From contig OZ023274.1 in NCBI GenBank assembly GCA_964007475.1, forward strand, positions 50,921,678-50,985,677: a DNA stretch of 64,000 nt, written 5' to 3'. Under the pieces are notes generated by a model, which saw nothing but the letters and a program-made list of their open reading frames with translations, ran no database searches and was not told where the DNA came from. Both the position numbers and the translations under genes were made by a program. The DNA is from Hybos culiciformis. Lineage: Eukaryota; Arthropoda; Insecta; Diptera; Hybotidae. Positions 1 through 64,000 of the stretch are shown here, piece after piece (position 1 is the stretch's first letter; every line of letters starts with the position of its first letter).

Positions 1-3000
1 GCGGTGTGGCAATCTATTACATAGTATAAAATGTCAAGTGATTCTTTTTCTTAAAGATTTGATCAAAATATTTCGAAATTGTTCAGGTTGTTAATTTATG
101 AAGCCTATTAACACTTGAATTATTTTTGGTTTCGTCTTATTTGCTGAACCAAAGATTTTATAATACGCCTCTACCAACTTAATAAAAGTTTTTCTATTCC
201 TTTAAACTTTTAGAAACTGACATCATTCTTTCAGAAATAATTGTTTTTTGTATAGAAAATGGAGTTTTATCTTTTTTTTTCTCCTCTAGAGAATTCTATA
301 ATGTGTAGCCTATTATTTGAAATCTGTCACCTGCTCTCTTAATATGTATCTTGTAATTTTTGTTATTTCTATATGAACAAAAAACAAAACCTTACCTTTT
401 CAGAAATATTCCAAGAATTATTGATTGGAAAGAAAAAAATTATTTATTCTTTCAAAACTTTCATTCAAATCGATACAAATTATATTTTTCATGGAAATTT
501 ATGCAAAAGTTATGAAATTTATAAATATAAATATAAAACATGCAAATAAAATAAATACATGTTTTTTTTTTGTACGTAAATCTGATTTAAAAATTTTTTG
601 GTATTTTTGGGTAAAATAAATTTAAAATTTTAATTACAAGTTTTTTGTATATTTGTGTAACAAAGTCCACATAAATGTACATCATAATGTATAGTTATTT
701 TAAACCACATTGTAAAAATATAAAATTGGTACATCATTATAAACAGAGAAAAGTCAGAATTTGAAGCTTTTTTTGTTTTTAATTATTGTACATTTTGTTA
801 AATAAGTTAAATGAAATAAAGCAGTAGTTTTAGTATTACAAACTGTAATTGGATTTAAACCCAAAATAATACACTGGTTATACTTAGTGAAAAAATCAAA
901 AAAAAAAACAACTACCATGACAGGTCATACACAGTATCAACCAAAAAAGATCTAACTTTGAATAATTTAATTATGGATAAATTTTTGAAAAAAAAATTGA
1001 GCTTTCTCGATTCGAAATTAAAATTACCGATTTTTGAGATTTTGAATGCTGGAACATATTCTTGAAAATTTAATAATTATTTCTATATTAAGAAAATTGG
1101 TTCAAAAATAGGAACAGGCATTTCTGATATCGGAAGATGCTTTCTGAATTTTAGAATTTAAAGCTTGATGGAACGAAATAATTCTTAAAATTAAAATAAT
1201 TTTCCTACATTTGAGTAATATTTGTATTAAATTAAATGAAAAGTTAAATTCTTAATTTTATTCTTAAAGGATAAAGGAAATTCAAATTAGAAAAAATTAT
1301 TACATTATATATATGTTTAATTATGTCTATGTGTTCCTAATTTTTAATGTGTCCTATACAATTTTTTTCCTTGCTCCCATTAATTGGCTTATTTAAAAGG
1401 GAATTTAAGAAATAATAAATAAACATAAAATAAAAAAAATGTTCAATGTGATTTTTTTTTTATTCTTAATTTCCATTACCACTCTTATTACCAAAAATAA
1501 TTTGAAATAAATTGGGTTCCTTTCAGGCACGCCAATGTTTAACGATAACAAAAAAAAAAAAGAAATAACAACTTAAATATAGTTTATTTTATATAAATAG
1601 GTAATAATTATTACCTTTTTTTCTTATTGTTTATTATTGCGAGATCCTAAAAACAAATTATAAAGCAAGGTAACAGTGCAAAAATATTTCTATCAAAAGT
1701 TGGGTGGTGAGCGTTTGAAAGGAACCAATGGTGATAATTTCCATTTTATAGTGTTGTTATAATTATTCTTATTTTATATTAAATATTGTAATTGGCAATA
1801 AAAGATTCAATTAAAATGGTGTAAATTTTTATAAGCGCGGAACAATAATTCTCAACATTAATATGAATTGAAGTTTTATTATATTACATAATGGATAAAA
1901 TTAATAAATTGTATAATTATAATTTAAAAAATCTAGGTATACAGATACAGAAATAAAATCCTAATATTTTGGGTGACTTTGTGGCCAAGCTTTTCGAAAT
2001 ACGAATTTAATGGTTTTCTTTTTCAATAACTATATAATAATCAATTAAGTAATAATGCTTTTTTTTTTCATAAACGCAATAGCAATTATTTTTGATTATA
2101 CGATACATATGTACATCAGAATAACAATAACCCCATATAATTATAGTCACGTTCTTTTATTATTATTATTACTAAACAATTAAGTATATGGATAGTTGTC
2201 ACACTACTTTTTCTATTATTTCAAAAAAAGAAGGAATATCAACAACAAATATTGAATCAATAAACCACTTGCCATCTTTTGCATTTATAATTATTTTATA
2301 TATACTTAAGTAATTATAAGTATATAAAAAATATTTAAAAAATTCATACACCTATTTTTAAATTCTTCAAATGACATGATATTTTCATTAAAAATTATAA
2401 ATAAGATAGTATGTATTTAAAATTCATTCATAAATTTTATTTAAAAGAGAAAAAAAAACATATTTATGTAAACTACAGTTTATTTTCATAATTTTTTTAA
2501 ATTTTTCAATTAGTGTATAATGTACTTGTATCCAAAAAAAAATTGTACAAAATTGCATTGCAATAAAAATGCAAATTTAAAATATGCACAAATACTTAAA
2601 CTTATAATACTCGTATGTATAATTTAAGAATTAATTTTTTTTTTTAAGCAAAATTGTCTCTGTGCATATAAGGTAAGGTATAGTATTTTTTTTTCTTCAG
2701 TAAATAGGTTTAATGTATTTATTACCCAAGTCGGTTTTTATGATTTTATTGGAGGAAAGTTTTTATGTGCATACATTTTATCACAAACTATTTTAATATT
2801 TTTATAATATTAATGATATTTTCATTTTCCTGAAATTAAGACCATACAAAATATACTCTATGTATATAAAACCATCATCATAATTACAATTTACACACAA
2901 TGTATAATTTGATTGAAAACAATTCAATCAATTGAATTTTTTTTTTTTTTTTCATATTTATAAAAACAACACGACTAGTATATCCGCAATAAAGTTATTA

Positions 3001-6000
3001 ATATACATCACACAGACAAAATTGTTAGAGCATAAATTGAGGGTGAATTAATATTAAAAGAAAATCAATTCAATTTTTTTTTCGTTGCAATATAAATAAT
3101 TAATTTTTCTTATATTTTTCATAATTAGGAAGAACACATCCGTTTCTCTGATATCATTTTAATTTAATGAAAGTATCATAATTTTGAAGTGCGAATTTTA
3201 TAAGAAAAAATAAGGGTATATAGAATTTACAATGTTTGATTTCAGTGATCATAAAATGACATTTTTTATAAAGTCAGAACTAAAATGATAGTATAAAATG
3301 TGTATCTAAACAATTTGATGGAAATTGTTATTTCAATTAACGGAAAGGCTGTTTACTGATAGTATATATTTTATTATTATTTAATTGTGAATTTATTCTA
3401 TATGACAAAATAAAATAATCATAAAATCAATTTAATAGCTAGCTAACTTACTTATTATAATAAAACCCATATAAAAAGCCAAAAATATATTATACCGTAT
3501 TCTTAATTTTGAATAAAAAAATTATTCAGGATTCTGGAATCAGTCTGAAATTGTTTGTTGTATATTGTATATTATGTATATTATATTTAAGAAATAAAGT
3601 TATAATTAAAAAAATAAATGAAAACAATTTATTTAATTGAAATGATGAATAATCTAAATTTATTTCTGTTGTAAAAGAAATAGAAAAATTTATCCTTAAA
3701 TAAATAAATATGTATAATATTTATATCTACTTTATTTTAATACTAAATTGAATTTCTCATATATACTTAGTTGAATTTCTAAATGAAGAAAATAAATTAT
3801 AATAATCTCTGTAGAATATTTCTATATTTAAATAATATAACTTTTATATTATTCACTTAAATAATAATAATTTTCCCTAAATTGAAAATTAAACTTTAAA
3901 AAGTTTTTGTTATCTTCAATTTAAAAAAAAAAATTATTATTAGATATGAACATTTAAATATTATTTGTAGTCATCAAGGACATTGATGAAGTAAGAATAC
4001 ACAATATTTCTGCTGTTATTAATAAAGAAGCTATAATAACACTAAACTACATGAACAAACGACATTTTTAACCTAAACACTCTAATAAGTATATATTGTA
4101 CAAATAATAAATATGTAGTAATATTTTGTATATATTTTAATTTAAGTTTGTCATGATACCAATCAAACTTTGGCGAAAGCGTAACTGAGTCCTTTCGTAA
4201 GTCATAAATGAAATCATTAGAATTTTCACAGTGTATATAGCATTCAATACAATAGTGTCCAATTGTGGGTTTTTGTTTCACACCTGACACTCGAATTTTT
4301 GTAAAAATTGTCAGTTACCCAATCTTGAACTAAATTTCTGTATTATTTTTTATATTTTAATTTATATCTTTTCAATTTTTCATATTTTATGACTTCGTTA
4401 AATAAATTTGTATTATTAAAAAAAAATTTAAATTTTATATTATTCTGTTTTTGTCCAAAAATTTTTATATATATTTCAATTAAGAATTGAACAACAATTT
4501 ATATAATCAAATTTTCCATAGATTTTAATATTAAATAATGTTATTGAAATACATTTGGTATAACAAACAATATTATTTAGTATTTTAATTTGTTTATAAA
4601 AAATCTAAAAATATAGTAACGATTTGTACAATTTAATTATTTATTTTTGAAAAATATGTACATATGTACATCTATATACATTTTTAACGTCACACCATTT
4701 GCTGTAAACTACAAGCATAGTATAGTTTAAAAAAAAATACAAACTAAACATATTACAATATTAAGTTTGTTTTGTGATATTATTACAACAGCACAACGCA
4801 CATGAAAAATTTATTTTACACAAAATATAATAAAATTCCACCTAGAATATAAGGAAACTCATAAGTGTTTTTTTTTTCATTTTTATTATTATTTATTTTT
4901 CATTAAATTACGTATTTAATGGCCTGGAACACTATCTGTGAAAAGAAGAGGTCATCATTTTTAAATTTTTATTTTATATTAGATAATATAATTACATCAA
5001 TCAAAAGAAAACTGTCCCAGAACATTATATACTATCAAAGAATATGCTTATATCGTTGTCGCGTTGTCGTAACAATCAAATTATCTGCAACGTGTGTAAA
5101 TGTTCCGAAATGAAAAATATAGAAATTTGACTACCACTTTTAGCTATCGCGTTTTCAATTTAAATATAGCTTCTTTCCAGTAATAATTATTTAGTGTGTA
5201 GGTATACTAAAATATTTATTACGGAAAAATTTCATGACAAGTTCTTGAAGAAATATTTTTATCATATATTAATGTGCGTGTAATGAATAAAAAAATTTTT
5301 GATAGTAACTAGGTAATGTTAATAATAAAATAATAATAATAATTGTGAGGCATATTTTCTTTTAATATAATCATTTTTATGTAACCATATGTGTAATAAT
5401 AATGAAAATCAACTAAAAAACAAAAACAATTTAAAATCAACATTAAATATATCTTCTAAATTTAAAATTCCTAATCTTCACACTCATTACTGAAATTATA
5501 ATTTTCCTATTTTTTTTTTGTTTGAGTTATTTATTTTATTTTATATAGAAAGTTATCGTTTTTGGAATGTAAGCATTTTCCAGACTTTATTTAATTTTTT
5601 TTTTTTTTAACATTGCGTATAATTATGAATCAATAAAAAAATATAAAATTTATTTTTCGAAAAAAAATATTAAGTAGAAGCAAAAATTTCTTACACGTAT
5701 TTTTAGCTTTTTTTTTGACATACAGCTTTATAATTCTATATAAATCTATTTATTTTTTTTTTATTGAAAAAGAATGGCAAAAAAAGTATTTTCTTTTACT
5801 TTCACATCTATTTTAAAAATTCATTTATTTTCGTTTTTTCTTTCCTTTTGGAAAATTGAAAGAATATAAAAAATAAAATATAAACCCTAAATAAATATTA
5901 TTATCCTATCCTTAAGGTATTTTTTGTGTGCTTATTGTATACAGATACATACATATTATGCAAAATTACATTTATACAATGTACTTCTTTTTTGGAGCTC

Positions 6001-7348
6001 AATGATATTTACTTATATGAAAAAAAGTTGCTCTATCTGCAAGACAAGGCAGAATAATTTTTTATCTTCGAAAATTTTTAGATTTAGAAAATGAAAGAGT
6101 TCCAACATACATAGTTTTAAAATCTTGACTTGCCTTTATTTAAATAGTCAAAGACGGGACCAAAGACATAAGAAAACATTGGCAAAATTTTTTTCGAACA
6201 CTTAATTTTCAAAATTTAATTTAAATCTATGTCTATATAAATCTGTTTGTTTTCTATCCAAGAATACATATTGATATCTCTGAAGACCACATTTATGAAC
6301 CGATTTTGATAATTTTTTGTGCGGATTTTAAAAATTACGACATTTTGGGATTCGAGTTTCAAGAATTCTATGTAATATCTGAAGTAAGGAATGACACGAA
6401 CAAAATAAATAAAACATAAAAAAATCGTTATATACAAAACTGTTGTAAGTATATTTTTCTTTTTTTTTTGTAAATGAATTGGATATACACATATGGACCG
6501 ATAAAAAAAAAGAAAAGGAAACTAATGATAAGGATTATATTGAGAAACCATCTTTAATATTTTTCTTGTTGTTTCTCATTTTCTTTTGTCATTTATACAA
6601 AACTAACCTGATGATGTCAATATGTTAAGATTTTGAGTAGAGAAATCTATGTACATTCTAATGTGTTTTTATACATATTCATATGTACATTTTTATATGC
6701 TGTGTCACATCAAATACATAGATTTGTAAATTTTTCAATGTACAAGAACATTTTGCATATATACATAAAGTTCAATGCACTAGGGAAATTGAAAGAAAAA
6801 TAAAAAAATAAAAATCTTTTCTAAAAATGGCAGATTTTCTGTTTGTGGATGGAAAATGAAAAGTTTTGAAAAAATCATATTGTCGATTAAAAATAAAACT
6901 ATGAGCCTTAGTTTCGTCCATAGATCTGCAATATACCTAGACTGTGAATTTTCTTAAAAATTTCAATCTTTTTTTTCTTTCTTCTATTATAGAATTATAA
7001 TTTTCTTATAATTTTCCTTTCACAAAATTTATTTAACACATTTGCATACATGTAAATTTATATGTATTTTATCCAGAGGAAAATATCTTAATGCATTGAT
7101 ATTTCCTTTTAATTTTTATTTTTTAGATAATTTAAAATGAATTAAAAATTTTTGATTATTTACTTTTCTGAGTTTAAAGCTACATATATTTATGTGTATA
7201 ATCTGTGGAGGATTTCAAAAATTTAGAATTAAAAAATTAATTGATATATGTATTTTAAAAATTAAGTTTTAAAATTATTAAACATTCCAATTTATCGCTT
7301 AAAATAATATTTATGGCTGCTCAATTTCCAAAGAGTATTGGTTCTATA
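1..7348. other. AT-rich non-coding stretch
   Basis: I see no supportable gene here. The sequence is AT-rich with many A and T homopolymers and short TA-type runs. The few open frames of 60-80 codons have low-complexity composition (mostly K, N, I, F, Y), no recognisable domain and no convincing splice sites. It could be intergenic or part of a long intron of a gene that extends outside the window. Confidence 0.6.
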
Positions 7349-7399
7349 CCTCGAGTATAACAGACAGATAGAACTTCTATCCGTCTGTTATACTCGAGG
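7349..7399. repeat. Near-perfect 25-bp palindrome
   Basis: Two 25-base arms, 7349-7373 and 7375-7399, are reverse complements with a single mismatch and one base between them. The outer end is CCTCGAGTATAACAGAC. Its GC content is above its surroundings. With practically no loop it is unlike a normal microRNA precursor; it may be a minimal foldback element or a fusion point of two inverted fragments. Confidence 0.8.
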
Positions 7400-10300
7400 T
7401 TATACTAAATATTACTTGATTTTGTTGAATCAGTCAGTTTTTGAAAAAGCTAAAAAAAAGGCTTTCATTTCAATAAATGTGATATATGGACCAAAGTCTG
7501 CTTTTCTCTATATATTGTAAACATAAATTATTATATGTCTTTAACATATATAAAAGTTGATCACATATGAATTTGCAGTTAATGTTTTTAAACTTTATAC
7601 GCGTATTAATACTTCAAACCAAATAAATTATCAGAAAAATAAGTAAAATTAAAAAAAAAAAGACTAAAACTTTTTTAAAATAAATATTATAATGTTATTA
7701 CTCTAACAAATTTTATTATTTCCATCACACTTAATTTTTAGTATCTAAAAACTTTTAATTTACCGCATGATTTTTTGTTTTTTTTTTGGTTTTTTTGCCT
7801 TCGCACAAATTAACAAAATCAATTAAATATTTTAAGAAATAAAAAAACTTTAAGTGTGAAAAAAATTTTATTTTATTTAGTTGTAATTAGATTTTTCGCG
7901 TCTTATGGAAGCAATAATATCTGATTATAAATATAAATATATATTGTGCGTTCATTAAGAAAATTTATATATAGGTATGAGCTTTGAGGAATTGTTTAAA
8001 AAATAAAGATTCTGAGATTTCGAACAACTTTCCATTTGAAAATGAAATAGAAAAATTAAATTTTTCCTTGTAATGAATTATGAATTTATTTTTTTAATTA
8101 TTAAACTAAATCCATGTTAGTATATGTATAATGAAAAATTTTAAATTTGACATTTCTTTCTCTTAACAGTAATATGTTAATAGACCAACGACTAACTTCA
8201 GCCTAGTTATAAAGGTTTGCTCTTTCGTTTTCCTCATTTTCGATCTAAATTGTTTTCTTAATAATACTGCGTCAAAAGTATACAAAATTCGATTTCAACT
8301 TTTACATTATATAAGCACTATGCGAAACAACACATTGTATATTGCATTTTATTTTGTAAGGAAATGTTCTACAAAAAAAAAAAAAATTATGATTCTTAAA
8401 CTTTATTCTTCAACTTTAGCGAGAAATTTTAAATGAAAAACTTTTAACAATATAAATTTAATTTTATAATAAAGATATTGTATTATGGAAAAGTCATCAA
8501 CAGCTGTAAAAACCACAAAAATTTTATTTTTAATTACTTTTGTCTCCAATAAAGATTAAATTACGGATGCAAAAAATGTGTATGCGGTTTTCTAAGTGTT
8601 AACATTTTTATATTTTGTTATTTTTGTTAAAATAAAAGAAAAAAATTCTAAACATTTAGAATAATGTTTTATTTTAATCCTAGCAGATAGTTTTATGTCA
8701 TAATCTTTTAATTAACATTATTTTTTTGGATCATCATAATTTTGATCGAAATATTTCTTTGCTAAATTTTTATGTATTTGATTAGAATAGAAAAATTGAA
8801 GCCTCCCTAACCAAAGCGATTTATTCGTTGCGGCAACGTAAAAATTGCGGGTTTGGGGATACTATTAGAAGCTTAACAGTAGTTTTATCGCATTTTAAAG
8901 TCCAACATACAGACAAACAGGCAGAAAATGAAAACATATAGTCTTAGTTAAGTTTTAAATGGAAAACGAATTAAAACCGACTTTTAGCATAATTTTTGAT
9001 AGAACAAATTTCGAATTGAGTACAACAAATTTTAAAATAAACAAACAGAACTTAATTTTTTACTGCAAAAATGTTGAAAATTTTCCCCATCCATATTCAA
9101 ACAAACTGTTCTTCATACACACTACTTCAGTTCCAAAAAAAAGATTTATCTTCCAAGAGCATTATTTTTCAAGTTTGATTGAATAAAGAATTTGGGTATT
9201 GTAATTTTATCTTACGAGTATATTATCACCAATTTGATTACTTTTCTACTTACATACATATATTTATTTATTTTTTAAAAATATTGATTTAAGAAAATTT
9301 AACGAAAATACTTAATGTTTGATGAATCAATTTGCTGCTTGCTGCTTTAAATTACAATATAAAAGATATTATTACATTATAAAATACATAGGTACCTAAA
9401 ATATTAAAAATACATGGCTATTAAATTACCCTTTTTAGTCTTTATAGAAACTTTTTTTTTCTACACCATTTCTGAAATGGCAGTAATAAATATTGGAATA
9501 AAAAAAATTGTTTTTTTTTAATAGCAATTTATTATATCTGAATTATATAAACACTGAATAAAAGTAGCGATTTTTGTTTTATTTGAATATATTGGTCAGA
9601 ATATTGATAAATTAGAAAGAAGTTCAATTTACAGGCTATAATTGCAAGTTTTTTGTTAAGAGAATTTTTTATTCGAACCACATGAAATCGCTTTCGAACC
9701 GACAGACTAATTAATCTCGATTCGCCAAAAATCTTCATTTAAATTTAGCTTTGAATATAATTTTGAAGCACTATGTATTAAAAAATAAAATTTAATTTAA
9801 AAATAATTTAAAAATTTGTACATTTTTTTCTTTTCAAAGTTATAGAGTTGAAATTGGTTTCGTTTAGTTTTATAGAACCGTCTGTTGAAAGTTTAGAGCA
9901 GCTGAATGACTGAATCTAGCCACTAAAAGTATTATATACCAATTACATTAAGCAACAAAATAAATAATATTCTAAAGGAGTAGGTATATAGAATATTTTG
10001 TCTATTGATGTGTCATAATATGTACAAGTACAATTACAAGAAAAATTTCAACAACAATATGACACATCAATATTTTCGTTAAGTAAATAAATCAACTATC
10101 AATTTCAATTGTGAGGATAACCTTAAAAATATTACGAATAATGTTAAGCACACAACAAGAAAGGATGTATCCCCAATGAATAATTTGCTAGAAGCCCTTC
10201 CGATCTACTAGTTCTGTATAACAAGGATAAAAAATACAATTTTTTTATTATATGTATTGTATATTTTCCCAAAGATTCATAAATATGAAAATTGAAAACA

Positions 10301-10846
10301 TTTTTTTTTTTTTGTATATTTTATTATTCAAAAATATGTATAATATGTAAAAAAAAATGAAATTTTATCACAAACAATCACCGAGAATTTTTCTTGGATG
10401 AATGAATTAAATATAAAAAACATTTGCAAAAATTATACAACAAAATATGTCAGTCAAAAATATGTTATTTCCTTACACAACAACATTGAACATACATTGA
10501 AAACTTTAAATTAACTATCAAGAGGATTTGTGTAAACTATTGTCAATTTGAAATATAAAAAGTATATTTGTATATTTGTTCTGAAAGTTCATGCATACAT
10601 ATGATTATTAGTATTTCACTGATAACTTAACCCAAATTTAAAGCAAATATCTGTCCTAATTATAAAATGTTACATCGAATTGTTAGATTATAGGTATATG
10701 CTGCAGATTTCACTTACAAAGCATATAACAGCATATTTTGTATATGAATACATATTTATGCATATTATCTATGTAAGAAAAATTAGTAAAATGAAATAAA
10801 ATTTGACCAAGTTGCATCGTAAAATACTGAAGAAATATGTATCTAA
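7400..10846. other. AT-rich non-coding stretch
   Basis: No supportable gene. The segment near 8,800-8,920 is somewhat less AT-rich than its neighbours, but I find no reading frame or repeat structure in it. Confidence 0.55.
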
Positions 10847-11228
10847 TACCTTGTTCGCACTTCAACATTTATCCGGATAAATAAGTGGAAATTTCCACTT
10901 TCTGAAACTACCGTTCGCACTTTAGAAGTGGAAAAAATTTGACGGTTCTAGAAAAAATATAAATAAATTTATTTTTTTTGTTATGAATTTTCAAAAATCT
11001 GAAGTTCATAAATAATTTTAGAATTAAATTTCACTTTTTTTGATATTTTGACACAAAATAAACGGTGCCAACCGTACCAAATATATCAAAAAGTAGCTAA
11101 AAGGAACTAGCTAAGTGGAAAAATAACTGGAAATTAAAATATCCGGAAAAAGTTTTTGTATGATAATATCCACAAAGTTTCCGGTAAAATCGAAATATCC
11201 GGAAAAATATTGAAGTGCGAACAAGGTA
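10847..11228. mobile_element. Non-autonomous element with ~30-bp terminal inverted repeats
   Basis: The left end reads TACCTTGTTCGCACTTCAA. The right end is its reverse complement, and similarity continues inward through a shared TTTATCCGG/TTTTTCCGG stretch, giving about 30 bp of inverted repeat. Both sides are flanked by TAA, so the duplication could be TAA, or TA if the repeat starts at CCTTG. The interior (about 380 bp) has no reading frame, and it contains a second internal CGTTCGCACTTTAGAAGTGG echo of the end sequence. It shares its terminal core with the element at 39,771. The superfamily is not certain; a 3-bp TAA would fit PIF/Harbinger and TA would fit Tc1/mariner. Confidence 0.8.
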
Positions 11229-13243
11229 TAAGTATTAATTTATTAGTAGATATAATCTTTCTTTGTGAACTTAAAATATTCGCCTTTTATAATTGACTTG
11301 AAGTGAAAAGAAGCTTCTCCATGCTGTATACAACAAATTTTCACGAACCATTGAATTGAAGTTCTGACTTCCTAACTCCATTTTTGGTTTGGCATATTTA
11401 AAGATTTTAAAGAGCACAATCTTCTAGTTTCTATAACAAGAATTAAATTATTTTCGTAGTGAAAGACTTATCCACTGAAAAAATATTAATATTAACCATC
11501 CTTTACTGTAACTTTGAATTCTAAGAATTTCATCTGAATTTTATTAATTTATGAATTTTGATTTAATGGATTTCGGGCACCAAAATCTCTAAAATATGTT
11601 AGTATAGAAATATATAGTAATTACTTAAATTATTTAACTAAGCTTTAAGACAAGAATGAAACTGATTTATGTTTTTATATCAATTTTAAAATTAAAAGTA
11701 TTCCACATCCCTTTTTTTTTTTTTTGATTTATAAAAAAGTTTTTACAAAATTATTTTCCTGGACATTAATATTTTCCAGAACATAAAAAAAATAAATTTA
11801 TAAATTTTTTTGGCATATAATTTATTTTGTTTTCAACATTTTCCCACTATCAAGTGTTGGTAATATTTTCTATCTATTTTCTCGTTTTTTTTTCTTCTTT
11901 TTTTTTTTGTTTTATCAAAAACATAAATCAACACTGACCACAAACGTTTATGAAAATAAAAATAATTAAATTCAGAAAAACAAAAAAAAAAATATGAAAT
12001 AAAATTTTTACGTTCATTTTGTTTCAACGGGAAAATGTTCGAATGTTAAAAAGTTTGTCATTTAACCACTCGACTTTAAATGAAGGAAAATCTATACCTT
12101 TTTACGTAAAGTAAATTGTACTTTTCATAGTTACTCAGATTTTTTTTATAGTCGGACAGATCTAAAGAAGTGTTTTGCTGACTACAAATCTGACGCATTT
12201 GTAACTATTTTTCTTTTATAGTTAAATTTTTATTTCAACTTAATAAAACTTGTATTATTAAAGTTTCGCTATATTGGATCCTAGCAACTTCGTATAAAAG
12301 AAGATATATGATTCTTTAAAAATATAAGTCGGTCAAAAATCCTATTTATTTTGCTTGACTCATAATATATTTCTTAGTGGTCCTCTGCTGAAGAAGTTAT
12401 TACAGTTTTCATATAATTATAAATCTACTATAATTGGAATTTCATTTTTCTTCAATAGAATTAAATCATTTTCAAACCAACAAAAGTTTTATTTTTAATT
12501 AAATTAAAACAAACTTTCAATGAATTGAAAAATTATTTTATATACAAAATACATAAAAAATATATTTTTATAAAAATATGAAAAAAAAAAAGTAAACTTA
12601 AAATTTATAAAAATATTTTAAGATGGTTGTCTGCCTTTCAGAGATGTTGTAAATAAATTGAAAATTTCATCAAGAATATTCTATAAATATACAAACATAG
12701 GTATATGTATATTTTTTCAGTTAACTACCCTCTAATTTTAATCTATAATTCACTTTGATTAAAGGCGGCTTATCTTATGTTGGTTTTTTTCTGTTTTTTT
12801 TTTAGCAAGGAGAAAAACAAAAATAAGCCTAAATATGTATATAACCAAAAAGAAAAAAATATATATCTTTAAGTTATTTTTAATGCTAATTGTATATAAA
12901 TTTTTTATTTTTATTTTTTTTTTCATCCTTGTTATAAAAAACATCTTCAAAATTTGTTTCATTTTTCACTTAACAAATTTTCTTTTTCTTATTTAAAATA
13001 AAAAAAAAAAAAATTAAAAAATTTCTTTTTGACTATACATTTGTATGTATATTAAAATTTTGAGATATGAAATACGTCGCTTTCAGATATTTTATGTCGC
13101 ATTTTATATACATATACTTATTTAGTGTATTGATGTGTATATTTAATGTGTTTGTTTATATATAATAAAATTAATTTATATGTACGTAAGTACATAAATA
13201 AATTCTATATATATATATAGTTTATTTACTTGATACTTTATTA

Positions 13244-13291
<48 letters not shown>

Positions 13292-13489
13292 ACTTGTATG
13301 ATGAACAGGATTGTACAAAAAAAATATACCTATATAAAATTTAGATTATTATACTGTGAAAAATTATTACCGAAAATAACTTGAATTTTTAAAAATTACA
13401 CACTATGAACTCTTAAATTGATATGATTATCAGAAATAATACATATATGTACTATTCATTTGGCAACATTGGTAAAAGTGTTCAGTCAA
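11229..13489. other. AT-rich non-coding stretch with a TA microsatellite
   Basis: No gene seen. An uninterrupted AT dinucleotide run lies at 13,249-13,286, and poly-A/T tracts are frequent. Confidence 0.55.
13249..13286. repeat. (AT)n microsatellite
   Basis: About 19 uninterrupted AT dinucleotides. Such tracts are common in AT-rich insect genomes and are usually length-polymorphic. Confidence 0.95.
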
Positions 13490-13572
13490 GTGACATTGGG
13501 TTAGGTTAGGTTGCACGTGCGGAGGGCTTACCACCCTCCTTGCACTTAGGCCTGTTGGCCCTTTGTGACATT
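13490..13572. mobile_element. Short GC-rich hairpin element with 8-bp flanking direct repeat
   Basis: A 67-bp insert (13,498-13,564) begins GGGTTAGGTTAGG and ends GGCCCTTT. It is flanked by identical 8-mers GTGACATT at 13,490-13,497 and 13,565-13,572. It contains a strong hairpin: GTGC plus GGAGGG at 13,517-13,526 pair with CCCTCC at 13,534-13,539 and GCAC at 13,542-13,545. Its GC content is far above its surroundings. The TTAGG units match the general insect telomere repeat, though flies are generally thought to have lost that telomere type. I read it as a small transposed or repaired-in segment; the family is unknown. Confidence 0.55.
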
Positions 13573-16500
13573 ACATGATCGACAAAGTTTTAGTGTAGAT
13601 ACTATACGTTTAGCTTACTAAAACTATTTATATAAGGAAAATGAACTTGATTAGTATCAAACATTGAATCGTAAACCAACGAGTTGAAAGAAACCTACAA
13701 TTTCTTAATAAAATTTGTCAACTTTAATAAAATTTATATATTTTTTTTTAAATTTTATTCCTAATTGAAAAAATAAGTTAATTCATTAGCATATAATAAT
13801 AATATCTTATTTTTAAACAGTATAAATATTCTCGTTTAACTTCATACTAATAATAATAATTATAGCTGAGCTTATAATTTTAGTGAAAAAAAATATATTT
13901 AAATTCCACTGACGGCAAAAACATTTATTTAATTATAATGATGATTGCAAATATTGAAACTGTTAATTTGTATTTTTAATAATTAAAAGTTAAGAATAAT
14001 AAAATAGTATCTCGAAACCTAAGTCAAACGTTATTTTTAAATTAAAAACTTGTCGCTTGTAAATCATGATAGAAATATAATGCTTCTTTTAATATCTTAA
14101 TTAATATTGTTTTTTAAATTTGTTTTCTATTTAAGGGCAGGTTTAGATTGCAGCTACGCGATAAGGTCGTCGATGATAGCGGAAGAATAGAATATCACTA
14201 TATTTTATGTTTTTGTTTTATGTTAATTAAGAATTCAATACAAGTAAATTTTGCATGAAAATTATTCAATAATCCAAGAACTTTTCAAGAACAACTAGTT
14301 ATCCAGAAACAATCCTCTCTTTAGTCTGTACAAAATAGAAGAAGAAACAAATCAAATACTTTAAATTATCAGATATTAATTCACAAGAGACTTAATTCTT
14401 TGCATTAGCCGAAGATTATCTGTGTTACATTGTTGTTTAGTGTACTTTAGAAACTTAAAGTATAAAACCTAAGAGAAATGGATTCTCGAATTAATATAAA
14501 TATGGTAAAATAACATTTACATAATAAAATTTTTCAAAAACTTAATTAATAAATATTTAAAACACAAAAAAGTTTTTAAGATAAAATTCCAAATCTTAGC
14601 TTTTGCTTTTTTGTTTTATATTTATTCCATTGAAGTCCTTCGTATCTAAGATTTTTGAGTTTTCGTTTTAAATTTCACTATTAGATATTAATTTGATTTT
14701 TATTAATTTCTTTTTTTTAATTTTTTTAAATTTTTTTTAATTTTTCTTAAAATAAATAAAAAGAAATGGTAAATATAAACATTTGAAAAAAAAAACGCTC
14801 AAAACAATAAAGAGAGTTTTAGATTAAATCATATGTTTTTGACAGTGCACTTAGTACGTAAAAATAATTACGTACCAAGTACTACACAACCATAAATTTA
14901 GTGCTCTTATTTTTTTTTATTTTTTTTTTTTTTCAATTTTTTTTTTTTGGTATAGAAACAGCGAACCTTTTCCAGGATAATTAATTTTATTTTATTTATT
15001 TTATGTATTTATTTCGGAAATAATATCTTTTTAACTAATTTTTTTTGGATTTTTATTTGTAGAATTTAAATTAAAGTAAAAAAAAAAAAAAAAATTTAAT
15101 AAAAAGAAAATGAAGTTTTTTTTAAAAAAGAAAATTTTTTTTCTTTACTTTATTTTTCTGCCAAACTGATTTTAAAGAAAATGATTTTTCTTCTTGGTTT
15201 TTTTTTTTTTTTGTTTTCCACCAAGTTTCTCAACTTGTTTTTTTTTTAACTTTTTTTTTTTTACTTGGTTCACTAAATTTTATTCTTTTTTCAATATATT
15301 TTATTTTATTTCAAAATTGTTAATAAATTTTCCTTATTTTTTTAATTAATTTTTGCTTTAAATCAAAAAATTTTCTTCTTTTTTTTTTGATATTATTTAT
15401 TACTATTTAAGAATAAGAGAAAATTCCTGTGCCCGTTCAATGCAATTTCAACTCGAAGACTGTGAGAGAGAACGCAATCCAACAGTTTTAATTTTTTTTT
15501 TTTCATTATAAATTTTATATTAAATAAAAAAAAAATTATTTAATGAAAAAAAAACAATTTTTTTTTTGCGGAGTTTTTACTGCGGCTGGGTTAAATATTG
15601 TTTTTTTTTTTTGTTTTAATTTTTAGTAGATACCTAAAGAGAAAATTTATTTTATTTTACCTCACAACATTCAACAATGTTGTTGCTGCTGCTACTGGAA
15701 AAAAAAAATTAATATTTTCTCAATTTTAAAATTGATATATTTTAATAAAAATGTATTTATTATAAACCATTTTTATTATAAATTTAAAAAATATATAATT
15801 TTTTTTTTACCAAAACTGATCTAACTACATCGTAAATGAATTTAGTCACTATCGTCACGTCTTGTATGTGTTGATATTTAGAAAATTTTTATATGGAAAT
15901 TACTTTTTTTTGTTTTAATCCTAATCTTTAAGTTTAAATTTAAGAATTTTCATAAAGTTTCATACATTTGTTATGACTTTATTATGCCTACGAGATGCTT
16001 TCAATGTATTTATAAAGGGCTTGAAATTTATATCGGGGCTGATTGAGTCATTTTGGCATAACAGTTCAACTGGTTACATGTATATGGTTTTCATACATAA
16101 AAGTCAATTAAGTTAAATGATCTATCTCACTACATGTCAAAATGGGAAATTTAAATTAATTTTAGTAAATTGTTTCAGTAATGTATAGTGATTAGTTGTC
16201 GTGTATACATTTAAAATAAAATACTTACTACTTTGTAATTTATCATATGATTGATGGTCGAAAATGTTTTACGTACCTGTAAATAAAACAAAAGTAGATT
16301 GGATTAGAAAATTTTAATATTACTCTAATCTTTTTGTAATCTATTTTTAGTTTTAACTATGATCACTGTCATATTATAATACATATATAATATTTACACT
16401 ATAATATTACTCTGAATATACCTATCTTAGTATGGATTACATATTTTCACGTTCCAGTCACGTTTACTTTATCATAGATGCAAGAATAAATTTTGTATAA

Positions 16501-19500
16501 TTAAATAGAAAAGATCGTATTGGAATATATGTATGTGTATTTCTTATTGGAAATCTTGTATAAATATCTCGAAAAAACGTTTTGAACATATTATAGAAAA
16601 ATAAATTTTCCAGAATATTTAATATCGATCTCAGTTCCAACAAATATTGGCAATTTAATGACTTCCAATTCTATCCCAAAGATCTTTTGGCATTTGTAGT
16701 AGAAAGACAATAATAATTTACATTTTGTTCAAATCGTGTGTATGTATAACATTAAATAATATTTCTCCGTTGAAAAAAACAAAAAATAAATAAAAAAAAA
16801 ATTATTAGATATTTTTATGATAAAGTTTTTGATATTCTGAACATGTGCAGGTAAAAAAAAAAAAAACTAAATAAAAATTGGAAAGGAAATGTTATAGAGC
16901 TTTTTTTGGTGAAAAAAAAAACAAAAAATTTATTGTAGTAATGTACACACATAAACGACGACAACTTATGGTGAATGAAAATTTTTTAAGTATACGAAAA
17001 AATATATAAATGAAAAAAAAAATGGAAAAACATAGCATAAATATTTCATAAGATACACTGAAACGAATATTAATGGTTAAATTATAATAATTATATTTAA
17101 TATTAAGAAGAATGAAAAACACAATTTTTTTTTTTCATTTTCATTTTTTTCATTTTCATTTTCCATTTTCAATTTTGTGGTAATCTGTTCCGAAATTGAA
17201 TATGTAAATTGATTAAATTATATGCGAAAAAATGAATATTATTTTTGTGCTTACTTTTATATTTAAAATGCCTACAGAGAGGACACGTTTTCCTATTCTA
17301 AATTAATTCAAATTATGTCTGTGAAAATGTGTAAAAAAAAAATACAAAATGTTTCAATTACAATTTCATACTTGATAAAGAAAATCAAGAAATTTTTATT
17401 TTATTTTTTTTCTTCATTATATTTGTGGGTGAATTTCTTTTTTACTTGAATAAAAGAAAATACGGAATCTTCAGAAAATTATAAAATCAGTTCTTGATCA
17501 AAAAACCAAGATTTGAATCTTTCTTGCCATGGCATAATGACACTAAGTATGTATGTTATTACGAAAATCAATACTTGCAACTTATGGTTCAATTGAACGA
17601 GATTTTTTCAATTTTCAAGATTTTAAAATATGAAGAAAATAAATTATTTATTTAATTTTTGTAACTCTTTGTTTTATTTTAAATTTTAAATTACATTTTA
17701 GAGATTCCATTCGGAATTTTGTTATATTTTATTTTGAAAACAACAAGATGAATTGAGGACGTATTTCTCTAAAATCATAATATCAGGGCTGAATTTCGTC
17801 CATTGAGGACGCGTTAGTTTAATATCTCACCCCACAAAAATCATTTTTCAACTTTTCACAATCCATGAAAAATGAAAATAATTATTTGATTATTAAAGTA
17901 ATAATTTTGCATTTAGTCCTTCAAATAAATGCATTTATTTAAGTTCTATGAGGACGATTGAAGGACATAATATCTAAAATTATTAGTTAAACATTCAATT
18001 TATTGCCCTTTTATATAGGCCATTATTTTCACATATTAAAATTTCATTTTTTTTTTTTTTATGTATTTCTATTACCATTTTTATAACATATAATAATTTT
18101 TAAAATTTATGAAACAAAATACTATTATTTTTATTAATATACTTATTTATTATATATTATATAATATAAGTTGTTATTAAATTTTTACTCCTTGAGAAAC
18201 GATTATAATATTTAGGTATGTATTTTAAAATGTTAAAAAACGACTTTGAAACAATTAAGAATTCGTGTTAAAAGAATAATAATTAGCATAATCTTAATAA
18301 AACCGCGTATTTAAACTTTTTTCATTTCATCGCAGAATGTATATAAAAAGCAAATTTAACATTATAAGAAATAAAAAACAAGATAATTTATGAAATAATT
18401 TTGTTAAATTTGAATATTTCAGATAATATTTTAATCTGCAAGAAAAACTGACATTTAAAATCTTTATCTTTTAATTTAAATGCAATATTTTTTACGGAAT
18501 TATGTTATTTCAGCCAAATGTAATGAAATTTAGTTAATATTGTATTTTTAATTTTTTTTTTATTATTTTTTGAGAGGAAAATATTGTGTTCTTGTATATC
18601 TTGCCACAAAAAATTACTGTCTAATATTGATAATAACTATTATATATTGTGAACATTGTACAATATATATTCTCCTTGGGTCACAAACATCGAATGTTTA
18701 CCCTGTGAGCATGAATTTGGTGAATTAACTCTTATTTGACGACGTTATAGAATATTGAACGCGAACTTCAGAAATTAAATAGAGAGACTAAAATTTTTGG
18801 AGCAGTACCAAATTTATGACTTGTAAAATGCCAACACCACCCTCTTATTAAGCAAATCAATACTCTTTTTTGGGAATTAGCTGCTTAAGATATTGAGTCA
18901 ATATTCCAAAAGTAAGTAACTAGTATTCTAATCTTTTCTTGCTTGGTACACATCATTATGAAACTTGGTCTCTAATTTTAAGTGAACCCAATGATTTTAT
19001 TTTTTCTACATTTTAAAGAATAAAAGAAATTTATGTTTTATTTTTGCAACTTAATGAAAACTTTAACTTTTTGTTCATAATTTTTAATGAAGAAAAAACA
19101 TTTTTTTTATACTTATATGTATAATAAAATTATGCAAATTATGCACACTCTGTAAAATTACATTTAATTCATAGTTTTTTTTTTAACAACCTATTTCTAA
19201 TTTATTTTCTTAAATTTATTAGTTATAATAATGCACAACAGTTTTAGCCTTTAAACGAAGCCTTTAGTTAGAAGAAGGCAAAAAAAAAAACAAATAGTGT
19301 TTGCATGTCGACCAATTTGTTTGAAGAAATTTATATTTCACATAGGTATTAAAATAATAATTTTTTTTTTAGGTCAAATTAGAACAATATTTATTCCAAG
19401 AGGCATAATTTTATATGGTCATTCAACAAATAAATTTTTTATTATAATTTTTCTTCATAAAGTTTCAAGAACGAATTTTAAATTCATAAAATTATTATAA

Positions 19501-20977
19501 ATAAGTGTATATAAATGAAAAATTTGGTTTAATGCATTTTCAAATTATTTTCAAAATTGCAAATTTATGACACACCTTCCTTCCAAAAAAAAAAAACTTA
19601 TTATAGTTGCTACTGCAATCTCATCTAAGCATAATATTATCTTGTTGCGGCGAAGTGACTTGAAGAGATTTAAGAGTTCATTAAAACTCCATTTTTTTTA
19701 AGGCGTAATTTCTAACTTCAATTTAATTTAACTACTATGTTTTCAAAAACCTGCTCATTAAATTGTCATTCGCCAAAATTGGAGTGTTAAAATATTTTGA
19801 AAATTAATTTTGATTAAATCTATAAAAAAAAAAAAAACCGAAAAACAGTGACTCTTAGAAACTCATTAGAATCAGTGAAGAATGAAAAAATTTCAGATTT
19901 TCATTTCAGATAAAAAACTTTATGAACGAAAGAAAAAAAATATTATATGTACCTAGTACCTACATATGTATTCTATACATAAATTTTCATTATGAAAATT
20001 TTTATGCTTTATTAGTATTTTTATTTGGTAATAAAAGAAAACTTGTAGATATCGTCTGCAAATTTCTCTTAAAATCTCTTAAAATTCATAAAAATTTATG
20101 TTTACCGTGAGAAAACACCATCTGGGCAAAAATTCAGAGACACCAAAAATACGAGAAAAATATGAGAAATAAATTTAAAAAAAAAAGAGCTTTTTCTCTT
20201 CTCATTAAAAAAAAAAACAATATATTTGCAGTTTTGGAAAATTTTCAGGATTGGAATGGAAAAAGAAAATTTATTGAGCACACACAATTAAAATAAAAAG
20301 AAAAATTTTTTTTTTTTTTGTTTTTCAATGTACACGGTAGGTACATAAAAAATTTATCATATCGTTTTTGAAAAGCAGAAAAAAAAAGAAAAAACAAAAT
20401 GAAAAAAAAATTAACGTTAAGTGGAAAAAGTTACATTTATCTTTTTTATGTATCAAATAATGTCAAAAAAAGATATTTCATGATGGAAAAACAAAAAAAA
20501 AACAAAAAAAAAGTTTTAAAGTCATTCAAGAAAATAAAAAGGATGTATTTTCTCTCATTTTTTTTTTTTTTTTGTTTTCGAATAAAAAGAAAATGGAAAT
20601 TAGTTTTCCTTCAGGGCGCATGGCTTTTCTTCTGTACAAAGAAAAAAGATTTTTTTTTGTTTCTTTTGTAGAAAGAAAAATATTAATTTTTCTTTTCTTT
20701 TTTTTCATTTTAGATTTACCTAGCTAAATATACATTATATAAGTACATTTAGTTTTTCTGAGGTCCGTTTTGCCAACAATGTACACATGATAATATGGAA
20801 AAAATGTGTACAGATGTATAGATCTTATCAAATTCATTCTCGACTAAGTGCTTGAGGAAATAGAAAAAGAGAATTTTTCACATTTGTTCGATCATCAAAA
20901 CCACCAGGAATTAAATATCGATATAATGCACTAGCATAATATGGTACTCAAAGAATTGATACTTACCAATTTTTTGC
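13573..20977. other. AT-rich non-coding stretch
   Basis: No supportable gene. There are long T and A homopolymers, especially 14,900-15,800. A small 12-bp inverted repeat (CTTAGTACGTAA and its partner) sits at about 14,849-14,878. Around 15,425-15,485 and 15,675-15,700 the sequence is less monotonous (GAGAG and TTGTTGCTGCTG motifs), but I could not build an exon. Confidence 0.5.
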
Positions 20978-20985
20978 GTTTTAAG
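20978..20985. repeat. Left 8-bp target duplication of hAT element
   Basis: GTTTTAAG, identical to the 8-mer at 21,624-21,631 immediately after the element's right end. Confidence 0.9.
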
Positions 20986-21623
20986 CAGTGGCGGCCCGTG
21001 GAAGTTTTGAAAGAGGGTGCTGCAAAAAATAACAACCTCTTTTTTTTTAATTTTAAATGTTTTATGATATATAATACTCATATATCAGTTTTGAAAATTC
21101 AAAAGCAAACAAAATACCTATATCCCATATAAAAATTGTGCTGCTTCTGAAACATGTAAAGAATTACATTCAAAAAATCCCAAAAGAAACAAAAACAATT
21201 TCCCAAATAGGTACTTATTTGTTTTTAAATTTTTAAGAAAGTATACAGCCGCACTGCTTCTGTGGCAGTGTATTTTTCCTTACATTCAAGCCATGAAAAA
21301 AAACTTAACAGCAATAAAAATGTATTAAATTGTTCATGAAAAAAAAATTCCCTGCACTGTGAAATTCGCAGTTCCAAAAAATCTGTTAAAAAGATTTCTG
21401 CAGCTATTTTTGAAAAGTACTTTCTGTATTTTCTATATTTAATTTTCTGTAAGCCTAAAAGTAGGCTACTCTTGTTTATAAAATGTTACAGCAATTGCTT
21501 TTAAAAATAATTTTAAAGTGAGAAAAATTCAGAGCCTACAAAAAATTTTATTTATGAGTTCAATTTTTTGAAATTTCTTGAGGGTTCTGCAGTGTCGCAG
21601 CACCTATGTACGAGCCGCCGCTG
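20986..21623. mobile_element. Non-autonomous hAT-type element (638 bp)
   Basis: The left end CAGTGGCGGCCCGTGG and the reverse complement of the right end, CAGCGGCGGCTCGTAC, form an imperfect terminal inverted repeat. The CA...TG ends with a GGCGG core are typical of hAT transposons, and the element is flanked by a perfect 8-bp duplication (GTTTTAAG), the length hAT transposases make. The interior is AT-rich with GCTGC-type subterminal motifs and no transposase frame, so it must have been mobilised in trans. The perfect duplication suggests a fairly young insertion. Confidence 0.92.
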
Positions 21624-21631
21624 GTTTTAAG
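21624..21631. repeat. Right 8-bp target duplication of hAT element
   Basis: GTTTTAAG, the partner of 20,978-20,985. Confidence 0.9.
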
Positions 21632-23403
21632 TATACCAAATTAAGACTGAATTTGTAACAAACACTCTATACAATACAACAATTATAATAAACATTCTCC
21701 ACAATTAACTTTGTACATAAGTATTTAATCCCTATGATTACAACAAAGGATCTCCGTCCTATCTAAATTTCATTACATACCGAAAACATTATTTGATTCA
21801 TTCTATTCATTATTGATGTTACATTTTGTGTTTATTTAAATTTAAAAACAAAAATGTAGGAAAACATGAAATGATAAAAACATAAAAAAAAAAAAATGCA
21901 AATGGAAATCAGGTTTATTTAAAAAAAAAAATTATTATATAGGTATATATTGTGCAAACTGTCGTCGTCGACGTGCACATCTTCGTCCTTCTTGTTGTCG
22001 TAAATACAAATTGTATAACAACATAACCCCACAGCTCAAATAGGTGTATCTGCACATCTAGTAAACTTATGCGTGTATAAAAATGATTTTATTATACAAC
22101 AATATAATAAAAAACAAAAAAAAACAAATAAAATAAAAATAAAACATGAAATATTATCTGAATTCAATTTACAATTTTTTATGCTCTCTATCATCATTTA
22201 AAAAAATATTTTGATATTATACAATATATAGGTATCCAATAATATAATGAAAAAATATAAAATTGTTGAAAAATAAAAAAAAAAAAAATAAAAAAAAATT
22301 ATTTTTTAAAATATGGAATTCATTCCAATATTATAAAAAGCTTTTTTATTCGGTTTGTTTATTTTGTCTTCTCTATTATGAATATCTATATACTTATATA
22401 ATTTTTTAACGTAGATACTATTAATATATATATAAAAATATTTTAGTTACTTATATAATTTATGTACATTTATATATTTTGTTGCTATAGATAATTGTAA
22501 AATATACATAAACTTATGGATTATATATACACTTATATATAAACAATATTGTGTCTATTATTATTTCCATTTTCTCAGAAGTTATATGACTTAAACAAAA
22601 TAAAGTATTGTGTTTAATCAATTAGAAAAGCGAAATGGTATTTTCTATATAAGTAGTTAGCATAGAATATTAAACTTTATCTTCAAAAAAATTCTTAACA
22701 CAGTTATAAAAATATTTTTTTTTTGCGAACTCAAGTTAATATTGTGTTATTAAAAACATAAAAAATTTTAATGACTAATATTTAAAGTATATATGAATGT
22801 TATGTACGTATGAAAAGGAAAATAAGAAACCCTCAAATAAGGTTTAGTTGGTCTTTTTTCAAGCCATTTATTTTATTGCAATGACAAAGGACATTTGAGG
22901 TTTTATGACAAGAACTCGAGAAAAAAAAAATCGAATAGAAAAACCTCGAACAAATAACCTAAAGCAAAACGAACATAAAATTTAGACTACACAATATTAA
23001 TTATTATTATTAGAAAAAAACAGATGGGTGAAGGTCGATCTTATAAGGGGATCTTAGACTATTAAGAGAATGATTAAAATTAAAAATATTATTTGAACCT
23101 TTTAATTTGTTATAAAAAAAACTTGCGTAAATTTTTATGCTCCTTAAATCGAGTGAATATGTTTAAAAAAAAAACCAATTTAATCATACTTAGATACATA
23201 CATCATATAATAGTTGTATTAATGCCTTTCTTTAATAAGTTGTTTACCAAAAAATGTACATACACTTAATCTTATTTATTTGTGGGTCTCTTCACAAAAC
23301 ATATATGTATAAAATTAATATTTTTTTAAATAAGTAGTATCTTCAGGAAATAGATTTCCGAGAATTGTTTAAATACCTATTATAGATTATAATCAATCCA
23401 CTA
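21632..23403. other. AT-rich non-coding stretch
   Basis: No gene seen. A short GC-richer spot near 21,960-22,005 (GTCGTCGTCGACGTGCAC) stands out, but it has no reading frame around it. Confidence 0.55.
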
Positions 23404-23412
23404 CGAAAAATA
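23404..23412. repeat. Left 9-bp target duplication of the foldback transposon
   Basis: CGAAAAATA, identical to 32,431-32,439. Nine base pairs is the usual duplication length for Mutator-like and foldback elements. Confidence 0.85.
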
Positions 23413-24775
23413 GATTCCCGGACAGTTGCCCAAATGACATTTGCCAATCTGACATTTGCCCACGGACATTTGACAATCTGACATTTGACAATCTGACATT
23501 TGACAATCTGACATTTGACAATCTGACATTTGACAATATGACATTTGACAATCTGACATTTGACAATCTGACATTTGACAATCTGACATTTGACAATCTG
23601 ACATTTGACAATCTGACATTTGACAATCTGACATTTGACAATCTGACATTTGACAATATGACATTTGACAATCTGACATTTGACAATCTGACATTTGACA
23701 ATTTGACATTTGACAATCTGACATTTGACAATCTGACATTTGACAATCTGACATTTGACAATGTGACATTTGACAATCTTACATTTGACAATATGACATT
23801 TGACAATCTGACATTTGACAATATGACATTTGACAATCTGACATTTGACAATCTTACATTTGACAATCTGACATTTGCCAACGGATATTTGCCAACGGAC
23901 ATTTGCCAAACGGACATTTGACAATCCGACATTAGCCAACGGACATTTGCCAATTCTACATTTGCCAACGGACATTTGCCAATTCTACATTTGCCAACGG
24001 ACATTTGCCAATCCTACATTTGCCAACGGACATTTGCCAATCGGACATTTGCCAACGGACATTTGACAATATGACATTTGACAACGGACAGTTGACAATG
24101 TGACATTTGACAATCTGACATTTGACAATCCGACATTTGACCAGTTTTTTCGTTTTACAAAACTTACTTTTTTATGAAAAAATTTACTTTTTTTTTTGAA
24201 AAAATTTACTAACTTTTCGTTAGAATATTGCAGAAAAATCCTAGAATGTTGGAAATAAACCCCAGAACACGCAATTCGCAGTGTATTTATTCACTGTGAT
24301 TTATAAATATACTAGCTACTGTTTTACTTTTGCAAGTGGAATTTTTGTTATCAGGTTTATAGAAAATTTTAAAAGCCAGTTATTTTATAAATTTGGAGAA
24401 AACTAAAAATGAACAGGTTTCCAAACCAAACCAGATTTGTGTTTTTGATCATTTCCTCTTTTTATGTACAAAACTTGAATGAAATCGGACTCCAATCAGG
24501 TTTTAAAATAGCCTGTAATAACCCACGACCCGAGGTAAAGACATGGTGTAAGTTTGATCGATTGAGCGGTAACATATAAGCAGACATACAAACATACTTT
24601 AAGTTTTATATATATAAAAGAAGATAGAAGATATTTATAGTAAAAAAAATATGTAAAATGTGTGTATATAAAACCATAAAGTTAGTACTCTTTATAAGAT
24701 TTTACTAGATGAATTAATCTAAAAATGTAGGTAAATTATTGAAAATGCAGAATTACAAATTTTTTTAAAGGTTTT
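23413..24775. repeat. Left long inverted repeat (arm) of the foldback transposon
   Basis: From outside in: a short terminal segment, the minisatellite (23,421-24,142), then a unique flank (24,143-24,775). The flank is closely matched in reverse complement by 30,200-30,710 and 29,679-29,790. The arm lacks the 378-bp palindromic insertion found in the right arm. It also has a 9-base deletion (missing CGACTCTGA, near 24,319) relative to the right-arm copies. Confidence 0.9.
23421..24142. repeat. 15-bp minisatellite array, left
   Basis: Tandem copies of GACATTTGACAATCT with single-base variants (CTG, ATG, GTG, CTT, TTG in the last bases). Toward the inner end there are blocks of CCAACGGACATTTG and CCAATTCTACATTTG type. 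The unit is a multiple of three and has few stops, so long reading frames of 5-residue repeats arise on both strands. These are a by-product, not evidence of a protein. Confidence 0.97.
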
Positions 24776-24807
24776 TAAAAAATAAATATCATTTCGCAAC
24801 GATTTTA

Positions 24808-25340
24808 AAGAGTCAAATTCTTTAAATTTAGGAATATTCGGCGTTGTTGTTGAAATTTAGTAAATTTATAAGTTTAGTGTTGCGAATTTACACAAATTTT
24901 TGATTTAGTTTTAACACATGTATATAAATTAAATTCTTAATTTGAGTAATATTTATTTTAATATGGTAAATCTTAAACGACATAATGAGTAACTTTACGC
25001 GGCTGCTAACCAGAACGCAACGCCCTTTATTTTCGTTTGAATGTACAGTAGGTTGAGCCAATTCTTAAGTAAATTTAAATTGGATCAAGTCTTCTGTAGC
25101 TTCAAACAAAAATAAAAGGCATTGGCGTTCTGGTTAGCAGCCGCGTAAAAGTTATTCATTATGTTACCATATTTAAGAATTACCATCTTAAAACAAATAT
25201 TATTCGAATTAAGAAAATAATTTATAAACAATAAGCTATTTTTAAAATATCTTACATTTTTCAATGAAATTAGCAACACTGAAATTAGCTTAGGACTAAA
25301 TTACTAAATTTGATTAATAACGCTCAACATTTCAATATTA
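24808..25340. repeat. Inverted pair of transposase 5'-region fragments
   Basis: The segment from the AAAGAGTCAAAT motif near 24,810 through TTACGCGGCTGCTAACCAGAA (ending about 25,016) and on to about 25,040 recurs in reverse orientation at about 25,095-25,335, making a large internal palindrome. The same sequence occurs a third time, in direct orientation, at 28,427-28,690, where it leads into the transposase remnant. Each copy includes a candidate start: ATG at 24,984 (+), at 25,159 (-) and at 28,653 (+). The two intact starts encode MSDFYAAANQ and MNNFYAAANQ; the 24,984 copy has lost a T and is frameshifted. I read these as duplicated 5' ends of the element's transposase gene. Divergence between copies shows they are old. 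Confidence 0.75.
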
Positions 25341-25689
25341 TCTGAACTTGGACCTTAAAACTGACCTTAAAGCGGAACTGACCTGTATACTAACCTGTGA
25401 ACAGGCCTTACTCATACAAAAAAAAGGAAAAAAAATAACTAACCTTTGCGTAAAAGGCCACTTGCAGACAAAAAAGTTAGTTTACAGACAAAAAATGTCA
25501 GTTTGCCAACTTTTATGCTTTTTCCTTGCTTTTTTCTGCCTTTTTTCTATAAATTTGAAAATAAACAAGATGGAAAGAGTTTGTTTACACATCTTTTTTT
25601 TTAAGTGTCAAAAAATAGAGTGTGTACGGGTTTCGTTAAGGTGGCCTTAGGAATAAACCTTTGCAGACAAGTGCAGAAACGGTATTAGG
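25341..25689. other. Unassigned internal segment of the foldback transposon
   Basis: This 350-bp stretch contains repeated CTGACCTTAAAG-like and TTGCAGACAA-like words and a TAAGGTGGCCTTAGG palindrome. A 100-codon frame through it (25,348-25,650) has no recognisable domain. It may be debris of another insertion. Confidence 0.4.
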
Positions 25690-26233
25690 CTCTTTTAAAT
25701 TGGGTATTAATTTTTCTTTCTACGGGTTGTTTTGTTTTTCGCAAACCATTTCCTGCTCTTTTTATCGACTCCATGAATTCTGACCGCATGAATTATGACC
25801 ACGACTGGCGGTCAAAATTAATTTTCGAAATGAATTGACAATTTGACCGCGCCTCAATTTAGAAAAAAAAATTAATTTTGACCACGGCAAAATGTGCGGA
25901 CAAAATTCATTTTCAAAATGAATTTTGGCCGCGACTCTATTTAGAAAAAAAAATGAATTTTGACCGCGACAAAATTTGCGGCTGTATTATGCAGAAATAG
26001 TTTCATCAAAAATATTGCTTAACAAGTATTGAAAATAAAAACAGCTTTTTCATACATTTTGTAGGTCCAATTTTCTTTTTTAAAGAAGCGAATGGGACGT
26101 AGTAGGGGGCTGTCCTTTCGCGATGACGTTATCACCAAGAGGTACTATCGGCCATGGGGACTCAGGAGATATATGTCATTGAAAAACGTAACTGAAATGT
26201 TTTTGAAAAACGGTTTTTTGCAATTTTCTCGGT

Positions 26234-26670
26234 AAAGCCGGGATGTCGTTAAAACAGAATTTAGCAACAGAAACAGAATCCCATACATTTGAACAGAATT
26301 TATTCTGCGACAGAATTTTACAACAGAATTTAGCGACAGAAAAATTCATTCTGTCCACAGAATTTGAATAACCTCAAACGAGGTTATTTTCTGTTTCTGT
26401 TGCCAGAATGTCAATTGAATTTAATTTAATTTTTTTTTGTATTTGTTTATTTACGTTATTTCTAGTTTTATTTTGTCGGAAAATGGGGAAAACAATTAAA
26501 TAATAATAATAAAATAATTTTTAAAATCGTAATGACAAGTAAATCGTTCTGTTTCTGTTTTAAAGGCAGCAATCTCATGAGATTCTGACCAGAATTTCAG
26601 TAGCAGAATAAATTTTTCTGTCGCTGATTCTGTTCTGTTGCTAAATTCTGTTTTAACGACACCCGGGCTT
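26234..26670. mobile_element. MITE with long terminal inverted repeats (~437 bp)
   Basis: The left end, AAGCCGGGATGTCGTT followed by AAAACAGAATTTAGCAAC, is matched by the reverse complement of the right end, AAGCCCGGGTGTCGTT followed by the same word. The inner sequence keeps inverted similarity (AGCGACAGAAAAAT words), so most of the element can fold. Flanks are CGG on both sides, a possible 3-bp duplication. There is no coding frame beyond chance. Confidence 0.8.
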
Positions 26671-26911
26671 AACGGTACATTCTAGAATTATAATTTAATA
26701 AAATTACTTATGTTTTAAAAAAAAAAATCCAAAAATCTCCAAAAACTTCGGAGTAAATTGCATTTATAACTTTTTCACGCATTTGAACTTTTTATCTTAT
26801 ATTTTTGAAACGGCAAATGAAATCAACCCAATTCTTTAATTTTTCTAGAGGTGACAGTTGTACGAAACTTTAAAAAAAAAGTTATTTGAACAACATCCTT
26901 TTGAAAAAAGC

Positions 26912-26919
26912 CTAAAATC
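26912..26919. repeat. Left 8-bp target duplication of nested hAT element
   Basis: CTAAAATC, identical to 27,781-27,788. Confidence 0.88.
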
Positions 26920-27780
26920 CACAGGCGGTTCTAACGGGAGTCGCACACGGCGCGATAGAAAATTGTAGCTTCTATTCTATTCACAATGCCATGAAAACGT
27001 GAATTTTACAAAATGTTTCCTATACTGCAGTCATAGTGGAAAACACAGTATCTACTAAAATCTGAAAAATTTAAGTATTGATGGCATTTGATAGTAAAAA
27101 TCACAAATTTTTGAATACAAAAAATTTGCTAAATTATTTTGGAAAATCGATCCAAAATTTCAAAAAAGTTTTTTGATTGTAAAATGTTTTGTATATTTTG
27201 TTAAAATTATAAAATTTGGTGGCATGTATTTTTAATAATGAAAAAATGCAACATAACTGTACGGAAATACCGTACTATAAAATATACTGAATGAAGAATA
27301 TTAAAAAAAAGAATAATACGACTAATAAACTTTAAACCTATTATTCTCATATTCAGTTTTTATGTAAATACTGTTTTTTTCCCCTATGACTGCGTTCGAC
27401 GTTCATCAAAATATAAAGCGAAAATCTTATAGTCTCAAATCATGTTACCGATTTTGGTGTAATATACCAATTGATAAATGTAGAGGTCAATCCAACAATG
27501 CTGCAAATATCGCGTAAATATTAGGGTCTGCAAGCGCATATAAAAAGCAACATAGTCCAACGCGCTTTACTAACCATGTATGAGCCATTCTTTAAATTTT
27601 GTAATTTAATTATTTTTTGATAATTTAGTTTATAGAAATAATATTTAAATGAAATTGATTTTGTTTGAGGTTTTTCATTAAATTTTAATTAATATTGTTT
27701 TATTTTATTTTAATTTAGAGAGTAGAGGCCCAATTTTTTTTTCAGCGCCAGGGGCCCCGACACCGTTAAAACCGCCTCTG
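26920..27780. mobile_element. Non-autonomous hAT-type element (861 bp), nested
   Basis: The left end CACAGGCGGTTCTAACGGG and the reverse complement of the right end, CAGAGGCGGTTTTAACGGT, form an inverted repeat with the CA...TG and GGCGG features of hAT ends. A perfect 8-bp duplication (CTAAAATC) flanks it. The interior shows no transposase frame. It resembles the 20,986 element in the GGCGG core but not in the rest of the end, so it is a different family. Confidence 0.88.
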
Positions 27781-27788
27781 CTAAAATC
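27781..27788. repeat. Right 8-bp target duplication of nested hAT element
   Basis: CTAAAATC, the partner of 26,912-26,919. Confidence 0.88.
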
Positions 27789-28426
27789 GCCCCGAACCGC
27801 CTAGGACACATTTTTTTATTATTTTTTTTCTTGACGGGGTTCGCGCGAACGAATGGGACGCGGTATGAAAAAATTTAAAATGAATAGTATCTTCTCCATA
27901 ACTTTTCTGCATAATACTCACGTTCCCGGCAGCAACTCAATTAAAAACAATGAATTTTGACCGCGGCAAAATGTGCGGACAAAATTCATTTTCAAAATGA
28001 ATTTTGGCCACGACTCAATTTATAAAAAAAATGAATTTTGACCGCGGGAAAATGTGCGGGCAAAATTCATTTTCAAAATGAATTTTGACCGCGCCTCAAT
28101 TTATAACAAAAATGAAATTTGACCGCGCGGTCAACAGACATTTTGTCCGCGCCTCAATTTATCCGCGCCTCAATTCATAAAAAAAATGTAATTTGACCGC
28201 GCGGTCAACAGACATTTTGTTGCTCGGAAAAATGAATTTTGCCCGCTCATACAAACTTTTTCCGAGTTCATAATTCATGCGGTCATAATTCAGTGCTAAC
28301 TTTTTATCAGCTAATGTTATGGATGAGCTCCAAGAGGACTCATAAAAAAAGCGGAAAATGATTTGCTAAATCCAAAACAACCCGTAAAAAGAAAAATAAA
28401 TATATGGCTATTTCCAATATTTTAAA

Positions 28427-28690
28427 GAGTCAAATCCTTTAATTCTAATATTAAAATGTTCGGCGTTGTTGGTTAAATTTAGTTAATATATAAGTTTAGT
28501 GTTGTTAATTTAGAAAACTTTTTGATTTTATTAAAAAATATAAGATATTTTAAAAATTGTTTTAATACAATATATTTAACTTATTTTCTTAATTCGAATA
28601 AAATTTATCTTAAAATGATAATTCTTAATTATGGTAAATCTTGAATAACATAATGAGTGACTTTTACGCGGCTGCTAACCAGAAGCCAAT
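28427..28690 (+). repeat. Third copy of the transposase 5' region
   Basis: A direct repeat of 24,808-25,016, sharing TTTTAAAGAGTCAAAT, TTCGGCGTTGTTG, TAAGTTTAGTGTTG and TTACGCGGCTGCTAACCAGAA in the same order. This copy is continuous with the transposase remnant, so it is probably the original location. Confidence 0.78.
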
Positions 28691-29582
28691 GAAGATGTAC
28701 AAAAAGGAAGTCCTTAAGATGTCTTGCGTTATTGAAGGAAAAATATGACGTCGTTATAGAAGTGAGAAATGAACATAACCATGCTGCGGATTTGACCAAA
28801 TCCAAGAAAAGATTGGCAGCAAATAAAATGAAAGAAGCAGCTTCTAGCTCAATAAGAGGGAGCACCAGTAAAATTTATCAGAGCATTCTTTCCAAAGAAG
28901 GAAAAAGCCAAGAAGAAATAGATAATTTGGCTCTAATTCTGCCAGAAAAGGAAACTTGTTTGACTCTTATAAGGAGAAATTATAGAATAGTTATAACACA
29001 AAAGGAGCCGCAAGAAATACCCGAAGAAGTGAAAAAGCCGAAAAAAGAGGACAAGTCTTAAGCCCATATATCTTTGAAGGGCGATCAAAGGAGTATAAGT
29101 CAATTTTTTACAAGAACGAAATACAATAATGTATATATTTGGTTTTTGTAAAAAATTGACTTATTTTCCTATGATCGCCCTTCAAAGATATAATATGCGA
29201 TTTTGACCATACAACAATGAAAGGCATATGGAACATGGACGCTACGTTCGTCTACCTTCATCTAGCAAAAAATATATATGGCAAAGTTAAAAAAGAAGGA
29301 CTTCGAATTGTATATATTATATTTATTATACATTATATATTATATTATATATACATACACATATTATATTATATATGTTCTGCCAGTGCGCTCATCATTT
29401 CAAAATTTTGGTCTTTTTTAAATTATTTCATCTAGCAAAAATTTTTTTTTGGCAAAGTTAGAAAAGAAGGACTCCAAATTACGTTTATTAACGATATGGA
29501 ATTTCAGAAAGCAATCCGAATGCTGGTGGCCCTGTCATTTTTGAAACCTGATGACATTTCCGATTTGTTCATGAAAATTTGA
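28653..29582 (+). pseudogene. Degenerate FLYWCH / Mutator-like (Phantom-type) transposase
   Basis: A candidate start at 28,653 gives MSDFYAAANQK, after which the frame is damaged. From about 28,693 a FLYWCH-finger C-terminal half is legible: a TGA where the usual Trp would stand, then CTKRKSLRCLALLKEKYDVV and a closing EHNH, fitting the family's W-x-C...C-x-A...H-x-H pattern. An open stretch runs to 29,061. After a MITE insertion (29,071-29,188), a fragment with WNMDATF (from 29,217) resembles the D-x-T-F start of Mutator-like transposase cores. A 160-bp partial duplication follows (the CTAGCAAAAA...GGCAAAGTTA words at about 29,262 and 29,434). The last part (29,454-29,582) encodes a C-terminal piece including FQKAIRMLVALSFLKPDDIS. 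Premature stops, frameshifts and a large internal deletion make it non-functional. Its position just inside the right arm suggests it was the element's own transposase. Confidence 0.72.
29071..29188. mobile_element. 118-bp palindromic MITE inside the transposase
   Basis: The ends TCTTTGAAGGGCGATCA and TGATCGCCCTTCAAAGA are reverse complements, and the arms continue as a long imperfect palindrome (AAGTCAATTTTTTAC and its complement). The two arms are distinguishable: the left has AAAGGAGTATAAGTC, the right GACTTATTTTCCTATGATC. Another locus of the same family is at 49,037-49,286. Flanks ATATA/TATA suggest insertion at a TA-rich site. It interrupts the transposase remnant, so it arrived after, or helped cause, its death. 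Confidence 0.88.
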
Positions 29583-29790
29583 GAATGCTATCCGGGAAAG
29601 AGTTTAAGAAATATATATATATGTATTTTGAAAATACACATATAAAACAATCGATCTTTTCCCTCCAACGACATGGACAAACCTTTAAAAAAAATTTGTA
29701 ATTCTGCATTTTCAATGATTTACCTACATTTTTAGATTAATTCATCTCGTAAAATATTATAAAGACTACTAACTTTATGGTTTTATGTAT

Positions 29791-30168
29791 GTTACGGTGA
29801 ATGTACGAATTCCGGGGAATATGAGTTTAAAAACCAGTAATTTTAATATTACATTACATTTATCGGCCCGATTGGCCCCATTTTTGTGTTGGGCGTATAG
29901 GGTTTACCGTTATCCAAAATAGGGGGGTGCGGGGTGGCGGACGGGCGAACTGGTGGTCGGTCAGTTGAATTTGCGGCGCGCGCCGTAAAATCCACTGGCC
30001 GACCACCAGTTCGCCCGCCCGCCACCGCGAACCTACCTATTTGGATAAGGAGTAAACCCCCTACGCCCTACATAAAAATGGGGCCAATCGGGCCGGTAAA
30101 TGTACTGTAATATTAACATTTACCAAAAGTAAACTCACATTCCCTGGAATTCGTACATTCACCGTAAC
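29791..30168. mobile_element. 378-bp palindromic MITE in the right arm
   Basis: The ends GTTACGGTGAATGTACGAAT and its complement frame a nearly full-length palindrome with a GC-rich centre (GCGGCGCGCGCCG near 29,972). Paired words include GGCCCGATTGGCCCCA and ACCACCAGTTCGCCCG with their complements. The corresponding site in the left arm (around 24,665-24,680) lacks it and reads straight through, giving an empty-site control. Imperfect 6-bp flanks ATGTAT / ATATAC may be the target duplication. GC content is much higher than the host arm. Confidence 0.9.
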
Positions 30169-30472
30169 ATATACACACATTTACATATTTTTTTTACTAT
30201 AAATATCTTCTTTCTTCTTAAAATATATAAAACTTAAAGTATGTTTGTCTGTCTGCTTATATGTTACCGCTCAATCGATCAAACTTACAACATGTCTTTA
30301 CCTCGGGTCGTGGGTTATTACAATCTATTTTAAAACCTGATTGGAGTCCGATTTCATTCAAGTTTTGTACATAAAAAGAGGAAATGATCAAAAATACAAA
30401 TCTGGTTTGGTTTGGAAACCTGTTCATTTTTAGTTTTCTCCAAATTTATAAAATAACTGGCTTTTAAAATTT

Positions 30473-31816
30473 TCTATAAACCTGATAACAAAAATTCCAC
30501 TTGCAAAAGTAAAACAGTCAGAGTCGTAGCTAGTATATTTATAAATCACAGTGAATAAATACACTGCGAATTGCATGTTCTGGGGTTTATTTCCAACATT
30601 CTAGGATTTTTCTGCAATATTCTAACGAAAACTTACTAAATTTTTTCAAAAAAAAAAGTAAATTTTTTCATAAAAAAGTGAGTTTTGTAAAACGAAAAAA
30701 CTGGTCAAATGTCGGATTGTCAAATGTCAGATTGTCAAATGTCACATTGTCAAATGTCCGTTGTCAAATGTCATATTGTCAAATGTCCGTTGGCATTGCT
30801 TTAATGATTCTATAAACCTGATAACAAAAATTCCACTTGCAAAAGTAAAACAGTCAGAGTCGTAGCTAGTATATTTATAAATCACAGTGAATAAATACAC
30901 TGCGAATTGCATGTTCTGGGGTTTATTTCCAACATTCTAGGATTTTTCTGCAATATTCTAACGAAAACTTACTAAATTTTTTCAAAAAAAAAAGTAAATT
31001 TTTTCATAAAAAAGTGAGTTTTGTAAAACGAAAAAACTGGTCAAATGTCGGATTGTCAAATGTCAGATTGTCAAATGTCACATTGTCAAATGTCCGTTGT
31101 CAAATGTCATATTGTCAAATGTCCGTTGGCATTGCTTTAATGATTCTATAAACCTGATAACAAAAATTCCACTTGCAAAAGTAAAACAGTCAGAGTCGTA
31201 GCTAGTATATTTATAAATCACAGTGAATAAATACACTGCGAATTGCATGTTCTGGGGTTTATTTCCAACATTCTAGGATTTTTCTGCAATATTCTAACGA
31301 AAACTTACTAAATTTTTTCAAAAAAAAAACTAAATTTTTTCATAAAAAAGTGAGTTTTGTAAAACGAAAAAACTGGTCAAATGTCGGATTGTCAAATGTC
31401 AGATTGTCAAATGTCACATTGTCAAATGTCCGTTGTCAAATGTCATATTGTCAAATGTCCGTTGGCATTGCTTTAATGATTCTATAAACCTGATAACAAA
31501 AATTCCACTTGCAAAAGTAAAACAGTCAGAGTCGTAGCTAGTATATTTATAAATCACAGTGAATAAATACACTGCGAATTGCATGTTCTGGGGTTTATTT
31601 CCAACATTCTAGGATTTTTCTGCAATATTCTAACGAAAACTTACTAAATTTTTTCAAAAAAAAAAGTAAATTTTTTCATAAAAAAGTGAGTTTTGTAAAA
31701 CGAAAAAACTGGTCAAATGTCGGATTGTCAAATGTCAGATTGTCAAATGTCACATTGTCAAATGTCCGTTGTCAAATGTCATATTGTCAAATGTCCGTTG
31801 GCAAATGTCCGATTGG
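30473..31816. repeat. 336-bp tandem repeat, four units
   Basis: Units start at 30,473, 30,809, 31,145 and 31,481 (TCTATAAACCTGATAAC at each start). Each unit joins about 240 bp of arm flank to about 90 bp of the minisatellite's inner end and closes with TTGGCATTGCTTTAATGAT; the last runs on into the full array. The units look almost identical; I noticed one G-to-C change in unit three (near 31,329). The left arm has a single equivalent, so this is a right-arm amplification. Confidence 0.95.
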
Positions 31817-32423
31817 CAAATGTCCGTTGGCAAATGTAGGATTGGCAAATGTCCGTTGGCAAATGTAGAATTGGCAAATGTCCGTTGGCAAATGTAGAAT
31901 TGGCAAATGTCCGTTGGCAAATGTCGGATTGTCAAATGTCCGATTTTCATGGGCAAATGTCCTGTGGCAAATGTCCGTTGGCAAATGTCAGATTGTCAAA
32001 TGTAAGATTGTCAAATGTCAGATTGTCAAATGTCATATTGTCAAATGTCAGATTGTCAAATGTCATATTGTCAAATGTAAGATTGTCAAATGTCACATTG
32101 TCAAATGTCAGATTGTCAAATGTCAGATTGTCAAATGTCAGATTGTCAAATGTCAGATTGTCAAATGTCAGATTGTCAAATGTCATATTGTCAAATGTCA
32201 GATTGTCAAATGTCAGATTGTCAAATGTCAGATTGTCAAATGTCAGATTGTCAAATGTCAGATTGTCAAATGTCATATTGTCAAATGTCAGATTGTCAAA
32301 TGTCAGATTGTCAAATGTCAGATTGTCAAATGTCAGATTGTCAAATGTCAGATTGTCAAATGTCAGATTGTCAAATGTCCGTGGGCAAATGTCAGATTGG
32401 CAAATGTCTTTTGGGCAACTGTC
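31711..32423. repeat. 15-bp minisatellite array, right
   Basis: Tandem AGATTGTCAAATGTC units, the reverse complement of the left array. The order of variant units from the inner end is the same as in the left arm: TAAGATTG, CAGATTG, CATATTG, CAGATTG, CATATTG, TAAGATTG, CACATTG, then runs of CAGATTG broken by two CATATTG. The lengths of the CAGATTG runs differ (5, 5, 6 here against about 6, 7, 4 on the left). Confidence 0.96.
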
Positions 32424-32430
32424 TGCCCCC

Positions 32431-32439
32431 CGAAAAATA
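32431..32439. repeat. Right 9-bp target duplication of the foldback transposon
   Basis: CGAAAAATA, the partner of 23,404-23,412. Confidence 0.85.
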
Positions 32440-33492
32440 ATATAGTTTGAAAAGCTGTCTAAGTAGGTACTTGATTTTCCTATTAAATTGACAATAAATA
32501 TAAACACAAAAATATAAAAATATTCTTCTCCACTATCCAATATAATATATTTTCATCTTTAAAAAAATCTCAAAATTGTATTTTATTAAATTTTTGTCTA
32601 AATTTTTTGTTTTCTAAAATGTAACTCCGTCAAAAATTATACTTTTCATAAAAAGCTTTTATCAATGAAAATTCATTGGTTTTATATTTTAGCTGAAAAT
32701 TTAATAAAAGAAAATTAAAAAAATAAAATAAAAATGACAATAACAAAGAAATGTATATATTGAAGAAAATATTGTTCTGAAAATTAATCTGTTAATACAA
32801 AAATGAAATATTTTCACATAAAACATATATAATTGAATTTCAACAACAAAAAAAAGGAAAATTTTTTTTCACCAAAAAGGAAATTAAATGAAAATCCTTG
32901 CTAACAAAATATGACAAAAAATTGAATTATAATTTTTCAATAAAAAAATAAAATGTGTAAAATATATCGTCTCGAGTTAAAACAATATTTCTGATTTCCT
33001 GTAGAAAAATTAAATTAGAAAATAATACGAAAAAAAAATGCAATTATTAATTGTACAATATAACCAGAAACTAATTTTTCAAAATGTACACTTATAGAAT
33101 TTTTGGTTTGACATATATTCAGTTAAAACAAAAGATTCAATTTAAAATTGTTTTAGTGTGGTAATAGAGGTACTTCACGGTAATACGTGCTTTTAAATGT
33201 ATCAGTAAGTAACTGACTGAAAAGCTCTAAACTATAAGTTCTAGATTTTGTAAAAATTTCATTACACTGAGATAAACAAACGTGCTAAAATCATGTAAAA
33301 ATGCATAAAATCATGTATTTTCCGCAACAAAAACCGTCCAATGACGGTTTTACTAAAATCAATGCCTTTTGGGATTAAAATTTTTTAAAGGAGAAAAAAA
33401 AATTTTTTAATTTTAATTTTTTTTTCTATTTTTTTTTTATTTTATTTATTTCTTTATTTATTTTATTTCTAATTTCTTATTATATTTTTCTT
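32440..33492. other. AT-rich non-coding stretch
   Basis: No gene or clear repeat seen. A poly-T/A-rich block at 33,380-33,490 directly adjoins the tRNA-like pair and could be its tail when read on the minus strand. Confidence 0.5.
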
Positions 33493-33561
33493 ATGCCCTC
33501 TTCGGGATTTGAACCTCGGTCTTTAGCATTTCAATCGACCACTCTACCATTAGGCCATAGT
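33493..33561 (-). repeat. tRNA-like (SINE-type) element, copy 1
   Basis: Read on the minus strand it has an A-box-like TGGCCTAATGG, a B-box-like GGTTCAAATCC about 40 bases later, and then GCATAAGAAAAAT followed by a long A/T-rich tail. Stem pairing is poor for a functional tRNA, so I call it a tRNA-derived SINE or tRNA relic with an internal polymerase III promoter. Confidence 0.5.
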
Positions 33562-33618
33562 AATAAAATTATTCATGTACATAAAATAGAAAATATAAAT
33601 AGCGTATACATTTTTCTT

Positions 33619-33687
33619 ATGCCTTCGTCGGGATTCGAACCTCGGTCTTTAGCATTTCATTCCATCACTCTACCATTCAGCCATAGT
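33619..33687 (-). repeat. tRNA-like (SINE-type) element, copy 2
   Basis: Same structure as copy 1, offset by 126 bp: A-box-like TGGCTGAATGG, B box GGTTCGAATCC (exact consensus), GCATAAGAAAAAT after it. The two copies differ at scattered positions, so the duplication is not very recent. The acceptor and T-stem arms do not pair well. Confidence 0.5.
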
Positions 33688-36600
33688 ATTAAAATTATTC
33701 AAATATTTTAATTCAAGAATTTTTGGAATAACATTAATTTTCTTGGTACTAAAAATTATGCCTCTGGGCATTAATTTTACGATTTTAGCGCAGTTTGTAC
33801 TTGATATGATACCGAAAGAACTTAAATATTGTTTTTTTTAATAAAAAAAAATGTATTTGTTGTTGTTTTGTGTATAAAAATACTAGAACTTGATTTAATG
33901 CCAAAAGTCCTAAAGTTTAGTACGCCTTTTTTGGCTCAGTGTAGGTAAATTAATTTAGAAGATTGAATTGAAAGAGAAACGCGATACTTAATTAACTATT
34001 ATTTTTACATTTTAACTAACTTCAATATTGTTCTCATAATATCATCATCATCATACTTTTGACACTCAATAAAGTAATTTTACGCATTTTAACTATATAA
34101 ATATTCTAAAACAAAAATAGTTAATTTATTGCAAATAGAACGCCATTAAAAAGAAAATTTCATTCGTAATGCTAATTTGTAATCGATCATCGAACTTCCT
34201 CCCTCTTTGAATTTTATATATAAAATTTAGAGTACCTATGAATGTATAAAAATTTCATTACGAAAAATATCAAAATATTCCTTTTTTATTATTATTTTTT
34301 TCATTCAAAATAAAATCAAATTTCATGTCGTATTATGAGTATTTTGTTGACTAATTTATCAAGTCCCTATAGTGCTTACATGTATTTAATATTCATAAAA
34401 TGTTAAATTTACCATAAATTTTATGTTAATGTGAAATCACTTTAATATAAAAGCAAAAAAAAAAAAATAAAATAAAAAAAAATTAAACGAAAACCATAAC
34501 AAAAAAGGCCACATATAAATTAAAAATATTCTGGTTGAAATACAAAAAAAAAAATAGAGAATTAAAAGCTTGAATATTAATTCATTATTTGAATATTAGG
34601 ATATTAGGAAGCAAAAAAATTCAGGTTAGATTAAAAAAAAAAAATTATTTTTAATGAAAAAAAAGAGGAATAAAAATAAAAATATTCACATAATAATATA
34701 CGTACAGAAGAAAAATGAGTCATGATCATGCAAAAAATTAATAAGTTCACCTTCCTTAATCTTTTAAGTTTTATATTCTTAAATGTCGTATTTTTTAAAT
34801 TTATTTAGGTAATTTAATTTGATGCAGAAGGAATGTCTACTTCATCATATTCTCAAACTTTTTAGTAATAAGTGATCGCGATGTGAAAAATAAATACATA
34901 GCAATCTTAAAGCCACTTTATTACGAGCATGGACATATTATCATATCCTGAGATAAAAATTATGAAAAAAAAACATTCAACATTCTCAGTAGTAAAATAT
35001 CAATTCTTTTTTTTTTTCCTCAATTTAAATATAAAAGTAACCTTAAGGACAATTTTTTAACTTAAAAATAAAATGATAATAAATAAGAAATTATTTCACC
35101 CAAAAAAAAATTTTTATTTATCCTTTTTGCATAACAAAAGGTATTAAAAGGAACACGAATTAGAATACATGTGTACTAACACTGCCTTAATCATTATAGT
35201 TTTTATACGAAACCAAAACATTAAAATTTAATGTTCTTTTTTCTATTCGAACCCGTTTCTGTAAAAAAAAAATAAAAAGGATTTTAAATTCTCGTATCCT
35301 AATTAACCTAAAACAACCATAAATTAAATTGATATTCATATAAATTAACATAGAAATATTGAATGATACGTGTATTATTAATTCTCATATAATAACTACT
35401 TACACATATCGTTAGTATATAAAATAAATATATAGTATTCATATAATATATTTATAAATTTATATAATAATAATCAGTTTTATCGAGGTTGTCTGCATCG
35501 TTTAAAATTTTATATTTTTATTAAGAATTATATTATTTATTATATGCATTTTTAAAATTTCAAATTTTTAAATATACTAATGGGTGACAAGTGCGCTAGT
35601 CATCATATAAAAAAAATCTATACACATGTTCTTTGTACAATTTTTTCTTAAATAATTTATAAACTTTTAGTTTTAATGTCTTATTGTCTCTATACAAAAT
35701 ACGATAGTATCATACTTACATTAATGCAAGTAATAGACAATATACTTAATATTCTTTCGAAATCAGGGACTATAATAAATTATGTTTATGTTACCCCTTA
35801 AAGTTTTTCTTTCCCGCAAGATTTATCGAATGAAAATGCTTAGGTTTTTAATAGATTCAGCGAGTCAGTTAAGTTTTTATTGAGAATAATTGATTGCAAT
35901 GGACTACAAAATCTTTATTTCATTCAGCCCTTTTTTTATTGAGTAATATCTTTCAATCAAGTGAGTCATAAAGCCATCCACGGAAATTTAGCGAGTACGG
36001 AGCTCTAACTATGGCGGTTTAACATAGTACCATATAATTTTTACACATTCCTTTATCATAGGATTTAAAGAAGGTAAAAATATCATGTATATCCAATTTA
36101 ATTAGATTTTAAACAGCATCATTGGTAAACTTCTGCGACACGGAATAAAAAAGTGTAAAAAGAGATTTTTGGAAAATATACAAAAAATAAAAACAAGTTA
36201 TTTAAAAAGTGACAAAAATATAAAAATGTTGAACAAAAAAATATGAAAATAAAATTTTTGATACAAAAGTTTATAAAAAAAAAAAAAAATTAGACCGTGG
36301 TGCATCTGAGCTTTAAATTTTCTTTATACAACACATTTTTTTCGTACAAAAAACATTCACTATACTGCACTGTTGTGGTATAAAAATAAAAAAAAATGTT
36401 AAATAGGTAAGTTATAATTATAACAGTGTATACAACTTATTTATGTACAACATTGGGGCAGCATTGTAAATACATGTGTACATATATCCTTAATTGCACA
36501 TAAAAAGAAAAATTAGAGCGGAAGCACTAAAAAATAATACAATTAAAAATCACGCGATTTAGGAAAATGAAAAAACTAAAAAAAAAAAAGAAAATATTTA

Positions 36601-39600
36601 TGAATACCTGCCACCTACACGAAACTTTCTGTCTTTGAAATATATATAAATCAAATTCTGCAGATTTTTTTTAATAAAATATATGTCGTCGTAAAGGTAC
36701 AATTTTTTTTTTTCCTTGTCGTAACATGACAATTAAAATATTGAAAAAGTTCCACGAAGAAAGCAAAACAGGAAAAACATTTCGTGCCTGTGATTTATCA
36801 CTTGATTGTGATTTGTCAAGCCACGGTAAGTGGATCGTTTGTTCGAAGTATTAAATAAGGCTGACATTTATCACAATAGCCTTTGCGCTTCTCTACTCAT
36901 TTCTACTGAGCAGAAAATGTTCATCATTTTCGTTCTAGGTACCTACCTACATTTTAAAAAAACAACTAAGCGGATTTTCAGGAGTTTCACCTTAATAGTC
37001 TTTATTTTATATCCAAAAATAAATATGAAACCATATGATAAATAATTTCCACTTTAAAAACAATTTGATGAAAGGAAAAAAAAAACGAAAGAAAAATCAA
37101 AATTTTTGATAAAAATATGAGTAGAATGCAAGAATATATGACCCTAAATTAAATGATATGGAAAAAGGATATTGTGGGTACACAGGAAAAATGATGATAC
37201 TAATGATGCGTAACAGGAAATTTATTATATTTCAGACTACTTATCTACATTCTCTATATAAAGTTTTTACAGAATTTGGTCTCACACTATATTGTATACA
37301 ATTATGAATATATACATATACATTGTATGTATGCATGAAACACTAATGACAATATAAGTACTTTTTAGTTACAATTTTTTAGTTTTTAGTTATGAACATA
37401 CCAACTATTTTTTTTTTGTATATACCTTAAAAGGAATATAATAAATAACTAAAAAAAAGAAAATCTAAAAATGAAAATAAAATATATACATGTAAGTATA
37501 TACTTAGGTATACAAGTAAAATAATATAATAAAATATAAACTCATATAATGTTTGCATGCCTTGCTAAGGTTGGTCAAACAAAAACCTAGCTATAAGTTG
37601 TTTAACTATATAAATTTTGCTTTCTTTAATAATTTCTTTTATTCACGGAAATTATGACGTCTTATTACTGAAATTCATATTGTTATCTTGATCAATAGTG
37701 AAATGAAAATGAATTACTGATTATATTAATTTTATCAAGTTAAAAATAAGGCTCATTTGTTTTAATTAAAATTAGGTCTTATTTTTTAAATGAAATTAAA
37801 TTGAAAAAAAATTAATAAATTTTCGAAGTACTTAAGTAAGTATGTGTCTACTTTAATTTAAGTTAGAAATTTGTTTTTCTAAGTGGCAGGTATGGCAGAT
37901 TAAGTACCTTCACGAAGATCAAAATGTTATCAAAAAATAATCTCATTATCTAAATGTAAGAAAATATAGGTAGATACCTACTTAATAATCGAAATTTGAA
38001 TTGCAAATTTTTTTAGAGGGCCTAAATATTAAAAAAATGTTCATACCTCAAAAGATACTCAGAAGATCCCTAAATGAAAAAAATTTAATAAAACTAAACA
38101 AAATTTGGACTGAAAATACGAATGTGATTAATATTCAAATTTCGATGGGGGTAAAATCAAATTAAAAAAAATAATTCAGCTTTATCGCTTTGAAATCAAA
38201 TTTATAAAATTACTTATCAATAAAATAAACGAAAAAATAATCATATAACTTCTATTATAACAAATTAATAGAGTTTTATATTGAAAACAAAAAACAAAAA
38301 AACTTTCAAATCCAATTTATTATGATAAAATTTACCAACGAATAATCTCTATAAGGATTAAAATTTATTATTCGAATTTATTATTATAAAAGTTAGAAAA
38401 TTTATATATACTTTTAAGTATGTATAGAAATAGCTAGCTATATTTTTTTATGTATAACACGAAATTTATATGAATTGCATAGGAAGCCTAACAGAAACAT
38501 TTCTATATGCTTTTACATTTTCAGGAATAAATAAATATCAAATTTTTTTTTTTTTTTTTTGTATTTAAATGACTAGTTTTATATGAATTTCAAATTTTTA
38601 TTCAATTAATATAAATTGTGTAAGTAAGTGTATCTGGATGAGGGTTAAAACTATATTTCATTTCATATGTTTATAAATAATTAATGAAATAACAACGTAG
38701 AAAAAGTAAATAATAATATACCTTTTTGGTGATGAACTTGACAGCAGTGAAAGTTCTTGGGCTTGAAATTTAAAAAAAATAACTTAATATTTTCATTATG
38801 AACCCAAAATATTGAGAACTTTATGTTTTTTAATTAAAACTAAGTAAGTAAGTACTTAAGTAATTTAGAATTATTGCACAATTATTGCTGTAAGGGTTCT
38901 ATGTAAGGAAACATCCAGCTTTAAGAACTTATAGAAGTTGAAACTGTAAGAAACAGTAGACAATGTATGCTCCCAAATCCACAGTGTGTAAATATCGATC
39001 AGGTACTAAATTACCTTGCTCAAATATTTTTTTTTATTGAAGGAAACTATTATAATTATAAAATGTACTTTTTTTTACTCTACGTACTTATCAGAAAATA
39101 ATATTTATTGTTTATTATTTTAGTAAATAGATACTTAGTTATTTTCGAATTTATTATTCTAATGAAAATCATATACTTACTTATTTATTATATCTTATAT
39201 GTATGTTAATAATTTTCATATAATGAAAATATTTTTTTTTTATACATGTACATACTTACATTAATCATAGATAAAATATATATAAAAAAAAAACTCATAT
39301 GTACACAATAAAAAATTATCTAAATATTTATACCTATAGCGATTTTATATTAAAAAAAAAAGAAAAGAAAAGAAAAAATTTCGTTTTTTGATTTATATTC
39401 AATTTTTGACAAGCCATGGGAAAAAATGCATCTAGAATATAAATTTTGCGCTATAATCAGGAAAAAAATATATTATCTATGTATAAAAAAATATTTTTTC
39501 AAGAGTGATGCAAAATTCCATAATTATGAGAGAAAATTTGGAAAAAACTATTTTTAAATAAGTACCTAAGTATTTAAAAATAAAATTATGAAAAACATTA

Positions 39601-39770
39601 TTTATGTACATAGACAAAAATACTGAAAATAGACCGAAAAAAACTCTAGAAACAAATAAGAAAACAAATTCGGAAATATCTCTGTAAACTAAAGATCCCA
39701 ATTATACTTAAATATCTTACGTAGGTATATTTAAAATATTTTTTTTGATATTTTTTTAAGCCTACTTACC
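33688..39770. other. AT-rich non-coding stretch
   Basis: No gene I can support. One short candidate coding exon (36,726-36,825) is listed separately. Confidence 0.5.
36726..36825 (+). CDS. Possible isolated coding exon (weak)
   Basis: ATG at 36,726 opens 33 codons of ordinary, not AT-biased, composition (ending CDLSLDCDLSSH) and stops at a strong donor, CACG|GTAAGT, in phase 1. I do not recognise the peptide, and no downstream partner exon was found, so it may be chance. It stands out because it is one of very few places in the left 45 kb where codon-like sequence meets a consensus donor. Confidence 0.15.
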
Positions 39771-40256
39771 TAATAGCTTGTTCACACCTAGCTAATTTAA
39801 CATGTTCGGACGACGAACATGTTCCGTTGGTGTTTTTGATGTTGTTTTTTCATAGTAAAAAAATTAAAACAGAAACACGTTCTTCAACATGTTTCTACAA
39901 AAACATGTTAATTTTCAGGGATGAATGAGTAATTTTTGAATAATATTTTGTTAGGCAATATTCAGTATGCATTAATTTTTACTTGGTATGTCATTTTTGA
40001 CTTTGAAATTTTATAAAGGTGGAGATACACTCAAGATAAATGACGCGCGAGTTCTTAACCTTGACACAACTTGATATATTTTAACTTTTTTGGGCGCGTC
40101 AGTTCCTTTGAGCTTATTTCCGGTATTATTTGAAATTCTTTATCTGACAGAGCTAAACATGTTAACATATGAAAAACATCGTTCGAACGGTCGATTTTCC
40201 AAAGATGTTTAACTCCTATCGAACATGTTAAATTAGCGAAGTGTGAACAAGGCATT
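39771..40256. mobile_element. Non-autonomous element with ~33-bp terminal inverted repeats
   Basis: The left end TAATAGCTTGTTCACACC and the reverse complement of the right end, TAATGCCTTGTTCACACTT, continue together into GCTAATTTAACATGTTCG. The interior is about 420 bp and includes a second inverted pair (GACGCGCGAG near 40,041 and GGGCGCGTC near 40,092). A 73-codon minus-strand frame (40,055-40,276) runs across the right end and is probably fortuitous. The core CTTGTTC-CAC is shared with the 10,847 element. Confidence 0.8.
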
Positions 40257-41456
40257 ATCCTCTTAAGGAAATACATACGAAAATATATCTACGACTTTTG
40301 AAATTTTTTCATTATTGATTGATAATGTAATATCGAATGAGTTATGGAACCAAACTTGCTAACTTTTGTTAACAATTTTATAGCTTTCTTTTTTACAGCT
40401 CTATTCTGTCACGATGGATATGATCAATAAAAAAGTTGAAGATATTCACGATAGAATTGTAATTTTATTTTCAGCACAGAAATAACTAATAACTAAGTTA
40501 TAAAAATAAAATCTTTTCCATTTTTTAAATAATTTTTTTTAATTTTAAGCCACCCTAATAAAAATGTTTAAATTGAATTAAATCCTTTTTTTTCGAGACA
40601 ATAAAAAATAATAATGAAATGAGCTGTGATATTATAAAAGAATAAAATAAAAATTCAGATTTTGTAGAAAAATCATAACCCTGGAAATACAATATTTAAG
40701 TATTATAATATGTAACTATTCTATATATATGAATATATAAGTGTATATATTATGTTTTAAATTTAATGAGGGTGTAATGTAAAAGGAGAAAATTTTTACA
40801 AAATAAAAATTCAAATTTTTCTTCATTTTGCTTTGCATATATAAAACTATATATATTTTTTTCATTTTTCTCTCATGACTAAAACGCATTACAGAAGAAT
40901 ACACATTTCAAATTTTAATTAAATTATATTTACTTAATGTGTAAAATTTTTATCAATTATTTTGTATACTTTTAGTAGGTAGATAAAGATAATAGACTTA
41001 GCAACACAGACAAATCGAATTGTAAATAAATTTCAAATACCTACCATTTCGCTGCCTCTGTCCCTGACCATGTACACACACTCATAGCATAAAAACTTAG
41101 CGAACTATAATGATTTTTTTAAATATTTTTTTAGGGCTATTTTCGCTATTTTTAAACAATTTTGGTGACTTTCATGTCTCATTGCTTGCCCATATTTGCA
41201 CCACACTGTGGTTTTTGCGAAAATTTATCACAATTAATTTTTTTTTGCACATTGTACTTTCTGGTTCAATTATCATAAGTATTTATTCTCATTTGTAAGC
41301 GAAGGTTTGTGGATCCGACAATCTTAGTTATAAGATTATATTACATTTTTATGTACGCTTTAAATTCGATTTTTTCGGCAGTTTTTCATATTATGTGATG
41401 ATAGGTAAGTATACAAAGTTTCAAAAGGTTCTGGCCATAAGGGATTTATACAAAAA

Positions 41457-41469
41457 GGGGGGGGGGGGG
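41457..41469. repeat. Poly-G tract
   Basis: Thirteen consecutive G bases, exceptional in such AT-rich surroundings. Confidence 0.9.
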
Positions 41470-44064
41470 ATTTGTTGTTACGCTTATTGTAAAAATAGTT
41501 CATTCAATTTTAAAAATTACATATAAGTAAAGTACGTGCTCGTGCACACATGAAGTGTACAATTTACATCATGCACTTGTCTATCATAATACCCTGCAGT
41601 TCCACCAAGGTTTTCTAAAGGAAACACTAAAGCCAATCATCAGATCTTATACAAATATATTATATCAAAACAAATTTTGTATAGTTATCTATATTTCAAA
41701 TTGAAATATCAAAATAAACAAATTTTGTTCTTTTTATATTCACATTATTACATATATATTATAAGTATAATTAATAGAACATAATTTAGAAATAAAAATG
41801 AAAACAAATTTAATTTTACTAAAAGTCAATTAATTATTTGTTTTTGTTTATATATATCTCAGTAGTTTTAGATATCTAAATAGAGATATAAATTTAATTG
41901 AGCAAATACCTACATTATTAAATAAAATTATAGCTATGTAAATGGTATGGTAGGTACGTAAATAAAAATATCTAAAGTTAAAATATAAGAAAATAAAAAT
42001 TAACTTACCTCATTTTTTTTTCTTGTTTTTTATTCGTTTTTGCTTCCCTTAAAATCGTTTTATAACACAATAAAAATTTTTTCAGCTTTTTTTTTTTTTC
42101 AAATTTGTTCTGAAAACCTTGAAATATTTTATTATTTTGAGAAAAAAAATAATAATAATAGTAATAATAATAGTAAAGTATGAACAAAAAAAAAAAAAAA
42201 TATAATATAAAAATTTGTTCTGCTTAAACGCGAAAATTTAATTTAAATACATTAAATTATATATAATATATATAAACATATATTATTTTTGCTTTTATTT
42301 ATTTTTTTTTCTACAATTAATTTTCCTTAAAAACTAAAATAAAAAAAAAAGATATTTTATTTTATTTTTTTATTTTTGTTGTTATTATACACATAATGTA
42401 TAACTTTATATTAAAGATTTAATGATAATAATAACAATTTTATATATATGTAAAAAAAGAGAAGCATATAAAAATACATTTTCCAACAGATATAAAAAGC
42501 CTATACGTCCTGTATTTTAATTTTTCTTTGGTTTTTTTTTTGTTTTTTTTTCATAAGGAATTCTTAAAAAATGATTCATGACAATATTATATTATTTTTA
42601 ATGAGCGAGCGGTACACGTAAGCTTATTTACCTACTACTTATTCTGAATTGTGTATTTTTTTTTTGGTCTAGTCATTGATGATGAAACATTAAATCTTGA
42701 TTTCATCTTTTAAAAACATAATGTACTTAAGTAGTATTTATGTATTTTACTTTATGTAGGTAGGTGGTATAACATTGCCTTTAAGAATAAAACCGAGCTT
42801 TTGTTAGAAATGAAATAAATATTTTTGTTTTTTTTGCAAAACGAAGAATAAAGTTCTACTTGAGATATAAAACTTTGAAATATAAATACAAGCTAGAATT
42901 GAAATTAATTTTATTTGGGAAAAAGAAGGAGGACAAAATAGAAAAATATACGCGGGAAAATATTTAACTTTTAGTCAATTTATAGTTATTATCACTTATT
43001 GACATTTTAACTATATTTTGAACAACCTAATAACTTGGAATTCTCTTGGACTGAAAAAAAAATATGTGATAATTGTGAATAAAATACTTATAATGTCCCA
43101 AATGATCTCATTTTATTTTAAATTAATTATAATTTAAAACAAGTGAAAACAAAATGTATGCCAAAATTCTTATTAGGTATCTGTAAAAAAAAAAAAAAAA
43201 AAAACAATAAAAAAATAAGAAAAACAAATTATTTTTATCTATAGTTTTCTCCCCCAAATTTTATACATATTATTTCAAATGACAAAATATTTAAAAAAAA
43301 AAAAAAAACTATATGTACTTACGACATCATTGTTTACAAAAAAAACTTCAAAAAAATAAAAAATTAAATTTGTATTAATACGTTTAGGTAAGTCATGGAT
43401 ACCGGAAATAAATTTACATAAAATTGAAAAAAATATACATATACCTAATGCATACGTATAGAATAGTACCTCATAAATGAAGTGTACCTAAAGCTCGCTT
43501 CAAAATTTCTATTTTCTGGCCAATTTTTTTTTTTTTTTTTAATATTATTTCTACAATAATTGCTCTCTTTCTCATCGAAATCCGCTTTCAGGCTCCAGTT
43601 CCAGTCACAATAATTGGCGATTAAACATTCTTTTTAGATGCCTTTAATTGACATTTATATATCAGTTTTCATGGAAATCTTTTTTTTTTTTTTTAAGGTT
43701 CCTCTAATTAGAATTAAAGCTTTTACGGAAATTGGAAATTATTATTAAATTTTATAGGCATGAAAATAATTTCGATTCTTCGCAGTTTAAAAGTTTCATC
43801 ATTTAGCTTGGATAAAAGTGGATGCGAACATTTTGTCTCTGATACGTTTGATATCAGTCAAGCAACTAGGTAAGTAGTTTTTCTAATGGAAAACGAACTA
43901 AGAAAGGAAAAAGAAAATAATTTTTTTTTTGTCATGAATTCTTTTTTTGCAGAATTCCTTTAACAAATTTATACATTATTTTTCTATGCTTTTTTTTTTT
44001 TATTATTTATTTTTAATTTGTACCTATATTTATTATGTGTTTATTATGTACCTAGGTATAGTAA

Positions 44065-44092
<28 letters not shown>
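44065..44092. repeat. (AAT)n microsatellite
   Basis: About nine AAT units in tandem. Confidence 0.9.
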
Positions 44093-44095
<3 letters not shown>

Positions 44096-45221
44096 TGACA
44101 ATTGAACCCAATGTGTTAAATTTAATCACATTAAAAAAAAAAAACATATTTTGTTTTTGTTTATTTTTCCTTCTAAAAATTTTTTTTCTAATAAAAAAAT
44201 TTCAAAGCAAAATAGACCTATATGTAATGTATTATATGCCTAGGTAAAATCAAAGCATATATTTTTTTGTATTTTTTTTTTTAATTTTTTTTTAAATAGA
44301 CAATAAACATAAATCTCTGAAATTCTGAAATGGAATCTTTAATTTTTTTTTTTTTTTTTTCAAATTTTTTGGTAAAAATCTATAATTAAAGAAACAAAAA
44401 AAAAAAAAACAGAAAAGTAGAATTTTTATTTAATATTTTGGTGTCTGAATTTTTCTACCAGCAGCAGCACAGATAGAAAAAAAAAAGACTTAAGTATATT
44501 ATAGGTTTTCCTGATGACCGACACAAAAATGAGATTTTCCTGGGGGGAAAAAGAATCAATTTTCAAATTGAATTAACAAAAAAAAAAAATGAAAATAAAT
44601 ATTTTGATAAAAAAAAACAATGATCTTAAATTAATTAATTTTAATTTGTTTTTAAATCAAAATAAGATTTTGTTTTATTTTTTTTTTTTTTGTTGCCAAT
44701 TAGAAAAAGGTAGGTAGAAATAATAATATCTTTTTTTTATTTTTTGCAAATAGTTTTTTTTAAATAACGTAAAAAAAGTTACACAGACTTTTTTTTTTTT
44801 ATAATTTTTATTAGATCACTACTGTTTTAATTAATTTTGCACTTTTTTTTTAATTAATTTTTTTTTTGTTTAATTATAATTTTATTTTGTTTTTGATAAA
44901 TAAATTATTATTTTTTTTTTTTTTATTATTATTTATTTTATAAATTTTTTTATTTTTATTACGAACTACGAAATGAACAGAAATTTCTTCTTTCCTTCGC
45001 GATATATTTTTTTTTAAATTTTTTTTCTTAAATAAAAATTTTGACAAATAATCTATTTATGACATTTTGCACAGAGAGAAAAAAAATTTTAACAAAATAA
45101 TGGGCTGAATTAATAATAAAGAATAATAATAAGACTGTGATAAGCTTTTCATGGCAGCTCTATTCTGCCATGTATTATTGCTTATTTATTGTGAATTGAA
45201 GTTGGAATTTTTTTCTGTTAA

Positions 45222-45334
45222 GGTGCAAGATACACTAGCTGGAAAATTCAGCCGGCCGAAGCTGTTTTTTGATTGTGTTTGACTAAAAAATCGTGTAAAG
45301 CAGTCTGAATTATCCAGCTAGTGTATATCATACT
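45222..45334. mobile_element. 113-bp MITE flanked by TTAA
   Basis: The arms ATACACTAGCTGGAAAATTCAG and their complement (CTGAATTATCCAGCTAGTGTAT) form an inverted repeat of more than 20 bp, with looser similarity to the very ends. Both sides carry TTAA (45,218-45,221 and 45,335-45,338), the target used by piggyBac-type transposases. It sits about 350 bp upstream of the SmD1 start codon, in the probable promoter-proximal region. Confidence 0.72.
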
Positions 45335-45690
45335 TTAAGCTCAATCTACTCAACTAATGGATCATTTACAATTTCCGTATACTTGTAATTATGAACCTAT
45401 TCAATTTATCGCCTATTCACCATATCCAAAACCTATTCACTTTATCGCCCATTGATTTTTGTTCAATAAGAGTGTAGATGATTTTTATTTTAACCAGAAT
45501 GCACTGGTTTATATTCTTGGTATCTGGCAATGATACGATTTTACTTTCTGTCAAATAAAAATAATTGAGTTTTTTTTGGCTTTAATTTTTTTTTGCAAAC
45601 ACAAACGTTTGATTTTCCAAAATTTTGATAATTTTTTATGCAAAGCCGGCTCAAATTATTTGAAAATAATTTTTAAACATAATAAAAATC

Positions 45691-46223
45691 ATGAAATTAG
45701 TCAGGTAAAAAAATATATTTATATAAATTTGTTTAATAATATTTTAACTGTATTTTTTTTAACAAAAAAAAAATGCAAGAAAATGAAATGTTTAACCTCA
45801 TTTTTTTTTGTTTTGTTTTCTTTTTTGGCGCTGCTCCCTGTCCCTCATATTCAAAATTCAAGATTTTTAATGAAATTAAGCCATGAAACTGTTACCATTG
45901 AGCTAAAAAATGGTACTCAGGTTCATGGAACCATAACCGGTGTAGATGTAGCAATGAATACACATTTGAAAGCTGTCAAAATGACGATCAAGAACAGAGA
46001 TCCAGTTCAATTGGAATCACTGAGTATACGAGGAAATAATATTCGGTATTATATTTTGCCAGACAGTTTACCACTGGAAACATTATTGATCGATGATACA
46101 CCAAAATCAAAGGCTAAAAAGAAAGATGCGGCCAGAGGTGCAAGGGGACGGGGTCGAGGAGCTGGTGGTCGAGGCAGAGGTGGCCCTCGAGGACGAGGTG
46201 GTCGTGGTCGTGGAAGACGTTAA
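45691..46223 (+). CDS. SmD1: Small nuclear ribonucleoprotein Sm D1
   Basis: Core spliceosomal protein. In the nucleus and cytoplasm it pairs with SmD2 in the heptameric Sm ring that binds the Sm site of U1, U2, U4 and U5 snRNAs. Exons are 45,691-45,704 and 45,863-46,223, with a 158-bp GT-AG intron after only 14 coding bases; joining them gives the family's N-terminus [19 protein letters not shown]. The product is 124 residues (human protein 119). The Sm fold covers residues 1 to about 80, with the Sm2 signature [13 protein letters not shown] at 59-71. The C-terminus (residues 96-124) is a run of RG repeats, the known target of symmetric arginine methylation that aids SMN binding. An in-frame upstream open stretch from 45,576 reads through the intron and is not used. 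Convergent with AGK. Very sure of identity; the splice junction rests on phase and homology. Confidence 0.97.
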
Positions 46224-46380
46224 TAATTTTAAGAGCAATTTTATAATGCTATCAAATTCCTTTTTGTATCTTAAGTTTTCACTATTCAAACTGGTATATA
46301 TTCAATTTTCGCTATATATACATATTTATAAGTTGAATAATTATTTTCATTTTAGTTTTAACGAATTGGAAACTAAAAAA

Positions 46381-46386
46381 AATAAA
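46381..46386 (+). other. Polyadenylation signal of SmD1
   Basis: AATAAA 158 bp after the stop codon, the first such hexamer downstream. Confidence 0.6.
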
Positions 46387-46670
46387 ATCTTAAAATAATT
46401 TGAATTTTTATTGAAATTTATCGTTTGTTGGAGGGAACAGGAATAAGTAATGTCAGTTCAAATTATATTCGATATTTCAGACAAAATAATGTATCTATGT
46501 ATCTATTATTTTAAATTTGCTGGAAAAAGAATTAGGTGTTCACAATTCGAGGGGTTTAGTGTGCAATAGCTTCCGTTCATAGATAAAAATAAAACTATTA
46601 TAATAAAAATAGTTATTCGGCAGATATTAAAGAACTTAGTATGAGAAATAGGAAGAATATCGCCACATTC

Positions 46671-46729
46671 TTTATTCATATTATCATTTTTATCGCAAAA
46701 GTCTCGCTTACATTCAAAATATTTTTATT
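46671..46729 (-). other. Candidate polyadenylation signals of AGK
   Basis: AATAAA on the minus strand at 46,724-46,729 and 46,671-46,676, 75 and 128 bp past the AGK stop. The 3' ends of AGK and SmD1 would then lie roughly 290-340 bp apart without overlap. Confidence 0.5.
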
Positions 46730-46803
46730 TTAAGCCGAAAAAAAATCGATAATTACTGAAACAACTTTGTTTTTTAGTTTACATTTTATATTTACGATAT
46801 TAT

Positions 46804-48231
46804 TCAAGAAACAAAAAAGTTAACAGCCTTAGGAATGACACTTACTTTAATTGGCCTAATTTCAAACGGTTCATTATCAATGTAATAAAACTTTTCTACT
46901 TCATTTTCGTCAGTAGAGATTAATTTTGGTTTAATTATCAATGTTCGGCTTTCTAGCAATTTTTCGTCATTAATTTTGTTCTCGTTTATTCGATGCCAAC
47001 TTCTTTTTAAAAACTCGAATGCTGATTTTGTCTCATTATCCGTTTTAATTACTAATTTTGATAAATTATCATCGCTATCAGCAGACAAAAATATTTCAAT
47101 TGGATTAATATAAATTGAATGTTCAACAATGCAGTTGTCGTTAGTAATTTTTGAATAATCTTTTTGTTGAATTGCTTGTGGTTGCTGATGGCCAAGTTTA
47201 AATTTTGGTACGAAACGTGACCACCAACGTGAAGAGCTTGTCGTTAAGTCAGCGATTTTTCTTCCCGAATTAAAACAATTTTTGCATCCAGCACAAGGAG
47301 GTGTAAAAATTAATTCTGCATCACAACTCCATTGTAATTTATTTCCAAATAAACTGAAAATTGATGCTGCATACTCTCTTAAAGGACCAAAATACCAATA
47401 TTTATCTCTGAGATTAATTGCATCAATAAATGCTCCCCATTGAATACCGTTCAAAGCGTAAATGGGTTTGGGAATTTCTTCGTCTTCGGAAATTGGTTGA
47501 ATTTCTAAAATATCTTTTTTTTCGGTTTTTTCACGAACAATTGAAATAGCAGTTTCAGCGAAACTTAAAACTTCATCATCATTTGGTAAATTAAAAAAGT
47601 TTTTTGCAATCGAATTTGTTCGACCTACTGCTAATAAGCCGATTGGGCATTCATCTTGTTGAGATCGTCGCATTAGTCCAGTTACTACTTCAGATATCGT
47701 TCCATCACCACCAGCCACTACTATTGCATCAGGAAGTTTTTCTAATTCTTCAACATAACGACGAGCATGTCCAACAGAATCAGTTGGAACAACATCAACT
47801 AGAAATCCGGCTAAATTCAAAATAGGTTTACAATATTCATTGAACTAAAAAAAAAATAAGAAAAATAACAAGTTTTCAAGATTAGGTATGAGACGGTTAA
47901 TAAAATTAAATTTACTGATTTCTCTGAAGATTTTCTGTTAGCAGCAGGATTAAGGAGTACTAGGACTTTTTTTGGTACAGCCAATGCACTAATACTTGTT
48001 TCTCCATACTTTGCTGCTTCAAAACAATATTTTCGCATAATACTTCTATTGCTAAAAATAATAAACTTCAGATTAGTTAAAGTTAAGGCAGCTTAGATAA
48101 GGTAGTTATATAGATACTACTTACTCAAAATAATTATAGCCATAATTGCCCAAATAATAAGTTGCAACACATCCAAAAATTGTCTTCTTCCAATGATTAC
48201 GGATACTCGTAAAAAATTTTAATACAGGCAT
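46804..48231 (-). CDS. AGK: Acylglycerol kinase, mitochondrial
   Basis: A lipid kinase that phosphorylates monoacylglycerol and diacylglycerol to lysophosphatidic and phosphatidic acid; in vertebrates it is also a subunit of the TIM22 inner-membrane import complex. Exons on the minus strand: 48,231-48,125, 48,051-47,916 and 47,844-46,804, with 73- and 71-bp GT-AG introns. Phase is kept and the product is 427 residues (human 422). The N-terminus (MPVLKFFTSIRNHWKKTIFG) is basic and followed by a hydrophobic stretch, closely like human AGK and consistent with mitochondrial targeting. The catalytic domain begins with VLLNPAAN; the nucleotide-binding GGDGT is at residues 126-130, followed by EVVTGLMRR. 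GIQWGAFIDA and KYWYFGPL match AGK rather than sphingosine kinase. A Cys-rich insert, CAGCKNC, lies mid-protein. The orthologue in Drosophila is called Mulk. Certain of family, confident of structure. Confidence 0.95.
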
Positions 48232-49036
48232 TTTTTTTTATTTTAAATTTGATTTTTTATTACTTTGTTACTTTTTTATTTTTAATTCATTTAAATTATC
48301 TGACTTTTTTATACTTTTTTTAAATTTTTGCTTTTTTAATAATATGATCTGAGGTTGGTTTGATTCTTCCTCCGAATATCGATATTTGACATATTTACAT
48401 TTTCATTTACTACTCAAAAATTCATTTGCGTTTTCTAAATTTGAGTATGAATTTAATTCACTCAAACATAACGTTACAGATATAGTCACTGGGACCGAGA
48501 TGTAGGCAAACTTTTTTAGAGAATTTGGAATTTGATATTTTTTACGTTTTTAAACGTAGATGGTAAACTAAACCTCAGAAAATTTAATATAGGGCTAATA
48601 TGAGACCGAAGACAATAATAGAACAATCTTTACGATTAGGGACAATTTTTATAATAATTATATCAATACAAATTAAACCTAAATTGTTTTCTATAAAACT
48701 ATAAGTATAATAGGAGTAAAGGCATAAAAAAGTTTGAAAAACATTTAATAATTTCAAAATCTATTCTAAGTGCACAAAAATTCAATACATATCAAAAGGA
48801 AAACACTACATTTATAAAAAGTGTTTGGATGATCCCTTATCATACAAAGATCATTAATCTTAATCAATATTATAAATAATCGCTTCATGTTACTGTATTT
48901 GCAAACAAATTCATTCGACAAAAATCTGGGAAGAGTTGATAAACATAAGCATATTAGGATTTCCTTTTCATGCATCCATTATTAGTCTCACAGTTTAATT
49001 TAGTAGTGTATCACATTATGTACATTAATTAATAAA
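48232..49036. other. AGK 5' flank / AGK-catalase spacer
   Basis: AT-rich region between the AGK start and the palindromic repeat. It must hold the AGK promoter, but I see no distinctive element. The minus-strand 69-codon frame at 48,766-48,975 has no recognisable features. Confidence 0.4.
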
Positions 49037-49286
49037 TCTTTGAAGGACTTTGTATAAGTCAATTTTTTACAAAAACGAAATACATACATTATTTCTTTGA
49101 AGGGCGATCATAGGAAAATAAGTCTATTTTTTACAAAAACCAAATATATACATTATTTAATAATGTATATATTTGGTTTTTGTAAAAAATTGACTTATTT
49201 TCCTATGATCGCTCTTCAAAGAAATAATGTATGTATTTCGTTTTTGTAAAAAATTGACTTATACTCCTTTGATCGCCCTTCAAAGA
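49037..49286. mobile_element. Nested palindromic MITEs (same family as 29,071)
   Basis: The whole 250 bp is one nested palindrome. The outer arms (49,037-49,093 and 49,223-49,286) have the AAGTC...ACGAAATACATACATT arm type; the left one has lost about 9 bp next to its GAAGG end. The inner unit (49,094-49,222) is a full palindrome of the other arm type (CCTATGATCG...CAAATATATACATTA). The 29,071 copy has one arm of each type. It lies between the 3' end of catalase and the 5' end of AGK. Confidence 0.88.
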
Positions 49287-49432
49287 AATTATATTTGTAT
49301 TTTTTTTTCTTATACCTGCTGAAAGTAAAATTTTAATTTTTTCTTTTACTTTATTATTTTGGAACATCTATAGACATCTTTAATTAAACAATATTCTTTT
49401 CATTATCAATATTTTATTTAAGTATATATAAT

Positions 49433-49438
49433 TTTATT
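49433..49438 (-). other. Candidate polyadenylation signal of catalase
   Basis: AATAAA on the minus strand, about 157 bp past the stop codon; another is at 49,413-49,418. Confidence 0.45.
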
Positions 49439-49594
49439 TTTCTTGATAAGGTATAAAAAATTTGATAATAAATTTTAATAGAAATTTCTTTGCACCAACT
49501 TCAAATTCAAACATAATATTGTGATAAAAAAAAACATTATTTATATATATATATAATAGAACTTAAAAAGAAAAAATTTAAAAAAAATTAAATT

Positions 49595-52500
49595 TTACAT
49601 TTTTGCTGATTTTTGTAATTTAAGAGCTTCAGTTAATTGTTTTCCAAAATCGGAATGAACTTGAGTGAAATTTTTAACAGCACGTTCTTGAATGAAACCA
49701 CTTGCATTGCCTAAATGTCCAGCAATATTTGAAACCAATCGCTTACGCTCAGCGGCATTAAGAACTTTTTCCCAAAAGTCAGTTACTTGGCCGAAATTGT
49801 CTTCAGTATCTCCACTTGAAAAACGGGCAACATCACCACTAACATTCTCTGTAATGTTTAATTTTTTGGCTCTTTGATCTTCTTGAGGTCCACAGAATGA
49901 ATTAGGGTAGTAATTTGGAGCACCACCTTGATTATCAGTAAATGTTTGTGGACCATCACGTTGATAATTCTTTGTTGAAACGCGATATGGACAATTAACG
50001 GGTAATTGTAAATAATTTGCTCCCAAACGATGGCGATGTGTATCTGAATAACTGAACAAACGTCCTTGCAACATTTTATCTGGACTGGCTTCGATACCTG
50101 GAATTAAATGTGCTGGACTGAATGCGATTTGTTCAACCTAAAAAAGATATTAAACTTTTTAATTTTCTATTTAAATTATTTTTTTTTGTTTCAATTACCT
50201 CAGCGAAATAGTTGTTTGGATTACGATCCAATACCAATTTTCCTACTTGGATCAATGGATATTCACTGTGAGGCCAGATTTTTGTTAGATCAAATGGATT
50301 ATATTTGAATTTCTTTGCTTGATCGTAAGTCATCACTTGGATGTGCATAGTCCAGCTTGGGAATTGTCCTTTAGAAATTGCATTGTATAAATCACGGATG
50401 CCGTAATCAGGATCAGATCCAGACAATTTATCAGCCTTTGCTACATCCATATTCTTAATTCCTTGATTAGTTTTGTAGTGAAATTTACAATAAACTGGCT
50501 GACCTTTGTCGTTTATTAACTTGAAAGTATGAGAGCCATAACCATTCATAAAACGGTAACCCTCAGGAATACCTCGATCAGAAAACAGAAAACTGCACTA
50601 AAATTTAAACAAAAGAAAAAATTAATCAAAAATAATTCGTACGTTAGTTAGAAAAATCATGTTATACATACTTGATGTGTTGATTCTGGTCTCAAAGTCA
50701 TGAAATCCCAAAACATATCAGGATCTTTTAAATGAGTTTGAGGATTTCTCTTCTGGGTGTGAATAAAACTTGGGAATAGAATTGGATCACGAATGAAAAA
50801 AATTGGTGTATTGTTTCCAACCAAATCCCAAATACCATCTTCAGTGTAGAATTTAACTGCGAAACCTCTTGGATCACGTACTGTATCGGCCGAACCACTT
50901 TCTCCACCAACTGTTGAGAATCTTACAGCGATTGGAGTGCGTTTGCCGACCTTATCAAAGACCTTAGCTGCACAATATTTCGAAATATCATGCGTTACTT
51001 CAAAATAACCAAAAGCACCAGCTCCTTTGGCGTGAACAACTCTTTCTGGAATTCTTTCACGATCAAAATGCGATAATTCATCAATGAGATTAGCATCTTG
51101 TAGAAGTATTGGTCCAGTTGGACCAACAGTTTGAGATGCATCTCTCACCCCAATTGGAGCACCATGTCCAGTTGTTACAGTCGAACATTCCTTAAAATAA
51201 ATAATAATTATGTTTTATTTTTATATTTTATATTTTTACATGATTTTTCAGAATTTTGTTGAGTGAAATTTTTCTTATTTTAAGATTTCAATAGATTTTT
51301 TTTACGCGAATAAAAAAATATGGCCTAAGTAGGTATATGAAATAAGATATTAGTTGTAGTTGAAAACAATTTCTTCATTATTGATATTACTATAGTTTGT
51401 TTACAACATAATACCGGTACGTTAAATAAAATGCCCTGTATAATTATGTGATTAGATATTGGAAAACACATACCAAATAAAGTTTATTATTTTTATAATG
51501 AATGAGATCATAAGAGTATCAAATTTAGAATTTTATATAATTTTTTGATAATGCCAAAAAAAAAACAAATAAAATTGTATGAATGCCATTTAAAAGAATA
51601 ATTATATTTCGAAAACGATCGAAATCATTTTATTTATTTTAAAAGTAAAAAATTTAAGGATGCCATAATACTTAGCAAAACTAAAATTGTACATACTTTT
51701 ATTCTACTCTACTTTCTATTCTTAACAATTAAATTAAACAGGTGGAAGAAGTAACTTTATTGACTGATTCTTTCCAATTCAATACACACTTCATGAGAGC
51801 TCTAATGCTGAGGGTCTTTGATCACATGAATTAAAAAAAAAATCTAATTGCGAGCTTCATAAGCTTACCGACGATTTGATTTCTAAACCATATTTAATTA
51901 ATTTATAAATAAAAAACATTAAACATTAAAACAACAATTTTTTTTTCTAGCCGGCTTAAATTTTTGTTAGTTTGTCGACCTTCATTTGACTTTTTGTTGT
52001 TGTTGTTGAAGATAAGATTAGTAAGCGAGAGAGAAAGAACGGTATAAATATTAACAAAAAATATAATATAAAATAACTTGATAAATCTATTTTTATTCAT
52101 ATCGTGTATATTTTTGTGTGTGTTGTTATTGTTAATTATGCAAATTTAATAAATAAATAGGAATAAGAATATATGAAGAATTGAATATATAAAAATATTT
52201 TATTTTAATATTAGTTTTAACTCTCTTTTGCTTTTTTTTTTGTCACAAAAACTTCATTTTAGTACCTGAAAGTGGTTGAACCTGTTTTCTTTTTTTTTTT
52301 AAATTGATTCGGCTTTTTTATTTTTGTGATTGAGTTATAGGTGTATAAAAATCTTGTAGCTTTATGTTTTTTACTTTGCTCTACAAAATAACATTTTTAA
52401 GTATTAAGTATTTTAATATAATATACATATACATAGGTACATATAAGAAAAACTTTCAAAAATGTAAATATTGTTTATAATGAATTTTTTATTTTTCAGG

Positions 52501-55500
52501 GTTTCGACTACAGTTTCTTGAATGTTTATAATTTTAAGTTTTGGGCGACTTACTGGAAAAAGCTATACCTTTAAGGGATAAATTTTCATTATTATAAATA
52601 ATTTTTGAACTGGATGTTGTCTTATTCAATTTGATGTTTATAAAGAATGCAGTAGAATGAAGTATGATAATAAAACTAACTTTGCTTTACTTAATGTATG
52701 AACTTTCACACCATTTTCATCTACATCAAAAATCGAATCAACAAAAATAAAATAAGTGCAAGATTATAATAGATATAGCAATTGGAATTAAAAACTCTTA
52801 TAATTGATAATTAGAACACAGTTGAAAATACTTGAATTGGTATTAAATTACTAATTTACCAAGATCATTTTTCTGGCACCAATATAATAGCATTGCAAAT
52901 AGAAACAGGTATTATGCTTAGTAATTTTAGTAAAAAAATTAAAGAAATTGGAAACCCTTAATATTGATAATTAGAAGGCAATGTTAAAAATACAAGTTTT
53001 CCAACTTTAAATGTATTTTTTTAACTTTGATTGTTATCTGTGCAACAACCAAGTTCATTGATCCGACACCAATAAAGCAGTGCAACAAGAAACATTATAA
53101 GTCTTTTTTTTTTATAACTTATCGGTAATTTTATTAATTTATTATAAATTAATATTATTTTCTATGGATTTCATTACTTAAAGAATAATATTTATGAATA
53201 AATAAATGAGATAAAGTGCACAATAAACGTACCTACATAAAATAACAAAAAAGTATTACAACATATTTTATAGAAACATATATAGAAACAATTTTAAGTT
53301 TCATATGCAAAAAACATTTTGAAAGATTACATAACACATTGAACTTTGTATTTATAATGCTTTTTTTGGGTTTTTCAAATTTAGTATATTTTACCATATG
53401 TGTGTGTAGATAATCAAATAATAATACGAAACCTATGTGTGTATAGTAAATACAATTTGAAAATTAAAAAAAACACTTTAAGAAATAATTTAATGTTTTA
53501 AACATAACGATAAAGACAAGGTATTACTTTTGATTAACAATAATCAAAAATTTTTGAAAATTTATTGTAGGTATATTTCGACAAGTCTACAAAGTTTACA
53601 TTTGTTGTTTAAATCTATAATTATCCTTTTTTCGCTCAAAACTTTGTCCGAACTTTCAAAAGAAGACTTATTATTTTTGCTACCAGTTTATATTTTCACA
53701 AAATGTCATTTTCTTTGGTATACTTCAATGTTATAAATAACTTATTGAAGAGATTATTGAGCGCGAATAGTTCATATCTATCTTGAACTTAATTTTAACT
53801 CAAATATTTGAACCACCCAATGCTGAGAAATTATAATTTAATTTTGATTTTATTAAAAAAATATAATAAGATATAAAAAAAAAATCTTAATTTTCAAAAA
53901 AACTATTATCTGTTTTATTCAATTAAAATTACTTGTATTTTCTTTAGTTAAGTATATTTACATTCTTTATGAATTTCATGAAGTGATTAAATATAAACAA
54001 AAGATAAAAATTATAATACATACTTCGTTGCAAGTATGACTAAACACATTACAATTATTTATAATTACAATTACATTAATCTATCTAAAAATTTTAGTAC
54101 ATATTTGTTTGTTTTACTTTATAAGACGTAATTAAAAAAAAAATAATGATTTTAAATTAACATTTTTTCACAAAAATTAGGGATTAAAAAACTTTTTTAT
54201 TAATACTGGCACGCAAAGCTCTGAATCACATTGGATTCCTATTTAAAATTATAAATTTACAATTAACAATATAACTGAAATTCTGATTCTAAGATTTTCT
54301 AAACATAAGTTCAAACACAATTTCCAAATTAATTTATTCTTGCATTACTTATTATACGTACAGAGGTAATATGAATTTTTTATTACACAGAAACTCAAAT
54401 TACAAAATTAAATACTTGTAATTAAAGTTTATGAATATGAATTATTTGGATGAATAATTTTGTTTATTTTTTTTCTTACAATTTCAGGGTTAGCTAATTG
54501 ATGGAAAATTATTAAAGAAATCGATGAATTAATAACATATTTTGAGTGTTTAATTTATTTTTCAAAAATATATAGTCAGAGCCTAAAACAATAAATATTA
54601 GAAAAATACATTAAACTTCCGGTCTTTATGAAGGGAATATAAATTAATTATTAACTACCTACCTAAATTTGTTTTATAAAAAGAAATGGAAAGTTTATAA
54701 AAAATGTTAATTAAAATATATTTAAAATCGCTGATAAGAGCTATCTATAAAAGTCAGTTCAAGCTAATAGTGTACTCTCCAAAAATATCGAAAGAAATTC
54801 TCTAAATCAGACTCCAATTATCGTTAAAAATAAAATAAATTAAAATAGAAAACAACACTGATAAGGCATAAACTAAATATATATTGTACCTATGTGTACA
54901 TGTATTTTATATTTAATAAAATTTATTACACTTTACTATTTATGTTTGCCAACTAAAGATAAGAAAATTACGATAATTGAAATTTAAGATAGAAATTTTT
55001 GTTTTTTCTTTTAAATAAATGGAATATAATTTCATCTAATTTATGAAAAATAAATAGATAAGTAGGTAGATAATTTAATTATAATAAAAAACAATAGAAT
55101 TCTAAAGATTTTTTTAGGAATTTTCTTCATAGTAAACTAAACTTATGAAATTCTAAAAAGGCAAAACTAGTAGGTATAATTTCTTAGTAGAAACTAATAA
55201 TTATATAAATTTATTTTTTTAATATTGAATCTTCGAGAATAAAATTTTTCTTCAATTTCAATAATTTTTAAGTCATACCTATAATGATTCAAAACGTTCT
55301 AGAGGCTGGGATATATTCAACCCATATAGATATAGATTTTGGAAATATTTTTCTGTTATCTGCACGTTATTGATGTAAGAATAAAATTGAGATTTTTTTT
55401 TGAAAATTCAAATATTTTGTGGTCGAAAAAACAAATTAGAAGATAATTTCGGCAAACCACCAAATACCCTTGTTAGCAAACTATAAATAATCCATGTATG

Positions 55501-57083
55501 TACTTGTACTTATATGGTTATTATCACTAAGAATTTAATCTTATCAATATTTTTGAAAGCGATTTATGAAACATTACCAGTGTTATTGCCCTAGTCAAGT
55601 GAGCTTAAAAAAAGATTCTTCTAAAATAACAAAAACTAAAAAAAGTTGAACTTAAGTGCTTTTCAAGAACAATCTTCTACCTAGACTTTTATACAAGTAA
55701 TTTTTTTTATTAATTAACATACTTTTACTAGTTGAAATATAACAGGTCAAAGCTATTATTTTTATTAACAACAAGAAAAACCAAAAAAAAAAAATGTTAA
55801 TTAATTTTTATTTGTTCTTTCCAACTAAAAGCATAATATTGGAATATAAGAATTTTATAGCGCAACAAAGTAGAAACTTAAGAACAGCTAGGTATACTTA
55901 TTTTTTTTTTATTTCTTTCAAAATTAAATTTTATTTTATTTTTTTTTTTTAATTTGAATTGCAAACGATTTCTATTCATTAATATTTCATTATAAGTGGA
56001 TCGGTAGGTAGGTATATGAATTAAAAAAATTTTTTTTTTAATTTTTTATTAAAAGTCATATAGACAATGTATAAGTAATTTTGTTTCGGTTTCGAAGTTG
56101 GGAAAACAAAAAAAAAAAATTCTAAATACATACGATTTTTTTGAATAAAACAGATCTATGAAATTGTTTTTGTACTGTAAGTTAAGTAGACAGTTAGAGC
56201 TCATTAGAAAGTTATATGTATTGCAAATACCTAGGTACCCACTTATTTTAATTATTTTTTGCGCCTAAATCTATTAGTTGAACAATTGTACGAATCGAGG
56301 CATAAATTTCCAGAATCGGGTATAGGTATTAAGAGCAGATAATTACATAAGACTCATATAGTAGACTTAACAATAAATACTTTAGGATCTTAGAAGACAT
56401 ACTATGAAATGCATAGTTAAGGAAGTACGGGAAATCAAGGTGGGCAAATACTAGTGTGTTATACATACTAGGTATCTCATTTTAAATTAAGCAATTTTTT
56501 TTTTATTTCATAAATAAATAATTTAATGAAAAACATTTGTCAAATTTATAAATTTTCACATAAGAAAATAGGTGGGTGGTTCGGTACATATTCTAGGAAC
56601 TCCGAAGAATCGTTATAGATTTCATAAATATTTGTTTTTCGTAGATACCTAGTAGGTAGGTACTTGCATCAAAATTAGATAAAGGTTGGTAGGTAGTAGG
56701 TTGTTAAGTATTATAGGTACCTAACTACTTCATGTCTTTAAGAATTGTATCTATGACATATATTCTTTCATTAACGAAAAGTAGATTAGTAGCGGATTTA
56801 AATTTTCAATTTTGATTAAAAATTCTTAAAATAAAAAATAAAATAATGACAATAAAAATAAATAATCCATATCCATAGGTATAATATCCTATTAACTGGA
56901 CTTTAGCCTTTGTGTTTTAGGGTGTGGAATGCAATGCCAATGCAAGCCAATAATAAGAAAGTTTAAAATTAAATTCAGTAATTTTAGAAAAACAAAATTT
57001 TAATTTTCAATATTTCAAAAACTTACCTTCACAGATTCTTTGTAATCATTTAATTGATTGTCGGCCGGTTCACGAGCTGCCAT
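49595..57083 (-). CDS. Cat: Catalase
   Basis: Heme enzyme converting hydrogen peroxide to water and oxygen, normally in peroxisomes. Four coding exons on the minus strand: 57,083-57,027, 51,190-50,672, 50,597-50,199 and 50,137-49,595, all in phase 0 with GT-AG introns, giving 505 residues (the Drosophila enzyme has 506). The active-site signature [19 protein letters not shown] places the catalytic His at residue 72; the catalytic Asn is 145 in VGNNTP. The heme-ligand signature [14 protein letters not shown] puts the proximal Tyr at 355. The C-terminus ends AKM, which fits the peroxisomal targeting rule [SAC][KRH][LM]. Exon 1 codes only 19 residues ([19 protein letters not shown]) and is separated from the rest by 5.8 kb. 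Nothing is broken. Head to head with Deaf1, same strand as AGK. Confidence 0.97.
51191..57026 (-). other. Large first intron of catalase
   Basis: A 5,836-bp intron (donor GTAAGT, acceptor TTTTAAG) that is AT-rich throughout. It holds no other gene that I can see: the 65- and 68-codon frames at 51,903-52,100 and 53,530-53,736 are low-complexity. Long first introns in housekeeping genes often contain regulatory elements, but none is identifiable by eye. Confidence 0.85.
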
Positions 57084-58680
57084 TTTTTTTTTTTTTAATT
57101 TAAATCAACAAAAAATTAAACTTTAAAAAAAAATTTAAATAAGTTTACTTTTTACGTTTTAAATATCCGCGCGATGTTTTTTCAATGAAGAAATTGCAAA
57201 ACCTGAATAAAAATTAGAAAAATTTTATGGTTTTTATAATTTTTTGTACGTCACTTATTTATTTGATTTTGTTTTTTGTTTTGAGTTTTTTTTGTTTTTT
57301 TTTAAGTTTGACTTATTGAGTGAAGTTGATATGATGAGAAAATTTTTTTCGAATTGATTGTCAAGCCGATCAAGAATTAGCCGCAATTTATTTAGCCGGC
57401 AGCAGTTTTTATTATTTGCTTTTTTAATAAGTTGTTTGCATCGCATTTTCTAAAAATGTATTCGGAAAAGAAGTAGAAGTTTCTACTTCTTTATAACATC
57501 TAGCGTTAAAACTACAAAACCCTACTAAAACAGCAAAAATTTGGTAAATGGCAACTAAAAATTTATTTATTTTTGTTTATATTTTTTCTTATTGACTTTT
57601 TTGTATGAGTAGAAAATTTTTTTGTTTTTTTTTGTTTATTTTTTTGTTTATTATTTTGCTAGACCTCATCTATTTAGAATAAGCCGTAGCCGTAATTTAT
57701 TACAAATAACCGATTTCACTTTTGTTTAAGTGCTTACCGCTTTTATTTTCCAATTTTGAACTTAAACTAGTTTACCTAATTAGTGAAATTTTGTATGGAC
57801 ACAACCAAAACTAAACTAGTTTTAGCTAAAACTACTATAACAAATAATAATAATGGAGTGAGTGTTAACTATTAAATCAAAAAAAATATTTCAGCTAAGT
57901 AGCTTTATAAAGTAAGTCACAGCATAGCGCTCACACGTATTTTATTTCATAGAAAATAAAAAAACCCTGTGATCAGATGTTCTTTAATAGCATTCTTAAT
58001 TAAGCCAAATATAGGTGTATGTATTTCTTTCTACCAATTTCTTCCAATCATATTTTTTACTTAACAAATAATCACTGTTGGCTAACGCAGTGGTTATACG
58101 AGAGTAAAAACTAGTCTTAACTATTTACAATTGTATGAGTTTTTTATTTGTATTTGTGACGTAATTATTCTCCACTGGCTAAACTATAGTTAAAACTATT
58201 TACAAACTATTTTATTATTTTACTTCACTTTTTAGTTTTTATTTACATTTAAAAAAAAAATATTTCATTTGACAAGTAATACTTTAGATTCAGAATTTTT
58301 TTTAGTTATAACTATTAGTTATAACTATTTCATAATTTTTTTTTTTTTATACAATTTTTCACACATACATTCAAAAAACATCTTAGTTATAACTAGTTTT
58401 TACTCTCGTCTAACCCCCAAGTAAAATATGCTCGACAAGAAATTTTTTAAATAAGAAAATATTCAATTTTTTTTTTTTTTTTTTTTAAATGTTATATGAC
58501 TTCTTTTTTGACAAAAATAAATAAGAAATTAGGTTAAATTTTAATAAAATTTTAAGTCAATTTGTTTTTTTTTAATTGAAAACGGGGTCCAAAAGGATCT
58601 GTTGTGAAGAAATCTACTTAAAAAAAAAAAAGTTTTTAAAATAAAAATAAATAAGGAAAAATAAAAACAAAACGACGAGA
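57084..58680. other. Divergent intergenic region, catalase-Deaf1
   Basis: About 1.6 kb between two start codons pointing apart; it must contain both promoters and 5' leaders. The 63-codon minus frame at 57,255-57,446 is Lys/Asn-rich noise. Repeated AAACTAGTTT words occur near 57,765 and 57,815. A MITE (58,092-58,417) occupies part of the Deaf1 side. Confidence 0.6.
58092..58417. mobile_element. MITE upstream of Deaf1
   Basis: The left end GGTTATACGAGAGTAAAAAC, continuing TAGT, and the reverse complement of the right end, GGTTAGACGAGAGTAAAAAC, continuing the same, form a terminal inverted repeat of about 24 bp with one mismatch. The inner sequence repeats TAGTTATAACTA-type words. No target duplication was identified. 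It lies about 260 bp upstream of the Deaf1 start codon and may affect its promoter or leader. Confidence 0.75.
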
Positions 58681-61600
58681 ATGGAGGAAAACTTGACCGA
58701 AGTAGCCGAAGAAATTAACGAAAATACACAGGTAGAAAAAAAAAAAAATATAAATAAATAATAAAAATAATAAACAAATATTTTTTTTTAATAATAATAA
58801 TAATATTAGAATAATAAATTTGAGAAAAAAGTGAATTTTTTTAAAATAATTTATCAAATTTAAATAACCAAAAATTGTAAAGTGAAATTTTCCTTTTCTG
58901 AAAAAAAAAAAAATACCTAAATTGAAAACAGATTACGTCAAAAAAAATTCTTGCTGACAATTTTTGTTGAGAAATATTTTCATTCAAGTTAAAGAAAAAA
59001 AAAATTCTTATCACCACAATAACATCAATTTTCATTTAAATGAAAATTTTCCCGCATTTTTCTAATTTTTAGGTAACATAGTTAGTAAAGTAGATAGAAA
59101 TTAGCCCTAATCGATTACGTAACAATCTAAATACTAAGTTTGGTCACTCAAGAGATAAGGTATAGAAAGTAGAGTGCAGTGAAGGGATAGGTGCAGCCGA
59201 CATCCGTTTCTTACCAGCATATTTCGATTATTTGATATATTTTAGTTTCAGCTCTTTTTGGCAAAAATTTAACTTTAAAGAAGTTAAAGAAGTTGAAGTA
59301 GGAAGTTATGTTATAGGTATACCTGCCAACGAACGGCAATTATTTCAGCCACTATATCAGATCCAAATTTTACTATTCATAAAACTTCTATATCTATTTA
59401 TTTTTAGAATCAGACAAGAACACGGATGGTCACATCAGATGGTAATACTGTGGTGTCTGTGCCAGTTAGTTCTTTAATAGGTGGTTTCAATGTAATAACA
59501 CAAGATCAGTTGCCGCATTTTAAACAAATGTTATGCGTTGACAATAATGGTTTCTTATCGAGCGTTGGCGGCGACTCTGATATCAAAACTGCGCATATAG
59601 TTATTCAACAACAGCAACAGTCGTCTTCAACGCAAGATCATTTAGGTGTAAATAGTAATTCACAGGATAGTAATAGCATGGGCAACGGAATAACAGTTAA
59701 TAATAATAATATTATAATTAATGGTAATGGACAGCAGCATCAGCAGCATCAACAGTCTCAATCGCAGCAACAACACCAATCTCAGCAACATCAATCCCAA
59801 CAACAGTCGCAAATCACCACTAGCATGAACTGGTCTGATGCAGCCAATTTAGAAGTATTTCCAGTTCGTTGTAAGGCTACAACAGCGGAATTACATAAAA
59901 GTAAATTGGGATCAGGTGGTCGAGGTAGATGTATACGTTTCAAAGATAATTGGTTCACACCAAGTGAATTTGAGCAATTGTGTGGTCGAGGGTCTAGTAA
60001 GGATTGGAAAAGATCTATTCGTTTTGGTGGTAGATCTTTACAAGCATTAATAGATGAAGGTGAATAGATTCTCGTTTCAATTGAAACTGTGTAAAATATT
60101 TTTTAAAGCTAGACTTTTCAATTAATTTTTTTTTTTATCTAATATTTGTTTGTGAAAAAACATTTTTCCGAGTAAATGTTTTTTTTTTGTTTGTTTTTCA
60201 TTTTAAAATGATGAATTAAAAAAAAAATAGGCTTCAAAAGTGCATGATAAAAATCTTTTAAAAAAATCGTATAAAATAATAAAATAAAATTGGAAAAGTG
60301 AATTGGAAATAAATTGAAAATTTCTGAATTGGAAATGCCTTCGACCGAGATTTTGATCAAAAGAAAAAAAAAGGCAAAAACGTAATTAAATACTTTTATA
60401 TGCCTGATTTTTTTTTTTGTTTATTTTTGTTAACTTATTTATTTATTGTGTTTATTAAGCCGTAATAATTTTTATTTACATTTTTTAAGGTATTCTAACA
60501 CCACATGCTACGAGTTGTACTTGTACTGCTTGTTGTGACGATAATTCAAGTAATAAACTTTTTGCTATTAATCTTTTTTGAAGTATTCGATAATATAAAT
60601 TAATTTTGCAAATACTATGATTTTAGCTGCTTCGGGACCGGTTAGATTATTCACACCGTACAAACGAAGAAGAAAAAATCAGGAAACTAAGCAAGAAAAC
60701 ACAAATGAAGCAAAGAAAAAAATACAACGAATAGAAATGCCAATTAAAAATGAAAATGTTTATGCACAAAGTTCTAATTCAATACCAAAAATAGAAAGCT
60801 GGACTTCGATTAGCGACGGCTTAGATGGATCGTCTGAATATTTAGATCAACCAGTGCAGTCTCGTGAGTATTAACTGATAACTAGAATAAAAAACTTACA
60901 AAAATTTTTTTTTATTAGATGAAAAAAAGGCTAAAAATAGGATTTTACTTTTCGTAATATTATAATCTTATACTTTTTCAAATTTCATCCCATCAATGCC
61001 ACATATTCCAGAGTTTTTATAATATATTTTATTTTCTGTCATTTTAGCTGCTTATGATCAAAGTAATCAAGCTTTAAAACGTTTAGAGGCTGCTTATACA
61101 AATATTGTTAAAGCAGCAGGCGATTTTAAGCGATTATATCAAGAAATAAAGGAAACATATGTTAGAAAAATAGAGCAATTACAAAGAGAAAGAGATGCAG
61201 CCGTTATGACAGCGACTAGAGGTATACAAAATGATGAAATTCATAATATTGATGAAATAAATATACAGTTAGGAGGAAATGAAATAACTACATCAAAAAA
61301 GGTAAGTTATGTTGCACATTTTTAGGTCAGTTCATATTGGGACGAAATTAAAGCAATTAAAATAAAACTTCAAGGGATGTAAGTGTACTTGCATCAAACA
61401 TATTTTGCCAAATCCAAGCATTTATTACCAAATGACGATTTATCGAATATAAGACGATTTATCGAAATTGTAATCTTAATTACATTAAATAATTTTTTAA
61501 TTCTTTTAATTGTACTTAATCTCATTTTTTTATTATTCTAATTTAGTGTGCTAATTGCAATAGGCTGGCTTTGGCCGAATGCTCTTTATGTAGAAGAACT

Positions 61601-61717
61601 CCATATTGCTCAACGTTTTGTCAAAGAAAAGATTGGAATGCCCATCAAGTGGAATGTAGTAGGGATCCAAATGAAGCAACTCAGCAAATTATGTTATTAG
61701 TTGATGATCAATCATAA
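58681..61717 (+). CDS. Deaf1: Deformed epidermal autoregulatory factor 1 (SAND-MYND transcription factor)
   Basis: Nuclear DNA-binding regulator; in Drosophila it binds TTCG-type sites and acts in development and immune-gene expression. Exons: 58,681-58,731, 59,408-60,059, 60,490-60,549, 60,627-60,863, 61,048-61,301 and 61,547-61,717. Phases match at every junction, giving 474 residues. Order of parts: a conserved N-terminal block (FNVITQDQLPHFKQMLCVDN, about residues 44-63), a Gln/His-rich tract (126-152), the SAND domain (about 160-240) with the KDWK DNA-binding motif at 215-218, and a zinc-type CTCTACC cluster. Then a nuclear localisation stretch PYKRRRK (265-271), a predicted coiled coil in exon 6 (about 335-390), and a C-terminal MYND zinc finger (419-455). 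Exon 1 joins directly to exon 2 in phase 0; this first junction is the least certain. Human DEAF1 shares the SAND, NLS and MYND layout. Divergent from catalase. Confidence 0.93.
59729..59812 (+). repeat. CAG/CAA-rich repeat coding a Gln/His tract in Deaf1
   Basis: Imperfect CAG/CAA/CAT triplets encode a Gln-rich, His- and Ser-interrupted tract N-terminal to the SAND domain. Mixed codons suggest selection for the residues rather than simple slippage. Such tracts are common in insect transcription factors and vary in length. Confidence 0.9.
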
Positions 61718-61888
61718 TTTTTTTAAATTTTTGATTGAAACAAAAAAAAAAATTATAAACACAATAGAAGAAATAACTTTATTTTTTTTTAAATAGAAAA
61801 ATTAAATTTTTAAACTGTAGAGCGAAAAGAAAAATGCTTTTTAAATTAATTGTATCAATAATATTTATAGTAGTTTTTTTCGTATAGA

Positions 61889-61894
61889 ATAAAA
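61889..61894 (+). other. Candidate polyadenylation signal of Deaf1
   Basis: AATAAA about 170 bp past the Deaf1 stop codon. Confidence 0.5.
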
Positions 61895-63332
61895 TTACAT
61901 ATTACAGCCATTTTGTGATATTGTAGGAAAAAAAATTTTTTCAAATAACAAATTTTCTTACACGTAAATTTCTAAAATCTTTCATATTCTAAAGGAAAAT
62001 TTGATCTTTGATATTGCGTTTTTGAATTAGATTCTTTTGTACTAATTTACGAATTTCCGGCTTCTTAAATGAAAATTTGTTTTTATGAATAGCATTAAAA
62101 ATAGTGAAAAAGCATTAACAATATTTGATTCGCAAAAATATGGGAAAAACTAGAAGTTAATCAGTAATTACAAATTATGTCAAAATTTCGTTAAAAAAGA
62201 TTTTAACTTGATGTTTTAATCTCAACTCGCACGAAAATATTTATGCGGTAATTAATAATAAATTTAAAAAATAAATTTCATTTGAGAAGTATTTTTATTG
62301 GAAAACTAATTTTTTTTAACAAAAAAACGGACTTATTGAAAAAATTATTAATTTTTTAAATATAATTATTATTATGATTGAAATCTTTATTTAGTTTGAA
62401 ATTGTCCTATGGAAATTGTTTAAAAAAAAAAATTGTACTATTCACTCTATTTTGTGATCAAAAATTTTCTATTTTTTATTTGTTCCATTATTACTTAAAT
62501 ACTTAAATGTATCACTTAAGGAGGAAAAATGATTCTGTGGAAATTCGAAAAACTTGGTAATTCATTTATTTTAAAATCTATTTTTTACTTTCAAGCTTTC
62601 TATACTTTTAATTCATATTAAGTTCTTTAAATTCATTATTTATTAATATTAGATTTCTCCATTTCTTTTTTCATATTATTCCTTTCAATTCAATGCGATT
62701 ACTTTTATCTAAGTTTAGCGTGAAAAACATAATAAAAAAAAATAAAAATCGGTAAAACAGCTTTATTTTAAAGTAGATTTTTAAAAAAAGAATATAATTA
62801 TTATAAATTGAAATTAATTTCTTTTACTGGCATTAATTTTTATATTCTTCAAATGATAATTTTCCAGTTATCAAGTTTTTGGCAAATTATCATAGAATTT
62901 TCTTTTGTACGGTTTTAGAAGATTATTTTATTTAAAAATAATGTAAATAAGTTAAAAAACAAAAAACAAAAATATAATAAAAATCAAAACTAATTACATG
63001 TATGTAATTTAATTAAAAAACAAAAATTATATCATTATACAAAGATCTTTTTTTTTAAATTGATCTTGCTTCAATATTTATTCTTGTACAATTTTATTGT
63101 AAAACAAAAATAATGTCTTTGTTAAGCCCGAATATTATTATTATAATTTTTAAATATTTTTAAAATATGTAATGTTTTATTTAAAATAAAAACAAAAAAT
63201 GTTAAAAAAAAAACAATTAAGTAAATAAAATCAATAAAAGTAGTAAATAAGTTTTTTTCAACTGTCCAATCAAAATTTCCAGAAAATGTCCAGAAGATGA
63301 TGGTATTATATAAAATGTCTTACCTTTTATAG

Positions 63333-63401
63333 GCCTTAGATGTAGGTACCCGAAAAAAGAGACGATCAAGTCCTAGTTTTAACTTTGGTGGAGAATCATA
63401 A
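63333..63401 (+). CDS. Possible 3'-terminal coding exon (weak)
   Basis: After a plausible acceptor (TTACCTTTTATAG), an open phase-0 stretch of 22 codons contains RKKRRSSPSFNFGGES and ends in TAA. Its basic, Ser-rich composition looks coding and nuclear-localisation-like and clearly differs from the AT noise around it. Phase 0 matches Deaf1 exon 6, so a Deaf1 isoform lacking the MYND finger is one option; a last exon of an unseen gene is another. No homologue is recognised. Confidence 0.25.
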   Translation, partial: ALDVGTRKKRRSSPSFNFGGES

Positions 63402-64000
63402 GAAATAATTGCCGGTGGGGATTAGTTTTGTCAATTTAATGGGAGCGTAAAAGAATGCAAAATAATACACTTATACAATAATATTGACTGTAACAAAATT
63501 CTAAATTAAACAACATTAATAATAATATTTTGAAGGACATCATTTTATTGAAATATACAGTAAATATTTAACTAACATTTTTATTCCACATTGTTGTTTT
63601 TTTTTTTTATTCATATTGTAATCAGTAATAATGTTTGTCTATATTTATATTATTTATTTTGATCATGTTTTTTAAAGACTATTTTTTTATTATTTTTTTT
63701 TAATTATTATTTATATTATTTTTATTTATATTATATATATGCAGAAAAATTATTAGTCTTGAATGATAAAAAAAAAAAATATTTGTTTTATGTTTTTTTT
63801 TTTTTGATTGAATAATTATAAATTCGTATTGTTCGATGTGATGTGTGTATTTTTTTTTTTTTTTTAAATAATATTCAATTTATTTTATTTTTATTCTTTT
63901 TCAATTTATATTTTGATTATTTTTTAAAGTTTTCTTTTTTTTTTTTGATTATTTTTAATCCGTATATTATAGTAATATATAATTTTTGATTTCTAATTAT

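Follow-up and report, generated by a model that had tools for sequence, protein, structure and literature searches.

A multicopy foldback transposon of the Mutator superfamily in the fly Hybos culiciformis and a candidate FLYWCH-MULE transposase

The window, a 64-kb stretch of Hybos culiciformis contig OZ023274.1, carries at 23413-32431 a defective transposon copy that very probably belongs to a multicopy foldback family of the Mutator superfamily (of Phantom/Muta type, by domains and architecture), probably mobilised by a 481-residue transposase. Two inverted arms of about 1.36 kb flank a broken FLYWCH/MULE transposase. A large fly foldback family is thereby joined to a candidate FLYWCH-MULE transposase.

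The left arm (23421-24774) and the right arm (29679-32423) pair in reverse complement, with 94.6-96.2% identity in their main pieces, as expected from the initial annotation, which had described two long inverted arms enclosing a FLYWCH/Mutator-like relic. The left outer arm (23421..24141, + strand) consists of GACAGTTGCCC and 15-bp tandem repeats (GACATTTGACAATCT), and the right outer arm (31712..32423, - strand) of the same 15-bp repeats, terminating in GGGCAACTGTC; the unit count is 47.7 for the left arm and 46.7 for the right. The terminal motifs match as claimed, GACAGTTGCCC occurring once per strand in the window, at the two outer ends of the element. The terminal GACAGTTGCCCAAAT is a variant of the 15-bp unit (10/15 bases). 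Unit counts vary from copy to copy and from arm to arm. Long inverted arms that contain tandem repeats in varying number are characteristic of foldback elements, and the family has them. The minisatellite had no exact match in viral contigs, and neither Rfam at the gathering threshold nor a tRNA scan gave a match.

The left inner arm (24142..24774, + strand) is free of minisatellite and was found in part in other copies. The right inner arm (29679..31711, - strand) includes most of the four copies of a 336-bp unit (30472-31803) that is present once on the left, and the 1,008 bp of extra right-arm units noted earlier are exactly 3 x 336 bp. These extra units look private to the window copy, since all of them map to a single place in L019, L021 and L027, three other long copies. 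A 384-bp palindrome in the right inner arm (29788..30171) is also present in these three, and a 378-bp stretch that had been taken for an insertion of the window copy is shared with at least the same three. Between the arms, the interior common to other full-length copies includes a self-complementary stretch (24825..25339, 73%) and a region of tandem and inverted GACCGCG-type repeats (25690..28410, limits by eye), which is apparently a nested foldback-like sequence. Over 330-365 bp of inner arm, the two arms of one element differ by 2.4% in the window copy, 3.4% in L028 and 4.1-5.0% in a young group, whereas left arms of different young-group elements differ by 0.6-1.1%; re-copying of the arms from each other at each move is unsupported in that group.

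The element is flanked by an 8-bp target duplication, GAAAAATA, at 23405..23412 and 32432..32439. The initial annotation had read nine bases. CGAAAAATA does stand on both sides, at 23404 and 32431 (one further copy, at 34261, is about what composition predicts), but the C at 32431 belongs to the element, whose own end TGCCCCCC it closes. Read by eye, just four of the 12 independent sites had a matching ninth base, and the right end motif, A2, always began with G. Among 16 paired elements (15 from 14 of the 20 fetched stretches plus the window's own, with cross-pairs in L009 and L013 dropped), the duplication was exactly 8 bp in 13, representing 12 independent sites, 9 bp in one, 7 bp in one and not adjacent in one. 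The 12 sites have differing flanks and differing exact 8-mers, and their 8 bp lie within the 8-11 bp of the Mutator superfamily. Other copies with the same ends and with target duplications therefore exist, these being of 8 rather than the 9 bp foreseen, and the absence of further copies, which had been named as evidence against the reading, is contradicted. A single paralogous empty site was found, for another copy (L026, C1:33064390): it lies in the window itself at 21490..21623 (+ strand), with 92% identity across the junction and a single TTCTTGAG.

In 342 Mb, the 25-bp end word gave 210 + 192 matches with at most 3 mismatches, and a reversed-pattern control gave none. The relic gave 106 matches, 52 of which (the window included) are 93-100% identical over 113 or more of the 122 residues and lie in open frames of 119-144 residues. 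Most long elements measure 6-10 kb. Seven long copies (the window copy, L019, L021, L022, L027, L028 and L014) have a broken interior that is identical in kind, and sharing the same transposase break indicates that they spread while defective. Interior divergence is 0.63-0.81% within a group of five, 1.64% between the window copy and L028, and 2.11-2.30% across the two sets. Frames under a complexity limit were left out when copies were read for coding frames. The analysis pointed to a fly host, probably a brachyceran, in line with the insect origin suggested before.

The coding relic in the window is real, as shown by its alignment with an intact transposase gene found elsewhere in this genome. 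Its pieces, all on the + strand, comprise a displaced C-terminal fragment (28342..28460, 81% DNA identity to the intact gene), residues ~37-156, in which the FLYWCH domain is represented by its second half (28690..29035, 92%), a segment of the MULE domain that surrounds the second catalytic Asp (29185..29319, 75%) and residues ~287-372 (29426..29682, 90%), the last without a match to the part holding the catalytic Glu388. The parts of the intact gene carrying D198 and E388 are unmatched in the window copy. Taken alone, the relic gave no Pfam match for the MULE domain and a FLYWCH match below the cut-off. A 126-bp palindrome lies inside it (29067..29192), with related units at 49052-49286. Of the earlier reading as an FB/Phantom element, the foldback structure and a Phantom-type relic (FLYWCH and MULE) stand, the name Phantom being based on domains and architecture.

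A search for an intact transposase, as the initial annotation had proposed, yielded a candidate at L058. This related FLYWCH-MULE gene of the same lineage as the relic has two exons, an 80-bp GT-AG intron and an unbroken frame of 481 residues with D198, D266 and E388 all present, and is enclosed by two exact ends 27.9 kb apart, one of them A2 and the other A1 (the left end motif). The copy at L056 scores 51.9 bits for MULE (PF10551, cut-off 27.6) and 30.5 bits for FLYWCH (PF04500, cut-off 23.6), giving the N-terminal FLYWCH finger plus MULE domain that define the Phantom/Muta clade. The full protein has 35 relatives in the protein database, the nearest 33% identical; few are named, and none of these is FB or NOF. 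Exon 2 alone found no match there, perhaps because candidates were length-limited. In the 29 of 35 hits that were aligned, the FLYWCH residues Cys38, Cys46, His64 and His66 are conserved in 28-29, and the DDE triad is present: D198 in 28, D266 in all 29, and E388 of L058 as Glu in 24, with four gaps and one Gly. L056 has Asp at position 388.

The transposase was read contiguous with a full arm in a single copy, L053, in the order A2 end, minisatellite, inner arm and FLYWCH/MULE gene; exon 2 of this gene is missing 69 bp at its start. No arm was found upstream of the transposase within 2.1 kb in L054, the pair member of L053, or in the 2.2 kb read at L056. The 481-residue protein is probably the driver of the family. 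The intact group may nevertheless not be the mover, as the relic is 85-89% identical to it. The candidate transposase elements are 20-28 kb long with two opposed genes, and the limits of the 27.9-kb and 19.7-kb elements, C1:69636528-69664414 and C1:79919261-79938950 respectively, were set from exact end-word matches alone, so inexact ends may lie between. Another transposase-bearing locus is at C2:27.46-27.48 Mb.

The arms mirror each other and the outermost 8 bp do not. The left end carries motif A1, GATTCCCG (23413..23420, + strand; 136 exact ends genome-wide), and the right end motif A2, TGCCCCCC on the + strand or GGGGGGCA read outward (32424..32431, - strand; 122 exact ends). Of 60 end pairs, 57 joined one GATTCCCG and one GGGGGGCA end. 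The remaining three, including the 19.7-kb pair, were A2/A2, and a strict rule of one A1 and one A2 does not hold. This count used 192 exact ends (120 in the 60 pairs, 72 unpaired); outside it were 36 of the 136 A1 and 22 of the 122 A2 exact ends, eight C3 ends, inexact ends and pairs more than 30 kb apart. Many of the 57 mixed pairs are copies of one master, and so they do not amount to as many independent events. Within a single transposition complex, the two 8-mers probably serve as two distinguishable ends. With near-mirror arms and non-mirror outer 8-mers, the family is well suited to testing if left and right ends are told apart by a MULE transposase.

In the proposed mechanism, the FLYWCH finger of the 481-residue transposase would bind the repeated 15-bp units and the end word, and the enzyme would cut at the end 8-mers and insert through an 8-bp staggered cut. 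Given such binding and cutting of shared ends, defective copies could move in trans. Arm length would shift by unequal exchange or slippage, as may have occurred with the three extra 336-bp units of the window copy.

It is very improbable that the element belongs to Drosophila FB-NOF itself. FB-NOF has the same plan of repeat-built long arms and a Mutator-like coding part, here seen as a relic. Passages of PMC8277862 give FB4 arms about 700 bp long and duplications of 9-10 bp, whereas 12 independent sites here have duplications of 8 bp, and the transposase is distant from every database relative, with no FB or NOF among the named ones. A mover from a P-superfamily (Galileo-like) foldback, or from a different superfamily with 8-bp duplications such as hAT, with the MULE relic as a passenger, is very unlikely. 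Target duplications of 8 bp fit hAT and P as well, and the P-related Galileo has reportedly evolved foldback-like arms; against such a mover, the MULE gene of L053 lies directly behind a family arm, and Pfam scans of some interior frames gave no P or hAT domain. Muta1, a MULE, also gives 8- or 9-bp duplications (PMC5225508, in part). Equally poor is the prospect that the paired inverted repeats are segmental duplications: L009a and L009b share flanks and are thus a local duplication, and two loci, at C1:69.6 Mb and at C2:27.5 Mb, lie almost equally far from their A1 end and carry an identical ATRX piece, but the 12 differing sites and the unoccupied paralogous site refute this for fetched copies with target duplications, the 20-28 kb elements standing apart, and the 27.9-kb and 19.7-kb elements could be segmental duplications.

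The Mutator-type foldback element works like mosquito Muta1 and nematode Tm1 and is an oversized variant of this kind of element. According to passages of PMC5225508, Muta1 and Muta5 of Aedes aegypti make 8- or 9-bp duplications and have arms of a terminal motif plus nine tandem repeats (12 bp in Muta1, 15 bp in Muta5); Muta1, termed a type 2 foldback, has a two-exon transposase of 504 aa. Hundreds of non-autonomous derivatives exist, about 20% of those of Muta1 with host gene fragments. The Hybos family shares the 8-bp duplication, terminal motif and tandem-repeat arms, two-exon transposase and non-autonomous derivatives, and probably also host gene fragments. Muta arms are 145-151 bp in elements of 3.2-3.5 kb, in contrast to about 1.36 kb and ~47 units here, in elements mostly of 6-10 kb with candidates of 20-28 kb. 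The asymmetric end 8-mers present here are not mentioned for Muta in those passages. Tm1 of root-knot nematodes, as described in passages of PMC3169594, shares asymmetric A1/A2 motifs (7 bp) outside the inverted repeat, a 13-15 bp tandem motif in variable number, a FLYWCH-MULE transposase of 496 aa, MITE-like derivatives and a nested element; it differs in 9-bp duplications, 1-9 repeat units, a coding copy of 2.6 kb and other end-motif letters, and is termed senescent.

Phantom group 20 (passages of PMC6446971) likewise lives in invertebrates and duplicates its target, by 8-10 bp; some of its members have FLYWCH, and a minisatellite is reported for those of aphids. It is unlike in its reported arms of 18-613 bp or none. 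An arthropod MULE survey of 2026 (PMC13359780, in part) includes Diptera MULEs whose transposases measure 361-487 aa; the complete ones among them are shorter (2.0-5.3 kb, arms 72-431 bp), arms above 1 kb are listed for other orders (in Hemiptera up to 1527 bp), and its main text uses neither the word 'foldback' nor the word 'tandem'. FB4/Ssk-FB4 of Drosophila, likened by description, shares foldback arms, rearranged copies and non-autonomy, and has a captured host gene, as some transposase loci here probably do; it differs in its 9-10 bp duplications and in a transposase called unknown in the parts of PMC8277862 consulted, where a candidate is available here. A fly family for which both the arms and the enzyme were available would make such a question of the mover testable. 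None of the titles and abstracts searched, whose coverage mostly leaves out subscription journals, names this element.

A cyclin A exon lies just upstream of the transposase in five copies, four of which also carry exons of the chromatin remodeller ATRX; exact matches alone fixed where the outer ends of these elements lie. These exons are likely an animal case of host-gene capture by the Mutator superfamily, to which they would add an instance. It is unlikely that the driving form is a compound, largely palindromic 20-28 kb element whose two transposase genes are opposed, one having its own leader and the other a leader captured from the host. In that reading, the captured cyclin A and ATRX exons would continue into the transposase as an open frame and be retained for their help to the element, through expression in dividing cells or interference with ATRX-dependent silencing. 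Source-like copies were located for both genes: at C3:7323209 for the ATRX exons of four transposase loci (97% identity), and at C2:54429256 for the cyclin A exon of five loci (75% over 36 residues).

The foldback element at 23413-32431 in the window has inverted arms at 23421-24774 and 29679-32423, with main pieces matching at 94.6-96.2% identity, as the initial annotation had described. The outer arms consist mostly of a 15-bp unit, with 47.7 copies in one arm and 46.7 in the other. The extra units claimed for the right arm were recovered as three additional 336-bp units, and self-comparison also located a 384-bp palindrome in this arm (29788-30171). The matching terminal motifs were confirmed as well, with the end word GACAGTTGCCC present in the window at this element's two ends and nowhere else. 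The arm match, repeat arrays, and end words are far beyond chance. Of the terminal 15 bases, 10 coincide with those of the repeat unit, which is consistent with growth of the array from the end site.

To define the ends, 20 stretches around end-word matches were fetched from the same genome (342.4 Mb, 509 contigs). Fourteen stretches contained 15 two-ended elements, and the window element was the 16th; no end pair was found within 10 kb in the other six (L014-L018 and L024). All 16 paired elements carried one GATTCCCG (A1) end and one GGGGGGCA (A2, or near variant) end, located outside GACAGTTGCCC or a near variant. The duplication was exactly 8 bp in 13 of the 16. Since L009a and L009b, two elements within one stretch and both among the 13, have common flanks, the copies with the same ends and target duplications expected elsewhere in the genome were found with exact 8-bp duplications at 12 independent sites. 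The exceptions were L023 (9 bp), L010 (none adjacent), and L020 (7 bp adjacent, 9 with shared end bases counted). In the window, the duplication was GAAAAATA, at 23405-23412 and 32432-32439. The 9-bp duplication of the initial annotation was thus corrected to 8 bp, because the additional base belongs to the element, whose own TGCCCCCC ends in this C. One clear empty site was obtained: the joined L026 flanks matched window positions 21490-21623 at 92% identity, with a gapless junction and a single TTCTTGAG. The joined flanks of L009a gave two weaker spanning matches (75-80%).

Exact A1 and A2 ends numbered 136 and 122 across the genome. Pairs, defined as neighbouring, inward-facing exact ends at most 30 kb apart, were counted on contigs C1 and C2 only, from 100 of the A1 and 100 of the A2 ends. 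At least 60 pairs were present among the ends listed: 57 mixed A1/A2, 0 A1/A1, and 3 A2/A2. Label shuffling (10,000 rounds) gave a mean of 30 mixed pairs and a maximum of 45, compared to the 57 observed; because many pairs descend from one master, this test treats them as more independent than they are. The mixed-end rule still holds in three size classes. The 60 listed pairs were spaced at 202-306 bp (10), 0.9-2.0 kb (6), 5.8-10.2 kb (38), and 11.5-28.4 kb (6).

The coding relic between the arms, reported in the initial annotation, aligned in pieces to the intact transposase gene of the same genome. Three parts of this gene were unmatched in the window copy, namely residues 1-36, the D198 stretch, and the E388 stretch, and a C-terminal fragment (28342-28460) was out of order. 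Seven long copies (the window element, L014, L019, L021, L022, L027, and L028) have a common interior in which the reading frames are broken in the same way. Interior divergence was 0.63-0.81% within five long copies, 1.64% between the window element and L028, and 2.11-2.30% across groups. Because all seven carry the same break and six have their own target duplications (L014 begins at a contig end), the lineage multiplied after the gene was broken. As a genome query, the relic gave 106 matches; 52 of these, the window counted, had 93-100% identity over 113 or more of the 122 residues, in open frames of 119-144 aa. An apparently nested second inverted structure with a GACCGCG-rich minisatellite lies at 25690-28410 and in the interior of all seven long copies. 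A short palindromic repeat within the relic (29067-29192) recurs as a small array at 49052-49286, with 92-100% identity to the unit.

Eleven more relic matches, with 85-89% identity over 109 residues or more, had open frames of 236-383 aa. Ten of them formed five inverted pairs spaced 7-10 kb, and the eleventh (C1:74348626) faced a split match about 30 kb off. Five transposase copies were sequence-read, four in L053-L056 and one in L058. The L053 order, from outside inward, was A2 end, minisatellite, inner arm, and FLYWCH/MULE gene; a gene directly behind a family arm indicates that the FLYWCH/MULE enzyme belongs with these ends. In L053, exon 2 is missing its first 69 bp. The L058 gene is unbroken: its two exons, separated by an 80-bp GT-AG intron, encode 481 residues that include D198, D266, and E388. 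It lies between an exact A2 (C1:69636528) and an exact A1 (C1:69664396) 27.9 kb apart, with inexact ends possible between them. The L056 protein is of equal length (481) but has Asp at position 388, so this enzyme may be impaired. By frame length, both exons are open at five loci, two of which were read letter by letter. Both MULE and FLYWCH domains of the spliced transposase exceeded the Pfam cut-offs. Among 5.8 billion proteins searched, 35 were relatives of the L056 protein (best 33% identity), with MULE listed in all 35 and FLYWCH in 31. The FLYWCH/MULE transposase of this lineage is the family's probable mover. Domains and architecture suggest that the family likely belongs to the Phantom clade; its reading does not need identity with FB-NOF.

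At C1:79919261-79938950, a 19.7-kb inverted pair with an exact A2 at each end carries two transposase genes in opposed orientation. Both are open-exon by frame length, and one is L056, with Asp replacing the catalytic Glu. Further inverted repeats (TTTCGCGGTTATGAC) near the open gene, at about 750-950 on the L056 reverse strand, are possibly another element's ends.

Muta1 and Muta5 of Aedes are described with 8-9 bp duplications and arms of 145-151 bp that contain tandem repeats of 12-15 bp, and the Muta1 transposase with two exons and 504 residues; as described there, they have the same plan as the present family but are small (PMC5225508). Nematode Tm1 is reported with the same kind of end asymmetry: ends were mixed in 24 of 39 and 20 of 22 elements, six had one motif only, and one element had A2 at both ends (PMC3169594). 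In a 2026 arthropod survey, complete dipteran MULEs measure 2.0-5.3 kb and have 72-431 bp arms, and longer arms are given for other orders (PMC13359780). By this comparison, the plan is already known and the oversized form is new, and by analogy the family would work like Muta1 and Tm1.

Host-gene pieces adjoined several transposase copies. In L055 (C1:69651200-69655200), the transposase frame stayed open through the 148 codons preceding the start, and by eye this leader comprised an ATRX-like stretch followed by a cyclin stretch. The frame next to it on the upstream side gave Helicase_C at 64.3 bits and an ATRX match of 181 bits, compared to 81 for the next protein. ATRX exons with introns lie directly upstream of the transposase gene, and more ATRX-like exons, also with introns, were recognised by eye farther upstream. 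ATRX pieces adjoined transposase copies at C1:69653294 and C2:27470405, the two being identical, and shorter, decayed, older pieces were found at C1:74379416 (74%) and C2:30281844 (88%). The ATRX copy at C3:7323209 (97% identity, one stop in an intron-including stretch), 34 kb from the nearest exact end among those listed, probably represents the host gene. A cyclin A exon (34.4 bits) lies between ATRX and the transposase; it was found at five transposase loci, including L054, where it stands alone (1981-2127, C1:86097380) in frame with the transposase start. The C2:54429256 match (75% over 36 residues) is probably the host cyclin A gene. In five of six inverted transposase pairs, the cyclin A leader was in one member only, and the sixth had none. 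The retained introns argue for capture at the DNA level, and the in-frame joins of these putative host-derived leaders could be chance.

The window occupies C2:50921678-50985677 of the genome, and its genes included those for an LSM-domain (Sm) protein, acylglycerol kinase, catalase, and a SAND-domain protein. The host is probably a brachyceran fly. The best named relative of the acylglycerol kinase exon was from the dolichopodid fly Condylostylus longicornis (53% identity), and the named relatives after it were other Diptera.
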